Source: Acidimicrobiales bacterium | Lineage (GTDB): Bacteria > Actinomycetota > Acidimicrobiia > Acidimicrobiales > Palsa-688 | DNA: 64,000 bases | Reading direction: 5' to 3' | Assembly (NCBI GenBank): GCA_035533095.1 | Contig: DATLUM010000071.1 | Location: 1 to 64,000, forward strand | Shown here: piece by piece, positions 1 to 64,000 of the stretch | How positions within the stretch are numbered: the first letter of the stretch is position 1 | Layout: the number at the start of each line of letters is the position of its first letter | Program-made: the position numbers and the translations under genes | Notes under the pieces: generated by a model | The model's database searches: none | Seen by the model: only the letters and a program-made list of their open reading frames with translations | Told to the model about the DNA's origin: nothing

Positions 1-1
1 T

Positions 2-40
2 GGACCGACCGGTGGTCCACGACCGATCATGACCGTGTGA
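2..40 (+). CDS. Possible 3' end of an upstream gene (partial)
   Basis: An open frame enters from the left edge and stops with TGA at 38-40, overlapping the GTG start of the next gene (37-39) as GTGA. This is the usual form of a translationally coupled operon junction. Only 12 codons are visible, so no function can be given. The same TGA also closes a three-codon ATG frame beginning at 29, so the tail could be a micro-ORF rather than the end of a long gene. Confidence 0.3.
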   Translation, partial: GPTGGPRPIMTV

Positions 41-2220
41 GCATCCGCACGTTCGACGAAGCACGCGCAGCCGTAGCCTCCGGGATGGCGCCCGCCGCGG
101 CAGCCGGCGAACTCGTTTCGCAGATGACCCCAGAAGAGCGGCTGTGGTGCCTCGACGGGGACGCGCCGACCTGGGCGGGCCTCGCGTTCATGCACCAGGA
201 GAACGGGTACCACAAGGCACCGTTCGTCGCCGCTCAGGTCGAACGGCTCGGGATCCCCGGCATCGCCTTCTCCGACGGGCCGCGAGGTGCGGTGATCGGG
301 AACGCGACGTGCTTCCCGGTCACGATGGCTCGAGCCGCGACCTGGGACCCCGCTCTGGAGGAACGCGTCGGCGAGGCCATCGGGCGTGAACTGCGGGCTC
401 TCGGCGCGAACCTCACCGGCGCTGTGTGCGTGAACTTGCTTCGCCATCCGGCGTGGGGTCGAGCGCAGGAAACCTACGGTGAGGATCCTCATCACGTTGG
501 CGAACTGGGCGCCGCGCTCACGCGAGGGCTGCAGCGCCACGTGATGGCCTGCGTGAAGCACTTCGCGTGCAACTCGATGGAGAATGCCCGATTCAGCGTC
601 GACATCGAGGTAGACGAGGTCGCCCTTCACGAGGTCTACCTCCCGCACTTCCGCCGCGTGGTCGACGAGGGCGTCGCGGCCGTGATGTCGGCCTACAACT
701 CCGTCAACGGTGATTGGTGCGCGGAGAGCACGAACCTTCTCACTGATGTGCTCCGCGGCGAATGGGGCTTCGAGGGTTACGTCATCAGCGACTGGATTCT
801 CGGGCTGCGCGACGCCGCGAAGTCGCTGGGCGCAGGTCTCGACATCGAGATGCCGTACCGCATGGTCCGGGCGCAGCACCTTCCTGGCGCGCTCGACCGC
901 GGAGACGCCAGATGGGAGGACGTCGACGCGGCGGTCACCCGGGTGGTCTCGAGCCTTCTACGCTTCGGCGAGATGCTCGGGGCACCGGCGCCTCCGATCG
1001 GCGTCGTCGGCTGTGACGAGCACAGGCAGCTTGCGCGCCAGGTGGCCGGTCGTGCGGTGGTGCTCCTGCGAAACGAGGCGGTGGAAGGCACGCCCGTCCT
1101 GCCCCTGCCCTCCGCCACCAAGTCCGTGGCCGTCTTCGGCCGCCTGGCCGGCGCCGTCAATTTGGGCGACGGTGGTTCGAGCGACGTGTGGGACCTCGAC
1201 TGCCACACGATCCTCGACGGCCTGCGCGCAGAGTTCGCCGGTGAGGTCCGCTACGACGACGGAAGCGACACTGCTCGGGCAGTCACCCTCGCCTCGAATG
1301 CCGAGGCGTGCGTGGTGGTAGCCGGATACACCTACCGGGACGAGGGCGAGTACATCGGCGATGCTGGCTCTGGGCTCGCGCACCTGCTACCACCTTCGGA
1401 CGAACCCGGCGTCGTCGAGGCCTACGAAGCGTCCCTGCGTGATCTGCGATCGGTCGATGCACCCGAGCGACTTTCCGAACGACCGAAGGGTTTCAGCATC
1501 GGCGGTGACAGGAGCTCGCTCCGGCTGCCCGATCCCGATGTCGAGCTGATCCGGGCCGTCGCCGCTGAGAACCCGCGAACCGTCGTGGTGATCCAGGCGG
1601 GCAGCGCGGTCATCGTCTCGGAGTGGGCGGACTCTGTCGCCGCCATCGTGCAGGCGTGGTACGGAGGATGCCGGGCCGGCCCGGGGCTCGCAGACGTGCT
1701 TCTGGGCAAGGTGAATCCGTCAGCCCGCTTGCCTTTCAGCGTCCCGGTGGACGAGGCCGACCTGCCGGCGTTCGACCGCGACACCACCAGCTTCCGCTAC
1801 GACCGGTGGCACGGCTGGTGGCACCTCGCCAGGGCGGGTCGCAAGCCGGCGTTCCCGTTCGGGTTCGGTCTCTCCTACACCACCTTCGCCCTCACCCACG
1901 TGGGTCTGCTCAGTGCGCACGACGGCGTGACCGTCACGGGAACCGTGTCGAATACCGGTGACATGGACGGCGCCGAGGTGGTCCAGGTGTACGCGGAGCT
2001 CCCGGATCCCGAGGCACCGCCGCGGCTGGTCGGATTCTCTAGAATCGAGGTCGCCGCCGGCGGCAAGGAGACCTTCGAGGTCAGGGTGCCGCGACGGAGA
2101 CTCGAGACGCGGGACCCGGTCGCGCACACGTCACGGCCGGCTTCGGGGCGCCACCGGTTCCTCGTCGGGCGACACGCCTGCGACCCCGAGTCGACGGCGA
2201 TCGAGGTGGACCTCTCCTGA
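37..2220 (+). CDS. Glycoside hydrolase family 3 (beta-glucosidase-like)
   Basis: This is a 727-residue GH3 enzyme that hydrolyses terminal beta-linked sugars. The N-terminal barrel carries the family motifs KHFACNS (near residue 174) and SAYNSVNG (near 218). The catalytic nucleophile is predicted to be Asp252 in VISDW. A second alpha/beta domain follows, and a C-terminal fibronectin III-like domain begins near residue 615 (FGFGLSYT marks its start). No signal peptide is visible, so the protein is probably cytoplasmic and acts on imported oligosaccharides. The GTG start overlaps an upstream TGA, suggesting an operon that extends off the left edge. The exact substrate cannot be read from the sequence; GH3 members include glucosidases, xylosidases and others. 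Confidence 0.9.
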   Translation: MSIRTFDEARAAVASGMAPAAAAGELVSQMTPEERLWCLDGDAPTWAGLAFMHQENGYHKAPFVAAQVERLGIPGIAFSDGPRGAVIGNATCFPVTMARAATWDPALEERVGEAIGRELRALGANLTGAVCVNLLRHPAWGRAQETYGEDPHHVGELGAALTRGLQRHVMACVKHFACNSMENARFSVDIEVDEVALHEVYLPHFRRVVDEGVAAVMSAYNSVNGDWCAESTNLLTDVLRGEWGFEGYVISDWILGLRDAAKSLGAGLDIEMPYRMVRAQHLPGALDRGDARWEDVDAAVTRVVSSLLRFGEMLGAPAPPIGVVGCDEHRQLARQVAGRAVVLLRNEAVEGTPVLPLPSATKSVAVFGRLAGAVNLGDGGSSDVWDLDCHTILDGLRAEFAGEVRYDDGSDTARAVTLASNAEACVVVAGYTYRDEGEYIGDAGSGLAHLLPPSDEPGVVEAYEASLRDLRSVDAPERLSERPKGFSIGGDRSSLRLPDPDVELIRAVAAENPRTVVVIQAGSAVIVSEWADSVAAIVQAWYGGCRAGPGLADVLLGKVNPSARLPFSVPVDEADLPAFDRDTTSFRYDRWHGWWHLARAGRKPAFPFGFGLSYTTFALTHVGLLSAHDGVTVTGTVSNTGDMDGAEVVQVYAELPDPEAPPRLVGFSRIEVAAGGKETFEVRVPRRRLETRDPVAHTSRPASGRHRFLVGRHACDPESTAIEVDLS

Positions 2221-2257
2221 AAGGTACCTGTACGGCCAGGTGCGCCCTGCGCCCCGC

Positions 2258-2263
2258 TACGGT
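2258..2263 (+). promoter_or_regulatory. Putative -10 element of tRNA-Arg
   Basis: TACGGT lies 15 bases before the mature tRNA 5' end, which would give a short precursor leader. It fits the TANNNT form seen before many genes here. No convincing -35 is visible. Confidence 0.35.
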
Positions 2264-2278
2264 GAGTCTCCGGCCCAA

Positions 2279-2352
2279 GCCCCTGTAGCTCAGTTGGATA
2301 GAGCGGCCGCCTTCTAAGCGGCGGGTCGCAGGTTCGAGTCCTGCCGGGGGCA
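2279..2352 (+). tRNA. tRNA-Arg (anticodon TCT)
   Basis: A 74-base cloverleaf. The 7-bp acceptor stem pairs GCCCCTG with CGGGGGC (one G-U pair). The anticodon stem GCCGC/GCGGC holds the loop CTTCTAA, giving TCT. The GGTTCGAGTCC T-arm is intact and the discriminator base is A. The 3' CCA is not encoded. It reads AGA codons, which are rare in the surrounding genes. No integrase or repeat of its 3' end follows. Confidence 0.97.
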
Positions 2353-2426
2353 CACACCGCCCTCACACACCCTCGGGCGAGCAGCAAACGACGGGCCCCG
2401 TTTATGCGCCGCCGGCGCTCGGGTAC

Positions 2427-5084
2427 ATGCGGCTGATGATGAAGGCGGGCGGTTCACAGGCCGGGATTGCCAGGCGCGCCTCCTACAGGGTCCAGCTGAA
2501 CCGCGACTTCACCTTCGCGCAGGCAGCGGAGATCGCCGGTTACCTCGCGGTCCTCGGTATCTCTCATCTGTACTGCTCCCCCTACCTGCAAGCCGCGCCA
2601 GGCAGCACGCACGGATACGACGTCGCCGACCCCGAGCGGCCCAACGACGAACTCGGCGGCCAACCCGGCCTCTCCCTCCTCTCGGGCGCACTGAGAGAGC
2701 ACGGGCTCGGCCAGATCCTCGACATAGTGCCCAACCACATGGCCGCCGATCCGAAGGCGAATCTCTGGTGGCGTGACGTCCTGGAAAACGGGCCGTCCAG
2801 CCAGTACGCCGGCTTCTTCGACATCGACTGGGAGGGCGGTGAATCGAGATCGGCGTTCACCGTATTGGTCCCTATCCTCGGCGACCATTACGGCCGGGTC
2901 ATCGAGCGAGGCGAGGTTCGTCTCGCGCGCAGCGGTGGCGATTTCGTCCTCCGCTACCACGAACACGAGCTGCCGGTCTCGCCCAAGACAGTGGATGAAA
3001 TCGTGGGGCGAGCGGCCCGCCGTGCCGGCTCGCCGGAACTGGCGGAGGTGGAGGCCGGTTTCGCCGGTCTCCCGCCGGCAAGAGTCACGGACCGTGAGGC
3101 CGTCGCGCACCGGCACGAGAGGAAGGAGACGCTAGTGGCGCGCGTCGTCGAGCTCTGCCGGGACGATCCCGGTCTCGCCGACGCACTCGACGAAGAGGTG
3201 GAGGTGGTCAACCGCGACCCGGACCGCCTCGACGAGCTGCTCCGTCGGCAGAACTACCGGCTGGCGTACTGGAGGACGGCGAGCGAGGAGCTCGACTACC
3301 GGCGGTTCTTCAACATAGAGACACTCGTCGGGCTGCGGGCCGAGGACGAGCACGTATTCGAAAAGACACACCGTCTTGTCCTCCAACTCGTCGACGACGG
3401 GACCGTCGACGGGCTGAGAGTCGACCATGTCGACGGGCTCCGGGACCCGGAGGGTTACCTCGAGCGGTTGGATGGGGCGACGTCGGGCACTTACACCGTC
3501 GTCGAGAAGATCCTGGCCCGAGAAGAGCTGCTGGTGGACAGCTGGCCGGTCGCGGGCACCACCGGCTACGACTTCCTGATCCGGGTCAACAACCTCTTCG
3601 TCGCGACCGCCAACGAGCGCCCGATGACCGACGCGTACGGGTCGTTTACCGGCCAGACCGCGACGTTCGCCGACGTGGCCCACGAGTCGAAGATCGAGAT
3701 CATGCGGCGCGACCTCGCCCCGGAGGTGGGGCGCCTGACCTCCTTGCTGTCCGGGGTGTGCGAAACCCACCGCCGCCACCGCGACCACACCCGGCGCGAA
3801 CTCCGCGACGCGCTCAGCGAGGTCGTCGCGCACATGTGCGTCTACCGGACGTACAACTCAGCCGGCACACCCGCTGGCGGAAGCGATCGCCGGTGGGTCG
3901 AGGACGCCGTCGACGGCGCCGTGGCTTGCCGTGAGGACATCGACCTCGAGCTGTTGCGCTTCATCGGAGAGCTCGCGCAGGGGCATCACGCAGGCGAAGG
4001 TGCCGACGAGTTCGTGCCGCGCTTCCAGCAGCTGACAGCACCCGTGATGGCGAAGGGCGTCGAGGATACGGCGTTCTACCGGTACAACCGGCTGGTGTCG
4101 TTGAACGAGGTGGGTGGCGATCCGGGAACCTTCGGTCTCCCGGCCGACGAGTTCCACACCGCGACGCAACGTACGGCGCACCGGTCTCCCGAGTCGATGC
4201 TCACCCTCGCGACGCACGACACCAAGCGCGGCGCCGACGTGCGGGCGCGGATCAACGTGCTTTCCGAGGTTCCCGAGCAGTGGGCCGGCGCTGTCGCATC
4301 ATGGGCCCGGGTGACCGCGCGGTACCGAGGTCGCCACGGTCCCGACCCCAACTCCGAGTACCTGCTCTACCAGACAATCGTCGGTGCATGGCCAATAGAG
4401 CCGGACCGGCTTACGGGCTACATGTCCAAGGCGCTTCGAGAAGCCAGAGTCCACACCTCGTGGGCCGACCCCGACGAGGCCTACGAGCGCGACGTCGAGG
4501 TCTTTGTCCGTGGAATCCTCGGCGACCCCGACTTCCTGTCGCTGCTCGGATCCTTCCTGCGCGACAATCGCGTGGTGGAGCGCGGCCGGCGCAACTCGCT
4601 CGCGCAGGCTGCCCTCCTGCTCACGTGCCCCGGCATCCCGGACATCTACCAGGGCACCGAGTTGTGGGATATGAGCCTCGTCGACCCCGACAACCGCCGG
4701 CCCGTCGACTATGCGTCGCGCGCGCACCTGCTCAGCCGCGCCGGCGGAGAAGACGGTTTCGATATAGGTGACGACGCGCTCGGGAGATCGAAGCTTCAGC
4801 TGATCCGGCAGCTGCTCGCTCACAGAAGCTCCAATCCCGACCCCTATTCGAAGAGTGGCTATGAGCCGTTGCCCGTCGACGGTGAGGGGATCGTCGCATT
4901 CGAGCGCGACTCGCTCGTGGTGATCGTTCCTTGCAGGAGCGCCGTTGCCGGCCCGTTGTCCGTCGAGTTGCCCGCCGGCCAGTGGACCGACGTCGTCACC
5001 GGCGCTGCTGTGTCGGGCGGGCTGCAGCCGGTCGCATCCCTGCTCTCGCGCTTGCCGGTCGCGGTTCTCGAACGGGCCGGGTAG
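2427..5084 (+). CDS. treY: Malto-oligosyltrehalose synthase (TreY)
   Basis: TreY (885 aa, GH13) isomerises the reducing-end alpha-1,4 bond of malto-oligosaccharides to an alpha,alpha-1,1 bond, the first step of the TreY/TreZ trehalose pathway. The family N-terminus SYRVQLNRDFTF and the HGYDV block are present. GH13 catalytic signatures are visible: GLRVDHVDGL (nucleophile Asp), VVEKIL (acid/base Glu) and ATHDTKRGADVRAR (transition-state Asp). The C-terminus includes DIYQGTELWD. Alternative ATG codons at 2436 and 2439 could be the true start. treZ follows with a 2-base gap, so the two are surely co-transcribed. The usual third partner, the debranching enzyme TreX, is not in the window. Confidence 0.97.
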   Translation: MRLMMKAGGSQAGIARRASYRVQLNRDFTFAQAAEIAGYLAVLGISHLYCSPYLQAAPGSTHGYDVADPERPNDELGGQPGLSLLSGALREHGLGQILDIVPNHMAADPKANLWWRDVLENGPSSQYAGFFDIDWEGGESRSAFTVLVPILGDHYGRVIERGEVRLARSGGDFVLRYHEHELPVSPKTVDEIVGRAARRAGSPELAEVEAGFAGLPPARVTDREAVAHRHERKETLVARVVELCRDDPGLADALDEEVEVVNRDPDRLDELLRRQNYRLAYWRTASEELDYRRFFNIETLVGLRAEDEHVFEKTHRLVLQLVDDGTVDGLRVDHVDGLRDPEGYLERLDGATSGTYTVVEKILAREELLVDSWPVAGTTGYDFLIRVNNLFVATANERPMTDAYGSFTGQTATFADVAHESKIEIMRRDLAPEVGRLTSLLSGVCETHRRHRDHTRRELRDALSEVVAHMCVYRTYNSAGTPAGGSDRRWVEDAVDGAVACREDIDLELLRFIGELAQGHHAGEGADEFVPRFQQLTAPVMAKGVEDTAFYRYNRLVSLNEVGGDPGTFGLPADEFHTATQRTAHRSPESMLTLATHDTKRGADVRARINVLSEVPEQWAGAVASWARVTARYRGRHGPDPNSEYLLYQTIVGAWPIEPDRLTGYMSKALREARVHTSWADPDEAYERDVEVFVRGILGDPDFLSLLGSFLRDNRVVERGRRNSLAQAALLLTCPGIPDIYQGTELWDMSLVDPDNRRPVDYASRAHLLSRAGGEDGFDIGDDALGRSKLQLIRQLLAHRSSNPDPYSKSGYEPLPVDGEGIVAFERDSLVVIVPCRSAVAGPLSVELPAGQWTDVVTGAAVSGGLQPVASLLSRLPVAVLERAG

Positions 5085-5086
5085 GC

Positions 5087-6817
5087 GTGCAGGAGTTCAA
5101 GGTCTGGGCTCCCGAACCCGAGAGCGTCACACTCCTGTCCGGCGGTCGCGAGCTTCGGATGCACCGTGGCTCGGGAGGGTGGTGGCACGTCAGCGACGAA
5201 CGAGCCGGGCCGGGCACGCATTACGGATTCTGCCTCGACGGCGGGCCACCCCGGCCCGATCCGCGCTCACCCAGCCAGCCCGGAGGCCCCGAAGACCTGT
5301 CCGAGGTGGTCGACCAGTCCGCGTTCGCCTGGAAGGACGCCTCGTGGACGGGCATGACCATGAAGGGCGCAGTTCTTTACGAGATCCACGTCGGCACCTT
5401 CACTGCGGAAGGCACCTTCGACGCGGCGATCGAGAAGCTTCCCCTGCTTGTCGACATCGGAGTCGACGCGGTCGAGCTGATGCCGGTGGCCGAGTTCCCC
5501 GGCGATCGAGGTTGGGGATACGACGGCGTCAACCTGTTCGCGCCACACCATGCATACGGCGGACCGGACGGATTGAAGCGGTTCGTGGACACGTGCCACT
5601 GCTACGGCCTCGGTGTCGTGATGGACGTCGTCTACAACCATCTCGGCCCCTCTGGAAACTACCTGCCGGAATTCGGCCCCTACTTCTCCGACCGCCATCA
5701 GACGAACTGGGGGTCCGCGATCAACTTCGACGGCAGCGGCAGCGACGAGGTCCGCCGTTTCGTCATCGACAACGCGCTCGGCTGGCTACGCGATTACCAC
5801 GCCGACGGCCTACGCCTCGACGCCGTCCACGCCATCGTCGACGACTCGGCGCGCCACGTTCTCGAGCAACTGTCGGCTGAAGTCGATGCTCTCTCCTCAC
5901 ATCTCCGCCGTCCCCTCACGGTCATCGCGGAGACAGATCTCAACGACCCCCGTTTCGTCCGCCCGCTCGACTCCGGCGGATACGGACTCGATTCCGCCTG
6001 GGCGGACGAGTGGCATCACGCGCTGCACGCGGCCCTCGCCGGCGAGAGGACCGGGTACTACGAGGATTTCGGCTCACTGGCGCATCTGGGCAGGGCTCTC
6101 CGCCAGGCCTGGGTCTACGACGGGACGTGGTCCCGGCACCGGGGACGTCACCATGGGCGATCCCCGTCCGGGCTGCCGGGTCATCGTTTCGTCGTGTTCA
6201 CGCAGAATCACGACCAGGTCGGCAACCGGCCGCTTGGCGAGCGGTCATCCGCGCTGATGAACGAAGGGCGGTTGCGGATCGCAGCCGCGCTGTTGCTGAC
6301 CGGCCCATTCACTCCGCTGCTGTTCCAAGGCGAGGAGTGGGGTGCCACCTCTCCGTTCCTCTACTTCACCGATCACCACGATCCCGAGCTCGGGCGCGCA
6401 GTGAGCGAGGGTCGTCGCAACGAGTTCCCCTACTGGAGCGCTGGGACAGGGGACGTACCCGACCCCCAGGCACCCACGACGTTCAACAGGTCCAAGCTCA
6501 ACTGGGACGAGCGCGAACAGGCGCCCCACGGCTGCCTTCTCGCGTGGTACAAGCGGCTCATCGCGCTACGGCGCAGGTTCGCGGACCTGAGCGATCCCCG
6601 CCTCGAACGGACCGAGGTGATCGTGGAAGAAGAGACCCAGACGGTGGTCGTGCACCGAGGCGTATTCACCGTGCTCGTCAACCTGTCCGCGGTGATGCAG
6701 GACTTCCCCCTGGTGCCCTCGTGGGACCTGATCGCCGCCTCATCCCCTGACATCACCTCTGCCGGGGAAGCGGTGTCCCTGCCGCCGGATTCGGTGGCGA
6801 TTGTGCGGACCGCTTGA
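5087..6817 (+). CDS. treZ: Malto-oligosyltrehalose trehalohydrolase (TreZ)
   Basis: TreZ (576 aa, GH13) releases free trehalose from the maltooligosyl trehalose made by TreY. The GTG at 5087 is chosen because it sits just after the treY stop and starts the expected N-terminal E-set domain (QEFKVWAPEPESV). Reading frame also exists upstream, but only inside treY. Catalytic blocks: YNHLGPSG, GLRLDAVHAI (nucleophile), VIAETDLND (acid/base) and FTQNHDQVGN. Trehalose serves as osmoprotectant and carbon store in the cytoplasm. The enzyme pair makes it from glycogen-like glucans without needing UDP-glucose. Confidence 0.96.
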   Translation: MQEFKVWAPEPESVTLLSGGRELRMHRGSGGWWHVSDERAGPGTHYGFCLDGGPPRPDPRSPSQPGGPEDLSEVVDQSAFAWKDASWTGMTMKGAVLYEIHVGTFTAEGTFDAAIEKLPLLVDIGVDAVELMPVAEFPGDRGWGYDGVNLFAPHHAYGGPDGLKRFVDTCHCYGLGVVMDVVYNHLGPSGNYLPEFGPYFSDRHQTNWGSAINFDGSGSDEVRRFVIDNALGWLRDYHADGLRLDAVHAIVDDSARHVLEQLSAEVDALSSHLRRPLTVIAETDLNDPRFVRPLDSGGYGLDSAWADEWHHALHAALAGERTGYYEDFGSLAHLGRALRQAWVYDGTWSRHRGRHHGRSPSGLPGHRFVVFTQNHDQVGNRPLGERSSALMNEGRLRIAAALLLTGPFTPLLFQGEEWGATSPFLYFTDHHDPELGRAVSEGRRNEFPYWSAGTGDVPDPQAPTTFNRSKLNWDEREQAPHGCLLAWYKRLIALRRRFADLSDPRLERTEVIVEEETQTVVVHRGVFTVLVNLSAVMQDFPLVPSWDLIAASSPDITSAGEAVSLPPDSVAIVRTA

Positions 6818-6840
6818 CCCAGGCCCGACCGGCGGCCGGT

Positions 6841-7176
6841 TCAGCCCCGGTGGGCGCCCGATCCGGGTTCCCCCCCGTCGATGTCGCCGCCTCCGCTGCG
6901 CTCGACACCGGGTTGGTTGCGCCGGGCGGTGCGGCGCAGCTGGATTATCCGGACCGAACCGGCGGCGAACACCACGAGACCCCCCAGCACCGTGGCGAAC
7001 AGAAGGTCCACAGCCAGGGGAGCTCTCCAATGGACCGTGAAGAAGCTGACCTTCACCCGCTGGAGGTTCTGAAGTATGAACACGAGCAGCACGACGAGCA
7101 GGACCATCCCTGAGGCGACAGCGAGCCATAACGACGTGCTACGCGACGGATGGGGGCTCTTCGGCGGCTCGGTCAC
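6841..7176 (-). CDS. LapA-domain (DUF1049) small membrane protein
   Basis: A 111-residue protein starting with GTG at 7176. After about 17 charged and polar residues it has two hydrophobic helices, WLAVASGMVLLVVLLVFILQ and PLAVDLLFATVLGGLVVFAA, separated by NLQRVKVSFF, the characteristic LapA/YciS signature. A basic segment (RIIQLRRTARR) and a disordered acidic, glycine-rich tail follow. In Proteobacteria LapA-type proteins work with LapB in envelope homeostasis; no LapB is visible here, so the role is unknown. The open frame extends upstream through the divergent methyltransferase, but that part has no family similarity. It converges with treZ, 23 bases apart. Confidence 0.8.
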   Translation of the reverse strand: MTEPPKSPHPSRSTSLWLAVASGMVLLVVLLVFILQNLQRVKVSFFTVHWRAPLAVDLLFATVLGGLVVFAAGSVRIIQLRRTARRNQPGVERSGGGDIDGGEPGSGAHRG

Positions 7177-7208
7177 ACCACGAGTCTTACCGCTCTGGCC
7201 GCACGCCG

Positions 7209-7214
7209 TATGGT
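7209..7214 (+). promoter_or_regulatory. Putative leaderless -10 (methyltransferase gene)
   Basis: TATGGT ends 7 bases before the ATG at 7222. No Shine-Dalgarno sequence is visible. This geometry predicts transcription beginning at or next to the start codon. Confidence 0.5.
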
Positions 7215-7221
7215 TTGCCGG

Positions 7222-8196
7222 ATGAATTTGCGATCGACGGTTGCAAGGGTCCCGGGTGCCCGCAGGGCGTACCGCGGCGTCAGAACCGCGCAGCAGATGC
7301 CATCGCGTGTCAGGCGGCGCATCACCCACGCTGACGGCTACTTCGCCTCGCTGGGCCACCGGCGGATGGTCGAGGTCGCGTACGAGATCGTCCTGGGAAG
7401 GCCTGCCGACCCGGTCGGCCGCGAGACTGCGCTTTCGATGCTGGGGACCGGATCCTGGTCTCCCAGCGAGATGATCAGCTGGCTGATGGGCTCGGGAGAG
7501 TTCAGGCGCAACCGGCACTTCACAGGCAGGACGCTCGGCCCCTCGCTGCACTCGAGCAGATGCGAGTTCGTTCGTTCGCTGCCCGCCGCGAGGAACATCC
7601 TCGATCTCGGAGGCACCGATCTCGCGTCGCCAGAGGGCGCGATGGTCACCATGGGTTACCCGTACCGCTTCGAGACGTTGACCATCGTGGATCTGCCCCC
7701 GGACGAGCGACACGAAATCTACAGAGCGGACCTTCACGCCGACCCCGTAAAGACCTGGCTCGGGCCCGTCTATTACCGCTACCACTCGATGACGGACCTG
7801 AGCGGGTTCGCCGACGCGTCGGTTGACCTCGTCTACTCGGGCCAGTCGATCGAGCACGTGCCGCCCGCGGAGGGGCGCAAGGTCGTGAAATCGGTGTACC
7901 GGGTGCTCGAGCCCGGCGGGTACTTCGCGCTCGACACCCCCAACGGGCGGGTGACACGCGTGCAGCAGCCGCAGTTCATCGACCCCGATCACAAGGTCGA
8001 GTACACGCTCGAAGAGCTGCTGGAATTGGTTACAAGCGCCGGCTTCGAGATCGCAGACTGCAAAGGAACCAACCTGGCGACCGACAGTGTCGCGAGCGGG
8101 CGGTTCGACGCCGACGAGGTGGCGGGCAACTCGGGGCTGTACTCGCGTGCCGAAGACTGCTACCTGCTGTGCGTGGTGGCGCGAAAGCCGCGCTAG
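7222..8196 (+). CDS. DUF4214-like plus class I SAM-dependent methyltransferase
   Basis: A 324-residue protein. The N-terminal third contains a DUF4214-like segment (VAYEIVLGRPADPVGRE...GSGEFRRN), a module common in surface-polysaccharide and glycosyltransferase proteins. The rest is a class I methyltransferase of the Methyltransf_11 type: the motif I region is NILDLGGTD, and the downstream part reads DLVYSGQSIEHV and RVLEPGGYFALDTPNG. The start at 7222 is preferred over an in-frame GTG at 7150 because it has a -10 element just upstream and avoids overlap with the divergent lapA-like gene. A glycan or lipid-linked substrate is plausible from the domain pairing but is inference. Its stop overlaps the convergent gene by 4 bases. 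Confidence 0.83.
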   Translation: MNLRSTVARVPGARRAYRGVRTAQQMPSRVRRRITHADGYFASLGHRRMVEVAYEIVLGRPADPVGRETALSMLGTGSWSPSEMISWLMGSGEFRRNRHFTGRTLGPSLHSSRCEFVRSLPAARNILDLGGTDLASPEGAMVTMGYPYRFETLTIVDLPPDERHEIYRADLHADPVKTWLGPVYYRYHSMTDLSGFADASVDLVYSGQSIEHVPPAEGRKVVKSVYRVLEPGGYFALDTPNGRVTRVQQPQFIDPDHKVEYTLEELLELVTSAGFEIADCKGTNLATDSVASGRFDADEVAGNSGLYSRAEDCYLLCVVARKPR

Positions 8197-8624
8197 CGCC
8201 GGCGACGCCTCCATCTATCACTGGCCGCCATCACCAGCCATGTCCCGAGAGGCACCGCGAGGGCAAGCCCGACGAGGGCGGAGCGCTCGGTGCGGGTTGG
8301 CGAACCCGTGGACGACGAACTCGTGACTCGAGTGACCGGCCGGTAGTTGGCACCCGATCCTTTGCCGACAGGGCGGATCGACGCACTTGCCGAGGGGGCC
8401 GGCGACACCCCGAGCGGGTTGCCCGAGTCGCCCGGCGCTTCAGTGGTGGGGACCGAGAGGTCTCGGGGGGCGGCCGCCACGGAGCGCGCGCCGGCGGCGG
8501 ATGCGGCTTCGGCGCTCAGGCTCAGCCCGCCGAACAGCAGGACGAGGGAGATCGCGGCAGCGCCCTGCCAGCGGACGGAAGCGGGGTTCCGGCGCTTGGA
8601 TACGAGGTCAGCGGAGGGGCACAT
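8193..8624 (-). CDS. Small predicted surface protein, signal peptide and C-terminal helix
   Basis: A 143-residue protein of unknown function. It begins with a basic N-region and a hydrophobic core (GAAAISLVLLFGGLSLSAEA) ending in a plausible signal-peptidase site near AEA-ASA. The middle is Ser/Pro/Ala/Thr-rich and probably disordered. A C-terminal hydrophobic helix (ALVGLALAVPLGTWLVMAAS) is followed by the basic tail RWRRRRR. This layout suggests an exported protein held by a C-terminal membrane anchor, though no LPXTG motif is present. It begins 26 bases past the 3' end of tRNA-Gly on the same strand and may be read through from it. No homologue is recognised. Confidence 0.6.
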   Translation of the reverse strand: MCPSADLVSKRRNPASVRWQGAAAISLVLLFGGLSLSAEAASAAGARSVAAAPRDLSVPTTEAPGDSGNPLGVSPAPSASASIRPVGKGSGANYRPVTRVTSSSSTGSPTRTERSALVGLALAVPLGTWLVMAASDRWRRRRR

Positions 8625-8649
8625 CTCTGATTCGGAAGCTCATCTCGGG

Positions 8650-8720
8650 AGCGGGCGACGGGTGTCGAACCCGCGTAACCAGCTTGGAAGGCTGGAGCTA
8701 TACCGTTGAGCTACGCCCGC
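8650..8720 (-). tRNA. tRNA-Gly (anticodon TCC)
   Basis: A 71-base cloverleaf on the minus strand. The acceptor stem GCGGGCG pairs with CGCCCGC, the anticodon loop is CTTCCAA (TCC), the T-arm GGGTTCGACACCC is intact, and the discriminator is T. CCA is not encoded. Confidence 0.97.
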
Positions 8721-8796
8721 GACGCAAGAAGATCCTAACCGGGTGACCGCACCACGTGACCAGCACGCCGGCGTCAGTGAGCCTGTGTCGGGGAGA

Positions 8797-8845
8797 CTGT
8801 TGTGTCGGGAGGCTGTTGTGTCGGGAGGCTGTTGTGTCGGGGAGG
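8797..8845. repeat. Three tandem 16-17 bp repeats abutting the tRNA-Pro 3' end
   Basis: The 16-base unit CTGTTGTGTCGGGAGG occurs at 8797-8812 and 8813-8828. A 17-base version with one extra G occupies 8829-8845. The last copy runs into the tRNA-Pro gene: its final nine bases are the tRNA 3' terminus (complement strand). A decayed fourth copy, CTGTGTCGGGGAG, lies at 8783-8795. The tandem array therefore repeats the tRNA acceptor end plus its 3' flank. Mechanistically it looks like slippage or repeated insertion at the tRNA 3' end. Confidence 0.85.
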
Positions 8846-8911
8846 CGGGATTCGAACCCGCGGCCTCCTGCTCCCAAAGCAGGCGCGCTAACCAAGCTGC
8901 GCTACTCCCCG
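8837..8911 (-). tRNA. tRNA-Pro (anticodon TGG)
   Basis: A 75-base cloverleaf on the minus strand. The acceptor stem CGGGGAG pairs with CTCCCCG, the anticodon loop contains TGG (GCTTTGGGAGC arm), the T-arm GGGTTCGAATCCC is intact and the discriminator is A. CCA is not encoded. The 3' flank is the tandem array described above. Confidence 0.97.
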
Positions 8912-8940
8912 CAGGAGCCGGAAGCTCCTGAAACGCGACC

Positions 8941-8946
8941 AACCTA
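8941..8946 (-). promoter_or_regulatory. Putative -10 element of tRNA-Pro
   Basis: On the minus strand the hexamer reads TAGGTT and lies 29 bases before the mature tRNA 5' end. It fits the TANNNT form used elsewhere in the window. Confidence 0.35.
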
Positions 8947-8975
8947 CCGTGACCCGCGTCTCCGCCCTCCGCACG

Positions 8976-9058
8976 TAGAGAGGTTCGCAGAATTGCCTGA
9001 GCAGAAGAACGCTGCTCAGCAGCGTTCTTCTGCTCCACCAATGGCGCGAACCTCTCTA
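8976..9058. repeat. 83-bp nested inverted repeat between tRNA-Pro and tig
   Basis: The outer arms, TAGAGAGGTTCGC at 8976-8988 and its exact complement at 9046-9058, are 13 bp. The inner arms, 8999-9016 and 9018-9035, are 18 bp, perfectly complementary and separated by a single base at 9017. The two 10-base connecting segments share one matching ATTG/CAAT core. The whole is nearly symmetric about 9017. It is followed by no T-run, so a simple terminator is unlikely. The distal outer arm overlaps the putative tig -10 (9057-9062). It could be a protein-binding site, a cruciform or a small non-coding mobile element. Confidence 0.9.
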
Positions 9059-9062
9059 GACT
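9057..9062 (+). promoter_or_regulatory. Putative -10 element of tig
   Basis: TAGACT ends 11 bases before the ATG at 9074, implying an mRNA with a leader of only a few bases. It overlaps the right outer arm of the 83-bp inverted repeat. Confidence 0.4.
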
Positions 9063-9073
9063 CCGAGCCCTAT

Positions 9074-10471
9074 ATGAAAGCCGTGGTAGAGCCCCTCGAG
9101 GGGAACAAGGTCAAGCTCTCGATCGAGGTCGAAGAGGACGAGTTCGAGAAGGCGATCGACGCGGCTTTTCGTAAGATCGCCCGGGAAGTGCGGATCCCCG
9201 GCTTCCGGCCGGGCAAGGCGCCTCGCCGTATCCTCGAGGCGCGCCTCGGCAAGGAGGCGGGCAGGACGGAGGCGCTTCGCGACGCGTTGCCCGGCTACTA
9301 CAGCCAGGCCCTGCGTGACCACGACGTCGACGCGATAGCTCCGCCCGAGATCGACATCACCGCCGGCGAAGAGTCCGGGGCGGTCGCGTTCGATGCTGTC
9401 GTCGAGGTGCGGCCGCAGTTGAAACTGGCGGGATACCAGGGCCTGCGCGTCGAGGTCCCCAGCCCGGAAGTCACCGACGAAGAGGTCGACGCGCAGGTCG
9501 ACCGACTGCGCTCGAACTTCGGCGAGTTGAAGAGTGTGGACCGGCCGGCACGCGACGCCGATCACCTCACCATCGACTTGAAGGGAAGCCGGGACGGCGA
9601 GGAAGTTGCCGGGCTCACCACCGACGACTTCCTCTACGAGCTCGGTAGCGGGACCGTCCTGCCCGAACTGGATGAGCAGCTGCAGGGCGCGAAGGTGGGC
9701 GACATCCTCGCGTTTGACGCCGATCTCCCTGGCGGCAAGGTCCAGTTCCGGGTCTTTGTAAAGGACGTGAAGGAGAAGCTGCTCCCGGAGGTAACCGATG
9801 AGTGGGCATCTGAGGCTTCCGAATTCGACACCGTCGAAGAGTTGCGATCCGACATCTCGAAGAGGATCGGGATGGTCAAGAAGGTCCAGTCGACGATCGC
9901 TTTGCGCAACTCGACGATCGACGCTCTCGTCGAGCTGGTGGATATCGACCCTCCCGCCCCTCTCGTCGACGCCGAGGTGCAACGGAGGGTTCACGACCTC
10001 GAGCACCGACTTCAGGCCCAGAACGCCACGGTGGGTGAGTATCTCGAGGCCACCGGGCAGACACCGGAGCAGGTCGTGGAGTCGATGCGCGACGGGGCAG
10101 CGGGTGCCGTCAAGGCGGATCTCGCGCTCCGAGCGGTCGCTGAAGCAGAGCAGATCGAGCCCACGGACGAAGATCTCGATGCCGAGATCGCCCGCCTCGC
10201 CGAGGCTTACAGGGTCAAGCCGCCGGAATTGAGGCGAAACCTCGACCGCGCGGACCAGATGCCCGCGGTACGCTCGGACTGGAAGAAGACGAGGGCTCTG
10301 GAATGGCTCCTCGAAAGGGTCGAGATCGTGGACCCGGAGGGGCGCCCAGTTGACAGGGCTCTTCTCGAACCAGCATCACCGGAGGACCTGACCGCATCAG
10401 CCGAGAACCCAGAGTCCGAGAATCAAACCGAGAATCCGGAACAGCCCGAAGCGGAGACCGCAGAGCAGTGA
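9074..10471 (+). CDS. tig: Trigger factor
   Basis: Trigger factor (465 aa) is the ribosome-bound chaperone and peptidyl-prolyl isomerase that receives nascent chains. The ribosome-binding motif appears as [13 protein letters not shown] (near residue 42). An FKBP-type domain lies around residues 155-240, followed by the long helical C-terminal arms and a disordered acidic tail rich in Glu, Asn and Pro. ATG 9074 is chosen because [19 protein letters not shown] matches the family start. The upstream ATG at 9041 lies inside the 83-bp palindrome. The stop overlaps the clpP start by GTGA, forming the common tig-clpP-clpX operon. Confidence 0.95.
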
Positions 10472-11103
10472 TCGAGCCCGTCGCCCAATACCACATCCCC
10501 GGCGTCTTCGAGCAGACGAACCGCGGTGAGAAGAGCTACGACCTGTTCTCGCGGATGCTCGAGGAGAACATCGTCTTCCTTGGCACGCCGATCGACGACT
10601 ACGTCGCCAACGCCGTGTGCGCCCAGATGCTGTACCTCGAGTACAAGAACCCCGATAAAGAGATCAGCCTGTACATCAACAGTCCTGGTGGCGACATCAC
10701 GGCTCTGTTCGCCATCTACGACACGATGAAGTTCGTGAAAAACGACATCTCGACCTTCTGCTACGGCCAGGCCGCGTCGGCTGCCGCCGTGATCCTCGCA
10801 GGAGGCACACCGGGCAAGCGCTACGCGCTTCCCCACGCCAGGATCCTCATCCACCAGCCCTACGGCGGTGCCGCCGGACAGGCAGCGGACATCGAGATCC
10901 AGGCCAAGGAGATCCTCCGGATGCGCGACCTGCTGAACCAGATGCTGGCCACGGATTCCGGGCAGGACGTGGACAAAGTCGCCCGGGACACAGACCGGGA
11001 CTTCATCATGAGCGCCGATGAGGCCAGGGAATACGGCATTATCGACGAGGTGATCACCACACGAGAGCTCGCGTTGGTCCCGCAGGCAGCGGGCGTGGCG
11101 TAA
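10468..11103 (+). CDS. clpP: ATP-dependent Clp protease proteolytic subunit
   Basis: ClpP (211 aa) forms the barrel-shaped serine protease that degrades substrates fed by ClpX or ClpC. The catalytic triad is Ser104 (in GQAASAAAV), His129 (in ARILIHQP) and Asp178 (in DTDRDF), with family spacing. The GTG start overlaps the tig stop by four bases. Actinobacteria usually carry two clpP genes side by side. Here only one is present, directly followed by clpX 25 bases later, so a second paralogue, if any, must lie elsewhere. Confidence 0.97.
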
Positions 11104-11128
11104 GGATCCGGGGAGGCGGGGGTTAGTC

Positions 11129-12406
<1,278 letters not shown>

Positions 12407-13777
12407 CCAGCCGGGACTGGAGCCTGGGCGAAGCACTCGCCTGGCTCGACCGCCACCAGAACCTCGAACGGATGCTGGCGGACACGCGCAGGCCGGCGCC
12501 GGACCTGGCCTCCATGCGCCAGCTCGTCGACGCGCTCGGCCAGCCGCAGGCGGCGGCCCCAGTCATCCACGTCACAGGCACGAACGGCAAGACCTCCACC
12601 GCACGCTGCGTCAGCTCTCTCCTGTCGGCGAAGGGGCTGCGCGCCGGCACCTTCACCAGCCCTCACCTCGAATCGATCAACGAGCGGATCGCGAGCGACG
12701 GCGAGCCCATCTCCGACGAGGATCTGGTGACCGTCCTGTCCGAGATCGCCGCGGTCGAACCGATGCTGGGGGACGGTGTCAGGTTGAGCTGGTTCGAGAT
12801 ACTCGCCGGCGCGGCGATGCTGTGGTTCGCGGACCGCCCGGTCGACATCGCGGTGCTGGAGGTCGGGATGGGCGGCCGGTGGGACGCCACCAACGTGGCC
12901 GACGCCGGCGTGGCGGTGGTCACCAACGTCGGCATGGACCACGTCGAGTTCCTTGGCCCGACACGGGCGGACATCGCCGGCGAGAAGGCCGGCGTCGTCA
13001 AGCCCGGGGCCACGCTCGTGCTGGGGGAGCGGGACGACGAGCTGCGGTCCATCTTCGACAGGCAGGACCCCGCGGAAGTATGGCTGGTAGGCGTCGAGTA
13101 CGGGTGCACGCGCAACGACCCTGCCGTCGGCGGGCGAGTCCTTGACATCCACACCCCCGGGGCCACTTACGAGGGAGTCTGGCTCGATCTGCACGGCCGC
13201 CACCAGGGGGAGAACTTCGCGGCGGCCCTCGCAGCCTGCGAGGCGTTCTTCGGTGGCCCGCTCGACGACCGCCTTGTCCGGGAGGCGGCCGGCACGGTCC
13301 GGTCTCCCGGCAGGCTCGAGATCGTCGGCCGCCAACCCCTGGTGGTGCTCGACGGCGCCAAGAACCTCGAAGGCGCGCACCGGGCAGCCGAGGCGGTCGC
13401 CGAGGAGTTCGGCAGCGCCGCGTCGGAGATTCTCGTCGTGGGCATGCTCCGCGGCAAGGACCCCGCCGAAATGCTCGAGGCACTCGGCGCTCACCGAGCC
13501 CGGCTGGTCGTGGCGTGCCCCGCCCCTTCGCCCAGGACGCAGCCGGCGGCGGTGGTGGCCGAGGCGGCTCGTTCGCTAGGGGTCGAAGCCCTCGAAGCGG
13601 AGTCGGTGCCAGAAGCGCTCGAGCTGGCCCTGTCCTCCGCCGGCGCCGACGACCTGGTGCTGGTCACCGGATCGCTCTACGTGGTCGGCGCGGCCCGCGC
13701 CTGTCTCGCGGTCGGCACGAGCCACGAGTAACCCTTCGCCCGCCGGTGGCGCGGGGCGGCGGTGCGGCGGCGACGGC

Positions 13778-13783
13778 TAGCCT
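13778..13783 (+). promoter_or_regulatory. Putative leaderless -10 (ndk)
   Basis: TAGCCT ends 9 bases before the GTG start of ndk at 13793. No Shine-Dalgarno motif is present. Confidence 0.45.
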
Positions 13784-13792
13784 GCTCCGTTC

Positions 13793-14206
13793 GTGAATCG
13801 CACCCTCGTCATCTGCAAGCCCGATGCCGTCGAGCGCGGCCTTACCGGAGAGATCATCAAGCGCCTCGAGCGCAAGGGCCTGCGCATCGTCGCCGCTGAA
13901 CTGCGCCACGTCGACAGCGAGACCGCGGCGGTCCACTATGCCGAGCACGAGGGTAAGGGCTTCTACGAGGACCTCATCGCGTTCATCACCCGCTCGCCGG
14001 TGATGCTGCTGGTGGTGGAGGGCCCGGTGGACACGTGGCAGGTGGTGCGAAAGATGATGGGCGCCACGAACCCGGCCAACGCTGACCCAGGCACGATCCG
14101 CGGTGACCTCGCCACTGACACCGGCGAGAATCTCGTGCACGGGTCGGATAGTGCGGAATCGGCCGAACGCGAGATCAAGATCTGGTTCCCCGCCCTAGCC
14201 GGCTAG
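13793..14206 (+). CDS. ndk: Nucleoside diphosphate kinase
   Basis: Ndk (137 aa, the normal family length) transfers the gamma phosphate from ATP to nucleoside diphosphates via a phosphohistidine. The active-site histidine is His116 in [10 protein letters not shown]. The N-terminus [15 protein letters not shown] and the [15 protein letters not shown] block are canonical. The GTG start follows a TAGCCT hexamer by 9 bases. Its position between folC and the mre operon is a common actinobacterial arrangement. Confidence 0.97.
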
Positions 14207-14289
14207 CGCCGCTCTCCGTGACGCCTCTCTCGGCGCAACTCACCGTGGCGCCGCTCTCCGTGCTGCTTTCCGCGGCGCCACTTGCCGCG
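14206..14289. repeat. Imperfect 42-bp tandem duplication in the ndk-mreB spacer
   Basis: The sequence GCGCCGCTCTCCGTG recurs exactly at 14206-14220 and 14248-14262. The following 27 bases of each copy also align, at 17 positions. The first copy begins inside the last base of the ndk stop. No ORF of merit lies here, so this is probably untranslated spacer created by local duplication. Confidence 0.7.
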
Positions 14290-14296
14290 GGAGCTT

Positions 14297-14339
14297 CTGG
14301 GTAGCCTAAGTGGTCTCCTGGGATACTTAGGCTACCCAG
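14297..14339. promoter_or_regulatory. Perfect 15-bp stem-loop upstream of mreB
   Basis: CTGGGTAGCCTAAGT (14297-14311) is exactly complementary to 14325-14339, with a 13-base loop. It is AT-richer than its surroundings and has no T-run after it. It may end ndk transcription or act as an operator for the mre operon. The rest of the 262-base spacer (to 14468) holds no gene that I can see. Confidence 0.7.
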
Positions 14340-14468
14340 TAGCCCCACCCGAGGCCCATAGCCGCAGCGCCGGCCAAAGTGGTGGACCCCCGCCCAGCGC
14401 GGGTGGACGCGCCCCAGTACGCCGGGTAGCCTCTTTGGGTCCCCGGGCCCCCTGACAGGAAATTTCGC

Positions 14469-15515
14469 GTGTCGGACAACTTTCTCGCTGGTTTTTTCGG
14501 ACGGGACATGGCCGTCGACCTCGGTACCGCGAACACCCTCGTGTACGTGCGCGGCCGGGGCATCGTGCTCAACGAGCCGTCGGTCGTCGCGGTCAACGTC
14601 AAGGACGACCGTCCCCTCGCAGTGGGAATCGAAGCCAAGCGGATGATCGGTCGTACGCCGAGCCACATCAAGGCCATCCGCCCGCTGCGCGACGGCGTCA
14701 TCGCCAACTTCGACATCTGCGAGAAGATGCTCGCCTACTTCATCAGGCGGGTGCACGGGCCTCGTAAGTTCGCCAAGCCGCGCATGGTGATCTGCGTTCC
14801 GTCCGGCATCACCGGCGTCGAGCAGCGAGCGGTGCAGGAGGCTGCGGAGTCCGCCGGCGCGCGCAAGCCGGCTCACATCATCGAGGAGCCGATGGCGGCC
14901 GCCATCGGCGCCGGCCTTCCGGTTCACGAGCCCACCGGCAACATGGTCGTGGACATCGGCGGCGGCACTACCGAGGTCGCCGTCATCTCCCTCGGTGGCA
15001 TCGTCACCAGCCAGTCGGTCCGGATCGGCGGTGACGAGCTCGACGAGGCGATCATCCAGTACATAAAGAAGGAGTACAGCCTCGCTCTGGGCGAGCGCAC
15101 TGCCGAGGAGATCAAGATCGCTCTCGGCACCGCGTGCCCCCTCGAGGAGGAGCTGCACGCAGAGATCCGCGGGCGCGACCTCATCACCGGGTTGCCCAAG
15201 ACGATCGTCACGACGACCGAGGAGATCCGCGACGCGATCGAGGAGCCGGTCTCAGCGATCGTCGATGCAGTCAAGGTGACCCTCGACAAGACCCCTCCTG
15301 AACTGGCCGCCGACATCATGGAGCAGGGCATCGTCCTGACAGGTGGAGGGGCTCTGCTTCACGGTCTCGACGCCCGGTTGATGTCCGAGACGGGCATGCC
15401 GATTGTCATCGCCGACAACCCGCTTCACTCGGTGGCGATAGGCAGCGGGCAGTGCCTCGAAGAGTTCGACGTCCTCAAGGGCGTGCTCATGTCGTCGTCG
15501 TCCCAGAGCCGTTAG
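14469..15515 (+). CDS. mreB: Rod shape-determining actin MreB
   Basis: MreB (348 aa) is the bacterial actin that organises lateral wall synthesis at the inner membrane. The actin-fold ATP-binding motifs are visible: [13 protein letters not shown] (phosphate 1), [13 protein letters not shown] (phosphate 2) and [12 protein letters not shown] (adenosine). The [15 protein letters not shown] segment is also typical. The N-terminal start [13 protein letters not shown] carries the short hydrophobic membrane-binding patch. The GTG start is preceded by an AGGAAA motif. It heads a tightly packed operon with mreC, mreD, mrdA and rodA, which indicates a rod-shaped cell that elongates along its side wall rather than only at the poles. 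Confidence 0.98.
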
Positions 15516-15533
15516 GAGAGGGCCCCGCCCCTC

Positions 15534-16373
15534 GTGGCCGTATACCGACGCTCCTCGCGCACCCGCTACGTCGTGGCGGTGCTCGTCCTAGCCGCGCTCA
15601 CGCTCGTGACCATCGACGCTCGCAGCAACGGATCCGGAGTGACCGCCGATGTCCGCTCCAAGGTGCAGGACGTGTTCTCGCCGCTCCAGCGCGCCACTCA
15701 CGCTGTCCTGCGCCCGATAGGCGACTTCCTGACGGGAGCGGTGGACTACGGATCCTTGAAGCGCGAGAACCAGCGTCTGCGAGACCAGGTCGCCTCGCTG
15801 GAACGTCTGCGGGTCCAGTTCGCCGCGGAGCAGGCGGCGGCGGAACAGGTTCTCGCTGAGCGAAACCTGTCGTTTGTCGGTGGAATTCCCACGGTGACGG
15901 TTCAGGTCATCGACGACGGATCGTCGAACTTCGAGACGTTCATAACGATCAACAAAGGCGCCGATAGCGGCATCGCATCCGGTCAACCCGTCGTTGCCGC
16001 CGGCGGCCTCGTCGGCAGCATCGAGAGTGTCAGCGCTCACACGGCCACCGTCCTGCTCCTCACTAATCCGTCCTACGTGGTCGGCGTGCGGTTGGCCGGA
16101 GGCAACACCGGATCGGTTGAAGGCACAGGACGCGGTCGCTCGCTCAACGTCTCGGTCATTACCACCAACCAACCATCGCCCGCGATGACCAAGGGTGAAC
16201 CGGTCGTGACGAGCGGTCTCAACAACGAGAAGTTCCCTCCCAACATCCCGGTGGGCAAGGTGCTCAGCGCGAAGACCCCCCCCGGGGCTTCCGAGCCCGA
16301 CATCACCCTGACCCCCCTCGTGAACCTCAACCGCCTCAGTTACCTGCAAGTCCTGCTCTGGTCACCCCAGTGA
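15534..16373 (+). CDS. mreC: Rod shape-determining protein MreC
   Basis: MreC (279 aa) is a bitopic membrane protein that activates the PBP2-RodA wall synthase. A basic N-terminus (YRRSSRTRY) precedes one membrane helix (VVAVLVLAALTLVTI). A coiled coil follows around residues 65-110 (LKRENQRLRDQVASLERLRVQ). The C-terminal beta domain contains the family signature GLVGSIESVSAHTATVLLLT. GTG is the start, with GGAGAGG upstream. The stop overlaps mreD by GTGA. Confidence 0.95.
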   Translation: MAVYRRSSRTRYVVAVLVLAALTLVTIDARSNGSGVTADVRSKVQDVFSPLQRATHAVLRPIGDFLTGAVDYGSLKRENQRLRDQVASLERLRVQFAAEQAAAEQVLAERNLSFVGGIPTVTVQVIDDGSSNFETFITINKGADSGIASGQPVVAAGGLVGSIESVSAHTATVLLLTNPSYVVGVRLAGGNTGSVEGTGRGRSLNVSVITTNQPSPAMTKGEPVVTSGLNNEKFPPNIPVGKVLSAKTPPGASEPDITLTPLVNLNRLSYLQVLLWSPQ

Positions 16374-16945
16374 GCGCGCACACCCTCGCCCGCCTCCGCA
16401 TTGCCGTCTTGCTGGTAGTGGCGACGGTGCTGCAGACGGCACTCGCGTCCGATCTGCGCGTCGCCGGCGTGGCTCCCGACCTCATGGTCCTGGTCGCGGT
16501 GCTCGCCGGCCTCGCAGGGGGATCGGAGGCTGGTGCGGTCGTCGGCTTCTTCTCGGGGCTGCTCATGGACATGTTCCTCGCGTCGACGCCGCTCGGGCTG
16601 TCCGCGCTGACCTACTGCGTGATCGGCGCGCTCATAGGGACCGCCCGAGCGAGTGTCATGCCGGAGCGATCGCTCGTGGTGCCCGTGACTGCAATGTTGG
16701 CGACTGCCGCAGCAGTATTGCTGTTCGTGGCTTTTGGCGAGATCCTCGGTCAGGGCCAGTTGCTCGACGCCGGTGGCTCCTGGCTCATCCGGGTGGCGGT
16801 CATCGAGGCCGCGTGGAACCTAGTCCTGTCCCTGCCCATCGGGTGGCTGTACTCGCGGGCGGCGAGAGGATCCGTCGGCTCCGAGCGTTTCGGGATGACT
16901 CTCGGCCTGCCCCGCCAGCGCGAGCGGCTGGCCGGGATCCGGTAG
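16370..16945 (+). CDS. mreD: Rod shape-determining protein MreD
   Basis: MreD (191 aa) is a polytopic membrane protein of the elongasome. About five hydrophobic segments are visible, including IAVLLVVATVLQTALA, APDLMVLVAVLAGLAGG and VPVTAMLATAAAVLLFVAF. It is coupled to mreC by a 4-base overlap, and mrdA follows after 10 bases. Sequence conservation in this family is low, so the identification rests on topology, size and operon position. Confidence 0.9.
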   Translation: MSAHTLARLRIAVLLVVATVLQTALASDLRVAGVAPDLMVLVAVLAGLAGGSEAGAVVGFFSGLLMDMFLASTPLGLSALTYCVIGALIGTARASVMPERSLVVPVTAMLATAAAVLLFVAFGEILGQGQLLDAGGSWLIRVAVIEAAWNLVLSLPIGWLYSRAARGSVGSERFGMTLGLPRQRERLAGIR

Positions 16946-16955
16946 GTCGACCGGG

Positions 16956-18881
16956 ATGAGCACCCACGAGCAGGAATCGCCGCTCATGCGGCTCACGATC
17001 CTTTTGGTGGTCGTGGCCTGCCTCTTCGCGGCGCTTTTCGCACGCCTGTGGTTCCTGCAGGTGGTGAACGCGCCGAATGCGCAGGCGGCCGCCCAGAACA
17101 ACGGCATCCGACTCATCTACATCCCCGCCCCGCGGGGCGAGATCCTGGACCGCAACGGAAACGTGCTGGTCGGCGACGTCAACGTGCCGGTGATCGAAGT
17201 CAGCCGCGAGGTCGCCGCTCAGAACCCCGACATGGTCGCCAGGCTCGCGCCCCTGCTCAACATGACCGCGCCCCAACTCCAGAGGGCCATCGACAACGTC
17301 CAGTACAGCCCCTACGCGCCGGTACCGGTGCTTCGCAACGCGTCCCCGCAGCAGATCCTTTACATCCAGGAGAACCAGTCGTTGTTCCCCGGGGTGCAGG
17401 CGACGTCCGTCACCCAGCGCTCCTACACGCCGATGGGTCTGGCCGCGGCCAACGTGGTCGGGTACGTCGGTCAGGTCAGCGACAGGCAGCTCAAGAAACT
17501 GAAAGGGCAGGGCTACCAGCCGGGAGACGAGATCGGCCTCGCCGGCATCGAGTCGAGCTACGAGAGCATCCTCCGCGGGACGCCGGGCGTCGAGAAGGTC
17601 CAGGTCGACTCGCGCGGCGATGTGCTCACGACGCTCAGCGTCACGAAGCCGGTCCCCGGCTTGAACCTGCGCCTGTCGATCGACGGCAACATACAGTTGG
17701 CGGCAGAGACGGCTCTCAACCAGGGGATGGTCGCAGCCCGGCACACGTTCGACGCTGTCACCCGCCGCAACTTCCAGGCACCGGCTGGGTCGGCCGTGGT
17801 CGAAGATCCCAACACCGGTCAGATCATCGCCCTGGCCACCAACCCGACCTACGACCCGAGCCAGTTCGTGGGCGGGATCAGCGAGGCCAACTACCAGGCC
17901 CTGCTCAACAACCCGTCCGATCCGCTTCTCGACCGCAGCATTCAAGGTCAGTACGCGCCCGGCTCGACCTTCAAGCTGGTCACGGGTACCGCCGGCCTCC
18001 AGTACGGGCTGATCACACCCAACTACTACTTCAACGACACCGGTCGCCTCATGATCGGCAACTTCCCAGCGCACAACGACAACTACGAGTCCTACGGCGA
18101 GATCAACCTGCCGAAGGCGATCACCGTTTCGAGCGACCTCTTCTTCGACAACATCGGTGTCAAGCTGTGGTACGGGCGTACGCAGTACGGCGACGACGCG
18201 CTCCAGAGCGTCGCGAAGTCCTACGGGCTGGGCACCCAGACCGGGATCGCGTTGCCCGACGAGGCGCCAGGGAGGATCCCGACACCCGAGTCGTACGTGC
18301 GGGACCACCAACGGAATCCGACGGCGTTTCCGAACGGGCAATGGTTTCCCGGTGACAGCCAGAACACAGCGATCGGCCAGGGCGAGGTGCTGGTGACCCC
18401 GCTCCAATTGGCCAATGCATACGCCACTTTCGCGAACGGTGGAAAGGTCATGGTCCCACAACTCGCCCTCGACGCCGAGACGGCCACCGGCCACGTCGTC
18501 CAGTCTTTTTCCTCCAAGGTTTTCCATACCGTGGACTTGCAGCCGGCGTGGCGAGCGGCACTGCTCGCAGGTTTCGAGGGTGTCGTGAACAACCCCAAGG
18601 GCACCGCCTACGGTGTCTTCGCCGGGACCCCTCTCGTCGCTCACGACATCGCCGGCAAGACGGGCACCGCCACACAGGTCGCGCCCAAGCAGGACACATC
18701 CGTGTTCACCTCGTTCGCCCCCGCTAGCAACCCGCAGTATGTCGTCGACTCGTTCGTGGAGGATGCCGGCTACGGAGCATCTGTGGCAGCGCCGGTAGTG
18801 CGCGAGATCTACGACGCCTTGTTCGCGCAACCGCTCCAGCCGGTGAGCTACTCGGCCGCCGGCAGCGGGGGTCAGAACTGA
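16956..18881 (+). CDS. mrdA: Penicillin-binding protein 2 (elongation transpeptidase)
   Basis: A class B PBP (641 aa) that cross-links peptidoglycan during elongation, partnering RodA. One N-terminal membrane helix (residues 12-30) is followed by the pedestal domain with RGEILDRNGNVL (60-71). The transpeptidase motifs are S337-T-F-K340, the SxN-equivalent S392-S-D394 (Asp in place of the usual Asn) and K568-T-G-T571. The tail is short and carries no PASTA domain, in keeping with an MrdA type. Its TGA shares one base with the rodA ATG. Confidence 0.96.
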   Translation: MSTHEQESPLMRLTILLVVVACLFAALFARLWFLQVVNAPNAQAAAQNNGIRLIYIPAPRGEILDRNGNVLVGDVNVPVIEVSREVAAQNPDMVARLAPLLNMTAPQLQRAIDNVQYSPYAPVPVLRNASPQQILYIQENQSLFPGVQATSVTQRSYTPMGLAAANVVGYVGQVSDRQLKKLKGQGYQPGDEIGLAGIESSYESILRGTPGVEKVQVDSRGDVLTTLSVTKPVPGLNLRLSIDGNIQLAAETALNQGMVAARHTFDAVTRRNFQAPAGSAVVEDPNTGQIIALATNPTYDPSQFVGGISEANYQALLNNPSDPLLDRSIQGQYAPGSTFKLVTGTAGLQYGLITPNYYFNDTGRLMIGNFPAHNDNYESYGEINLPKAITVSSDLFFDNIGVKLWYGRTQYGDDALQSVAKSYGLGTQTGIALPDEAPGRIPTPESYVRDHQRNPTAFPNGQWFPGDSQNTAIGQGEVLVTPLQLANAYATFANGGKVMVPQLALDAETATGHVVQSFSSKVFHTVDLQPAWRAALLAGFEGVVNNPKGTAYGVFAGTPLVAHDIAGKTGTATQVAPKQDTSVFTSFAPASNPQYVVDSFVEDAGYGASVAAPVVREIYDALFAQPLQPVSYSAAGSGGQN

Positions 18882-20041
18882 TGGCGGCGCCGGGGGCTCT
18901 CGCTCGCAGGCAGGGACCAGGAGTGTGGCGTCACCTCGACGTCGTGCTCGTCGGAGCCACCATCCTCATCTCACTGTTCGGCTGCCTCATGGTCTACACC
19001 GCGACACGGGATCAGCTCGAGGCTGCTGGGCTCAGTCCCACCTACTACTTGAAGAAGCAGGCCATCTTCATTGTGGCCGGAATCGTCGCGATGGCCGTGG
19101 TCGCGTCCATCGACTACCGCAAGTTCCGGGACTGGGCGCCGGCGATATACGGGTTCTCGATACTGCTTCTGATCGCCGTATTCGTCGTCGGTCACAAAAG
19201 CAAGGGCGCGCAGGCGTGGTTCCAGTTCGGGTCCTACCAGCTCGAGCCGTCAGAGTTCGTGAAGATCGCCCTGATCATCTCGCTGGCGACGTACTGCGCC
19301 GCGTCGAAGCGAAGTCTCTCGGGGCGGGCCCTAGTCGCAGTGCTGGGACTTTCGGCGATCCCCTTCCTGCTGATCTACAAGCAGCCGGACCTCGGCACCG
19401 CGCTTGTCCTTGCAGCAGTGCTCGCAGCAGTCCTGCTGATAGGAGGGGCGTCCCCACGGCACCTCGCGGTGCTGGCGGTGATCACGGCGGTGGCGTCGTT
19501 TGGGGTCGTCCATTTCGGGGTGCTGAAGAGCTACCAGCAGGCGAGGCTCACGTCCTTCGTGAACTCGCCGGACCAACCGGACGCGGCGCTGCTGCGGTCC
19601 GCCGCCGGCGCGAACCTCTACAACATCGCCGAGGCGAAGACCGCGATTGGCGACGGCGGCATGACCGGGCGCGGACTCGGCAAGGGGACGATGACGAACC
19701 TTTCGTACGTTCCCGAGCAGCGCACCGACTTCATCTTCACCGCCGTCGGAGAGCAGACCGGGCTCCTCGGATCCGGACTCCTGCTGCTCCTCTTCGCCCT
19801 TGTGATCTGGCGCACCTGGCAGGCGGCAACCTTGAGCCGGGACAGGGTGGGCATGCTCATCTGTGTAGGGGTTCTCGCCATGCTGGCGTTCCAGGTGTTC
19901 GAGAACATCGGGATGACGATGGGGATAATGCCGGTTGCGGGCATCCCGCTGCCTTTCATGAGCTATGGAGGTTCCGCGCTGATCGCCATGTTCGCCGCTG
20001 TCGGCCTGGTGCTCAACGTCCGCATGCGGAGATTCAGTTAA
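18881..20041 (+). CDS. rodA: RodA peptidoglycan polymerase (SEDS family)
   Basis: RodA (386 aa) polymerises lipid II into glycan strands and works with MrdA. Around ten membrane helices are visible. SEDS signatures include SKGAQAWFQFGSYQLEPSEF, the large extracellular loop with NLSYVPEQRTDFIFTAVGEQ, and GIPLPFMSYGGSALIA near the C-terminus. Placement right after mrdA supports RodA over FtsW. It is the last gene of the mre operon; a spacer of about 90 bases separates it from the next gene. Confidence 0.96.
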   Translation: MAAPGALARRQGPGVWRHLDVVLVGATILISLFGCLMVYTATRDQLEAAGLSPTYYLKKQAIFIVAGIVAMAVVASIDYRKFRDWAPAIYGFSILLLIAVFVVGHKSKGAQAWFQFGSYQLEPSEFVKIALIISLATYCAASKRSLSGRALVAVLGLSAIPFLLIYKQPDLGTALVLAAVLAAVLLIGGASPRHLAVLAVITAVASFGVVHFGVLKSYQQARLTSFVNSPDQPDAALLRSAAGANLYNIAEAKTAIGDGGMTGRGLGKGTMTNLSYVPEQRTDFIFTAVGEQTGLLGSGLLLLLFALVIWRTWQAATLSRDRVGMLICVGVLAMLAFQVFENIGMTMGIMPVAGIPLPFMSYGGSALIAMFAAVGLVLNVRMRRFS

Positions 20042-20117
20042 GGGGGCACCCCGCACGGCACCCCCGGGCGGCACCACCGTGGCGCTCTGTAGCACCGCCG
20101 TCCGTGAGGCCCACCAC

Positions 20118-20123
20118 TAGAGT
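20118..20123 (+). promoter_or_regulatory. Putative leaderless -10 (radical SAM gene)
   Basis: TAGAGT ends 9 bases before ATG 20133, with no Shine-Dalgarno site between them. Confidence 0.4.
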
Positions 20124-20132
20124 GGGTTGGAC

Positions 20133-22091
20133 ATGACGTCCCTGTGGCCTCGGATAGAGCCCGCCCTCGCCCACGTACAGAAACCGGCCCGCTACATAGG
20201 GTGCGAGGACGGCGCGGTGGCCGAGGGTCCGCTCGAAGGCAGGGTCGGGTGGCTGCTCATCTACCCCGACTCCTACGAGGTCGGCCTGCCCAACCAGGGA
20301 CTCCAGATCCTCTACGAGATCCTCAACGAGAACCCCTCCACGCGTGCCGAGCGCACCTACGCCCCCTGGACCGACATGGAGTCGGAGATGAGGCGCCGGC
20401 GGATCCCGCTGTTCTCCGTGGACAGCCACCGCCCCGCCGGCGATTTCGACCTGCTCGCATTCAACCTGTCCGCCGAGCTGGTCTACACCAACCTCCTGAA
20501 CTGCGTGGATCTCGCGGGCGTGCCCGTCAGGTCCGCCGACCGGGGCCCGGACCACCCGCTGGTGGCCGCAGGCGGTCACTGCACGTTCAACCCCGAGCCG
20601 CTCGCCGACTTCGTCGACCTGTTTGTCATCGGCGACGGCGAGGAGGTCGTCGGAGAGATCTCGGCCGCGGTGGCCGACTGGAAGGCCGGCGGTCGCACGC
20701 CCGGCTCGCGTGAGCGCCTCCTGCGCGACCTCGCCTCGATCCCGGGCGTCTACGTGCCCTCCTGCTACGACGTGGTCTACGAGGGTCCTGCTCTCCTGTC
20801 GGTCGCACCCAAGTATCCCGACGTTCCCGAGCGCGTGGAGAAGAGGACCATCGCCGACCTCGCCGCGTGGCCTTACCCGAAGCGCCAACTGGTGCCGATG
20901 ACCGAGGTGGTACACGACCGGCTCAACGTCGAGGTGTTCCGGGGCTGCACGCGCGGCTGCCGGTTCTGTCAGGCCGGAATGATCACGCGGCCGGTCCGCG
21001 AACGACCGGCCCATCAGGTCGCACGCATGGTCTCCGACGGCCTGGCCCGTACCGGCTACGACGAGGTGGCCCTCACCTCGCTGTCGAGCGCCGACTTCTC
21101 CGGCATCGAGGAGGTCGTGAGGGGAATCGTCGACGATCCGGTCTCGAACGGCGAGGTCTCGGTCAGCCTTCCGAGCCTGCGGGTCGACGCGTTCACGGTT
21201 GGGATCGCCACCGAGATCCAGAAGGTACGGCGCACGGGACTTACGTTCGCGCCCGAAGCGGGAACGTGGCGCATGCGCCAGGTCATCAACAAGCTGATAC
21301 GCGAAGAGGACCTCTACGGCGCTGTGGAATCGGCGTTCTCGCAGGGATGGCGCCGGGTGAAGCTGTACTTCCTGACCGGACTTCCCACCGAGACCGACGA
21401 GGACACTCTCGGGATCGCGGAGCTCGCGCACAACTGCGTGACCGCCGGCCGCCGGCACAACCGCGGCGCATCGGTCACCGCGTCCGTCGGGGGTTTCGTG
21501 CCCAAGCCGCAGACACCGTTCCAGTGGTTCGGTCAGGACACTCCCGCTGAGCTCTCCCGGAAGATCCGGATGCTGCGGGAGGCGACCAGATCCGATCGCG
21601 GGGTGCAATTGCGCTGGCACGACCCCAAGGCGTCGCTCGCGGAGGGTATCGCCAGCAGGGGTGACCGCCGCGTCGGCGCGGTGATAGAGGAGGTCTGGCG
21701 TCGCGGCGGGACCTTCCAGGAGTGGTCGGAGATGTTCTCGCTGGAGCTGTGGACCGAGGCGATGGCGGCCCACGGGCTGTCCATCGACTGGTACGTCCAC
21801 CGCGACCGCGACCGCGACGAGGTCCTGCCCTGGGGCCACATCTCCGCCGGCCTGCACGAGGACTTCCTCTGGCAGGAGTGGGAGGACGCGCTGGCGGCGT
21901 CGGGAACCCCGGATTGCAGGTGGACGCCGTGCTACGACTGCGGTGCTTGCACCGGCTACGGGATCGAGCACGTGGTCGCGTCCGCAGTGCCGCCAGCCGG
22001 CGGCAGCCAGGGCACAGGTCAGGACCTCGGCAGCGGCGGAGACGTGCCCGTCCTGCTCAGGCCCACGGCCGGTGCTGGGGCACGAGCATGA
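20133..22091 (+). CDS. TIGR03960-type radical SAM protein with B12-binding-like N-terminus
   Basis: A 652-residue radical SAM enzyme of the family annotated TIGR03960. The N-terminal part resembles a B12-binding fold (LIYPDSYEVGLPNQGLQIL). The radical SAM core has the iron-sulfur motif CTRGCRFC (Cys272, Cys276, Cys279). It then shows TFAPEAGTWRMRQVINK and KLYFLTGLPTETDED. The C-terminus ends with a CYDCGACTGYG motif, possibly a second metal site. The reaction is not established as far as I know. The family is almost always followed by a DUF2344 gene, as here with an ATGA overlap, and sits next to RNase E/G and L21/L27, which suggests an RNA or ribosome-linked modification. ATG 20133 is favoured over TTG 20127. 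Confidence 0.88.
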   Translation: MTSLWPRIEPALAHVQKPARYIGCEDGAVAEGPLEGRVGWLLIYPDSYEVGLPNQGLQILYEILNENPSTRAERTYAPWTDMESEMRRRRIPLFSVDSHRPAGDFDLLAFNLSAELVYTNLLNCVDLAGVPVRSADRGPDHPLVAAGGHCTFNPEPLADFVDLFVIGDGEEVVGEISAAVADWKAGGRTPGSRERLLRDLASIPGVYVPSCYDVVYEGPALLSVAPKYPDVPERVEKRTIADLAAWPYPKRQLVPMTEVVHDRLNVEVFRGCTRGCRFCQAGMITRPVRERPAHQVARMVSDGLARTGYDEVALTSLSSADFSGIEEVVRGIVDDPVSNGEVSVSLPSLRVDAFTVGIATEIQKVRRTGLTFAPEAGTWRMRQVINKLIREEDLYGAVESAFSQGWRRVKLYFLTGLPTETDEDTLGIAELAHNCVTAGRRHNRGASVTASVGGFVPKPQTPFQWFGQDTPAELSRKIRMLREATRSDRGVQLRWHDPKASLAEGIASRGDRRVGAVIEEVWRRGGTFQEWSEMFSLELWTEAMAAHGLSIDWYVHRDRDRDEVLPWGHISAGLHEDFLWQEWEDALAASGTPDCRWTPCYDCGACTGYGIEHVVASAVPPAGGSQGTGQDLGSGGDVPVLLRPTAGAGARA

Positions 22092-22912
22092 GCAGCACTG
22101 CGCCTGGCGGCGCAGACACATCGACCAGCCCAGACCCATCGAGCAACAGGGCCGAACGGCTCCGCGTACGGATCCGTTTCAGCAAGCTCGGTAAGATCCG
22201 CTGGACAAGTCACAGGGATGTCGCCCGCATGTGGGAGCGGGCGTTCCGGCGTGAGCACCTGCCGCTGGCGTACAGCAGTGGGTTCTCCCCGCGTCCCAAG
22301 GTCAGCTTCGGCTTGGCCCTCCCCACCGGCTACGAGTCCGTGGCCGAGTACATCGACGTCGACCTGGTCGGGTTCCCCGCCTCCGGCGTCGCCATGCTGC
22401 CCGCCAGGTTGTCGTCGGCTCTACCCGAAGGGGTGGACGCGACGGCCGCCGAAGTGATGGCGCCGTCGGCCCCGTCACTGCAGGAGGAAGTGACCTCGTG
22501 CACCTGGCGATGGGCCGTCGAAGCCCCCGAGGGCCAGGCGACCCCCTCGCCCGACGAGCTCGGTGCGCGCGTAGAGGCGTGCCTCGGCGCCGGCGAGCTC
22601 CAGGTCACACGGCCCCGCAAAGGCGTGGTGCAGACGGACAACATCCGTCCGGGCATCGTGGACATCAAACTGGCCGGCCCCGACGGGGCCGGCGACTCCG
22701 CCGGCGTCTGGCTTCAGGCCGAACTGGCCTGCCAGCCACGGGCGATCAGGCCCTCCGAGGTGACCCTCGCGTTGGGCCCGGGGCTCGAGGAACGCAGCGT
22801 ACGGAGAATGCACCAATGGATCTGGCGCGACGGCGCCCGGTGTGAGCCGCTCTCCGAAGCGGATCTCCCCGGCGCGATCGGCGCGCGGCACGCCCTGGAG
22901 CGTGCTTCATGA
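22088..22912 (+). CDS. TIGR03936 / DUF2344 protein
   Basis: A 274-residue protein of the DUF2344 family. The conserved opening RVRIRFSKLGKIRWTSHRDV and LAYSSGFSPRPKVSFGLALP are diagnostic. It overlaps the radical SAM gene by ATGA and is found fused or adjacent to it in many bacteria, so it is probably a partner subunit or substrate-binding module. The first 20 or so residues are Ser/Thr/Pro-rich and likely disordered. No catalytic residues are evident. It ends 15 bases before the RNase E/G gene. Confidence 0.85.
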   Translation: MSSTAPGGADTSTSPDPSSNRAERLRVRIRFSKLGKIRWTSHRDVARMWERAFRREHLPLAYSSGFSPRPKVSFGLALPTGYESVAEYIDVDLVGFPASGVAMLPARLSSALPEGVDATAAEVMAPSAPSLQEEVTSCTWRWAVEAPEGQATPSPDELGARVEACLGAGELQVTRPRKGVVQTDNIRPGIVDIKLAGPDGAGDSAGVWLQAELACQPRAIRPSEVTLALGPGLEERSVRRMHQWIWRDGARCEPLSEADLPGAIGARHALERAS

Positions 22913-22927
22913 GAAGGGAACGCGAAC

Positions 22928-24817
22928 ATGTCCGACTCGGCGCCGGCCCGCCCGGAAATCACCGGGCCGCAGCCACCGATACCTGCCGGAGCGACTCCGG
23001 CAGAAGACCAGCCGCCAACCGGCGGTCCTGACCAGGCCGGCGAAGCCGGCCAGGCGCGCCGGCGCCGCCGCGGTTCGAGGGGCGGGCGCAACCGCAGCCG
23101 GTCCGCCGCCAATCAGGCACCGGTCACCGAAGGCGACGGCGAATCGCCGGCGCAAACGACCGGCATACCGGCAGGGCCGGCACCTGCCCCAGTGGCGCCT
23201 GCCGCCTCTGGCGCTGTGCCGCCCCCCCCGATCGTCCCGGCCAAGCCCAAGATCGGCGACACCCGCCCGGCACCGCCACCGGCGCCTCGCCCGGCGGCGG
23301 ACGGAGCGAACGGCGGAAACGGCAACGGCGGCACCTCCGGCGACAAGAAGCGCCGCCGGGGGCGCGGTGGGCGAGGATCGCGCCCCGCTGACACCTCCCG
23401 CCGCCCGGTCGAAGCCGTCCTCGTCCACGAACCCGTCGAGATCGACGAGGCGACGCGGGAGCGCCGCCGAGGCCGTGAGCGCAAGGGCCGTCCCGTCGGC
23501 CGCTATCTCATGGTGGTGCACAAGCGCGAGTCGGTCACCCAGATAGCGGTGCTGGAAGGCCGCGCGCTCATCGAGCACTACGTCTCGCGCCCGGCGGACG
23601 ACGCCACACAGATCGACGGCAACATCTATCTCGGTCGTGTGCAAAACGTCCTGCCCGGCATGGAGGCGGCGTTTGTCGACATCGGCACGCCGAAGAACGC
23701 TGTCCTCTACCGCGGTGACGTCCGCTACGACAAGGACGACCTCGAGGCGACCGACGCGACCGCGTCAGACGCCGGTGGCTCTCCCACGCGCGGCCGCCTC
23801 AGCGGCGTCGCTCGCGACGCCCGCATCGAGCAACTGCTGAAGACCGGCCAGACGATCCTCTGCCAGGTGACCAAGAACCCGATAGGCACCAAGGGGGCGC
23901 GCCTCACGCAGGAGGTCTCGTTGCCGGGCCGGTTCGTCGTGCTCATCCCGCACAGCGACACCTACGGGATCTCCAAGCGCCTTCCCGACGAGGAGCGTAA
24001 GCGCTTGCGTCGCATCCTCGACGAGGTCCGCCCGGCGGGCCACGGCCTCATCGTGCGCACGGCGGCCGAGGGGGCAACCGCCGACGAGTTGCGCCGCGAC
24101 GTTGCCCGGCTGAGCCAGCAGTGGGACCGCATCGACGCTCTCGCCAAGACGGCGCGCACGCCGGCTCTGCTCTACCGCGAGCCGGACATGGCGGTGCGAG
24201 TCATCCGGGAGGAGTTCAACCGCGACTATCGCGGCGTCGTCATCGACGACCGCGCGCTCTACGAGGAAGTGCGCGACTACGTAGCCAGCATCAACCCGGA
24301 GCTCGCCGACCGGGTGGAGTGGGCCGGTGACACGGACGACCCGCTCCCTGTGTTCGAGCGGCACCACGTCCATGAGCAGATCCACAAGGCGCTGGATCGC
24401 AAGGTGTGGCTGCCTTCGGGGGGGTCGTTGATCATCGAGCGCACCGAGGCGCTCACGGTCATCGACGTCAACACCGGGAAGAACGTCGGAACCTCGAACC
24501 TCGAAGAGACCGTCTTCCGCAACAACCTCGAAGCGGCGGAGGAGATCGCCCGGCAGCTTCGGCTTCGCGACATCGGCGGGATCATCGTCATCGACTTCAT
24601 CGATATGGAGATCGCGGCGAACCGAGCAGAGGTCGTCAAGAAGTTCCGCGAGGCGCTGGCGCGGGACAAGACCCGCACTCAGGTGTTCGACATATCGGAA
24701 CTCGGCTTGGTCGAGATGACCCGGAAGAGGATCTCGGAGGGCCTGGTGGAGTCGTTTTCGGAGACCTGCCCGACCTGCGGCGGCCGGGGAATCGTGTTCG
24801 ACCAGTCGCTGCTGTGA
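22928..24817 (+). CDS. rne: Ribonuclease E/G
   Basis: A 629-residue RNase E/G-family endonuclease that processes rRNA and starts mRNA decay. The N-terminal 170 residues are a Pro/Gly/Arg-rich disordered extension not found in short RNase G proteins. The S1 RNA-binding domain follows (NIYLGRVQNVLPGMEAAFVD). The metal ligands are predicted to be Asp513 (VIDVNTGK) and Asp556 (IIVIDFIDME), with the 43-residue spacing of the E. coli enzyme. The C-terminal CPTCGGRG (614-621) is the zinc-link motif used for dimer pairing. The location just upstream of rplU-rpmA is widespread. Confidence 0.95.
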   Translation: MSDSAPARPEITGPQPPIPAGATPAEDQPPTGGPDQAGEAGQARRRRRGSRGGRNRSRSAANQAPVTEGDGESPAQTTGIPAGPAPAPVAPAASGAVPPPPIVPAKPKIGDTRPAPPPAPRPAADGANGGNGNGGTSGDKKRRRGRGGRGSRPADTSRRPVEAVLVHEPVEIDEATRERRRGRERKGRPVGRYLMVVHKRESVTQIAVLEGRALIEHYVSRPADDATQIDGNIYLGRVQNVLPGMEAAFVDIGTPKNAVLYRGDVRYDKDDLEATDATASDAGGSPTRGRLSGVARDARIEQLLKTGQTILCQVTKNPIGTKGARLTQEVSLPGRFVVLIPHSDTYGISKRLPDEERKRLRRILDEVRPAGHGLIVRTAAEGATADELRRDVARLSQQWDRIDALAKTARTPALLYREPDMAVRVIREEFNRDYRGVVIDDRALYEEVRDYVASINPELADRVEWAGDTDDPLPVFERHHVHEQIHKALDRKVWLPSGGSLIIERTEALTVIDVNTGKNVGTSNLEETVFRNNLEAAEEIARQLRLRDIGGIIVIDFIDMEIAANRAEVVKKFREALARDKTRTQVFDISELGLVEMTRKRISEGLVESFSETCPTCGGRGIVFDQSLL

Positions 24818-24872
24818 CAGGCACTGAAAGGGCGGGAAAAGACCTCGCGAGGCGTGGCTCCGGCTGCTCGGA

Positions 24873-24878
24873 TATACT
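24873..24878 (+). promoter_or_regulatory. -10 element of the rplU-rpmA operon, near-leaderless
   Basis: TATACT is the best -10 match in the window. It ends 9 bases before the GTG start of rplU, so the mRNA leader can be at most a few bases and carries no Shine-Dalgarno site. No clear -35 is seen. Confidence 0.65.
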
Positions 24879-24887
24879 CTCCCCCTT

Positions 24888-25202
24888 GTGTATGCGGTGA
24901 TCCAGACAGGTGGAAAGCAGGAGCGTGTAGAGGAGGGTCAGACCCTCTCCGTGGAGCTGCTGAGCGCCGGGACCGGCGACGAGGTGTCGTTCACTCCCGT
25001 GCTGGTGGTCGACGGCGACGCCGTCGTGGCTGCGCGCGATCAACTCGCCTCCGCCAAGGTCTCGGCCCGGGTGGTCGGCGAGTCCAAGGGGCCCAAGATC
25101 CGCGGTTTCACATACAAGCCGAAGACCCGCGGACGGCGCACCTGGGGACACCGCCAGCGCTACACGACCATCGAGATCACCGGAATCACCCGGGAGGCGT
25201 AG
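24888..25202 (+). CDS. rplU: 50S ribosomal protein L21
   Basis: L21 (104 aa, the usual length) binds 23S rRNA domain II. The N-terminus [17 protein letters not shown] and the C-terminus [19 protein letters not shown] are canonical. The start is GTG, unusual for a highly expressed ribosomal protein, and it sits 9 bases after a TATACT box. Its stop is followed two bases later by rpmA. Confidence 0.98.
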
Positions 25203-25204
25203 GC

Positions 25205-25459
25205 ATGTCCAAGACCAAGGGAGGCGGGTCAACCCGCAACGGGCGCGACTCCAACGCCCAGCGGCTCGGCGTCAAGACATTCGACGGCACCGCCGTCTCC
25301 GCCGGCTCGATCATCGTGCGCCAGCGCGGCACGAAGTTCCACCCGGGAGAAAACGTCGGTCGCGGCGGTGACGACACGTTGTTCGCCCTCAAGGACGGCA
25401 AGGTGAAGTTCGGCAGCCGCAAGGGCCGCAAGCTGGTCGACATCCTCACCGAGGGCTGA
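25205..25459 (+). CDS. rpmA: 50S ribosomal protein L27
   Basis: L27 (84 aa) reaches into the peptidyl-transferase centre. The family signature [20 protein letters not shown] is present. The N-terminus [16 protein letters not shown] begins directly without the cleavable extension seen in Firmicutes. It is co-transcribed with rplU; only two bases separate stop and start. Confidence 0.98.
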
Positions 25460-25466
25460 CCTCATT

Positions 25467-25490
25467 CCGCTGGCATTCGCATGCCGGCGG
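25467..25490 (+). promoter_or_regulatory. Hairpin overlapping the obgE ribosome-binding site
   Basis: CCGCTGGCAT pairs with ATGCCGGCGG (nine Watson-Crick pairs and one G-U) around the tetraloop TCGC. The 3' arm runs into GGGAG, the likely Shine-Dalgarno of obgE, 13 bases before its ATG. It may partly block obgE translation or weakly attenuate transcription after rpmA. Confidence 0.55.
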
Positions 25491-25503
25491 GAGCCACACC
25501 GAC

Positions 25504-26739
25504 ATGTCCTCGTTTGTCGACGAAGCCCAGGTCCATGTCAAAGCCGGTGACGGCGGCGCGGGGGCGGTGTCTTTTCGCAGGGAAGCCCACGTCGCCAAAG
25601 GCGGTCCCGACGGTGGCGACGGCGGAAGCGGCGGCGACGTCTGGTTGGTAGCCGACCGCAACGTCGCGTCGCTGTACGGGTTCAAGGACCACCCGCACCG
25701 GCGAGCGGGCAACGGCACCCACGGCATGGGCAAGGGCCGTCACGGCCGCGACGGCGCCGACCTGGAGGTCCCGGTACCAGAAGGCACTGTCGTGCGCGAC
25801 GCTGCCGGCGAGGTGGTTGCCGATCTCGCGACCGCCGGCGACAGATGGCTCGCGGCGAGAGGCGGCCAGGGTGGCAGGGGCAACGCGCGGTTCCTCTCCA
25901 ACCGCCGGCGCGCTCCCGCGTTCGCTGAACAGGCCGAGCTCGGCGAGGAACTGTGGCTCGACCTGGAGCTCAAGCTGATGGCGGACGTCGCGCTGGTCGG
26001 TTTCCCGAACGCCGGCAAGAGCACGCTCATCTCGACGATCTCGGCCGCCAAGCCGAAGGTCGCCGACTACCCGTTCACCACCCTCGAACCGCATCTCGGG
26101 GTCGTGCGCTTCGGCGAGCACGAGTTCGTCGTCGCCGACATCCCCGGTCTGATCGAGGGCGCGAGCGAGGGGCGCGGGCTGGGGCACCGGTTCCTGCGCC
26201 ACATCGAGCGAGCGCGGGTGCTGGCGATTCTCATCGACCTCGCTCCCGTGGACGGCAGGCCGCCGGCGGAGCAGGAGCGGATCCTGCTCGACGAGTTGGA
26301 GCGCTACCGGCCTTCGATGCTCGAACGCCCGCGCCTGGTTGTGGGTACCAAGTCGGATTCGGCCGATCCTGCGATCGAGTGGGAAGGCGAGCGGATATCG
26401 GCGGTCACCGGGGAGGGGGTGAGACCGCTGCTCGGTCGCATGGCCCAGGCGGTCGAGGCCGCGAGGGAGCAACTGCCGCAGCCGCGAAGGTACGTGGTAC
26501 ATCGCCCCGAGCTGGCCGGCGTCAATGTCGAGAGGGACTCATCCGGCGGGTGGGTCGTGCTCGGCCGCTCGGCATTGCGTGCCGTCGCGCTGTCGGACCT
26601 GACCGACGCGGACGCGCTCGCTTACGCTCAGGGCAAGCTGCGCGGCATGGGGGTCGATCGCGCGCTGGCGCGCGCAGGGGCTCGCTCGGGCGACCGGGTG
26701 CGCATCGGAGACTTCGAGTTCGAGTACGAGCCCGGATAG
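25504..26739 (+). CDS. obgE: GTPase ObgE/CgtA
   Basis: Obg (411 aa) is an essential GTPase that binds the 50S subunit and links ribosome assembly to stress. The glycine-rich Obg fold covers residues 1-155 (GGDGGSGGDVWLV, GGQGGRGNARF). The G1 motif GFPNAGKS is at 166-173, with G3 DIPGLIEGA and G4 GTKSDSAD further on. A C-terminal OCT domain follows from about residue 320 (VERDSSGGWVVLGRSALRAV). It occupies its usual place after rplU-rpmA and before proB. Confidence 0.97.
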   Translation: MSSFVDEAQVHVKAGDGGAGAVSFRREAHVAKGGPDGGDGGSGGDVWLVADRNVASLYGFKDHPHRRAGNGTHGMGKGRHGRDGADLEVPVPEGTVVRDAAGEVVADLATAGDRWLAARGGQGGRGNARFLSNRRRAPAFAEQAELGEELWLDLELKLMADVALVGFPNAGKSTLISTISAAKPKVADYPFTTLEPHLGVVRFGEHEFVVADIPGLIEGASEGRGLGHRFLRHIERARVLAILIDLAPVDGRPPAEQERILLDELERYRPSMLERPRLVVGTKSDSADPAIEWEGERISAVTGEGVRPLLGRMAQAVEAAREQLPQPRRYVVHRPELAGVNVERDSSGGWVVLGRSALRAVALSDLTDADALAYAQGKLRGMGVDRALARAGARSGDRVRIGDFEFEYEPG

Positions 26740-26766
26740 CCGCGGCGTGCGAGAGTAGTAAGCGGT

Positions 26767-27864
26767 ATGGGGCGCCTCGTCGTCGTCAAGATCGGCAGCT
26801 CGTCGTTGACCGGCGAGTCGGGGGACATCCGCGTCGACGCCATCGAGCGGCTCTGCGCGGACGTCGCCGCGTTGCGCCAGGGAGGCGACCGTGTCGTGGT
26901 CGTGTCCAGCGGCGCGATCGCGGCCGGCCTCCCGCTGCTCGGGCTGTCGGGGCACCGGCCTGTGGATCCCGCCGTGTTGCAGGCCGTCTCCGCAGTTGGT
27001 CAAAGCCACCTGGTCGGCCACTACAACAGGGCCCTCGCCAGGCATGGCCTTGTCGGTGGGCAGGTTCTGCTGGCGCCGCTCGACTTCGTCCACCGCCAGC
27101 AGTACCTCCACGCGCGCCAAACGTTCAACGTGCTTCTCGAACTCGGTGTGGTCCCCGTCGTCAACGAAAACGACGCCATAGCCGACGACGAGATCCGTTT
27201 CGGTGACAACGACCGTCTCGCCGCTTTGGTCTCCCACCTCGTGCGGGCCGACCTGCTCGTCATGCTCACCGACACCGCCGGGCTGTTCACGGGGGACCCG
27301 AGGATCGACTCGGAGGCGTCGTTGATCGAGGAGATCGTCGCCGTCGACCACGAGCTCGAGGCAATCGCCGGCGGTCCGGGAACCGAGCGCGGTAGCGGCG
27401 GCATGGCATCGAAGTTGGCCGCCGCGAAGATCGCAGCGTGGTCCGGCGTGCGTGCTGTGATCGCATCAGCCGACCGGCCATCTGTCCTTGTCGATGCGGT
27501 CGCGGGCAAGCCCGGGGTGGGGACCATCTTCGTTCCGCGCGCCGAGAGGCTCCCGGCCCGCAAGCTCTGGATCGCCTTCGCGGTCGGGTCCTCGGGGACG
27601 ATCGTCGTGGACGAGGGGGCGAGAGCGGCGCTCATGGAGAGGGGCGTGTCGCTGCTGCCGGCGGGGGTCGTCAAGGCGATCGGGTCGTTTGCGGCCGACG
27701 ACGCGGTCGAGATCGCCGGTCCCGACGGGCGCGTGTTCGCCAAGGGGCTCGCCCGCCACGCCTCGGCCATCGTCAACCAGCTCGCCGGCCGGCGGACCGC
27801 CGACCTGCCCGTGGACGTACCGCACGAGGTTGTCCACCGCGACGACCTGGTGCTGTTGCCGTGA
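26767..27864 (+). CDS. proB: Glutamate 5-kinase
   Basis: ProB (365 aa) phosphorylates glutamate in the first step of proline synthesis. The kinase domain shows VVKIGSSSLTG at the start, VVVSSGAIAAG, PVVNENDAIADDEIRFGDND and MLTDTAGLFTGDPR. A C-terminal PUA domain covers about residues 275-350. proA, the next enzyme of the pathway, is not adjacent but lies 7.4 kb away (35305), separated by several unrelated genes. The stop overlaps the following gene by GTGA. Confidence 0.97.
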   Translation: MGRLVVVKIGSSSLTGESGDIRVDAIERLCADVAALRQGGDRVVVVSSGAIAAGLPLLGLSGHRPVDPAVLQAVSAVGQSHLVGHYNRALARHGLVGGQVLLAPLDFVHRQQYLHARQTFNVLLELGVVPVVNENDAIADDEIRFGDNDRLAALVSHLVRADLLVMLTDTAGLFTGDPRIDSEASLIEEIVAVDHELEAIAGGPGTERGSGGMASKLAAAKIAAWSGVRAVIASADRPSVLVDAVAGKPGVGTIFVPRAERLPARKLWIAFAVGSSGTIVVDEGARAALMERGVSLLPAGVVKAIGSFAADDAVEIAGPDGRVFAKGLARHASAIVNQLAGRRTADLPVDVPHEVVHRDDLVLLP

Positions 27865-28640
27865 CCCGCTCGCTGGCAGGCCGACCGTTGAGACGGGGAC
27901 TGCTCGTCGCCGTCGTGGGCGCGCTGTGCCTGCTGGTCGCCGGTTGCTCGGCGGTCACGACGTTGATCGACACCTCGCAGGCCCTGCGCGACGCCGGCTA
28001 CCAGTCGGTGAGCGTCAGTTTCCACCTGGGTTCCGGAGACGAGGTGGACGTCAGCGTCAAAGTGTCGGCGACGGCGACCAACGCGGACGCCCAGAACGTG
28101 GCCCGTGTGGTGTGGAACAAGTTCCACGAGCGGTTCCAGTGGCTGCACGTAACGGTCCACGGGACCGGGGGCTCCAGCGTCTTCAGGGTCTACGAGTACC
28201 AGGATCTCGTGACGATGTTCGGCCCCCGGAATCCGGCCTGGGACCGCAGCACGATCTCCTCCGCGACGACCAGGTTGGGGGCGTTCATCGTCGTAGGGCT
28301 CGTGGTGGCGGGGGCGGCTGTGGCGGTGGTGGCGGTCGTTGTGAGCCGGCGCAAGCGCGACCGGCGGGGCGGGGGGTACCCCCCGGGCGGCGACGGTGGC
28401 CGGTGGCAGCCCGGTGCCGGATGGCAGCCGGGTGGAGGATGGCCACCCAACGGGGGCGCACCACCTGCCGGGCCGCCGCAGGGGGGTTGGCAGCCGGGTG
28501 GCGGAGGCCAATGGGCGCCCGACCCTCTCTGGCCGCCACCGGCGGGTCCACCTCCCGGCCGCGCTCCCACCGGCGGATCCGGCCGCGCTCCCACCGGCGG
28601 ATCCGGCTGGGGTCCGGCCCCGCCCCCCGCCGATGACTGA
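27861..28640 (+). CDS. Lipoprotein with an added C-terminal membrane helix and Pro/Gly/Trp tail
   Basis: A 259-residue protein of unknown function. A basic N-region and hydrophobic core end in the lipobox LVAGC, predicting lipidation of the Cys. The folded part (residues 35-135) has no recognised fold. It is followed by a membrane helix (AFIVVGLVVAGAAVAVVAVVV), a basic stop-transfer segment (SRRKRDRR) and a low-complexity tail of WQPGGG-like and GRAPTGGS units. This predicts a lipid anchor outside and a disordered tail inside. A 24-bp unit is tandemly repeated at 28560-28607. The GTG overlaps the proB stop. Confidence 0.8.
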   Translation: MTRSLAGRPLRRGLLVAVVGALCLLVAGCSAVTTLIDTSQALRDAGYQSVSVSFHLGSGDEVDVSVKVSATATNADAQNVARVVWNKFHERFQWLHVTVHGTGGSSVFRVYEYQDLVTMFGPRNPAWDRSTISSATTRLGAFIVVGLVVAGAAVAVVAVVVSRRKRDRRGGGYPPGGDGGRWQPGAGWQPGGGWPPNGGAPPAGPPQGGWQPGGGGQWAPDPLWPPPAGPPPGRAPTGGSGRAPTGGSGWGPAPPPADD

Positions 28641-28709
28641 GACGGACAGGCGGGAGGCTCGGGGGCTGACAGTATGGGGACCACTCACGCTCTGAACGGA
28701 GGGTCCAGC

Positions 28710-29738
28710 GTGCAACTCGGGATGGTCGGACTCGGGCGGATGGGAGCCAACCTGGTCCGCCGGCTCATGGCAGGCGGCCACACGTGCGTCGTCTACGACG
28801 TCAACGACGCAGCCGTCAAGGCTCTCGAGACCGAGGGCGCCACGGGAGCGTCCAGCATCGAGGACTTCGTCTCCAAGCTCGACGTCCCCAGAGCCGCGTG
28901 GGTCATGGTGCCGGCCGCCTACACGGGTGAGACGGTCGAGCGCCTGGCCGACGCGATGTCCGAAGGCGACATCATCATTGACGGTGGCAACTCCTACTAC
29001 CGCGACGACATCCACCGCGCCGCCGCCCTGAAGCAGAAGGGGTTGCATTACGTCGATGCCGGCACGAGCGGCGGAGTCTTCGGCTTGGAACGAGGGTTCT
29101 GCCTGATGATCGGTGGAGAGGACGACGTCTTCCGGCACCTCGAGCCGATCTTCAAGACGATCGCTCCGGGGGTGGACTCGGCTCCGCGCACGGAGGGCCT
29201 GACCGGTGAACCCTCGATGGAGGAGCACGGTTACCTTCATTGCGGGCCCAACGGCGCCGGCCACTTCGTGAAGATGGTTCACAACGGGATCGAGTACGGG
29301 ATCATGGCCGCCTACGCCGAGGGCCTCGGCATCCTGCACAAGGCCAACGTCGGGTCTCACCCGGCGGAAGAGGCGGACGCGGAGACGGCGCCGCTGGCGA
29401 ACCCGGAGTACTACCGCTACGACATCGACACCGCCGCGGTGGCCGAGCTGTGGCGGCGCGGGAGCGTCATCTCGTCGTGGCTGCTCGACCTCACCGCCCA
29501 TGCGCTCGGCCAGGACCCGGCATTGAGCACCTTCGCGGGGCGTGTGTCGGACTCGGGCGAGGGCCGGTGGACCGTCCTGGCGGCGATCGACGAGGGCGTG
29601 CCCGCGAACGTGCTCACATCCGCGTTGTTCGAGCGGTTCGCGTCCCGTGGAGAGGCCGACTTCGCCGACCGGGTCCTCTCGGCCATGCGCAAGGAGTTCG
29701 GAGGCCACGCGGAGAAGCCCCCCGCCGGCGGCTCCTGA
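28710..29738 (+). CDS. gnd: 6-phosphogluconate dehydrogenase (short, GndA/YqeC type)
   Basis: A 342-residue enzyme that oxidatively decarboxylates 6-phosphogluconate to ribulose 5-phosphate. The Rossmann motif is GMVGLGRMGANLVRRL; catalytic blocks include DGGNSYYRDD, DAGTSGGVFGLERG and GAGHFVKMVHNGIEYG (Lys and His-Asn). The length matches the short, often NAD-dependent type rather than the 470-residue dimeric form. GTG 28710 is preferred to ATG 28674 because a strong GGAGGG lies 6 bases before it and the Rossmann strand starts there. Confidence 0.93.
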   Translation: MQLGMVGLGRMGANLVRRLMAGGHTCVVYDVNDAAVKALETEGATGASSIEDFVSKLDVPRAAWVMVPAAYTGETVERLADAMSEGDIIIDGGNSYYRDDIHRAAALKQKGLHYVDAGTSGGVFGLERGFCLMIGGEDDVFRHLEPIFKTIAPGVDSAPRTEGLTGEPSMEEHGYLHCGPNGAGHFVKMVHNGIEYGIMAAYAEGLGILHKANVGSHPAEEADAETAPLANPEYYRYDIDTAAVAELWRRGSVISSWLLDLTAHALGQDPALSTFAGRVSDSGEGRWTVLAAIDEGVPANVLTSALFERFASRGEADFADRVLSAMRKEFGGHAEKPPAGGS

Positions 29739-29762
29739 TCACGGCGGCGATGCGGCCGGTGA

Positions 29763-31289
29763 TCAGCGGGCGGCCGAGTCGAAAGCGCTGACGCTGCGGG
29801 AGATCTCCACCCGGCAGCCCACGTGCCGCTCGAGGTGCTGCGCTCTCTGGTTGAGCTCCCAGAAGCCCGCCGCCGAGGATGCAGCCGGGACTTCGACCGT
29901 GATCCCTCCCTCACGCGGCTCCACGTTGATCTCATCGGCCCCGTAGCTCTTGGCGAGCCAGTCGGCGACACGGAGCAGGGGCAGGAGGTCCTGCACGACC
30001 TGCCGGCGTCGTGGCCTGAGCGCCCGGAAGGCTTCGTAGGACTGCTTCGGTGTGGGGCTGCTGTGGGACCTCACCAACGATGCGATCTCCAGGATGTGCG
30101 GATTGCCGGAGCGGCCCAGCTCACGCAGGACGGTGCGGGCACCGGACTTGCCGTGTGAGTCGTTCCCATCGGACCGCCCGATGTCATGAAGAAGCGCCGC
30201 CTGGGCGAGCAAGGAACGTTCCTCGCCGGAGCTCGCGCCGGTGGCCACGACGGCGTCGAATATCCGTACGGCGATAGTGGCGACGGTCTCGGCGTGAGAC
30301 AGATCGACCTGGTGACGGATCGCGAGGGCGAGCACGCGCGAGGCGTCGAGCCATCCGGATTCCTCCCGGTTGGCCAGGGCATCGAGGATCAGGCCCTCGC
30401 GCAAGGTCCACTCGGCCACCGTGATCTGGTCGTGACCGAACACCTCCAACGCAGCCAGGACGATCAGGGCGCCGGCGGGCGCCAACTCCGACCGCCTCCG
30501 GCCGATTCCGGGAAGCTGCCTTCGCATGTCAGCAGTTAGACGGTGCAGTCTCTCCGACACCGCTAGGAGCTCCGACCGGTCGATGACCATCCCGTTGATG
30601 GAGGCCGGTATCGTCGAATTCCGCTCTGAAGCCACCATGCGGCCGATCGACCGGAAAGTGCCTCCTGCGCCGACCATGAGCCTGGGGCGGAAGCCGAACG
30701 CGGGGCCTGCCTTCGACGTGATCACCTGAGTGACATGCTCTGACAGACGCCTGCCCTGCTGGGGGTCAGGGGGGTCCGAGCTGAGGAGCTGCGCCCGCAA
30801 CCGGGCCACGCCGAGCGGCAGGCTGGCGGACCAGAGGATCTCGTCCTGGTTGCCGACCACGATCTCGAGGCTCCCGCCACCGAGATCCAGGCACACGACA
30901 GGCTCGTCGGCGAGGTCCACGCTGGATTGCACGGCCTCGAAGACCAGGCGCCCTTCCTCACAACCGTCGATGAGCTTGACGTGCACCCCGGTCTCGAGCT
31001 CGATGCGGTCCAGCACCTCGCGGCCGTTCGGCGCGTCACGGAACGCGCTCGTGGCCGCAGCGAAGACGAAATGCGCGCCCGACGAGATCGCCCGGTTGCG
31101 CAGTTGCCGGACGGTGAGCACGGCTTCGTCGGCTGCCACATCGGAGATCGATCCGTACCTTGCGACCAGGTCGCCGAGACGGAGCGCCTTCTTCTCCCTG
31201 GCGACGGGACGGAGCTTTCCGGGCCCGCTCGTGTCAGCGACGAGCAGGTGGAACGAATTGCTACCGAGGTCGATTGCGCCTATCCGCAT
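29763..31289 (-). CDS. ppx: Ppx/GppA exopolyphosphatase family protein
   Basis: A 508-residue phosphatase that trims terminal phosphate from polyphosphate or from pppGpp. The N-terminal ASKHA domain begins RIGAIDLGSNSFHLLVAD and has VCLDLGGGSLEIVVG as the second phosphate loop. A C-terminal HD-like domain carries LLHDIGRSDGNDSHGKSG. ATG 31289 is chosen over TTG 31301. It lies downstream of ppk on the same strand, after a spacer of 113 bases with its own TACGTT hexamer. Substrate choice between polyphosphate and pppGpp cannot be settled from sequence. Confidence 0.9.
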   Translation of the reverse strand: MRIGAIDLGSNSFHLLVADTSGPGKLRPVAREKKALRLGDLVARYGSISDVAADEAVLTVRQLRNRAISSGAHFVFAAATSAFRDAPNGREVLDRIELETGVHVKLIDGCEEGRLVFEAVQSSVDLADEPVVCLDLGGGSLEIVVGNQDEILWSASLPLGVARLRAQLLSSDPPDPQQGRRLSEHVTQVITSKAGPAFGFRPRLMVGAGGTFRSIGRMVASERNSTIPASINGMVIDRSELLAVSERLHRLTADMRRQLPGIGRRRSELAPAGALIVLAALEVFGHDQITVAEWTLREGLILDALANREESGWLDASRVLALAIRHQVDLSHAETVATIAVRIFDAVVATGASSGEERSLLAQAALLHDIGRSDGNDSHGKSGARTVLRELGRSGNPHILEIASLVRSHSSPTPKQSYEAFRALRPRRRQVVQDLLPLLRVADWLAKSYGADEINVEPREGGITVEVPAASSAAGFWELNQRAQHLERHVGCRVEISRSVSAFDSAAR

Positions 31290-31300
31290 GCCAGGAATCA

Positions 31301-31306
31301 AACGTA
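31301..31306 (-). promoter_or_regulatory. Possible -10 of the ppx gene
   Basis: Reads TACGTT on the minus strand, 11 bases before ATG 31289. It would allow ppx expression independent of ppk. Confidence 0.3.
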
Positions 31307-31402
31307 CGCAGGACTGGGGTCCAAGTCGCGGATACCCAGCGTGGAAGTCCTACCCCGTTGCGGCGCCTCGATGTCGCGTGGTGTGGACGTGGAGCCTCCG
31401 GC

Positions 31403-33565
31403 TCATGCCGAGATGCCTTCGGCCGACCGCCGCCGGCGGGCCCTGGCGTGAGCGAGGTCCTGCATCACTGCGAAGGTGTCGATCCCGCGAACCGTCGCCA
31501 CCTTGGTCCAGGTGCCGTCGGAGTGCAGCTCCCATGCGCAGGTGTCGTCAAGGAGGTTGGTCTCGAGTACCTCCGCGAGCTCGCTCTGTAGCACCTCGTC
31601 CGAGATGGGTGCCATGAGTTCGATGCGGCGGTCGAGATTCCGCTGCCACAGGTCGGCCGATCCGATGAACAGGCGTCGGGGGCGCTCGCTCTCTCCGCCG
31701 AAGAGGAAGATCCGCGAATGTTCCAGGTAGCGCCCGACGATCGAGCGGACTCTGATCGTTTCCGAAAGCCCCGGCACTCCGGGGCGCAAGCAGCAGATGG
31801 TCCGTATTATCAGGTCGATTTGCGCTCCGGCCTGGGATGCCTCGTAGAGGGCGTCGATGATCGCAGGATCGACCAGGTGGTTCGCCTTCATGACCACCCT
31901 GCCTGCCTCGCCGGCGGCGGCCTCCTCGCGTATCAGGTCGATGATCGCCGGGCGTAGTGTCCCGGGGGCCACCAGGATCTTCTGGTAGTCGATGCCGCGG
32001 CTGTAGCCGGTGAGGAAGTTGAAAAGCTCCGTGAGGTCGTCCGTCAGCGCTTCGTCCGAGGAGAACAGCCCGACGTCTGTGTACAGGCGGGCAGTTCGCC
32101 CGTTGTAGTTGCCGGTGCCGAAGTGGCAGTAGCGGCGGAGCTCACCCTCTTCAGCGCGAACGATCAGAACTATCTTCGCGTGGGTCTTCAGCCCCACGAT
32201 GCCATAGACGACGTGGGCTCCCGCGTCCTCGAGGCGTCTCGCCCAAGCGATGTTCGCTTCTTCGTCGAAGCGAGCCTTCAGCTCCACGAGCACGACGACC
32301 TGGACGCCCGCCACGGCCGCGTCGATGAGCGCCTCGACGATGGGCGAGTCCCCGCCCGTGCGGTAGAGAGTCTGCTTTATGGCCACCACCTTCGGATCGG
32401 CCGCGGCTTGCTTGATGAGCTCCTCCACCGAGGTTGTGAAGGAGTCATACGGGTGGTGAACCAGGACGTCGCGACCCCGGAGCACCGAGAAGAAGTCGAC
32501 CGGGTCACCGTCGGCGGATGCGAACGCCGGTTGGGTCATCGGTGCCCACGCCTCGACCTTCAGCTCCGGTCTGTCGAGGTCGTAGAGGGCCCACAGCCCG
32601 GTGTAGTCGACGAACCCGTCGACCGTGTAGAGGTCGCCAGGTTCGAGCTCCAGCTCCCGCAGCAGGATCTCGCGCACCTCGCCGGTTATGCGGTTGTCGA
32701 CCTCGAGACGCACCGCACGCCCGAACCTTCGTCGCCGAAGCTCGAGCTCGATTGCTTCGAGAAGGTCGTCTGCTTCCTCCTCCTCGACGATGAGGTCCGC
32801 ATTGCGGGTGACGCGGAACGAGACGTGCGATTCGATCGTCATGCCCCGGAAGAGCATCGGCAGCTGGGCTGCGATCACCTGCTCGAGGGGGACGAACCGG
32901 TGACCGTCCGGGGTCACCAAGAACCGCGGCAGCAACTCGGGTACCTTCACCCGGGCGAAGCGACGCTCACCAGTGGACGGGTTGACGACCACCACCCCGA
33001 GGTTCAGCGAGAGATTCGAGATCTCCGGAAACGGATGGGCCGGGTCCACTGAAAGGGGCGTCAGAACCCGGAATATCTGGCGATCGAAGACCCCCACCAG
33101 GTACGCCCGGTCGGACTCGTCGAGCCCATCCCAGTCAGTCAGCGCGATGCCGGCGTCGGCGAGGGCCGGAACGAGCCTCTCGCTGAACGTGGCGAGCCGG
33201 GCCGCGAGGAGCTCGTCGACCTTCTCCCGCACGACCTGGAACTGCTCGGCGGGTGACAGTCCGTCCACCGTCGACGTGCTACCGAAACCGCCGATGAGCT
33301 TGTCCCTGATGCTCGCTATCTGCACCTGGAAGAACTCGTCGAGGTTCTCGCTGAAGATGGCGAGGAACCTGATCCGCTCCAGCAGCGGCAGGTTCTCGTC
33401 CTGCGCCTGGGCGAGCACCCGGGCGTTGAACTCGAGCCGGGACAGCTCCCGGTTCAGGTACCGGGTGGAGGGGTGCGTCTGGCCGGCGTTCGCAGCCCTG
33501 TCGACGGGTGCCCGGCCGTCCAGGCCTGCTTCCCGGGGGCCGATCTCGACATTGAAGGCCGACAC
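31403..33565 (-). CDS. ppk: Polyphosphate kinase 1
   Basis: PPK1 (720 aa) reversibly makes polyphosphate from ATP. The N-terminal domain opens with YLNRELSRLEFNARVLAQA and FSENLDEFFQV. The phospholipase D-like catalytic half contains VYGIVGLKTHAKI (predicted phosphohistidine His462) and GRYLEHSRIF (His616). HFGTGNYNGRTARLYTD and VMKANHLVDPAII are also conserved. It follows pspA with a 9-base gap and precedes ppx, placing polyphosphate metabolism in the same run as the PspA envelope-stress protein. Confidence 0.97.
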   Translation of the reverse strand: MSAFNVEIGPREAGLDGRAPVDRAANAGQTHPSTRYLNRELSRLEFNARVLAQAQDENLPLLERIRFLAIFSENLDEFFQVQIASIRDKLIGGFGSTSTVDGLSPAEQFQVVREKVDELLAARLATFSERLVPALADAGIALTDWDGLDESDRAYLVGVFDRQIFRVLTPLSVDPAHPFPEISNLSLNLGVVVVNPSTGERRFARVKVPELLPRFLVTPDGHRFVPLEQVIAAQLPMLFRGMTIESHVSFRVTRNADLIVEEEEADDLLEAIELELRRRRFGRAVRLEVDNRITGEVREILLRELELEPGDLYTVDGFVDYTGLWALYDLDRPELKVEAWAPMTQPAFASADGDPVDFFSVLRGRDVLVHHPYDSFTTSVEELIKQAAADPKVVAIKQTLYRTGGDSPIVEALIDAAVAGVQVVVLVELKARFDEEANIAWARRLEDAGAHVVYGIVGLKTHAKIVLIVRAEEGELRRYCHFGTGNYNGRTARLYTDVGLFSSDEALTDDLTELFNFLTGYSRGIDYQKILVAPGTLRPAIIDLIREEAAAGEAGRVVMKANHLVDPAIIDALYEASQAGAQIDLIIRTICCLRPGVPGLSETIRVRSIVGRYLEHSRIFLFGGESERPRRLFIGSADLWQRNLDRRIELMAPISDEVLQSELAEVLETNLLDDTCAWELHSDGTWTKVATVRGIDTFAVMQDLAHARARRRRSAEGISA

Positions 33566-33574
33566 ACCGCCTTT

Positions 33575-34393
33575 CTACACGCTCTCGGGACCCTCCCGGG
33601 CCTCGACCGGCGTATCGGACGGTGAGGAGGTCGTGGTGTTCCCGCTCGGGCCGAGCTCGGAAGGACTCGCGAAGCCAAGCTCCGCCCGGAGGGTGTCGAG
33701 CCGGGCCCTGGCCTCAGATCCCATCGTCGCCTGCTGGACCTCCAGCATCCGCGACTCGACCGTCTGGCCGCTGACCTCGGACATCCCGAGCGCCTTGGCG
33801 TAGCGCGCCTCGATCTTGGCGCGCACCTGATCGAGCGACGGCCCCTCGGTATTGGCCGACTGGCTGAGGGAGCTCATCGCGCGATTGAGCTGCTCCTGCA
33901 TCTTCGCCTGGTCGAGCTGGGACAGGAGCTTCTGCCGCTCGGCCAGCTTCTGCTGGAGCAGCAACGAGTTCTGCTGCACCGCGGCTCTGGCCTGATCCGC
34001 CGCCTGCGCCGATTGGAGGCTCAGGGTCTTCAGATCCTCGACCTGGTTCTCGGTCGCGACCAGGCGGTTGGCGAACGCTTCAGCAGTCTGGTTGTACTCC
34101 CGCGCCTTGCCCACGTCGCCGCCGCGGCCCGACTGGTCGGCCATGACCAGCGCCTGCTTGGTCGAGGCCCTCACCTTCTCGAGTTCCTCGATCGCCCGGT
34201 TGAGCTGGAGCTCGTGCTGCTTCTGGTTCGCCACGACGCTCGCTGCCTGCTCGACCAGGCGCCGGTGCTGGTCCTGAGCGTCGGCTATCGCCTGCTCGAG
34301 CTGGATCTTCGGGTCGGCGTTGGCCTCGAAACGGCTGTCCGCCTTCGCGGTGAAGTATCTCCAGCGTTTGCGCAGCACATCGATGATGCCCAT
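33575..34393 (-). CDS. pspA: PspA/IM30 (Vipp1) family membrane-stress protein
   Basis: A 272-residue PspA-family protein. The opening GIIDVLRKRWRYFTAKAD is an amphipathic helix like helix 0 of the family. A long coiled coil covers residues 25-200 (PKIQLEQAIADAQDQHRRLV). The remaining tail is Pro/Ser/Thr-rich. These proteins form ESCRT-III-like assemblies that protect the membrane. The upstream gene, 9 bases away on the same strand, is a coiled-coil membrane protein that may be its partner. No PspC domain is found. Confidence 0.92.
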   Translation of the reverse strand: MGIIDVLRKRWRYFTAKADSRFEANADPKIQLEQAIADAQDQHRRLVEQAASVVANQKQHELQLNRAIEELEKVRASTKQALVMADQSGRGGDVGKAREYNQTAEAFANRLVATENQVEDLKTLSLQSAQAADQARAAVQQNSLLLQQKLAERQKLLSQLDQAKMQEQLNRAMSSLSQSANTEGPSLDQVRAKIEARYAKALGMSEVSGQTVESRMLEVQQATMGSEARARLDTLRAELGFASPSELGPSGNTTTSSPSDTPVEAREGPESV

Positions 34394-34402
34394 GCCGTCA
34401 TG

Positions 34403-35275
34403 CTAGGGCTTACGCCGCCTCACCGGCAGGCCCCGTGTCGCCGGCAGGCTACCGGACACCTCCGACAGGCCGGCTTGGAGGGCTGACAGTTCGTCCGTCA
34501 CGGATTCGATCGACGTGCCCAGGGTGTCGACGTCCCCGCCGCCGGCGGGTTGAGAAGCGAGTTCCGCCAACGACGTCACCGCTGCCTCCAACCGCGCTAT
34601 CGATGACCTCAGTCCGTCCTGCAACCAGGCCGCGGCGGCGTCCGCGCGTTTCACCTCGCGCAACTGCGACGCGAGCGCGTCCTCCGCGCGGTCGAGCTCC
34701 GCCCGCCGGCCGGCCGTCCCGCTACCGAGCGACACCCGTTCGTCCTGCAGGGCCTGCATGCGTTCGGAGAGGCTCGATGCCGGCTCCCGCCGGGTCCCAG
34801 GTGGGTAACCACCGCTCAGCACCGCTCCGCGACGTGCCGAGTCCCACACGGCCCTGACCTGTTTGGCGACCGCCGGCTCCATAGCCGCCACCCTGTCGCG
34901 GATCGGTCCGGCCGGCAGGCTGGCCGTTGCCACCTCGAAGCGCCGTCCCGCGTTCACCGCGTCGCGCACCAGGCCGCGCCACGGTTCAGGCAACGCCCAC
35001 GGGTCGATCTGCGGACCACCGGAGCGGCGGAAACTCCGCAGCCAACCCTTGAGCGCAACTCCGGCACACGCCACGACCCAGATCGCCCCGCCGGCGATCA
35101 CACCCGCTATGGAGGAGTGCGCGCCGAGGCTCACGGCCAAGCCGGCGAGCGCCGAACCGGCCGAGGCGCCCGCGGCGTCGCGCGCCAGCAGCCATCCGGG
35201 CCGCGCCCGGCCGGCACGCACGAGCCCTCTGTTGCGGCCGGAGGACCCGCCTTCCTCGGGGACGCTCGGAAGCAT
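34403..35275 (-). CDS. Coiled-coil membrane protein upstream of pspA, unknown family
   Basis: A 290-residue protein that I do not recognise. A Gly/Arg-rich N-terminus leads to a hydrophobic hairpin (ASAGSALAGLAVSLGA and IAGVIAGGAIWVVACAGVAL, about residues 35-75). The cytoplasmic remainder is alpha-helical. It has a region around residues 90-160 with PWRGLVRDAVNAGRRFE and a coiled coil around 180-275. It heads the run of four minus-strand genes (this gene, pspA, ppk, ppx), with a 9-base gap to pspA. By position it could anchor PspA at the membrane; that is inference only. Confidence 0.75.
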   Translation of the reverse strand: MLPSVPEEGGSSGRNRGLVRAGRARPGWLLARDAAGASAGSALAGLAVSLGAHSSIAGVIAGGAIWVVACAGVALKGWLRSFRRSGGPQIDPWALPEPWRGLVRDAVNAGRRFEVATASLPAGPIRDRVAAMEPAVAKQVRAVWDSARRGAVLSGGYPPGTRREPASSLSERMQALQDERVSLGSGTAGRRAELDRAEDALASQLREVKRADAAAAWLQDGLRSSIARLEAAVTSLAELASQPAGGGDVDTLGTSIESVTDELSALQAGLSEVSGSLPATRGLPVRRRKP

Positions 35276-35293
35276 GACGAGCAGGCTACGGCC

Positions 35294-35299
35294 TACGAT
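35294..35299 (+). promoter_or_regulatory. Putative leaderless -10 (proA)
   Basis: TACGAT ends 5 bases before ATG 35305. This is the tightest spacing in the window, consistent with transcription starting on or just after the A of ATG. Confidence 0.45.
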
Positions 35300-35304
35300 T
35301 GCTC

Positions 35305-36558
35305 ATGGTCATCGCGACGATGCAGGATCTCGGCGCCCGCGCGAAGGCTGCCAGCAAAGTGCTCGCGCTCGCCTCGACGGCAGCGAAGGACTCCGCCCTT
35401 CACGCAGCCGCGGACCTGCTGGAGGCGGGCGTGGACCGGGTGCTCGAAGCCAACGTCGCCGACGTGGTCGCCGCCGAGAGGGCCGGGTCGAACGCCACGG
35501 TCGTAGACCGGCTGCGTCTCGACGGCCGGCGCGTCGCCGCGATGGCCGCGGGCCTTCGCGACGTGGCTGCCCTGGCGGACCCGGTCGGCCAGACCGTCGA
35601 CGGCTGGGTCCGGCCCAACGGGCTGGAGATACGACAGGTGCGCGTCCCGCTCGGCGTGGTCGGGATCATCTACGAGAACCGGCCGAACGTCACGAGCGAC
35701 GCCGCCGGGTTGTGCCTCAAGTCGGGAAACGCCGCTTTCCTCCGCGGAAGCTCCGCCGCACTCGAGTCGAACCGGTCGATCGCCGCGCTTTTGCGAGAGG
35801 GGTACGAGAAGTCGGGGCTTCCCTCAGATGCGCTGGTGCTCGTCGAGGACACCAGTCACGAATCCGTGCGCGAGTTCATGCGCCTGCGGGGGGTCATCGA
35901 CTGCCTCATCCCGCGCGGCGGTCCGTCGCTCATCGCCGCCATCCTCGAGCACGCGACGGTGCCTTACGTCATCGACGGCGACGGCAACTGCCACGTCTAC
36001 GTCGACGCAGCTGCCGACCTCGACATGGCCGCCTCGATCGTCGTCAACGCGAAGACGCAGCGCCCCAGCGTCTGCAACGCCGCCGAATCCCTCGTCGTGC
36101 ACCGTGCCGTCGCCGAGCGATTCCTCCCACTGGTCGAACCTGGTCTCGCCGGGGTCGAACTGCGCGGCGACGACGAGTCCATCCGGATCCTCGGCCCGGA
36201 CCGTGTGTCGCCTGTGACCGACGACGACTACGGCTGCGAGTTTCTCGACCTGATCATGAGCGTGAGGGTCGTCGACGATCTAGACGCCGCAATCGATCAC
36301 GTACAGCGCTACAGCTCCGGCCACACCGAGGCGATCGTGACCACTGACATCGCGACGGCGCGGCGGTTCCAGCACGAGGTCGACTCCGCTGCCGTCGTCG
36401 TCAACGCCTCGACCCGGTTCACCGACGGGGGCGAGTTCGGCTTCGGCGCAGAGATAGGGATCAGCACGCAAAAGCTTCACGCACGAGGGCCGATGGCTCT
36501 GAGGGAGCTGACCACGACCAAATACCTCGTGACCGGGAGCGGACATATCCGGACTTGA
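35305..36558 (+). CDS. proA: Gamma-glutamyl phosphate reductase
   Basis: ProA (417 aa) reduces gamma-glutamyl phosphate to glutamate semialdehyde in proline synthesis. Family blocks: [45 protein letters not shown], and [18 protein letters not shown] with the catalytic Cys. The C-terminus reads [20 protein letters not shown]. It is monocistronic, facing the convergent VWA gene, and is detached from proB. The in-frame TTG at 35299 overlaps the presumed -10 and is less likely as start; ATG 35320 is a further alternative. Confidence 0.97.
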
Positions 36559-36573
36559 CGTTCGTCAGCCGAA

Positions 36574-38037
36574 CTAGCCCAGCGTTTCTACGAAACGCTC
36601 CAGCTGCTTGAGGTTCCGGCACTCGTACGCCCCGTCGCAATGGGTGGAGTACTGGCTCACGATCGAGTCGCCGGTGTCCCAGTAGGAGCGCGGCTCGGGG
36701 TTGAGCCAGTACACGTGGCGCGCCTTCTTCGACATCTCCGCCAGGACCCAGGCCTGCGCCGCGTGGTAGTTGTTGCGCGCGTCGCCGAGCAGCAGCACGG
36801 TCGTCTTCGGGTTGATATCCCGGCCCCACCGCTCCCAGAACGCCTCGAACGCGTGCCCGTAGTCGGAGTGCCCGTCGACCCAGATGACGTCCGCTTCGGT
36901 GTTGATGCGGTGGATCGCCGCGCCGATGTCCTCCGTGGCCTTGAAGTAGTCGGTGACCTCATCGATCCCGTCGATGAACACAAACGATCTAACCCGGCTG
37001 AACTGCGAGCTGATCGCGTACACCATCTGCAGCGTGAAGCGGGCGAAGGCTGCAACCGACCCGGAGATGTCGGCGATGACCATGATCTCCGGCTTCGAAG
37101 GGCGCGGGTAGCGGAACTTCGGGTCCGCCGGCACACCTCCGTACGACAACGAGTGCCTCACCGTGCTGCGGAAGTCAAGCGGCCCCTTCCGCCCGTGGCG
37201 CCGCTTACGGGCGAGGCGCACAGCCAGCTTGCGGGTCAGGGGCGCGATCGCCTTGCGTAGAGCGGTCAACTCGTCGCGGCTGGCGTGCATGAAGTCGATG
37301 TCCTCGGGCAGCGGCTTGCGCAGAGATTTCGCCACCGCCTCCGCGCCCCTGTCATCGACCAGACGCCGGCGGATCTCGGCTTCTATCTCCCGGCGAAGTG
37401 AGCCGAGGCGGGCCTCGTACTCCTCCTTGGCCAGGCGCTCCTCCAACTCCGTCAGCTCGCCCGGCGCCTTGTCGCGTGCAGACTGCATCATCTTCTCGAG
37501 CACCGAGTCGAGGTCGAGCTGGCGCAGCGTCCGGTAGAGGTAGTAGGTGCCGCCGACGGGCCTCCCCGGTTCCATGCCCGCGAAGCGGGTGACCGCCGCG
37601 CGGGCGATGGCGCGCAGCATGGCGTCGTTGCCGTCCATGAGCGCCTTGAAGAGGAGTTCGGCGAGCTGCTCGGGTGTCAGCCCCTCCGTGCCCCCTGCGG
37701 ACTCGCCTTCGCGCGAACCGAGGATGTCATTGACGAGCTCGTCGACGGAGGAGCCGGACTCGTCGTCGGTCAGGCGGTACTCACGTCCTCGCAGTGAGAA
37801 GTAGACCTCGAAGACGGTCTCGAAGGCCTTCCAGTGCGCGTTGTTCTTCACCAGAGTCGCTGCGAGGGCGTACTTGAAGGCGTCGCGGTCGTCGAGGGGG
37901 ATGTGAGTCAACGCTTCCATCGCGTCGAGATTCTCGGTGAGGCTCACCGGGATGCCGGCGGTGCGCAGCTCCTTGACGAACCCTGACAGCGACTCGAGCA
38001 GCCCCGCGCTGCTGCCGGCGGGAAGCTCTGTGCTCAT
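36574..38037 (-). CDS. VWA-domain protein, CoxE-like
   Basis: A 487-residue protein with a C-terminal von Willebrand A domain of the CoxE type. The metal-ion-dependent adhesion site is DISGS (323-327), preceded by KPEIMVIA, and later GRDINPKTTVLLLGDARNNY. The N-terminal two thirds are helical and charged. VWA proteins of this type act with MoxR AAA+ ATPases, and the MoxR gene lies directly upstream on the same strand. Together they probably insert metals or remodel target complexes. The target is not evident; no CO dehydrogenase genes are present. The start region is a tandem repeat containing two 5-codon ORFs. Confidence 0.9.
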   Translation of the reverse strand: MSTELPAGSSAGLLESLSGFVKELRTAGIPVSLTENLDAMEALTHIPLDDRDAFKYALAATLVKNNAHWKAFETVFEVYFSLRGREYRLTDDESGSSVDELVNDILGSREGESAGGTEGLTPEQLAELLFKALMDGNDAMLRAIARAAVTRFAGMEPGRPVGGTYYLYRTLRQLDLDSVLEKMMQSARDKAPGELTELEERLAKEEYEARLGSLRREIEAEIRRRLVDDRGAEAVAKSLRKPLPEDIDFMHASRDELTALRKAIAPLTRKLAVRLARKRRHGRKGPLDFRSTVRHSLSYGGVPADPKFRYPRPSKPEIMVIADISGSVAAFARFTLQMVYAISSQFSRVRSFVFIDGIDEVTDYFKATEDIGAAIHRINTEADVIWVDGHSDYGHAFEAFWERWGRDINPKTTVLLLGDARNNYHAAQAWVLAEMSKKARHVYWLNPEPRSYWDTGDSIVSQYSTHCDGAYECRNLKQLERFVETLG

Positions 38038-38065
38038 TGAATTGGGCTCATTGAATTGGGCTCAT
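38034..38065 (-). repeat. Two tandem 14-bp repeats forming micro-ORFs that lead into the VWA gene
   Basis: On the minus strand the unit ATGAGCCCAATTCA occurs twice and is followed by ATGAGC, the true gene start. Each copy opens a 5-codon ORF, MSPIQ, whose TGA overlaps the next ATG as ATGA. The first ORF starts at 38065, the second at 38051, and the VWA gene at 38037. The upstream MoxR stop is 10 bases before the first ATG, and no Shine-Dalgarno motif lies in between. This predicts a chain of termination and re-initiation. Confidence 0.85.
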
Positions 38066-38075
38066 CGACTCGGCA

Positions 38076-38984
38076 TCACCGGCTGGAGCCCGAGGCCGAC
38101 CCGGCGAGATCCTTCGCCGCCTTGTCGATGTCGGACTGGTACTTCAACAGGATGTGCAGGGTCTCGGTCGCGGTCTCCGCGTCGACGGACTGGATGCCGA
38201 GCAGGAGCAGCGTGCGTGCCCAGTCGAGTGTCTCCGACACCGACGGAGCCTTCTTGAGCTCGAGGTTGCGGATCGACCGAACTATGCGGACCACCTCGTC
38301 CGCGAGGGACTCGGAGATGCCGGGCACCCGCGTCAGCACGATCTCGCGCTCGCGGTCGATGTCCGGGTAGTCGATGTGCAGGAACAGGCAGCGCCGCTTG
38401 AGCGCCTCGGAGAGCTCACGGGTGTTGTTGGAGGTGAGGAACACCAGCGGGATCTGCGTGGCGCTCACGGTGCCGAGCTCGGGGATCGATACCTGGTAGT
38501 CGGAGAGGATCTCGAGCAGCAGCGCCTCGGTCTCCACCTCGACGCGGTCGACCTCGTCGATGAGTAGCACGACCGGGTCGTCCGCCCGGATCGCCTCGAG
38601 CAACGGCCGGGTGAGGAGGAACGGCTCGGAGAAGATGTCCTCCTCGATGTCGGACCACGTGCCGCCGCCTTCGTTCTCGGAGACGCGCTGTGCCTGGATA
38701 CGCAGCAGCTGCTTCTTGTAGTTCCACTCGTAGAGGGCCTTGGACTCGTCGAGGCCCTCGTAGCACTGCAGGCGGATGAGGCGGGCGCCGGTCAGCTCGG
38801 CGACCGACTTGGCCAGCTGGGTCTTGCCCGTACCCGCGGGCCCCTCGACCAATACCGGCTTCCCGAGGCGCTCGGCCAGGTACACGACGCCTGCGATGCC
38901 CTCGTCGGCGAGGTAGTTGACCCTGCGCAGCCCTTCGCGGACGGCAGCGGGGGACTCGAACAGGCTGGGCGCGGCGTCGCTCAC
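38076..38984 (-). CDS. MoxR-family AAA+ ATPase
   Basis: A 302-residue AAA+ ATPase of the MoxR family, which act as chaperone-like machines together with VWA proteins. Walker A is GPAGTGKT (48-55) and Walker B LIDEVDR (141-147). FLTSNNTRELSEALKRRCLF carries the sensor-1 Asn and arginine finger region. It is coupled to the VWA gene. A divergent spacer of 213 bases separates it from the SPFH gene, so the two units may share regulation. GTG is the start, preceded by AGAAGGA. Confidence 0.95.
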   Translation of the reverse strand: MSDAAPSLFESPAAVREGLRRVNYLADEGIAGVVYLAERLGKPVLVEGPAGTGKTQLAKSVAELTGARLIRLQCYEGLDESKALYEWNYKKQLLRIQAQRVSENEGGGTWSDIEEDIFSEPFLLTRPLLEAIRADDPVVLLIDEVDRVEVETEALLLEILSDYQVSIPELGTVSATQIPLVFLTSNNTRELSEALKRRCLFLHIDYPDIDREREIVLTRVPGISESLADEVVRIVRSIRNLELKKAPSVSETLDWARTLLLLGIQSVDAETATETLHILLKYQSDIDKAAKDLAGSASGSSR

Positions 38985-39197
38985 TCGATCGGCATCCTTC
39001 TATCTGTGGTGTCGCCGCAGCTTACCGAGGGGTTCGACCCTGGCGCCCATCCGTAATAGGGCCCCGTTCGTGGTCGTGGGGCCTCCATCCCACGCACGGC
39101 CGGGCCTACAACCTCAGGAGGATTTCGCCGGAGCTGCCGCCGGGTTGTCAGGGGCGGTGGCTACCCTGAGCGCGACAGAAACAACTAGGAGTTCTCG

Positions 39198-40385
39198 ATG
39201 GCCCTTCTCGGACGTGAGTTCATTGCGGTCCCCGACGACCGCAAGCACCAGATCGTCTATAAGTGGCCGGACCTGAGCATCCGTCGCTATACGAAGGCGA
39301 TCGTCAACGCGGACGAGCTGGCGCTGTTCGTGAACACCGGGCAGGTCGTGGCGACGATGGGACCCGGCCGGCACGACATCGACGCGGACGAGATGCCGGG
39401 CCTCGGCGTCCTCATCGACGCGGCTACGGGCGGCCGTGCCTACAGGGCGGAGCTGTACTTCGTCGGAACACGCGAGTACCCGGGGAACACCTTCGGCGGC
39501 CGCATCGACGACGTGCAGGACCCGCAGACGGGGATGATCGTGACGTTGCGGGTCTTCGGGGACTATTCGATCCAGGTGAAAGACCCCGCAGCTCTGATCA
39601 CCAACCTCACCGGGACGGTCGACGTCGCCGACAACGACTCCATCACCGGCTGGGTCTCCGACCAGCTGCTCAAGGTCCTGCGCACCCACATGACGGTGCA
39701 GATAGTGCAGAACGGCTGGCCGATCCTGGGCCTTTCCGCGTACACGCCGCAGATCGAGACCGAGGTCATCGCCGCCGGCAACGCGCAACTACAGCCCTAC
39801 GGCGTCGCGCTCGTGCGGATGGGCAACTTCGACATCAACCTGTCCGATCAGGACGAGGCGCAGCTGAAGAACCTCGCGCGCGACACCGCGTACTCGCGAC
39901 TCGCCGGCAGCTTCAACCAGTACGCCGCCGGGGAGGCCGCACTCGGTGCGGGGCAGGGCATGGCCAAGGGTGGTGCGGCCGTGGGAGGCGCGTTCCTGGC
40001 CGCCGGGGTGGGAGCGGCCGGTCAGGCCGCGACTGCTGCACCCGGCCCCACGCCACCGCCGGGACCGGGATTCGTCGGGGGAGGCGCCGGCTTCACCGGT
40101 GGGCAGGCGCCGGCACCCGCCGCCGGCGGTCAGGCAGTAACAGCCGCCGGCGGTCAGGCAGCACCCGCCGCCGGCGGTCAGGCAGCACCCGCCGCCGGCG
40201 TGGAGTGCCCGAACTGCAAGGCGCACAACCCCGCCGGGGCCAAGTTCTGCTCGTCGTGCGGGACCCGCCTAGAGGCACCGGCGCCAGCGTCGGTGGTCTG
40301 CCCCAACTGCAACGCCGAGAACGTCCCGAGCGCGCGCTTCTGCTCGTCGTGCGGCACCGCGCTCGGGCAGGCACCGCCGGCATGA
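39198..40385 (+). CDS. YdjI-like SPFH protein with C-terminal double zinc ribbon
   Basis: A 395-residue SPFH (band 7) protein of the YdjI/virion-core-like group. The SPFH region spans about residues 25-235 (LFVNTGQVVATMGPGRHDID, GMIVTLRVFGDYSIQV). A Gly/Ala linker with three 24-bp tandem repeats (40119-40190; octapeptide AAGGQAAP) leads to two zinc ribbons: CPNCKAHNPAGAKFCSSCG and CPNCNAENVPSARFCSSCG. In Bacillus the homologous YdjI is recruited with PspA to stressed membranes. AGGAG lies 7 bases before the ATG. It overlaps the next gene by ATGA. Confidence 0.9.
   Translation: MALLGREFIAVPDDRKHQIVYKWPDLSIRRYTKAIVNADELALFVNTGQVVATMGPGRHDIDADEMPGLGVLIDAATGGRAYRAELYFVGTREYPGNTFGGRIDDVQDPQTGMIVTLRVFGDYSIQVKDPAALITNLTGTVDVADNDSITGWVSDQLLKVLRTHMTVQIVQNGWPILGLSAYTPQIETEVIAAGNAQLQPYGVALVRMGNFDINLSDQDEAQLKNLARDTAYSRLAGSFNQYAAGEAALGAGQGMAKGGAAVGGAFLAAGVGAAGQAATAAPGPTPPPGPGFVGGGAGFTGGQAPAPAAGGQAVTAAGGQAAPAAGGQAAPAAGVECPNCKAHNPAGAKFCSSCGTRLEAPAPASVVCPNCNAENVPSARFCSSCGTALGQAPPA
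40119..40190 (+). repeat. Three tandem 24-bp repeats inside the SPFH gene
   Basis: Units at 40119-40142, 40143-40166 and 40167-40190, with a partial fourth to 40200, encode repeats of Ala-Ala-Gly-Gly-Gln-Ala-x-x. They lengthen the flexible linker between the SPFH domain and the zinc ribbons, and copy number could vary between strains. In-frame coding and perfect adjacency exclude a CRISPR array. Confidence 0.9.
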
Positions 40386-41353
40386 GCGTTCTCGTCACGC
40401 TTTCCGGCTTGGTCGAGCGCGCCGGCGGAGGCCACAGTTTCGGCGGTGGTTCCAGCGGCGGCGCCGGCGGTTTCGGCGGCGGCGGAGGGGGAGGCTTCTT
40501 CTTCTTCGGCGGCGGTGGCGGCGGAGGGGGCGCCGGCGGCTTTTCGGTGCTGATCATCATCGCGATCGTGTTGTTCATCTTCTTCGGGGTGATCCGGCCG
40601 CGCATGAGCCGGCGAATCGGGGGGCGGGGGGATCCGTCGGTGCCGGACCCGGTTGAGGGCGGGACCGGCGCGCCGGTGTCCCCTGGCGGGACGCAGTGGT
40701 CCCACGACGACGCGCCGGCGATCAACTCGGTTCGCGGGGATCTTTTTCCTGGGACAGCCGAGCACGCCACCCATCCGGAGAGCGCGGCCGAGGGGCTCGC
40801 AGCCATTACCGCCCACGACCCCGGCTTCGAGCAAGAGGCCTTCCTCGAGCAGGTGCAGCGAACCTTCTTCATCGTCCAGGAGGCGTGGTCGCAGCGTCAG
40901 CCCAACATGAGCCGCCAAGTGATGGCCGACGGGCTGTGGCAGCAGCACAAGGTGCAGATCCAGGGTTACATCGACGCCCATAAGCGCAACGTGCTCGAGG
41001 ACCTCGCCGTCGGGAACCTCACGGTCATCGCCGCGCACAGCGATACCAACTACGACACCATCACGGTACGGGTGACCGCCGCGTGCGCCGACTACGACGT
41101 GGACGACAACTCCGGGAAGATCGTGCGCGGCAACAAGCGCGTCGAGCAGTGGGCGGAGGACTGGACGTTCCAGCGCTCCTCGTCCGCGACGACCAAGCCC
41201 ACCGGCGGCACGCTGTCGGCCAAGTGCCCCAACTGCGGGGCACCGCTCGACCTGGACCTCGCCGGCGAGTGCAAGTACTGCAAGGCGCCGGTCAGCTCAG
41301 GCCAGTACGACTGGGTCCTCGCGCGGATCGCCCAGGTACCTGCGTCCTACTGA
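40382..41353 (+). CDS. Tim44-like domain protein with membrane helix and zinc ribbon
   Basis: A 323-residue protein. A Gly/Phe/Ser-rich N-terminus leads into one membrane helix (VLIIIAIVLFIFFGVI, about residues 55-72). After a Pro/Gly linker comes a Tim44-like domain, about residues 140-275 (FLEQVQRTFFIVQEAW, LTVIAAHSDTNYDTITVRVT). The C-terminus has a zinc ribbon, CPNCGAPLDLDLAGECKYC. It is translationally coupled to the SPFH gene, so the two zinc-ribbon proteins probably form one membrane complex. The Gly-rich N-terminus facing the membrane is unusual. A long open frame upstream of ATG 40382 lies wholly inside the SPFH gene and is ignored. Confidence 0.88.
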   Translation: MSVLVTLSGLVERAGGGHSFGGGSSGGAGGFGGGGGGGFFFFGGGGGGGGAGGFSVLIIIAIVLFIFFGVIRPRMSRRIGGRGDPSVPDPVEGGTGAPVSPGGTQWSHDDAPAINSVRGDLFPGTAEHATHPESAAEGLAAITAHDPGFEQEAFLEQVQRTFFIVQEAWSQRQPNMSRQVMADGLWQQHKVQIQGYIDAHKRNVLEDLAVGNLTVIAAHSDTNYDTITVRVTAACADYDVDDNSGKIVRGNKRVEQWAEDWTFQRSSSATTKPTGGTLSAKCPNCGAPLDLDLAGECKYCKAPVSSGQYDWVLARIAQVPASY

Positions 41354-41366
41354 GTCGCAGAACACC

Positions 41367-41451
41367 TTTTTGTGGGACGGATCCGTTTTGCGGGACGGAC
41401 ACGTCGTCAGGTGACGGCTGTGTCCCACAAAACGTCACCGTCCCACAAAAA
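41367..41451. terminator. Bidirectional hairpin region between convergent genes
   Basis: TTTTTGTGGGACGG (41367-41380) is exactly complementary to 41438-41451. Inside, TTTTGCGGGAC (41386-41396) nearly matches the complement of GTCCCACAAAA (41422-41432). Four copies of a TTTTGNGGGAC motif are thus arranged two per strand. T-runs occur at both outer ends, which suits a bidirectional terminator for the Tim44 gene and the opposite peptidoglycan hydrolase gene. Next to it, GGGCCGTATCCCG is repeated directly at 41456-41468 and 41477-41489. Confidence 0.6.
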
Positions 41452-41488
41452 CTTGGGCCGTATCCCGCCGAACTGGGGCCGTATCCCG

Positions 41489-43219
41489 TCAGTGGGCTGA
41501 GCCGGCGGTCGGCAGCTGGGCCAGGCTCGGCCCGACCGCGACCGCCGGCGCCGCCGGAGCGGTCAGCCCGGCCGCGAGGAGGTGCTGGGGGATCGCCCAC
41601 GCCAGCATCTGCTGGTAGATGGTCATGATCGAGATGCCGTACACGGTGCTGGTAGCCCACTTGCCCGCCAGCGCCATCCAGTCGCGACAGCAACCGCCGA
41701 CCCCGACTGAGCCGATCAGAGGCGTCGCCACCGGTTGGGGCGATGCGTACGCTTCGAGCAGCTGCAGCTGCGCGCTCACGCCCGTCTGCGCGTCGGGGAA
41801 GTGCCAGCCGTGGGCGCAGCTGTCGCACGCGCCGATGCCGGCGAAGTTGTTGTCCGCCGGCGTGAGCTGTCCGCCGGCGGGGAACGAGAAGTACCCGGTC
41901 TCCACGACCGACTGTGCGAACGCGACATCGAATCGCACACCGGTGGCGGCACCGGCGGTCTGGTAGTCGGTCGCGAGTTGCGGCATTGGCACCGTGGTGT
42001 TCGCAGTGTGGCCGGTGCTCGCGAACCAGGCGGCCAGGTCGTCACCGGTCAGGAGGGAGGGCCCGAGGATCGAGGGCGACAGGGGCTGCGCCGGTTGGCT
42101 CGCGGCGGCGTCGACCGCACCCGGGAGGGGCTGCCCGGCTGGCTTCGCGGCGGCGGTTTGCGATGCGGCACCGCCGGGTGGCGCAGTTCCGTCCACGGAT
42201 GGCAGGCCCAGCAGCCCGATCTGCGCGGCGACGCCTGGAACGGTCGCCGCCTTGGTGAGCACCGCGAGGGCGGCCTGGCTGTCCTGCAGGGCGGTCTGCG
42301 CGGTGGCCACGTTCGCCTGCGCCTGGTTCACTCCGTTGGTCGCCTGCTGTGTCGCTTGCTTGGCCTGGTCGAGCGCGCGGTGGGTGTGGGTCACCTCGCT
42401 GCGGATGCGCTGCGCGACGAGGCGCAGCATTTCCTGGGCGTCGCTGGCGTCGGTGCCTGTCAGGCCGCCGGGGGTGTCGACGGTGCCGATCCCGCTGGCT
42501 CCCACGCCTTGAGGTCCAGCGGCGGGAGTGGCGTATCCGAGACCGATGTAGGCGGCGATCGCGAGGTGCTCCAGCCGCTGGTTGGCGGTTTCCACGCGCC
42601 GGGAGGCCGAGGCCTGGGCTGTCTGCGCGGAGGTGAGAACCGATTGCGCCGACTGCAATCCGGCGACCGCGGCGGTGACGGCTTGCTGCTTGGCGGTGAC
42701 GTCGTTGACGGCCTGGGGGTATTCGCTGATTGCAGTCAGCTGCGTCATGTCGGCGTCGACTGCTGTGAGGATCGGGTCCGGACTCGGTGGGGGCGGGGGC
42801 GGGGTGCCGGGCTTGGGTGGTGCCGTGGTCGGGGGGCCGCCGGTCGGCACGTTCGGCACGCCGCCGCCCGAACCGCTGGGCGAAGTCGTCGTGGGCCCCG
42901 ACCCGCCGCCCGACCCGGGAGGGGCGGTCGTCGGCGGGGTGGTAGTCGTCGTGCTGCCGACGCCCGGCAGCGTCGGCGGCGGGGTGGTGGTGGCCGTGGT
43001 GCCGCCGGAGGTCCCGTCGCCTGCGATCCCCGGCGAGGCCCAGCCAGCGGTTGGCGCGGCCAGAGCCGCGACGGTCGCGCCCGCGGCCACTCCCACGAGG
43101 ACTCCTCCGAAGGGGAGAATCCCCGTGACCGCCAGCAGGGCCGCCGCACGCCGGCCGGGATGGCCCGAAGGGCCTGATCGCCTTTTCAAAACCAACCTTT
43201 GAGGATTCGACAGGGGCAC
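41489..43219 (-). CDS. Secreted peptidoglycan hydrolase with coiled coil and glucosaminidase-like domain
   Basis: A 576-residue exported protein. The N-terminus is basic with a hydrophobic segment (about residues 25-60) acting as signal or anchor. A long Pro/Thr/Ser/Gly linker (65-150) is followed by a coiled coil (150-320) resembling the regulatory helices of PcsB/RipC-type hydrolases. The C-terminal domain, about residues 400-500, resembles glucosaminidases (VRFDVAFAQSVVETGYFSFP with the likely catalytic Glu, and NNFAGIGACDSC). It probably cleaves glycan strands in the cell wall. The GTG start is uncertain. An AT-rich patch (43253-43272) about 35-50 bases upstream probably contains the promoter. 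Confidence 0.8.
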   Translation of the reverse strand: MPLSNPQRLVLKRRSGPSGHPGRRAAALLAVTGILPFGGVLVGVAAGATVAALAAPTAGWASPGIAGDGTSGGTTATTTPPPTLPGVGSTTTTTPPTTAPPGSGGGSGPTTTSPSGSGGGVPNVPTGGPPTTAPPKPGTPPPPPPSPDPILTAVDADMTQLTAISEYPQAVNDVTAKQQAVTAAVAGLQSAQSVLTSAQTAQASASRRVETANQRLEHLAIAAYIGLGYATPAAGPQGVGASGIGTVDTPGGLTGTDASDAQEMLRLVAQRIRSEVTHTHRALDQAKQATQQATNGVNQAQANVATAQTALQDSQAALAVLTKAATVPGVAAQIGLLGLPSVDGTAPPGGAASQTAAAKPAGQPLPGAVDAAASQPAQPLSPSILGPSLLTGDDLAAWFASTGHTANTTVPMPQLATDYQTAGAATGVRFDVAFAQSVVETGYFSFPAGGQLTPADNNFAGIGACDSCAHGWHFPDAQTGVSAQLQLLEAYASPQPVATPLIGSVGVGGCCRDWMALAGKWATSTVYGISIMTIYQQMLAWAIPQHLLAAGLTAPAAPAVAVGPSLAQLPTAGSAH

Positions 43220-43312
43220 GGCTATGCCTGCCCAGGTTCCGCCCGCTGCGAAAAGCTATCAAATATGACGGTGGGGTAGGCAGCGGGACCGGCCAGCGGT
43301 AGATCCCACCTG

Positions 43313-44008
43313 TCAGGTGTGCAGGCCGCACTCCGTCTTGTCCTGGCCGGCCCAACGCCCGGAGCGCTTGTGCTCGCCGTCCCCGACCGGCTTGGTGCAG
43401 GGCATGCACCCGATGGACGGGTAGCCCCGGTCGCGCAGCGGGTTGTGAGGGACTCCGTGGTCGGCGATGTACCCATCCACATCTAGATCGGTCCACGCGG
43501 CGATCGGGTTGACCTTCACCAAGCCCCTCAGATCGCGGGCGACGATGGGGGCGCTAGCCCGGGTCGGCGCTTCTGCCCTGCGGAGCCCGCTCATCCATGC
43601 CAGCTTGCCGGCGAGCGCGCGGTCGAGCTGCTCCACCTTCGAGCTCGAGCAGCAGTTGGCCGGGTCCTTCTTCCACAGCTCGACCGGCTGGGGAGCGACG
43701 GTGAGCACCCGCAGGTTGAGCCCGTAGTGGCGCCGGACGTTCTCGACGGTCTCGAGCGTCTCGGGGAAGTGATAGCCGGTGTCGATGAACACCACTTCGA
43801 TCGAGGGCTCGACCTTGACCGCCAGGTCGATGAGCACCGCGTCGGTCATCGACGCCGAAAGGCACATGAACGGGTGGAACTGCTCGACGGCCCACTCGAT
43901 CACCGCCTGCGCCGGCGCCGTCTCGAACTCCCGGTTCAAAGACGCGAGCTCTGCATGGCTGAACGCCGGCGCGTGGAGATGGGTCCCGGTGCCGACCAGG
44001 GTGCTCAC
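43313..44008 (-). CDS. cysH: Adenylylsulfate (APS) reductase, assimilatory
   Basis: A 231-residue CysH reducing APS to sulfite with thioredoxin. The four iron-sulfur cysteines that separate APS from PAPS reductases are all present: Cys119-Cys120 and Cys201-x-x-Cys204. The catalytic Cys227 is in the C-terminal ECGLH. The GTG at 44008 is chosen because homology starts there. It lies 61 bases after sirA on the same strand, so sulfite made here is passed to that reductase. Confidence 0.93.
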   Translation of the reverse strand: MSTLVGTGTHLHAPAFSHAELASLNREFETAPAQAVIEWAVEQFHPFMCLSASMTDAVLIDLAVKVEPSIEVVFIDTGYHFPETLETVENVRRHYGLNLRVLTVAPQPVELWKKDPANCCSSSKVEQLDRALAGKLAWMSGLRRAEAPTRASAPIVARDLRGLVKVNPIAAWTDLDVDGYIADHGVPHNPLRDRGYPSIGCMPCTKPVGDGEHKRSGRWAGQDKTECGLHT

Positions 44009-44069
44009 GCCTAGTGCCTTCCCGCCCGGTAGCCGTCCGCCCGGTACCCGCCCTCCAGGGGTCTGACCG

Positions 44070-45863
44070 TCAGCCCGCCGCGCACTCGCCCTCACCGACT
44101 TCTGCCACGTAGGGGCCGGTCTCGCCGAAGTCGATGTAGTAGTCGGGCCGCTCCTCGGGATCAGGCCACTCGTCGAGATCCTTGAGCTCGGTGGCGAGGA
44201 CCTTGGCGCCGCCGACTCGTTGCATCCACTCGGCGAACGGCTCGCCCGCGTCCCTCTCCTCGGCAAAACGACCCACCAGCCGCACCGTCGCCTCCGCGGC
44301 AGCCTTCGCCGGCAGTCGCAGGGCGCGCTGGGCGAACTGGACCTCGGTGTTGCTCAGGTGGCCGCCGAGCAGCAGCTGGTAACCCGGGGCCTGCCGGCCG
44401 TTCGCACGGCGCTCCGCTCCATGGAAGCCGATGTCCGCGACGTGGTGCTGCCCGCAGCTGTTGGTGCAACCGGAGATGTTGATGCGGATCCCGCCGACGT
44501 CGGCCAGTCCCGCTTCTTCCAGGGCGCGCCCGATGTCCTCGGCGAGACCCCGGCTCTGAGTCACGGCGAGGTTGCAGGTGTCGGCGCCGGGGCAGGAGAC
44601 GACGTCACGGGCGAGCTCGGCACCCGGTTGAGCCATTCCGATCTCGTCGAGGCGCCGGTACAGGTCCTGCAGCTGTTCCGAGGACAGACCGCGGAAGACG
44701 AGGTTCTGCCGGTTGGTGGTGCGCACGGTCACGCCGAAGTCGCGCACGATCGACGCGAGCGCCCGGAACTGGTCGGATGTGATGTCCCCGAGGCGGGCGT
44801 AAGCGATCGCGGACACCGTGCCCTTGGCCACGCCCACGACGACGTTGGTCGACTCCCAGCGGGTGTAAGGATCTGCCTTCGGGCTGACCCGCAACATGAC
44901 GGGAACTCCCATGGGGGTCGGCTGCACCGCGGTCGACACGCCGGCCGGCTCGTCGCCGAGCTCCTGAACGAGCTCGGGGATCCCGCCGGGCCAGCTCGAC
45001 GAGGCGAGCAGCAGCTGGCGCTCGCGGAGGACCCGCCGGCGGAGCTCTTCGATGCCGAGCTCGTCGACGACCCACTTCAGGCGGGCGCGCAGCTTGTTGT
45101 AGCGGTTGCCGAAGTGGTCGAACGTCCGCAGCACCGCCTCGATCGTCGGCAGCAGGTCCTCGCGGGCGGTGAACTCTTCGAGAGCCTGCGCGGGGTGCGG
45201 GTTGGCGCCGAGACCGCCGGCGATGAACACCCGGAAACCCGGCTCGAGCGTTCCGTCTGAGCGCGGCCGGGAGACCGCAACGACGCCCACGTCGTTGAAC
45301 ATCGCCTGACCGCAGTCGGTCACGCAACCGGAGAAGTTGATCTTGAACTTGCGCGGCAACCGCTGCGCGTACGGATGGTGGAGGAAGTAGCGGAACGTCG
45401 CCTCCGCCCAAGGGCTGATGTCGAGCACCTCGAACGGGCAGGCGCCGGCGAGGTGGCAGCCCATGACGTTGCGGACGGTGTCTCCGCACGCCTCACGCGT
45501 CGTCAGGCCGGCCTGCGCCAGCTCCTCGAGCAGGTCCGGGACCGTCTCCAGCTGCACGAAGTGGAACTGGATGTTCTGCCGGGTGGTGATGTGGCCCCAC
45601 CCACGGCTGTAGCGGTCCGCGACGGAGCCGAGCAGCTCGAGCTGCTCCGGCGAGACGTTCCCGTAGGGGAGCTTCACCCGGACCATCTGGTTGTGGCCCT
45701 GCTGGCGCTGGCCGTAAATGCCGTTGTTGAGCCGGAAGACCCGGAAGGAGTCCTCGTCAACCCGGTCCGCCAGGTGGTCGGCCAACAGGCGCCTGAACTT
45801 GGCGATGTCCGCCGCGAGCTCGGGATCGATCTCTCTGGTCTCGGTCTCCACGGGGCCAGTCAA
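44070..45863 (-). CDS. sirA: Ferredoxin-dependent sulfite reductase (SirA/NirA type)
   Basis: A 597-residue siroheme and 4Fe-4S reductase that reduces sulfite to sulfide using ferredoxin. Two nitrite/sulfite reductase half-domains are present, with WGHITTRQNIQFHFV and RTTNRQNLVFRGL as paired signatures. The cluster ligands are in CPGADTC and SGCTNSC. Co-location with cysH points to sulfite rather than nitrite. The start is TTG at 45863, or GTG at 45851. A TGACTG/CAGTCA dyad overlaps the start, with an AT-rich promoter-like region before it. Confidence 0.93.
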   Translation of the reverse strand: MTGPVETETREIDPELAADIAKFRRLLADHLADRVDEDSFRVFRLNNGIYGQRQQGHNQMVRVKLPYGNVSPEQLELLGSVADRYSRGWGHITTRQNIQFHFVQLETVPDLLEELAQAGLTTREACGDTVRNVMGCHLAGACPFEVLDISPWAEATFRYFLHHPYAQRLPRKFKINFSGCVTDCGQAMFNDVGVVAVSRPRSDGTLEPGFRVFIAGGLGANPHPAQALEEFTAREDLLPTIEAVLRTFDHFGNRYNKLRARLKWVVDELGIEELRRRVLRERQLLLASSSWPGGIPELVQELGDEPAGVSTAVQPTPMGVPVMLRVSPKADPYTRWESTNVVVGVAKGTVSAIAYARLGDITSDQFRALASIVRDFGVTVRTTNRQNLVFRGLSSEQLQDLYRRLDEIGMAQPGAELARDVVSCPGADTCNLAVTQSRGLAEDIGRALEEAGLADVGGIRINISGCTNSCGQHHVADIGFHGAERRANGRQAPGYQLLLGGHLSNTEVQFAQRALRLPAKAAAEATVRLVGRFAEERDAGEPFAEWMQRVGGAKVLATELKDLDEWPDPEERPDYYIDFGETGPYVAEVGEGECAAG

Positions 45864-45876
45864 GCAAAGCTGACTG
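45857..45876. promoter_or_regulatory. CAGTCA-N8-TGACTG dyad at the sirA start
   Basis: A perfect 6-bp inverted repeat with an 8-base spacer overlaps the predicted TTG start of sirA. The 30 bases upstream on the minus strand are AT-rich (TTAAAAGTTGATAAACA) and likely hold the promoter. Its position suits an operator controlling sulfur assimilation. Confidence 0.4.
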
Positions 45877-45911
45877 TGTTTATCAACTTTTAAGGGTTTT
45901 GCTGGTGTGGG

Positions 45912-47255
45912 CTAGCGCCGCAACAGGTCCGCTACCTGAAAGGCCAGGTCGAGCGACTGGCTCCCGTTGAGGCGGGGGTCGCAGGTAGTCGTGTAGCGCA
46001 GCTCCAGATGGTTCTCGAGGATCTCCTCGGTCCCGCCGAGGCACTCCGTCACGTCGTCGCCGGTGAGCTCGACGTGGACCCCGCCCGGCCAAACCCCCTC
46101 CTGGCGGCACACCCCGAAGAACTCCCGGATCTCGGCGAGGACATGGTCGAAATGCCGGGTTTTGCGCCCTCCCGGGCTCGTGTAGGTGTTGCCGTGCATC
46201 GGGTCGCACGCCCAGACCACCGGATGGCCCGCTTCGCGGACGGCCTCGAGCAGCGCCGGCAGTGCGCCTTCGACCCGTCCCGCGCCCATCCGGGTGATCA
46301 GCGTCAGGCGGCCCGGCACCCGGTCGGGGTCCAACGCCCGGCAGACCGCGACGACCTCTTCGGGCGTTGCGGCCGGACCGATCTTCGCCCCCAACGGGTT
46401 CGACAGGCCGCGCAGGAACTCGATGTGCGCCCCGTCGGCCTGCCTGGTGCGCTCACCGACCCACAGCAGGTGTGCGGACGTGTCGTACCAGTCCCCGGTC
46501 AACGAGTCCCGCCTCGTCATCGCCTCCTCGTACCCGAGCACGAGCGCTTCGTGGCTGGTCCAGAACTCCACCTGCTGCAGGGTCGTCTCGCCGCCCAGGT
46601 TGATGCCGCACGCGCGCATGAACCGCAACGCACGCTCGATCTCGGCGGCCAGCTCCTCGTACTGCTGGCCGCCGGTGCTGCGGGCGACGAACTGCTGGTT
46701 CCACGTGTGCACCTGCGACAGATCCGCGAAACCGCCCTTCGTGAACGCCCGCAGCAGGTTCAGCGTCGACGCGGACTGGTGGTAGGCGGTCAGCATCCGG
46801 GTCGGGTCGGGGACGCGGGCGTCCTCGGTGGGGGCGTCGTCGTTGACGATGTGGCCCCGGAAGCTCGGCAGCTCCCGCCCGTCGACGACCTCGGTCGGGG
46901 AGGTGCGGGGCTTGGCGAACTGGCCGGCGATCCGGCCGAGTTTCACCACCGGCACGCCGGCGCCGTAGGTGAGGACGACAGCCATCTGGAGGATCACTTT
47001 GAGCTTGTCGCGGATGCTGTCGGCGGTGAAGTCGTTGAAAGACTCAGCGCAGTCCCCCGCCTGCAACAGGAAGGCCTCGCCCGCCGCGACCTCGGACAGG
47101 GCGTGCTGGAGGCTGCGGGCCTCCCCAGCGAAGACCAGGGGGGGCAGCACGGAAAGCGTCTTCAGCGTCTGCTCGAGCGCGTGCGCGTCTGGCCACTCCG
47201 GCTGCTGTTCGGCATGAAAGTCACGCCAACTTGTCGGCGACCAGGTCTCCTTCAC
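45912..47255 (-). CDS. aroG: 3-deoxy-7-phosphoheptulonate synthase, class II
   Basis: A 447-residue class II DAHP synthase, condensing phosphoenolpyruvate and erythrose 4-phosphate at the head of the shikimate pathway. It shows AFLLQAGDCAESF, MAVVLTYGAGVPVVKLGRIA, GQFAKPRTS, GARVEGALP-like substrate loops and GGVHVELTGDDVTECLGG. This is the type found in Mycobacterium and plants. GTG 47255 gives the expected N-terminus (WSPTSWRDFHAEQQPEWP). Frame upstream of it runs through the divergent nadD and is not coding. Confidence 0.95.
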   Translation of the reverse strand: MKETWSPTSWRDFHAEQQPEWPDAHALEQTLKTLSVLPPLVFAGEARSLQHALSEVAAGEAFLLQAGDCAESFNDFTADSIRDKLKVILQMAVVLTYGAGVPVVKLGRIAGQFAKPRTSPTEVVDGRELPSFRGHIVNDDAPTEDARVPDPTRMLTAYHQSASTLNLLRAFTKGGFADLSQVHTWNQQFVARSTGGQQYEELAAEIERALRFMRACGINLGGETTLQQVEFWTSHEALVLGYEEAMTRRDSLTGDWYDTSAHLLWVGERTRQADGAHIEFLRGLSNPLGAKIGPAATPEEVVAVCRALDPDRVPGRLTLITRMGAGRVEGALPALLEAVREAGHPVVWACDPMHGNTYTSPGGRKTRHFDHVLAEIREFFGVCRQEGVWPGGVHVELTGDDVTECLGGTEEILENHLELRYTTTCDPRLNGSQSLDLAFQVADLLRR

Positions 47256-47303
47256 AGAGAACCAGGGTGGCTGAAACCGGGCCCGAGAGCAAAGCAGATC
47301 ACC

Positions 47304-47309
47304 TAACGT
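47304..47309 (+). promoter_or_regulatory. Putative near-leaderless -10 (nadD)
   Basis: TAACGT ends 10 bases before ATG 47320; no Shine-Dalgarno site is seen. Confidence 0.4.
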
Positions 47310-47319
47310 CGGCAACCGC

Positions 47320-47916
47320 ATGGGCGAGCGGATCGGGATATTCGGTGGCACTTTCGACCCGATCCACGTTGGCCACCTCGTAGCGGCCATCAACGCCAAG
47401 CATGCGCTGGGTCTCGACCGCGTGGTGCTCATGGTCGCCAACGTCCCCTGGCAGAAGGCCGAGTCCCGCGCGGTGAGTACCGCAAGTGACCGGCTCGCGT
47501 TGGTGGCGGCCGCCGTCGGCGACGTTCCCGGGCTCGAAGCAGGCCGCATGGAGATCGAGCGCGGCGGGGAGTCTTTTACGGCGGACACCCTTGCGCAATG
47601 GCACGAGGAGAACCCCGCAGACGAGCTGTTCCTCATAGTCGGGTGGGATGTCGCCGGTGAGCTCGCCACCTGGGAGCGCGGTGACCAGATCCGCCGGCTG
47701 TCGACCCTGGTGATCGTGAACCGGCCCGGGTCGGGCCGCCCGAGGGCCCTGGAGGAGGAGGGGTGGCGGGTCGCAGAGGTGACCGTCCCGAACCTCGAGA
47801 TCTCCAGCACCGACCTGCGCGCCCGTGCCGCGAACGGTCGCCCGCTCGACTATCTGATCCCCGAGGCCGCAGTCCACTGCATCAGGGAGCGGCGAATGTA
47901 CGCTGGGGATAGATGA
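47320..47916 (+). CDS. nadD: Nicotinate-nucleotide adenylyltransferase
   Basis: NadD (198 aa) adenylates nicotinate mononucleotide in NAD synthesis. The nucleotidyltransferase motifs are GIFGGTFDPIHVGHL at the N-terminus and EISSTDLRARAANGR near the C-terminus. LFLIVGWDVAGELATWERG is the middle block. It starts a small operon with a membrane protein and rsfS, linked by overlapping stop/start codons. This nadD-rsfS pairing is widespread in bacteria. Confidence 0.96.
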   Translation: MGERIGIFGGTFDPIHVGHLVAAINAKHALGLDRVVLMVANVPWQKAESRAVSTASDRLALVAAAVGDVPGLEAGRMEIERGGESFTADTLAQWHEENPADELFLIVGWDVAGELATWERGDQIRRLSTLVIVNRPGSGRPRALEEEGWRVAEVTVPNLEISSTDLRARAANGRPLDYLIPEAAVHCIRERRMYAGDR

Positions 47917-48266
47917 CGACGGTCCGCACGCCTCGTGCCGCTGCCCGTACGGCCGCGGTCGCCGGCGCAGGCCGGGGCTTGGCGGCTGGCGGCGAGCTCC
48001 CGGACACCCTGATGGTTCTTCCGGGTTCGCTCCGGCAGACCGACGTGGTGGATGTCCGTGAGACCCCGCCCGGCGACAGGCTCCGCCGCTTGCAGCGGCG
48101 CAGGCGGTTGGTGAGGGAGCAAATCCTGGTGGTGATGTTCCTGCTCGCCGTGCTGGCGATCACGGTCGGCGTGCTGGCCATGCAGTGGCTCGGCAATGGC
48201 AGCGTCACGTCGGGGTCTGCGGCGGCGTCATCTGCAGCAATCACTCTCTCAGGAGGTCCTGCGTGA
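47913..48266 (+). CDS. Small single-pass membrane protein between nadD and rsfS
   Basis: A 117-residue protein of unknown function. The N-terminal 65 residues are Ala/Arg-rich and end in a highly basic stretch (RLRRLQRRRRLVRE). One membrane helix (LVVMFLLAVLAITVGVLAMQ) follows, then a Ser/Ala/Gly-rich outer tail. It overlaps nadD by ATGA. Its TGA overlaps the GTG of a 9-codon ORF as GTGA. In related genomes this place is often taken by an LCP-type envelope gene, but no such domain is present here. Confidence 0.7.
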   Translation: MTTVRTPRAAARTAAVAGAGRGLAAGGELPDTLMVLPGSLRQTDVVDVRETPPGDRLRRLQRRRRLVREQILVVMFLLAVLAITVGVLAMQWLGNGSVTSGSAAASSAAITLSGGPA

Positions 48267-48292
48267 AGAAGTTGGCGGGCACGCTGCGGTGA
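48263..48292 (+). CDS. 9-codon micro-ORF (MKKLAGTLR) bridging to rsfS
   Basis: GTG at 48263 has the strong Shine-Dalgarno AGGAGG (48251-48256) 6 bases upstream. It encodes MKKLAGTLR and stops with TGA at 48290-48292. Its start overlaps the stop of the membrane-protein gene and its stop overlaps the rsfS start GTG (48289), both as GTGA. The only strong ribosome-binding site in this stretch therefore serves the micro-ORF. It may act as a re-initiation bridge or leader peptide for rsfS. Confidence 0.55.
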   Translation: MKKLAGTLR

Positions 48293-48711
48293 CAGCAGCA
48301 CCACGTGACCCGGAAACCCTCGACCAGGTGCAGGAGGACTGCTCGGTCGCCGCTCGGGCCGCGTGGTCCAAAGGTGGTGGCGACACGGTAATTCTCGCGG
48401 TCGGCAAAGTCCTTGCGATCACCGACGCGTTCGTGATCACCAGCGGCAACAACCCGAGGATGGTGCGCACCATCGCAGAGGAAGTCGAGGCGAAGGTGAA
48501 AGCGGCCAGTGCTCGCTCGCCGCGTTCAGTCGAAGGACTCGACGATGCGCGGTGGGTGTTGATGGACTACGGGGACTTCGTTGTCCATATCTTCCTGGAC
48601 GAAGCGCGTGACTTCTACCAGTTCGATCGCCTCTGGGGCGACGCAGAGCGATGGGCATGGGACGGAGGCTCCGAGGCGGCAGCCTCTGCCCGCCTGGCCG
48701 CCGGCGAGTAA
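48289..48711 (+). CDS. rsfS: Ribosome silencing factor RsfS
   Basis: RsfS (140 aa) binds L14 and blocks subunit joining in starved cells. The family core is visible: GGDTVILAVGKVLAITDAFV, ITSGNNPRMVRTIAEEVE, and DDARWVLMDYGDFVVHIFLD followed by ARDFYQFDRLWGDAE. GTG 48289 is chosen because homologous sequence begins soon after it. The longer open frame upstream lies inside the preceding gene. Its start is overlapped by the stop of a 9-codon ORF. Confidence 0.93.
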   Translation: MTAAPRDPETLDQVQEDCSVAARAAWSKGGGDTVILAVGKVLAITDAFVITSGNNPRMVRTIAEEVEAKVKAASARSPRSVEGLDDARWVLMDYGDFVVHIFLDEARDFYQFDRLWGDAERWAWDGGSEAAASARLAAGE

Positions 48712-48729
48712 CCCGCCGTACCAGGCCCG

Positions 48730-49377
48730 TCAGTGCGGCCAGAGGAGCTGGTTGGAGCCGGCTGCCCCGCCCTCGGAGACGAGAGCCTCCACCTCGACGA
48801 ACACATCCTTGGCTGCTTCGTGCCGGTACCCGGCCTCGATGACGCCGACCGTGACGGTCACCACCCCGAGCGGGTTCGAGCAGTCCACGATGCCGGCGTT
48901 CTCGACGCGAGACCGGAACCGTTCGCCGGCGGCGACCGCCTGCTTTAGGTCCGAGCCCGCCAGCAAGACAGCGAGCCTGTTCTGGTCGCAGCAGTAGGCG
49001 CGGTCTCCCTGCCGGACGCTCGCCTTGAACACCTCGGCCACCGCAAGGAGCCTCGCGTCGTTGTCTTCCGGCGTCGCACTGTCGCCGCTGTCCCCGTGGT
49101 CGATTTGTCCCAGCAGTATTGAGTAGGGCTGATCCGAGCGGCGCCGGCGGGCGTTGAGCTGCAAGTGATCGAGTTCGAATGCGGCCGCGTTCGCAAGCCC
49201 GGTGTGCACGTCGATGAGCACCGAGTGAGCGAGTAGGTCGTTCTCCATGCGCAGGTCGTCGATCTCGGACCTGAGATCGCCGACCTCGCCGCTGAGCGCC
49301 TCGACCGCTTTGAGCGCCGCTTTCAGTTCGGCAGCGCGCCGCCGGCCGGGTAGAGGAATCCGAACCCTGAAGCTCAT
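48730..49377 (-). CDS. Degenerate GGDEF-domain protein
   Basis: A 215-residue protein. A coiled coil (AELKAALKAVEALSGEVGDL) precedes a GGDEF-like domain that opens with the typical DVHTGLANAAAFELD. The active-site loop, normally GGDEF, reads YCCDQNRLAVLL, so the metal- and GTP-binding residues are lost. It cannot be an active diguanylate cyclase; it may bind nucleotide or partner proteins. No signal peptide, sensor or EAL domain is present. ATG 49377 has GGAG about 8 bases upstream and is preferred to the longer frame. Confidence 0.78.
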   Translation of the reverse strand: MSFRVRIPLPGRRRAAELKAALKAVEALSGEVGDLRSEIDDLRMENDLLAHSVLIDVHTGLANAAAFELDHLQLNARRRRSDQPYSILLGQIDHGDSGDSATPEDNDARLLAVAEVFKASVRQGDRAYCCDQNRLAVLLAGSDLKQAVAAGERFRSRVENAGIVDCSNPLGVVTVTVGVIEAGYRHEAAKDVFVEVEALVSEGGAAGSNQLLWPH

Positions 49378-49492
49378 GGCTGCCACTCCACACCGCCGCG
49401 TCCCAACCGCCACGGGCCTGCCCGCCCTGTTCTCATATGACTGCTATCGGAGGACCCGGCAGGAAGGTTGAGACATACGTGATATGCCTGTT

Positions 49493-49530
49493 TGGTACAG
49501 AACATCTCAAACCGGTACCGTTCTGTGCCG
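49493..49530. promoter_or_regulatory. Imperfect dyad GGTACAGAAC / GTTCTGTGCC
   Basis: Two 10-base arms match with one mismatch across an 18-base spacer (49493-49502 and 49521-49530). The dyad lies 40-77 bases upstream of a small secreted-protein gene. It could be an operator, or part of the 5' untranslated region. Confidence 0.3.
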
Positions 49531-49569
49531 CCGGGCGCACCGGCCCGGCGATACGACCCTGGAGGTTCG

Positions 49570-49896
49570 ATGATCCGGAAGGCACTGATCGCCGCGGGGA
49601 TCCTCTCCTTGTCCCTTGGAGGATTCGTCCCGGCGATGGCGAGCAGCTCGGGCTCAGGAAACCCTGGCCCCAATGGCCACAACAACAACGGGCTCTGCGA
49701 AGCAGCGGGCAGCGGCAGCGCCCAAGGCCAAGCTGAAAAGCAGGCGAACGGCGTCGCCTTCCAGGCACTCGCCGCCGCCGGCGAGGCCATGGAGAGCTCC
49801 AGCCAGCAGACGCAGGAATCCTTGAACGGCACGGAAGGCACGGCCTCCGACACCTCGCAGGACATCCAGACCTTCTGCGGGAGTTCGTTCGGCTGA
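49570..49896 (+). CDS. Small secreted protein, unknown function
   Basis: A 108-residue protein with a clear signal peptide (MIRKALIAAGILSLSLGGF, cleavage near AMA-SSS). The mature part is Gly/Asn/Ser/Gln-rich, with two cysteines (LCEAAG and TFCGSS) that may pair outside the cell. GGAGG lies 5 bases before the ATG, so this gene uses ordinary Shine-Dalgarno translation. A strong hairpin follows the stop. No homologue is recognised. Confidence 0.78.
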   Translation: MIRKALIAAGILSLSLGGFVPAMASSSGSGNPGPNGHNNNGLCEAAGSGSAQGQAEKQANGVAFQALAAAGEAMESSSQQTQESLNGTEGTASDTSQDIQTFCGSSFG

Positions 49897-49927
49897 ACCA
49901 GGCCTTTACAACCCAGACGTGAATCCG

Positions 49928-49954
49928 AACCCCCGCCTGCTGAAGGCGGGGGTT
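49928..49954 (+). terminator. Hairpin terminator after the small secreted protein gene
   Basis: AACCCCCGCC pairs perfectly with GGCGGGGGTT around a 7-base loop. It starts 32 bases after the stop codon. The T-run is minimal, as is common in GC-rich bacteria. Confidence 0.7.
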
Positions 49955-49965
49955 CGATCGCGATA

Positions 49966-49971
49966 TACCGT
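49966..49971 (+). promoter_or_regulatory. Putative leaderless -10 (SulP gene)
   Basis: TACCGT, within TATACCGT, ends 8 bases before ATG 49980. No Shine-Dalgarno site is visible. Confidence 0.45.
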
Positions 49972-49979
49972 GACCGCGG

Positions 49980-51692
49980 ATGAACCGCTGGTTCGCACAG
50001 TTCGGCCCGGCACTGCGCCAGTCAGCGGGCCAGGTGTTCTCGTCGGCGCGTGGTTACCAGCGCCGGTGGGCCGGGCTGGATTTGCTGGCGGGACTGACGC
50101 TCCTGGTCATAGCCGTCCCCGAGCAGCTCGCCACGTCGAGGCTCGCGGGGATGCCGCCGATCACCGGTTACTACGCTTTCATCGCCGGCGCGCTCCTTTT
50201 CGCTGCGCTCGGATCCAACCCGCAGATGTCGGTGGGCGCCGACTCCACGATCGCGCCGCTGTTCGCGGTCGGGATCGGTCACCTCGCCGCGACGGGTTCA
50301 CCCCGCTACATAGCACTTGTCGGCTTGCTCGCTGTCAGCGTCGGTGCAATCGTCGCCCTCGTCGGGCTCTTGCGCCTCGGCTGGATCGCCGAGTTCCTCT
50401 CCGAACCGATCATCACGGGGTTCCTCGCGGGGGTCGCGGTCATCATCGTCATCCACCAGCTGCCGGACTTCCTCGGCATCCCGGCGGCGAAGGGCGGCAA
50501 CCTGCACCGCATCTACGAGATCGTCCACCACCTCGGTGCAACGAACGGATGGACGCTCGGCATCGGCGCTGCCGTGCTGGCCATCGTGATCGTGGTCGAC
50601 CGGATCGACCGGCGGTTGCCGGGTGCCCTCGTTGGGCTGGTCGCCTCCGCCTTCGTCGTGGCGCTCGCCAACCTGCACCGGCACGGGGTCGCCATACTCG
50701 GAACCATCTCGCACGGGGCACCGCATTTCGGCCTGGCCCAGCTCTCATGGTCGGCTCTGGGCAGCGTGCTTCCGATCGCCGGCGTCGTTGCCATCGTGGT
50801 CATCAGCCAGACTGCGGCCACCACCCGCGCGTTCGCTGCCCAGGGCGGCTACGAGGTGGACGTAGGACGCGACTTCATCGGAGTCGGTGCTGGAAGCGTC
50901 CTCTCCGGACTCGCCGGCTCCTTCCCGGTCGACGCGAGCCCGCCACGCACGGCCGCCGCCGCCTCTGCAGGGGGCCGCACCCAGCTCTCGGGGCTGTCCG
51001 CTGCCATCGCGCTCGCGCTGCTGATCCCCGTCGCCGGTCTGCTGAAAGACCTACCGCTTGCGACGCTCGCGGCAGTTCTGCTGTTCATCGCTGGCCGCCT
51101 CGTGCACATCCGCGACCTGAGGTCAATCGCCTCGTTCAACCTCATCGAGTTCGGTCTCGCCGTGGTGACGCTCCTCACCGTCGCACTCGTCGGCATCGAG
51201 CAGGGCATCGGACTTGCGGTCGGGCTGGCCATCCTCGACCGCACCCGGCTGTCCGCCCGGCCGCAGTTGCACGTACTCGGACGGATCCCACGGACGACCA
51301 GCTGGGCACCGCTATCCAGTTCAGAAGAGCCGCAGCAAGTTCCTGGCGTTCTCGTCGTCCTGTTCGCAACCCCGCTCTGGTACGCCAACGAGGGGCACTT
51401 CCGGTATCAGCTGAACGCCGCCTTTCGCCGTGCGGTGGGCACCGTGCAACTGGTCGTGCTCGACGCTATCGGGATGAGTGACATCGACTTCACCGGCGCT
51501 CGCTCTCTTGACCAGGTCCTCGATGAGATCGCACAACGCAAAGCGGCGTTCGCGGTGGCGCGCGCGGGTGAGCACATGCGCAACAGTCTCGTCCGCTTCG
51601 GCCTTGCCGATCGGTTCGGCCGCGACCACTTCTTCGCCTCGGTCAACGAGGCGGTGGCCGCGTTGGGCCCAGAGCAGCACGACCCTCTTTGA
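49980..51692 (+). CDS. SulP-family anion transporter with STAS domain
   Basis: A 570-residue SLC26/SulP transporter. The signature region LDLLAGLTLLVIAVPEQLATSRLAGMP begins the membrane domain (read as two parts, LAGLTLLVIAVPEQLA and TSRLAGMP). Eleven or more helices continue to about residue 420. A C-terminal STAS domain (about 445-560) shows LVVLDAIGMSDIDFTGARSL. The substrate may be sulfate, bicarbonate or another anion. Nearby cysH/sirA make sulfate plausible but do not prove it. The reading frame continues for 40 open codons past the TGA. Confidence 0.9.
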   Translation: MNRWFAQFGPALRQSAGQVFSSARGYQRRWAGLDLLAGLTLLVIAVPEQLATSRLAGMPPITGYYAFIAGALLFAALGSNPQMSVGADSTIAPLFAVGIGHLAATGSPRYIALVGLLAVSVGAIVALVGLLRLGWIAEFLSEPIITGFLAGVAVIIVIHQLPDFLGIPAAKGGNLHRIYEIVHHLGATNGWTLGIGAAVLAIVIVVDRIDRRLPGALVGLVASAFVVALANLHRHGVAILGTISHGAPHFGLAQLSWSALGSVLPIAGVVAIVVISQTAATTRAFAAQGGYEVDVGRDFIGVGAGSVLSGLAGSFPVDASPPRTAAAASAGGRTQLSGLSAAIALALLIPVAGLLKDLPLATLAAVLLFIAGRLVHIRDLRSIASFNLIEFGLAVVTLLTVALVGIEQGIGLAVGLAILDRTRLSARPQLHVLGRIPRTTSWAPLSSSEEPQQVPGVLVVLFATPLWYANEGHFRYQLNAAFRRAVGTVQLVVLDAIGMSDIDFTGARSLDQVLDEIAQRKAAFAVARAGEHMRNSLVRFGLADRFGRDHFFASVNEAVAALGPEQHDPL

Positions 51693-51815
51693 CTACTGCC
51701 CGGTCGAATCCTGCGCGATCCACGCCGGCAGGTTCCACTTGGTCTCGATCAGGCGAAGATCGAGTGGTCGAGACGGCTCACCGAACTGGGGATCACCCCG
51801 GCGGACACCCTCTGA
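51693..51815 (+). pseudogene. 40-codon coding-like remnant in frame after the SulP stop
   Basis: Directly after the SulP TGA the same frame runs 40 codons to a second TGA (51813-51815). It encodes a protein-like sequence ending in AKIEWSRRLTELGITPADTL. Codon third positions are mostly G or C, as in real genes. No ATG, GTG or TTG start opens it. It could be a remnant of a deleted gene or a readthrough extension. I do not recognise the family. Confidence 0.35.
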
Positions 51816-51868
51816 TCGACCGGCGCGCTGAGGGTCGAACGGCCCTAGTACGTCCAGCGGCCGCTGCT

Positions 51869-51874
51869 TAGGAT
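51869..51874 (+). promoter_or_regulatory. Leaderless -10 (ABC exporter operon)
   Basis: TAGGAT ends exactly 6 bases before GTG 51881, the geometry expected when transcription starts at the first base of the start codon. The same hexamer and spacing recur at 58331. Confidence 0.55.
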
Positions 51875-51880
51875 CCCAGC

Positions 51881-52660
51881 GTGCGCGCGTTCCTTCGACC
51901 GAAGGCGGCGGGGACTGGGCCAGAGGAGACAGATGTCACCCCAGGCGGCGGCGCGATCATCCGGTTGGAGGGAGTCACCAAGAGGTTCGTGACCCCGGCG
52001 GGGACCGTCGTGGCGCTCGACGCAGCGACCCTCTCGATCGCAGCGGCCCAGCTCGTCGTGGTGCTCGGGCCGTCGGGGAGCGGCAAGACGACCTTGCTCA
52101 ACATGATCGGCGCCCTCGACACGCCGACAGAGGGCGCGATCGAGGTCGCGGGGCAGCGCATAACGGATCTCAGCCGGCAGCAGCTCTTCGCCTACCGGCG
52201 CAAGACCGTTACGTTCGTCTTCCAAGCCTTCAACCTGTTTCCCGAGTTGACGGCACTGGAGAACGTGCGCTTCGGCGCGGAGGCCTCGGGCAGGCGGCCG
52301 GCCGGCGAGCTCGCGGCCCAAATCCTGCGCGACGTGAAGCTCGGTGACCGCCTCCATCACTTTCCGCACGAGTTGTCGGGCGGCGAGCAACAGCGTGTCG
52401 CCATAGCCCGCTCCCTGGCGACGGGCAACCCGGTGCTCCTGGCCGACGAGCCGACCGGCGAGCTCGACTTCCGCACCGGCATCGAGATCCTCCAACTGCT
52501 GCGTGACCGGGCGACGACCGGCCAGTCCGTCGTTATCGTCACCCACAACCGGGAGATAGCTCGGATGGCCGACGTGGTAGTCGAGCTGAGCAACGGGCGG
52601 GTCATATCGGTAACAGCTCCGGTGGGTGGACCCGCGAAGCCCGGTGAGCTGCATTGGTAG
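51881..52660 (+). CDS. ABC transporter ATP-binding protein (MacB/LolD type)
   Basis: A 259-residue ATPase of the MacB/LolD/FtsE group. Walker A is GPSGSGKTT, the Q-loop is FVFQAFNLFPELTALENV, the ABC signature LSGGEQQRVAIARSLA and Walker B VLLADEPTGELD, with the H-loop His in VTHNREIARMAD. It has a 25-residue N-terminal extension before the ATPase fold. The permease follows after one base. No periplasmic adaptor is present, so it probably acts as a lipoprotein, lipid or peptide exporter. Confidence 0.95.
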   Translation: MRAFLRPKAAGTGPEETDVTPGGGAIIRLEGVTKRFVTPAGTVVALDAATLSIAAAQLVVVLGPSGSGKTTLLNMIGALDTPTEGAIEVAGQRITDLSRQQLFAYRRKTVTFVFQAFNLFPELTALENVRFGAEASGRRPAGELAAQILRDVKLGDRLHHFPHELSGGEQQRVAIARSLATGNPVLLADEPTGELDFRTGIEILQLLRDRATTGQSVVIVTHNREIARMADVVVELSNGRVISVTAPVGGPAKPGELHW

Positions 52661-52661
52661 C

Positions 52662-55091
52662 GTGAGCACCGGGCTGTGGGTCCGCTGGTCGTGGCGAGAC
52701 CTGCGCAAGCGGGTCACGCAGGTAGCTGCCATCGCCGTCATCGTCGCCCTGGGAGCGGGCATCTACGCTGGCCTGGCCAGCACCTCGGCATGGAGACGCC
52801 AGTCGCTCGACCTCACGTTCGCCCGGCTTGCAGCCCACGACCTGGAGGTCACCACCGCGGCTGGTCTGGGGCTGCCGTCCGCCAAGCTCCTCGGGGCGGT
52901 TCAGTCGGCCGGAGGCAATCAGCTCACGGCCGCTGAAGGACGGTTCGTCGTCGATCTGCCCGTCCGAGCGGGCGGGCAGGGTCAGATCCCCGCCGCGGGC
53001 GTCATCGTAGGGGTGGACCTGGCGCGTGGTGTCGAGGTCGACCGGTGGAAGGTGACAGCCGGGCGCTCGCTCGGGTCACAGGACGCGAGCGGGTCGTCCG
53101 TGCTGCTCGACGAGCACTTCGCAGCCCAGCATCACCTCCCCCCCTCGGGAAGCCTCACCATCGGGGGCTTGACGGTCGCCTACGTGGGGACCGTCCTCGA
53201 GCCCGAGTACTTGAACCTCACCTCGATCCTCGGCGCGACTATCCAGGGCGCGGCGACGAGGGCGGTCATCTTCGCTCCGATCACCCTCGTGCAGCGCTTG
53301 GGCGGCGCGCCGGGAGAGATCAACGACGTGGTGGCGCTGACCCGGCACGGCAGCGATCCCCGCCAGGTGGCCAGATCCCTCACCAGCGCCCTCAACGCAA
53401 CGTTGCAGGACGTCGCCACCACCGTGACGGTCCGTCGGGACGCTCCGGCGACCCGGGCCTTGTACGACGAGATCACCAGCGAGCAGAGGATCTTCGACGT
53501 GTTCGCCCTCCTGGTGCTGGGCGGGGCGGGCTTCGCCGCCTTCAACCTGACTCGCCGGGTGGTGGAGTCTCAGAGGCGGGACATCGGTATCGCGATGTCC
53601 CTGGGGGTCCCGACGCGCCAGATCACGATCCGCCCCCTGGCACTGGCTGCGGAGGTGGCGATCGCGGGCACGGTCCTCGGTGTCGTCGCCGGTTGGTTGA
53701 TAGGCGCGTGGGTGCTGGCGATCATCAAGACGCGCTTCCCCCTGCCGTTCTGGCAGACGCCTTGGCAAGGCCACCTGTTCGTCGTGGCCGCGGCACTCGG
53801 GCTCGCCATCCCACTGGCGGGCAGCTTCTACCCGGTCTGGCGGGCGGTCCGGGTCACACCAACCTATGCACTGCTGCCTCCGCATCTTCGGGGCGGACGG
53901 CACCGACTTGCTGCGCTGCTTCGCCGGCTGCGGCTACCGGGCACGACTCTGGCCCAGGCGCCGTTGCGTCGTATCACCGTCGCTCCCACTCGATCGGTCA
54001 TGACGGTGCTCGCCGTAGGCGTGATCCTCGCGCCGCTCCTGGCCGCCCTCGGTGCAACCGACTCGACCCGCGCCACCCTCGATGCCGGAACCAGGACGCT
54101 TTCGGGGGTGCGCGGCGACCGACTGCTCGTCGACCTGGCTGGCTACCAGCCGGCGCACTCGGTCACGGTTACGTCCATCACCGGCTCTCCCCTAGTCCGA
54201 CAGAGCGCACTCGGGTTCAACACCGGGGGATACCTCTTGCGAGGCAACACCACCGTCGAGGTGTCGATCAGCATGGTGGACCTGTCGGACCCTCTGGCCG
54301 TCCCGAGTGATGTAGCCGCCCGACGACTCGCGCCGGGTGGGATCGTCATCTCGGCCAAGGCGGCCTCGGATCTTGGTGTCGGCACCGGCCGCACCGTCGA
54401 GCTGCGCCATCCGCTGCGTCAGGGCACCGGCTACCGCTTCGTCGACACCGCGGTGCCGGTGCGCGCCGTCATCTCCAGTCCGTATCGCTTCATCGCATAC
54501 ATGGACTTGAAGGACGAGAAGATGATGGGGCTGCAGGACATAGTCAACGTCGCCACCCTCGTGCCGCGGCCCGGTGTCTCAATGGACGAGTTGCAGCGGT
54601 TCACCTCGTCGCTTCCCGGGGTCGCGTCCGCCCTCGCCGCGAGTTCCCTGTTGGGGACCATGCGCGACACCCTTTCTATCGTCACCGAACTGTTCGTGAT
54701 CCTGCAGATCGTCATCGGCGTATTGGCCTTCCTGGTCGCGTACAACAGCAGCAAGGTCGGAAGCGACGAACGGGCCCGTGAGCACGCCACCATGATGGCC
54801 TTCGGTATCGGCGTACCCCGTGTGGTGTTCGTCGGGGTCATCGAGAGCTTGCTCCTCGGACTGGCCGGCACAGCGGTCGGGCTGGGCCTGGGTCTCGCCG
54901 TCCTGCAATGGATCCTCGACCTCGTCTTCCCCGCGGCCGTGCCCCAACTCGCTGTCCTGCGGTCGGTCACCACCTCCTCCTTCGTCGTGACCGCCCTGAT
55001 AGGAGTGGCTGCGACGTCGACCGCGCCTACCCTGGTGGCCCGCAGGCTCCGCCGGATGAACCTGCCCGGCACACTGCGCTACGTCGAGTGA
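52662..55091 (+). CDS. FtsX-like ABC permease, double domain
   Basis: An 809-residue permease with two FtsX/MacB repeats. The first helix is VAAIAVIVALGAGIYAGLA, followed by an extracellular domain (residues 45-280), three helices, then a second first helix (VMTVLAVGVILAPLLAALGA), another outer domain and a last set of three helices ending near LLGLAGTAVGLGLGLAVLQW. This 4+4 helix plan suits a MacB-type mechanotransmission exporter working with the upstream ATPase. GTG 52662 directly after the ATPase stop is chosen over an upstream in-frame start. Confidence 0.9.
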   Translation: MSTGLWVRWSWRDLRKRVTQVAAIAVIVALGAGIYAGLASTSAWRRQSLDLTFARLAAHDLEVTTAAGLGLPSAKLLGAVQSAGGNQLTAAEGRFVVDLPVRAGGQGQIPAAGVIVGVDLARGVEVDRWKVTAGRSLGSQDASGSSVLLDEHFAAQHHLPPSGSLTIGGLTVAYVGTVLEPEYLNLTSILGATIQGAATRAVIFAPITLVQRLGGAPGEINDVVALTRHGSDPRQVARSLTSALNATLQDVATTVTVRRDAPATRALYDEITSEQRIFDVFALLVLGGAGFAAFNLTRRVVESQRRDIGIAMSLGVPTRQITIRPLALAAEVAIAGTVLGVVAGWLIGAWVLAIIKTRFPLPFWQTPWQGHLFVVAAALGLAIPLAGSFYPVWRAVRVTPTYALLPPHLRGGRHRLAALLRRLRLPGTTLAQAPLRRITVAPTRSVMTVLAVGVILAPLLAALGATDSTRATLDAGTRTLSGVRGDRLLVDLAGYQPAHSVTVTSITGSPLVRQSALGFNTGGYLLRGNTTVEVSISMVDLSDPLAVPSDVAARRLAPGGIVISAKAASDLGVGTGRTVELRHPLRQGTGYRFVDTAVPVRAVISSPYRFIAYMDLKDEKMMGLQDIVNVATLVPRPGVSMDELQRFTSSLPGVASALAASSLLGTMRDTLSIVTELFVILQIVIGVLAFLVAYNSSKVGSDERAREHATMMAFGIGVPRVVFVGVIESLLLGLAGTAVGLGLGLAVLQWILDLVFPAAVPQLAVLRSVTTSSFVVTALIGVAATSTAPTLVARRLRRMNLPGTLRYVE

Positions 55092-55189
55092 GCCGATCCG
55101 CCCGGCCGACGTGCCCTCTGCCTCTCCGAGCTGGCCTCGTCAACCGCTCTCAACGTGGCTACCGCGACACCGCGACCTGCGGTTTCCGG

Positions 55190-55262
55190 TGGAGCTGACG
55201 GGAATCGAACCCGTGGCCTACGCCATGCCATGGCGCCGCTCTACCAACTGAGCTACAGCCCC
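55190..55262 (-). tRNA. tRNA-Ala (anticodon GGC)
   Basis: A 73-base cloverleaf on the minus strand. The acceptor stem GGGGCTG pairs with CAGCTCC (one G-U pair), the anticodon loop ATGGCAT gives GGC, the T-arm ACGGGTTCGATTCCCGT is intact, and the discriminator is A. CCA is not encoded. A PD-(D/E)XK nuclease-like gene begins 60 bases beyond its 5' end, divergently. Confidence 0.97.
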
Positions 55263-55310
55263 GTGGGGACTGTCACTCTAGCATCACGGGTCATTGTCTC
55301 AGCCCGTCCG

Positions 55311-55316
55311 TAGGGT
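55311..55316 (+). promoter_or_regulatory. Leaderless -10 (PD-(D/E)XK gene)
   Basis: TAGGGT ends exactly 6 bases before ATG 55323; no Shine-Dalgarno site. Confidence 0.5.
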
Positions 55317-55322
55317 ACGCGC

Positions 55323-55787
55323 ATGCACGAAATGCCGTCTGAGGTGGGGGCGAGAGCAGAACTCGAAGTGACGCACGCGCTCCTTCGGGCGGGCTGGCAG
55401 GTATACCTCCCGGTCTTCTGCGCCCATTCGCGCGTTGACCTGGTAGCCCTGCGTCCTGACGAAACCATGAGGGTGCAATGTAAGACCGCACGTCTCCTCG
55501 GCAGCACCCTCTTCTTCCGCACCTGCAGTAACACCAAGAACATTCCCCGCAGCTATCACGGTGAGGTGGATGCATTCGGCGTTTACTCCCCCGATCTCGA
55601 ATCTGCGTACCTGGTCCCACTGGAGGGTCTCGCCCACAGCGGCTGCTCCCTCCGGCTAGGCCCGCCAGCAAACAACCAGGCCAAGGGGATCCGGTTCGCG
55701 GCCGAGTACCTGCTCCCGAACGCCGTGAAAGTTGCCGCCGGCGGCGGGCCACGTAACCCACGGGAGCCGACAAGCGCTCACAAGTAG
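55323..55787 (+). CDS. PD-(D/E)XK nuclease-like protein (group I intron-associated endonuclease family)
   Basis: A 154-residue protein resembling the PF11645 family of small PD-(D/E)XK endonucleases. The predicted active site is Glu13 or Glu15 (GARAELEVTHALL), Asp39 (SRVDLVAL) and Gln52-x-Lys54 (RVQCKTAR). The C-terminal 50 residues are less defined. Such genes occur alone near tRNA genes in several actinobacteria, and this one lies between tRNA-Ala and leuS. Codon usage includes more A/T-ending codons than its neighbours, hinting at later arrival. No intron, recognition site or methylase is visible. ATG 55332 is an alternative start. Confidence 0.75.
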   Translation: MHEMPSEVGARAELEVTHALLRAGWQVYLPVFCAHSRVDLVALRPDETMRVQCKTARLLGSTLFFRTCSNTKNIPRSYHGEVDAFGVYSPDLESAYLVPLEGLAHSGCSLRLGPPANNQAKGIRFAAEYLLPNAVKVAAGGGPRNPREPTSAHK

Positions 55788-55790
55788 CCT
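55785..55790 (+). promoter_or_regulatory. Putative leaderless -10 (leuS)
   Basis: TAGCCT ends 7 bases before ATG 55798 and overlaps the stop codon of the preceding gene. The short spacing leaves no room for a T-box leader. Confidence 0.5.
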
Positions 55791-55797
55791 GGGGCCT

Positions 55798-58272
55798 ATG
55801 GCAGAGCAGTACGACCCCCAGGCCATCGAGGCCAAATGGCAGCGCCGCTGGGAGGAGCAGGGCGCGTACCAGGTCGACAACGACGACCCCCGCCCGTCCC
55901 AGTACGTCCTCTGCATGTACCCCTACCCGAGCGGGCCCGCCCACCAGGGGCACGTGCGCAACTACACATTCGGCGATCTCCTGGTCCGGCAGCGCACCAT
56001 GCAGGGCAAGGCGGTCCTGAGCCCCCTCGGATTCGACAGCTTCGGCCTGCCCGCCGAGAACGCGGCGCTCAAGACCGGCGTCCACCCGCGCACGTTCACC
56101 GACGCCCGCATCGAGGAGCTCAAGTCGAGCCTCAAGCGTCTCGGCGCCTCCTACGACTGGCGGCGCGAGATCCGCTCGCACGACCCGCTGTACATGCGGT
56201 GGAACCAGGTCATATTCCAGAGGTTCCTCGACTCCGGCCTCGCATACCGCAAGAACGCCCCGGTCAACTGGTGCCCCGGCTGCCAGACCGTCCTGGCCAA
56301 CGAGCAGGTCCTCCCCGACGGCACCTGCGAACGCAGTGGCGACCCGGTGGAGAAGCGGGATCTGGAGCAATGGTTCTTCCGCATCACCCGTTACGCCGAC
56401 GACCTGCTCGACGCTCTCGATGGTCTCGACTGGCCCGAGCGGGTCAAGACCATGCAGCGCAACTGGATCGGGCGCTCCGAAGGAGCCGAGTTCGACCTGC
56501 CGGTGGACGGCCGCGACGACCTGGACCCGATAAGGGTCTTCACGACGCGACCGGACACCTCGTTTGGCATGACCTTCGTGGTCCTGGCGCCGGAGCACCC
56601 ACTGGTCGCCCGGATCGTCGCTCCCGAGGGGAGAGCCGAGGTCGACGCGTTCGTCGAGCGCGTCCGCAACGAGTCAGACATCGAGCGCCAGTCGAGCGAG
56701 GGATCACTCGAGAAGCGCGGCGTCTTCACCGGCGCGCACGCCATCAACCCGTTCAACCAGCGCCGTGTGCCCATCTACCTCGCGGACTACGTCCTGATGA
56801 CCTACGGCACCGGCGCCATCATGGCGGTGCCGGCGGAGGACCAGCGCGACTGGGATTTCGCAACGGCGTACGGGATCGACATCATCCGCACCGTGCAACC
56901 GCCGGCGGGCTGGGACGGCGAGGCCTACACGGGCGAGGGACCGCGCATCAACAGCGAATGGCTCAACGGGATCGTCGATACGTCCGAGGCGAAGTCCAAA
57001 GCAATCGAATGGCTGGAGTCGCAGGGCGCCGGCGAGAGGATGGTCAACTACCGCCTGCGCGATTGGCTGCTGTCGCGCCAGCGCTACTGGGGCTGCCCGA
57101 TACCGGTGATCCACTGCCCCAACGACGGGATCGTCAAGGTGCCCGAAGACGAACTGCCGGTGCTGCTCCCCGACGACGTCGAGTTCCGGCCCACCGGCGA
57201 GTCACCGCTTCGCTACCACGAAGGCTTCCTGCGCACGACCTGCCCGAAGTGCGGGGGTCCGGCAGAGCGCGAGACCGACACCATGGACACGTTCGTCGAC
57301 TCGTCGTGGTACTTCCTGCGCTTCTGCAACCCATGGGACGAGACGCAGCCCATCGACTCCGCGGCGGCGGAGCGCTGGATGCCGGTCGACCAGTACATCG
57401 GCGGCATCGAGCACGCGATCCTCCACCTGCTCTACGCCCGCTTCTACACACGGGCGCTCGCGGACGTCGGTCTCGCGCCGAAAGGCCTTCGCGAGCCGTT
57501 CGACCGCCTGTTCACGCAGGGCATGATCACGATGGACGGCTCGAAGATGTCGAAGTCCAAGGGCAACCTCGTCGCGCCCGAGCGCTACTTCGAGAGCGTG
57601 GGTGCCGACTCGCTGCGTCTCTTCCACCTGTTCGTCGGCCCGCCCGGGGACGACTTCGACTGGGGTGAGCAGACCGACCAGATGATCGAGGGTTGCCACC
57701 GGTTCCTGGGCCGGTTGTGGCGCATCGCACTCGGCTCGCTCGACTCCGCGAACATCGTCGACCGCGAGCCGGCGGAAGCCGACGTCAGTCTGGAAAAAGA
57801 GACGCACCGGTTGATCGACAGGGTCAGCTCCGACTACGAGCGCTGGTCCTACAACACAGCGGTCGCCGCGGCGATGGAGTTCCTCAACGCCGTCTACAGG
57901 GCGGTGCAGAGCAGCGAAGGTGTAGCCCGATCGACGCTGGACTTCGCTGTCGATTCGTTGCTCCTGCTGCTGGCGCCGATGGCCCCCCACATAACCGCCG
58001 AGCTGTGGGAACGCCGGCGGGGCCCAGGCGGATCGGTCCACGGCCAACCGTGGCCCGTTGCCGACCTCGCGCTCGTGGCGGTCGACACCGTGACGATGAT
58101 CGTGCAGATCAACGGCAAGCTCGCCGACCGCATCGATGTCGACGCCTCCATCAGCGAACAGGACGCGGTCGCGACGGCGCTCGCCTCCTCCCGTGTCGTC
58201 GACCGCCTGGCCGGCAAGAACCCGCGCAAGGTGATCGCACGGCCCCCACGGCTGGTGAACCTGGTCGTCTAA
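55798..58272 (+). CDS. leuS: Leucyl-tRNA synthetase
   Basis: LeuRS (824 aa) charges tRNA-Leu. The class I HIGH motif appears as HQGH (49-52) in YPSGPAHQGHVRNY and the KMSKS motif is at 583-587. The CP1 editing domain (about residues 225-420) holds FTTRPDTSFGMTFVVLAPEH and LMTYGTGAIMAVPAEDQRDW. CPKCGGP forms a zinc-binding-like knuckle. ATG 55798 is supported by the family N-terminus and by the hexamer 7 bases upstream. Confidence 0.98.
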   Translation: MAEQYDPQAIEAKWQRRWEEQGAYQVDNDDPRPSQYVLCMYPYPSGPAHQGHVRNYTFGDLLVRQRTMQGKAVLSPLGFDSFGLPAENAALKTGVHPRTFTDARIEELKSSLKRLGASYDWRREIRSHDPLYMRWNQVIFQRFLDSGLAYRKNAPVNWCPGCQTVLANEQVLPDGTCERSGDPVEKRDLEQWFFRITRYADDLLDALDGLDWPERVKTMQRNWIGRSEGAEFDLPVDGRDDLDPIRVFTTRPDTSFGMTFVVLAPEHPLVARIVAPEGRAEVDAFVERVRNESDIERQSSEGSLEKRGVFTGAHAINPFNQRRVPIYLADYVLMTYGTGAIMAVPAEDQRDWDFATAYGIDIIRTVQPPAGWDGEAYTGEGPRINSEWLNGIVDTSEAKSKAIEWLESQGAGERMVNYRLRDWLLSRQRYWGCPIPVIHCPNDGIVKVPEDELPVLLPDDVEFRPTGESPLRYHEGFLRTTCPKCGGPAERETDTMDTFVDSSWYFLRFCNPWDETQPIDSAAAERWMPVDQYIGGIEHAILHLLYARFYTRALADVGLAPKGLREPFDRLFTQGMITMDGSKMSKSKGNLVAPERYFESVGADSLRLFHLFVGPPGDDFDWGEQTDQMIEGCHRFLGRLWRIALGSLDSANIVDREPAEADVSLEKETHRLIDRVSSDYERWSYNTAVAAAMEFLNAVYRAVQSSEGVARSTLDFAVDSLLLLLAPMAPHITAELWERRRGPGGSVHGQPWPVADLALVAVDTVTMIVQINGKLADRIDVDASISEQDAVATALASSRVVDRLAGKNPRKVIARPPRLVNLVV

Positions 58273-58330
58273 GCGGCGCCCGTCCGGCGCGACGAACGAT
58301 CGAGCTACGGGACCACGAGCCAACCGCAGT

Positions 58331-58336
58331 TAGGAT
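58331..58336 (+). promoter_or_regulatory. Leaderless -10 driving a micro-ORF
   Basis: TAGGAT ends exactly 6 bases before GTG 58343, the start of a 9-codon ORF, not before the main gene at 58369. Confidence 0.5.
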
Positions 58337-58342
58337 CGGAGT

Positions 58343-58372
58343 GTGACGAACACGGGAGGCGGCTGGGCGTGA
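58343..58372 (+). CDS. 9-codon leaderless micro-ORF (MTNTGGGWA)
   Basis: GTG at 58343 sits 6 bases after TAGGAT, the leaderless geometry. It encodes MTNTGGGWA and its TGA overlaps the GTG start of the next gene as GTGA. A GGGAGG (58354-58359) inside it serves as Shine-Dalgarno for that gene. A ribosome starting at the mRNA 5' end would translate the micro-ORF first and release at the main start. Confidence 0.45.
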   Translation: MTNTGGGWA

Positions 58373-59121
58373 ACGGCGGCGGGCTCTTCGTCGCGGTCTT
58401 CCTCGCGTGCGCGGTCGAAGCGGTGGAGGCGACGACCATCGTCCTGGCTGCGGGCACGGCCCGGGACTGGCGTTCGGCGACCGCCGGAACGGCGAGCGCG
58501 TTGGCGGTCCTCGGCGGTCTGATCGCCGTGCTCGGACCGGCGCTTTCGCACGTACCGCTACGAGGCCTGCGCCTGGTGGTCGGTGGTCTCCTGCTCGTCT
58601 TCGGTCTGCAATGGCTCCGCAAGGCGATTCTGCGCGCGAGCGGCCATAAAGCCATGCACGACGAGAGCCTGATCTTCGAGAGGGAGCTGGCCGCTGCCCG
58701 CGCCGCAGCCACCGACCGCAGGTTCGCGGTACCCGACTGGTACGCGTTCACCCTCTCGTTCAAGGGCGTCCTCCTGGAAGGGCTCGAGGTCGTGTTCATC
58801 GCGCTCACATTCGGCAGCAACCAGCACGACATCCCGCTCGCCGCCCTTGCCGCATCGGCGGCCGTCGTCGTGGTCGCCGGCGCCGGCGTGGCCGTTCGGG
58901 CACCGCTTTCGCGGGTGCCCGAGAACACCATGAAGTTCGTGGTCGGGGTCATGCTCACCGCGTTCGGCACATTCTGGGGGGCGGAAGGGGCCGGCGCCCG
59001 TTGGCCGGGTTCGGACGCCGCGCTGCTCGCCCTTGTGCCCTGCGTTGCAGCCTTCGGTTTGGTCCTCACACGGGTCTTGAGCAGCTCGGAACGTGAGCTT
59101 TCGGGTTCGGTGACCAGTTGA
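58369..59121 (+). CDS. COG4280-like polytopic membrane protein
   Basis: A 250-residue membrane protein with about six helices in two halves. Each half starts with an acidic motif: EAVEATTIVLA (helix 1) and KGVLLEGLEVVFIAL (helix 4). Twin Glu motifs like these occur in GDT1/UPF0016 cation transporters and related families, so a cation-exchange role is possible but inferred. A cytoplasmic charged loop (residues 85-125) separates the halves. GGGAGG lies 9 bases upstream of the GTG. It is coupled to the next gene by TTGA. Confidence 0.75.
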   Translation: MNGGGLFVAVFLACAVEAVEATTIVLAAGTARDWRSATAGTASALAVLGGLIAVLGPALSHVPLRGLRLVVGGLLLVFGLQWLRKAILRASGHKAMHDESLIFERELAAARAAATDRRFAVPDWYAFTLSFKGVLLEGLEVVFIALTFGSNQHDIPLAALAASAAVVVVAGAGVAVRAPLSRVPENTMKFVVGVMLTAFGTFWGAEGAGARWPGSDAALLALVPCVAAFGLVLTRVLSSSERELSGSVTS

Positions 59122-59333
59122 TCGCGGCAGTCGTCTCCCGGTTGAGGGCGTTTGTGGCGTTCTGGTACGACTTCGTCGTCGGCGACGACTGGCGGGTCGC
59201 GCTCGGTGTGGCCGCCGGGCTCGCGGTGACCTATCTCGCCAGCCGGGGCCCGGTGAACGCCTGGTGGATCATGCCGGTGTTGGTGGTGGTGCTCCTGGGT
59301 TGGAGCCTTCGTCGGGCTGTCCGCCGACCCTGA
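59118..59333 (+). CDS. Small two-helix membrane protein
   Basis: A 71-residue protein starting at TTG 59118, which overlaps the stop of the preceding gene (TTGA). Two hydrophobic segments (WRVALGVAAGLAVTYLA and WWIMPVLVVVLLGWSL) flank a short outer loop. The tail is basic (RRAVRRP). It is probably a partner of the upstream membrane protein; no family is recognised. Confidence 0.7.
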   Translation: MIAAVVSRLRAFVAFWYDFVVGDDWRVALGVAAGLAVTYLASRGPVNAWWIMPVLVVVLLGWSLRRAVRRP

Positions 59334-59353
59334 CCCGACAACGGATTCTTGCC

Positions 59354-59359
59354 TAAGCT
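59354..59359 (+). promoter_or_regulatory. Putative leaderless -10 (LLM oxidoreductase)
   Basis: TAAGCT ends 7 bases before ATG 59367. CTGACC, a weak -35 match, lies 18 bases further upstream. Confidence 0.45.
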
Positions 59360-59366
59360 CCGCCAG

Positions 59367-60395
59367 ATGAAAATCGACGGGGGGATCCGCTCGGCTCTCG
59401 ACCACGCAGCCAGCGACGCCAAGAAGGCCGAGGACGCCGGGTACGACGCGGTGTGGGCGGCGGAGACGTCACGGGATCCGTTCCTCCCGCTGCTGCTGGC
59501 CGCCGAGCACACCGAGCACATCGGGGTGGGAACGGCGATCACCGTCGCGTTCGCCCGCAGCCCGATGACGCTCGCCAGCACCGCGTGGGACCTGAACGGC
59601 TTCTCGAAGGGCCGCCTCAACCTCGGCCTCGGGTCGCAGATCAAGGCGCACATCGAGAAGCGCTTCTCGATGCCGTGGTCCCATCCCGCGCCGCGGATGC
59701 GCGAGTTCATCAGCGCGATGCGAGCTATCTGGGACTGCTGGCAGAATGGCACCAAGCTCGACTTCCGGGGCGACTTCTACACGCACACGCTGATGACACC
59801 GTTCTTCAACCCGGGGCCGAGCGAGTACGGAGCCCCGAAGGTGTTCCTTGCGGCCGTGGGCGAGGGGATGACGAAGGTCGCCGGCGAGGTGGCCGACGGC
59901 ATGCTGGTGCACGGGTTCACCACGGAGCGGTACCTCAGGGAGAGGACCGTCCCTGCGGTGATGGAAGGGCTGCGCGTCTCAGGGCGGTCGAGGTCCGATT
60001 TCCAGCTGTCCTACCCCGCGTTCGTGGTCAGCGGCGATACCGACGAGCAGATGGAAGCGGCCGCCACGGGCACCCGCCGGCAGATCGCCTTCTACGGCTC
60101 CACACCCGCCTACCGCCCCGTCCTCGAGCTTCACGGCTGGGGTGACCTGCAACCCGAGCTCAACACGCTTTCCAAGCGCGGCGAGTGGGAGCAGATGGGC
60201 AGGCTGATCGACGACGAGGTCCTCAACGCGTTCGCCGTCGTGGGCACGCCGGGCGAGGTGCCAGGACTGCTGCAGAAACGTTTCGGCGATGTCGTCGACC
60301 GGCTGAACTTCTACACGCCCTACGAGGGCGCGGCCGTCTCCACGCTCCCCAAGGTCATGGCCGCGCTGAAGGACCCGTCGCAGAGAGACCAGTAG
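59367..60395 (+). CDS. Luciferase-like (LLM) F420-dependent oxidoreductase
   Basis: A 342-residue bacterial luciferase-like TIM barrel, closest to the TIGR03617 group of F420-dependent oxidoreductases. Family stretches include AEDAGYDAVWAAETSRDPFLP, HIGVGTAITVAFARSPMTLA and FSKGRLNLGLGSQIKAHIEK (given here as shorter recognisable pieces of the fold). The F420 link is by family only; no F420 biosynthesis gene is in the window. ATG 59367 is preferred to TTG 59349 because of the -10 spacing. Confidence 0.88.
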   Translation: MKIDGGIRSALDHAASDAKKAEDAGYDAVWAAETSRDPFLPLLLAAEHTEHIGVGTAITVAFARSPMTLASTAWDLNGFSKGRLNLGLGSQIKAHIEKRFSMPWSHPAPRMREFISAMRAIWDCWQNGTKLDFRGDFYTHTLMTPFFNPGPSEYGAPKVFLAAVGEGMTKVAGEVADGMLVHGFTTERYLRERTVPAVMEGLRVSGRSRSDFQLSYPAFVVSGDTDEQMEAAATGTRRQIAFYGSTPAYRPVLELHGWGDLQPELNTLSKRGEWEQMGRLIDDEVLNAFAVVGTPGEVPGLLQKRFGDVVDRLNFYTPYEGAAVSTLPKVMAALKDPSQRDQ

Positions 60396-61262
60396 TCACT
60401 GCTGCCCGCGCAGAAAACGCTCCAGTTCCGCGGCCAGCTCGTCCCCTGTCGGGAGGTCGCCGAAGTTGGTAGCGGACGCTCCCTGCTCTTCGTCGTACTG
60501 CGCCTCCAGCTGCCTGACAAGCGCGGAGTGCTCCTCGCTCCCCGCCAGGAGCTGGTCGATCTGCTGGTGCGTCGCGGCTGCGGCCGACTGCAACGTCGAC
60601 ACGTCCACCTCTATCCCCGCCAGCTGAGCGAGCCCTCCGAGCAGGGCAGCAGAAGCACCCGGGTAGGGCATCGCCGCCGCGTAGTGGGGCACCCGCGCCC
60701 ACAGGCCGACGGCGGGAATTCCCGACTCCCCGAACGCCATCTCCAGCGCCCCCTGCACCCCGGAAGGGACGTCGATGCCGGCGGGCAGGAATCCGACCTG
60801 GGCCGCCAGCTCCCCGTCGGTCGAGGTGCCGACGAGGCGGATCGGCCGGGTGTGGGGGACGGGCGCCGGGAATGCCCCCAAGCCGAGGGCCAGCTCGACA
60901 TGCAGGCGCGACGCCAGAGCGACAGTCTCGGCGATGAAGGCGTGCCAGCGCATGTCAGGTTCCGGCCCGGTGAGGATCAGGACGCTCCGTCCGGTTCGGT
61001 TGGTGGCCGCTTCGAGGCGGATCTCGGGCCAGCGCATCTCGGTGTCGACACCGTTGACGATGCGCAGCGTCGGCCGCCGAGCCCGGAAGTCGACCAGCTC
61101 GTCGGAGTCGAAGGTGGCGATCAGCTGGTGGGGCATCGACGCCAGCAGGTGGGCGACCGCGGTGGCCGAACCGACGCCGGCATCGATCCAACCTTCCATG
61201 CCGACCACGAGCACCGGCCTTTCGAGTTCGGGCCAGGCGTGGATCGTCGCGAGCTCGCTCAC
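60396..61262 (-). CDS. PAC2 (proteasome assembly chaperone 2) family protein
   Basis: A 288-residue PAC2-family protein. Conserved pieces are RPVLVVGMEGWIDAGVGSA at the start, VLILTGPEPDMRWHAF, and VGLWARVPHYAAAMPYPGAS near the centre. Actinobacterial members are widespread, and some genomes also have proteasomes, but a chaperone role in bacteria is unproven. The C-terminal 60 residues form a helical, acidic tail. AAGGA precedes the GTG by 7 bases. It lies 13 bases after the APH-like gene, suggesting co-transcription. Confidence 0.87.
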   Translation of the reverse strand: MSELATIHAWPELERPVLVVGMEGWIDAGVGSATAVAHLLASMPHQLIATFDSDELVDFRARRPTLRIVNGVDTEMRWPEIRLEAATNRTGRSVLILTGPEPDMRWHAFIAETVALASRLHVELALGLGAFPAPVPHTRPIRLVGTSTDGELAAQVGFLPAGIDVPSGVQGALEMAFGESGIPAVGLWARVPHYAAAMPYPGASAALLGGLAQLAGIEVDVSTLQSAAAATHQQIDQLLAGSEEHSALVRQLEAQYDEEQGASATNFGDLPTGDELAAELERFLRGQQ

Positions 61263-61275
61263 AGCACCATCCTTG

Positions 61276-62349
61276 TCACGCGCCGAGGTTTACCGTCGCC
61301 GCTCGTGCCTGCTGGCCGAGCCAGACGATGCTGTCGATATACCCGCTGAAATCGAAGCCGTCGTTGCCCATGGCGCCCCCCACGTACCTCGCGTACACGC
61401 CTTCGAGGATGCAGGCGAGCTTCCAGTAGGCGAACGCGATGTAGAAGTCGACCTCCGAGACGTCCCGCCCGCTGGCAGCGGAGTAGCGCTTCCTGACCTC
61501 GTCGCGGGTGATGAACCCGGGCGCGGTGGTGGGCGAGGCACCCAGCGCTGAGCGCTCTCCCGGTTCGGGCCAGTACACGAGGAGCTGGCCGACGTCCGCC
61601 AGCGGGTCGCCGAGGGTGCACAGCTCCCAGTCGAGCACCGCGACCACGTCGCCGGCGGGGGTGACGATGCAGTTGTCGAGGCGGTAGTCGCCGTGCACGA
61701 TCGCCGCGGGCCCCTGCTCAGGAATGCGGGCGCTGAGGAAGTCGTGCACCTCTGCGACGTCGGGGAGGATCGTTCCGCCACGTGACTCGTTGGCAGCCTG
61801 GTAGTTCGCGTACCACCGCTTCAGCTGCCGTGCGATGTAGCCCTCCGTGCGCCCCAGGCCGCCGAGCCCGACCGCCGCCGGGTCGACGGCGTGGATCTGC
61901 GCCAGGGTGTCCACGAGCGACTCGCCGACCCGCCGGCGGGCTTCGACGGTCAGCTGCTGCTCGACGATCTCGGAGGTCCTGGCGATGATCCCGTCGACGA
62001 ATCCCATCACGTAGAAAGGCGCGCCGTTGACGGCTTCGTCCTCGCACAGCCCGAGAGCGGGGGGTGCCGGGATGCCGGCAGGGCCGAGCGCGGAGATGAT
62101 CCGGTATTCCCGCTTCATGTCGTGCGCCGTCGGCAGGAGGTGCCCGGTCGGTGGCCTGCGCAGCACGTAATGGTGGTCGAGCGCGTCGGTGACCTCGAAG
62201 GTGAGGTTGGATCGCCCTCCCGCGACCAGGGTGAAGTGGAGGGGGGGTTCGGCGCCGGGAATGTTGTCCTGGAACCAGGCGCTCACCTTGCCTGTGTCGA
62301 TGCCTGGCGGAGTGTCGATATCGGGCGGGGTGTCGGTACCCTCGTTCAT
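61276..62349 (-). CDS. Aminoglycoside phosphotransferase (APH)-like kinase, ACAD10 type
   Basis: A 357-residue kinase-fold protein of the APH superfamily. The catalytic loop is IVHGDYRLDNCIV and the metal-binding motif VLDWELCTLGDPLADVG. The early part shows LVAGGRSNLTFEV and YVLRRPPTGHLLPTAHDM, as in ACAD10-type proteins. These are linked to acyl-CoA metabolism, not antibiotic resistance, so a small-molecule hydroxy-acid or hydroxyacyl substrate is likely. A repeated DTPPDIDTPPGID stretch precedes the domain. ATG 62349 has TAGGTT 7 bases upstream. Confidence 0.88.
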   Translation of the reverse strand: MNEGTDTPPDIDTPPGIDTGKVSAWFQDNIPGAEPPLHFTLVAGGRSNLTFEVTDALDHHYVLRRPPTGHLLPTAHDMKREYRIISALGPAGIPAPPALGLCEDEAVNGAPFYVMGFVDGIIARTSEIVEQQLTVEARRRVGESLVDTLAQIHAVDPAAVGLGGLGRTEGYIARQLKRWYANYQAANESRGGTILPDVAEVHDFLSARIPEQGPAAIVHGDYRLDNCIVTPAGDVVAVLDWELCTLGDPLADVGQLLVYWPEPGERSALGASPTTAPGFITRDEVRKRYSAASGRDVSEVDFYIAFAYWKLACILEGVYARYVGGAMGNDGFDFSGYIDSIVWLGQQARAATVNLGA

Positions 62350-62356
62350 GTCCTGC

Positions 62357-62362
62357 AACCTA
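62357..62362 (-). promoter_or_regulatory. Putative leaderless -10 (APH-like kinase)
   Basis: Reads TAGGTT on the minus strand, ending 7 bases before ATG 62349. Confidence 0.45.
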
Positions 62363-62409
62363 CCTGGGCAGGGCGAGCCCCACAGTTTCCGGAAAAGGAC
62401 CCGAGCGCC

Positions 62410-63126
62410 ATGGACGTGACAGACGACACCTTCGAGACCGATGTGCTGGACCGGTCGCAGTCGGCGACCGTGGTGGTGGACCTGTGGGCGTCGTGGTGCG
62501 GGCCCTGCCGGGTGCTGGGCCCGATGCTCGAGAAGGTGGTCGGCGAGACGCCGGGCGTCGATCTGGTGAAGATCGACGTCGACGCCAACCCCCGTTCTGC
62601 GGCGACGTTCCAGGTGCAGTCGATCCCGGCGGTGTACGCCATCCGCGACCGCAAGGTCGTGGACAGCTTCGTCGGCGCTCTGCCCGAGCCGGCGCTGCGC
62701 CAGTGGATCGCCGGCCTCAACCCACCGCCCTCCGAGGTCGACCGCCTGGTCGCCGCCGGCGACGAAGCGTCGCTTCGGCGTGCGCTGGAGCTCGAGCCCG
62801 CGAACCAGAAGGCCGTCCTCGCTCTCGCGTCGCTGCTGGTCGCCGGCGGCAACGCCGGCGAGTCGCAGAGGGAGGAGGCTCTCGCGCTGCTCGCCCGGTT
62901 GCCCGAGAGCGCCGAGACCCGCCACCTCGCTGCGCAGGCGAGGCTCGGATCCGAAGCCCGGGGGATCGCGGACGACGGGGTCGAGGCGAAGCTGGACGAG
63001 CTCCTCCAGCGCGTGAACGGCGACGACGCCGCCCGCCAGGAGTTCGTGGACCTGCTCGAGGTGCTCGGACCCGACGATCCCCGCACGGCCACCTACCGCA
63101 AGGCCCTGACCGCGCGGCTCTTCTAA
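62410..63126 (+). CDS. Thioredoxin-TPR protein (YbbN/CnoX-like)
   Basis: A 238-residue protein with an N-terminal thioredoxin domain and helical TPR-like C-terminus. The redox motif is WCGPC (near residue 31) in VVVDLWASWCGPCRVLGPM, with cis-Pro in QSIPAVYAI. The C-terminal part (residues 105-238) resembles YbbN, a holdase co-chaperone. Unlike E. coli YbbN, the CxxC motif is complete, so disulfide exchange is possible. ATG 62410 is chosen by homology; long frame upstream lies in the divergent kinase gene. Confidence 0.88.
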   Translation: MDVTDDTFETDVLDRSQSATVVVDLWASWCGPCRVLGPMLEKVVGETPGVDLVKIDVDANPRSAATFQVQSIPAVYAIRDRKVVDSFVGALPEPALRQWIAGLNPPPSEVDRLVAAGDEASLRRALELEPANQKAVLALASLLVAGGNAGESQREEALALLARLPESAETRHLAAQARLGSEARGIADDGVEAKLDELLQRVNGDDAARQEFVDLLEVLGPDDPRTATYRKALTARLF

Positions 63127-63135
63127 GAGGTTCGC

Positions 63136-63141
63136 TAGCGT
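63136..63141 (+). promoter_or_regulatory. Putative leaderless -10 (FolP2-like gene)
   Basis: TAGCGT ends 8 bases before GTG 63150; no Shine-Dalgarno site. Confidence 0.45.
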
Positions 63142-63149
63142 CCGGTCCC

Positions 63150-63980
63150 GTGCTGCTCGAGCTCGGCGACCGGAAGTACGACCTCACGGCGCGGTCGTTG
63201 GTCATGGGCATCCTCAACCGGACTCCCGACTCCTTCTACGACCGCGGCGAGTACTGGGACCTCGACGCGTTCTACCGTCGAGCAGATCGGTTGGTCGCCG
63301 ACGGCGCCGACATCCTCGATGTCGGCGGGGTCAAAGCGGGCCCTGGGCCCGAGGTCGGTGAGGCGGAGGAGATGGACCGGGTGACACCGGCCATCGCAGC
63401 TCTGCACGAGCGCTTCGACGTGCCCCTTTCGGTCGACACGTGGCGCGCGTCTGTCGCCGGGGAGGCGTACCGCAGCGGCGCGGTACTGGGCAACGACATC
63501 TCCGGTTTCGGCGACCCCCAATACCTGCCTGTCGCGTCGGCAGCAGGGGCGGCCGTCGTCGCCACCCACATCCGCCTCCAGCCCAGGGTCGCCGACCCCG
63601 AACCACACTACGACGACGTGGTGAAGGACGTCGCGGCATTTCTCGTGGAACGGGCCCAACGGGCCCGGGCCGCCGGGATCCCAGACTCGCGTATCGTCCT
63701 CGACGCCGGCCTCGACCTCGGGAAGACCGCGTCGCAGTCCCTCGAACTCCTGCGCGCATCCGACCGCCTCGCTTCACTGGGATGGCCCCTGCTTTTGTCC
63801 GCGTCCAACAAGACGTTCCTGGGAGCAGTCTTCGGGCTCGAGATCGGGGAGCGACGGGAGGCCACGATCGCCGCGCACTCGCTCGGAGTCAGTCTCGGTT
63901 GCCGCATCCTGCGTGCTCACGACGTGCGCGCCGCGCGACGCGTCTGCGACGCGCTCGCAGCGGTGATGGAAGCCAAGTGA
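63150..63980 (+). CDS. Dihydropteroate synthase-like protein (FolP2 type)
   Basis: A 276-residue TIM barrel of the pterin-binding (DHPS) family. VMGILNRTPDSFYDRGEYW matches the DHPS first loop, and ADILDVGGVKAGPGPEVG and VPLSVDTWRASVA follow. These read like mycobacterial FolP2, a paralogue reported to lack normal DHPS activity, rather than FolP1: VGGVKAGPG replaces the usual GGESTRPG, and SASNKTFLG stands where SRK is expected near the pterin/pABA site. No folE, folB or folK gene is nearby. The true reaction is therefore uncertain. Confidence 0.87.
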   Translation: MLLELGDRKYDLTARSLVMGILNRTPDSFYDRGEYWDLDAFYRRADRLVADGADILDVGGVKAGPGPEVGEAEEMDRVTPAIAALHERFDVPLSVDTWRASVAGEAYRSGAVLGNDISGFGDPQYLPVASAAGAAVVATHIRLQPRVADPEPHYDDVVKDVAAFLVERAQRARAAGIPDSRIVLDAGLDLGKTASQSLELLRASDRLASLGWPLLLSASNKTFLGAVFGLEIGERREATIAAHSLGVSLGCRILRAHDVRAARRVCDALAAVMEAK

Positions 63981-63990
63981 GTCCGGCGCC

Positions 63991-64000
63991 GTGAACGAGT
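63991..64000 (+). CDS. Possible start of the next gene (cut by the window edge)
   Basis: GTG at 63991 opens a frame 10 bases after the folP-like stop and runs off the right edge (GTG AAC GAG). Only three codons are visible. In Mycobacterium, a glucosyl-3-phosphoglycerate synthase follows folP2, but nothing here can confirm that. Confidence 0.25.

Follow-up and report, generated by a model that had tools for sequence, protein, structure and literature searches.

Among described systems, the closest are the MIRU/VNTR repeats that mycobacteria carry at ATGA junctions within operons. MIRUs are repeats at operon junctions that carry an ORF coupled at −4 nt to the gene that follows (PMC12548453), and the ETR-F array of rnc-fpg1 sits where other mycobacteria have just a few bases (PMC2734929). 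Related principles are found in termination-reinitiation gene pairs with ATGA or TGATG overlaps and in leader minigenes. Here, we describe a 14-bp tandem repeat between a MoxR gene and a VWA gene, which resembles a MIRU in its workings without belonging to that class.

The window, which is the whole stretch of 64,000 nucleotides analyzed (contig DATLUM010000071.1 of an uncultured Acidimicrobiales bacterium), contains on its minus strand a MoxR-type AAA+ ATPase gene and, adjoining it in the same direction, a gene with a VWA/CoxE domain (Table 1). According to the Pfam matches and the conserved neighbors, they constitute a MoxR-VWA chaperone pair. The two genes lie side by side throughout the Acidimicrobiales relatives, and MoxR relatives are present in 32 of the 32 family genomes. 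For the VWA gene, the ATG at 38037 is the sole usable start: there is an in-frame TGA upstream, and no in-frame ATG, GTG, or TTG precedes the conserved LPAGSSAGLLE. Alternative VWA starts were thus ruled out.

Table 1. Features of the MoxR-VWA junction in the window
Feature	Position	Strand	Basis and details
MoxR-type AAA+ ATPase gene, 302 aa	38076..38984	−	ORF call; stop TGA 38076-38078; Pfam AAA_5 (E 2.2e-13), AAA_3 (8.8e-7)
Mini-ORF 1, MPSR (ATG CCG AGT CGA TGA)	38062..38076	−	Direct reading and chain search
Mini-ORF 2, MSPIQ	38048..38065	−	Repeat copy 1 = 38052-38065; direct reading, TRF, chain search
Mini-ORF 3, MSPIQ	38034..38051	−	Repeat copy 2 = 38038-38051; TGA overlaps VWA ATG; direct reading, TRF, chain search
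14-bp tandem array	38032..38065	−	TRF: period 14, 2.43 copies, 100% matches, score 68; takes in ATGAGC of VWA start
VWA (CoxE-like) gene, 487 aa	36574..38037	−	ORF call; Pfam VWA_CoxE (5.6e-45)

Direct reading of the minus strand from MoxR to VWA gives GGTGATGCCGAGTCG ATGAGCCCAATTCA ATGAGCCCAATTCA ATGAGCACAGAG; the unbroken reading across the junction includes GGTGATGCCGAGTCGATGAGCCCAATTCAATGAGCCCAATTCAATGAGCACAGAG. Two exact tandem copies of ATGAGCCCAATTCA (38038-38065, minus strand) are followed by the ATGAGC of the VWA start (38037). The exact duplication, the coding of MSPIQ by both copies, and the ATGA overlaps had been reported in a preliminary description of this DNA and were borne out by direct reading and TRF. 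It had also proposed that ribosomes leaving MoxR reinitiate along the repeats before the VWA gene. This chain is real in the sequence and coupling is plausible, but the description was incomplete, since it overlooked the MPSR mini-ORF. The ATG of MPSR overlaps the MoxR TGA (TGATG) and its TGA overlaps the ATG of the first MSPIQ mini-ORF; without MPSR, the chain would stop short of MoxR. The TGA of each MSPIQ mini-ORF overlaps the following ATG by 4 nt. The links are therefore −1 nt from MoxR to MPSR and −4 nt from MPSR to MSPIQ, from there to the second MSPIQ, and from this to VWA. In this reading, the entire 38-nt gap is covered by the three mini-ORFs, with nothing untranslated in between.

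At every link, the downstream start lies at −4 or −1 nt from the upstream stop, identical to the overlaps of ATGA/TGATG termination-reinitiation gene pairs (PMC6728339, PMC10666635). Unlike in such direct pairs, the links pass through three ORFs of 4 to 5 codons instead of from gene to gene. As with leader minigenes (mg2 of axe-txe) and the minicistrons of bicistronic designs, a tiny nonfunctional ORF would feed the next gene in cis (PMC8708949). Leader minigenes have their own Shine-Dalgarno sequence (SD), whereas the mini-ORFs of the window are several in series, are without a clear SD, and would be fed by the upstream gene. The likeness to MIRU/VNTR repeats such as the rnc-fpg1 ETR-F array lies in a short repeat placed between operon genes that, in relatives, are just a few bases apart. 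In line with MIRUs, the insertion is at a start codon in an operon junction, its internal ORF couples the downstream gene at −4 nt, and tandem copies are possible (PMC12548453, PMC2734929). In contrast to MIRUs, which have units of 40 to 100 bp dispersed at many loci, the window's unit measures 14 bp, was found at one locus (with up to 3 mismatches allowed), and forms an ORF of its own in each copy.

The 14-bp array is a real duplication and not a chance match, as about 1e-5 exact 34-base arrays of period 14 are expected by chance in 64 kb (arithmetic from base composition). The relay chain by itself is no evidence of design. A unit that starts with ATGA, has a length of 2 modulo 3, and contains no earlier stop gives an ATGA-linked chain automatically on tandem copying, and 39% of dinucleotide-shuffled spacers, with the ATGA of VWA kept fixed, still gave some relay. 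The earlier explanation, a unit length indivisible by 3, is incomplete; the decisive property is that 14 is 2 modulo 3. Each 14-bp copy adds exactly one step, and the VWA reading frame is independent of the copy number, so that only the count of reinitiation steps would change.

In its own genome, the 14-mer is present at a single locus (up to 3 mismatches), and a search of 396 further genomes from the order gave only three loose 2-mismatch matches, in three genomes. This ruled out a dispersed mobile element. We also rejected a derivation of the repeat from the VWA start by copying and mutation, since ATGAGC alone is shared and the other 8 bases match poorly. In a 1.18-Mb sample of this genome, we counted 44 exact tandem duplications of 10 to 60 bp, roughly half of which fall outside predicted genes. 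Of the 44, three touch predicted starts; the one at the MoxR-VWA junction duplicates a start codon, and the other two do not.

The window also contains other repeats. A 16-bp tandem array with 3.8 copies (8784-8846) abuts the 3′ end of tRNA-Pro(TGG) (8836-8911, minus strand), and its copies look like partial duplicates of this end. In the intergenic region 41368-41450, there are four GTCCCRCAAAA copies, two per strand (0.01 expected in the window), and no second instance of this paired arrangement was found in the same genome. Furthermore, an in-frame 24-bp tandem repeat (40113-40200) in the gene 39198-40385 encodes a linker of the GQAAPAA type, which is followed by two CxxC motifs resembling zinc ribbons.

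We read 98 distinct MoxR-VWA junctions, the window's included, and 96 of them passed the spacing and start filters. By spacing, 20 of the 96 overlap by 4 nt, 5 by 1 to 2 nt, and 3 by more, while 47 have a gap of 0 to 14 nt and 21 a gap of at least 15 nt. That short overlaps are common in relatives suggests that coupling is the usual state there. The spacers differ in nearly every genus, and a conserved junction was therefore rejected. The preliminary description had suggested comparing the copy number in relatives; the 14-bp repeat was absent from all 97 other junctions, which presented many unrelated arrangements and no copy-number series of the unit.

In a tree built from the joined VWA and MoxR proteins, the window's pair groups with that of its sister, G014 (support 99/97), where the two genes overlap directly through GTGA. 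Gaps of 14 to 16 nt are seen in the next relatives, and mostly of 0 to 16 nt in other close relatives. Without the two repeats, the window's junction would have a +10-nt gap, which is normal for the family, so the 28 extra bases are most simply explained by a recent insertion and duplication in the window's lineage. The duplication thus seems to be lineage-specific and apparently young.

Among the junctions read, only one other has a tandem repeat. This junction (L051), from a distant relative, contains a different 15-bp repeat, GTGACCCGGCGCGGA, in an exact 48-bp array with additional degenerate copies. Because 15 is divisible by three, its copies join in a single, longer mini-ORF of 27 codons; this shares a GTGA overlap with the MoxR stop and runs as far as the VWA start. 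This repeat-borne coupled mini-ORF is independent of the window's array. Two further junctions (L132 and L030) have single mini-ORFs of approximately 19 to 28 codons, much like the L051 arrangement, and the 71-nt spacer of L007 (G020) harbors a 20-codon mini-ORF starting 12 nt after the MoxR stop. The start of the latter, GGTCGACATGAGCG, is similar to that of VWA, GGTCGACGTGACCG, which gives the impression of a duplicated start region.

Relays recur at other MoxR-VWA junctions: at those with gaps of at least 15 nt, we observed 7 full relays, the L051 array among them, versus 2.9 expected from shuffles (P 0.002), uncorrected for the relatedness of the junctions compared. In operon pairs of the window's own genome with gaps of 15 to 60 nt and NTGA starts (1.18-Mb sample), there were 13 relays versus 7.3 expected (P 0.01), and in the distant complete genome G037 (800 kb), 15 versus 10.4 (P 0.017). 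In these two genomes, relays in operon gaps of 15 to 60 nt are approximately 1.4 to 1.8 times commoner than in shuffled spacers, a small excess that was not found in gaps of 61 to 120 nt. The gene starts in these counts were taken from a crude gene finder, and the control offsets gave too few events. The relay excess across gapped operon junctions is therefore modest and suggestive only; it could come in part from remnants of the 3′ ends of upstream genes or from misassigned starts.

The anti-SD pairing at the VWA start is weak (−1.9 kcal/mol; as weak or weaker in 25 of 122 comparable gaps of 15 to 60 nt), and consequently VWA needs either coupling or SD-less initiation. In E. coli, shifting gene pairs from −1 to +38 nt costs them 80 to 100% of reinitiation (PMC10666635). 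With a +38-nt gap and a weak SD, VWA is thus expected to be uncoupled from MoxR unless the gap is bridged, and the relay could restore the coupling. We tentatively favor the view, to which we give slightly less than even confidence, that the 14-bp duplication widened the gap and that the mini-ORF relay keeps VWA coupled to MoxR with a loss at each step. This junction changes fast, and a tandem duplication there, with slippage between direct ATGAGC repeats as the probable cause, would have taken the gap from roughly +10 to +38 nt. Owing to the start and length of the unit, each copy would have brought a 5-codon ORF with a stop overlapping the following start, and together with MPSR the copies would make the whole gap a relay. 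Ribosomes leaving MoxR would then get to the VWA start, with its poor SD, through a series of local rounds of termination and reinitiation; some would be lost at each step, and VWA would stay coupled.

We infer from the sequence both the use of the mini-ORFs by ribosomes and the direction of the effect on the VWA level. Very short ORFs may lose peptidyl-tRNA, which counts against the relay. Moreover, each step is without an SD, so the relay could instead attenuate VWA. Removal of the SD cut reinitiation by 60 to 90% in most E. coli pairs tested (PMC6728339), and four such events in succession, all without an SD, might therefore deliver very few ribosomes. By analogy, a junction that lowers VWA relative to MoxR may fit hexamer-to-monomer partners, as there are approximately 350 RavA versus 90 ViaA molecules per cell (PMC3893208) and one NorQ hexamer per NorD (PMC9976466).

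The same junction could be explained by a neutral recent duplication, with VWA started mainly de novo and independently of an SD, and with incidental mini-ORFs. Indeed, the VWA region from −20 to −1 is unusually AT-rich (65%, the genome median being 35%; such a value is reached at only 4 of 511 starts), the start is fairly open (accessibility 0.50 versus a median of 0.40; rank 94 of 511), the centroid fold leaves the whole repeat in a loop, and intergenic exact tandem duplications are ordinary in this genome, as counted above. However, the fold is no better than those of shuffles (z −0.3), for which reason a special RNA fold at the junction was rejected. In addition, overlaps and very short gaps prevail at the MoxR-VWA junction in relatives, which speaks for usual coupling, and relay mini-ORFs recur there above the shuffle expectation. 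We consider neutrality possible but somewhat less likely than the relay. The preliminary description had proposed that gained or lost 14-bp units alter the number of lossy reinitiation steps and hence tune the MoxR:VWA ratio. Such tuning would agree with the one step added per copy, with the asymmetric numbers of MoxR partners (RavA/ViaA, PMC3893208; NorQ/NorD, PMC9976466), and with operon-junction VNTRs that vary between M. tuberculosis isolates (PMC2734929), but the array is short, with 2.4 copies only, and the relatives lack a copy-number series; we regard tuning as unlikely.

Post-termination 70S ribosomes might also slide from the MoxR stop to any nearby ATG, the mini-ORFs being merely competing starts. 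Models and an in vitro reinitiation at +73 nt, discussed in PMC12548453, are in favor of such scanning. Nevertheless, native gene pairs reinitiate little at +38 nt in vivo (PMC10666635), and the in vitro displacement assay needed an SD (PMC12548453), which is weak at VWA, making scanning very unlikely here. Finally, the second repeat copy might be an artifact, since the assembly is a draft of 142 contigs, presumably a metagenome bin like most named relatives. Yet ordinary reads are far longer than the 34-bp array, which is embedded in a 126-kb contig and is of a size that short-read assemblers resolve, so that an assembly error is extremely improbable.

Extending the favored relay, one may imagine that serial SD-less mini-ORF "ribosome ladders" repeatedly evolve at these actinobacterial operon junctions and that their copy number sets the ribosome flow from MoxR to VWA, which at present we think improbable. 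The window's junction departs only slightly from translational coupling as already described. If ribosomes do use the relay, it would illustrate how an operon can put up with a slippage-prone insertion between two of its genes: a unit whose length is right modulo 3 would bring its own stop-start overlap and thereby repair the coupling. The relay excess in two genomes and at MoxR-VWA junctions leads to a testable general question, namely, whether operon gaps are bridged by selected mini-ORFs.
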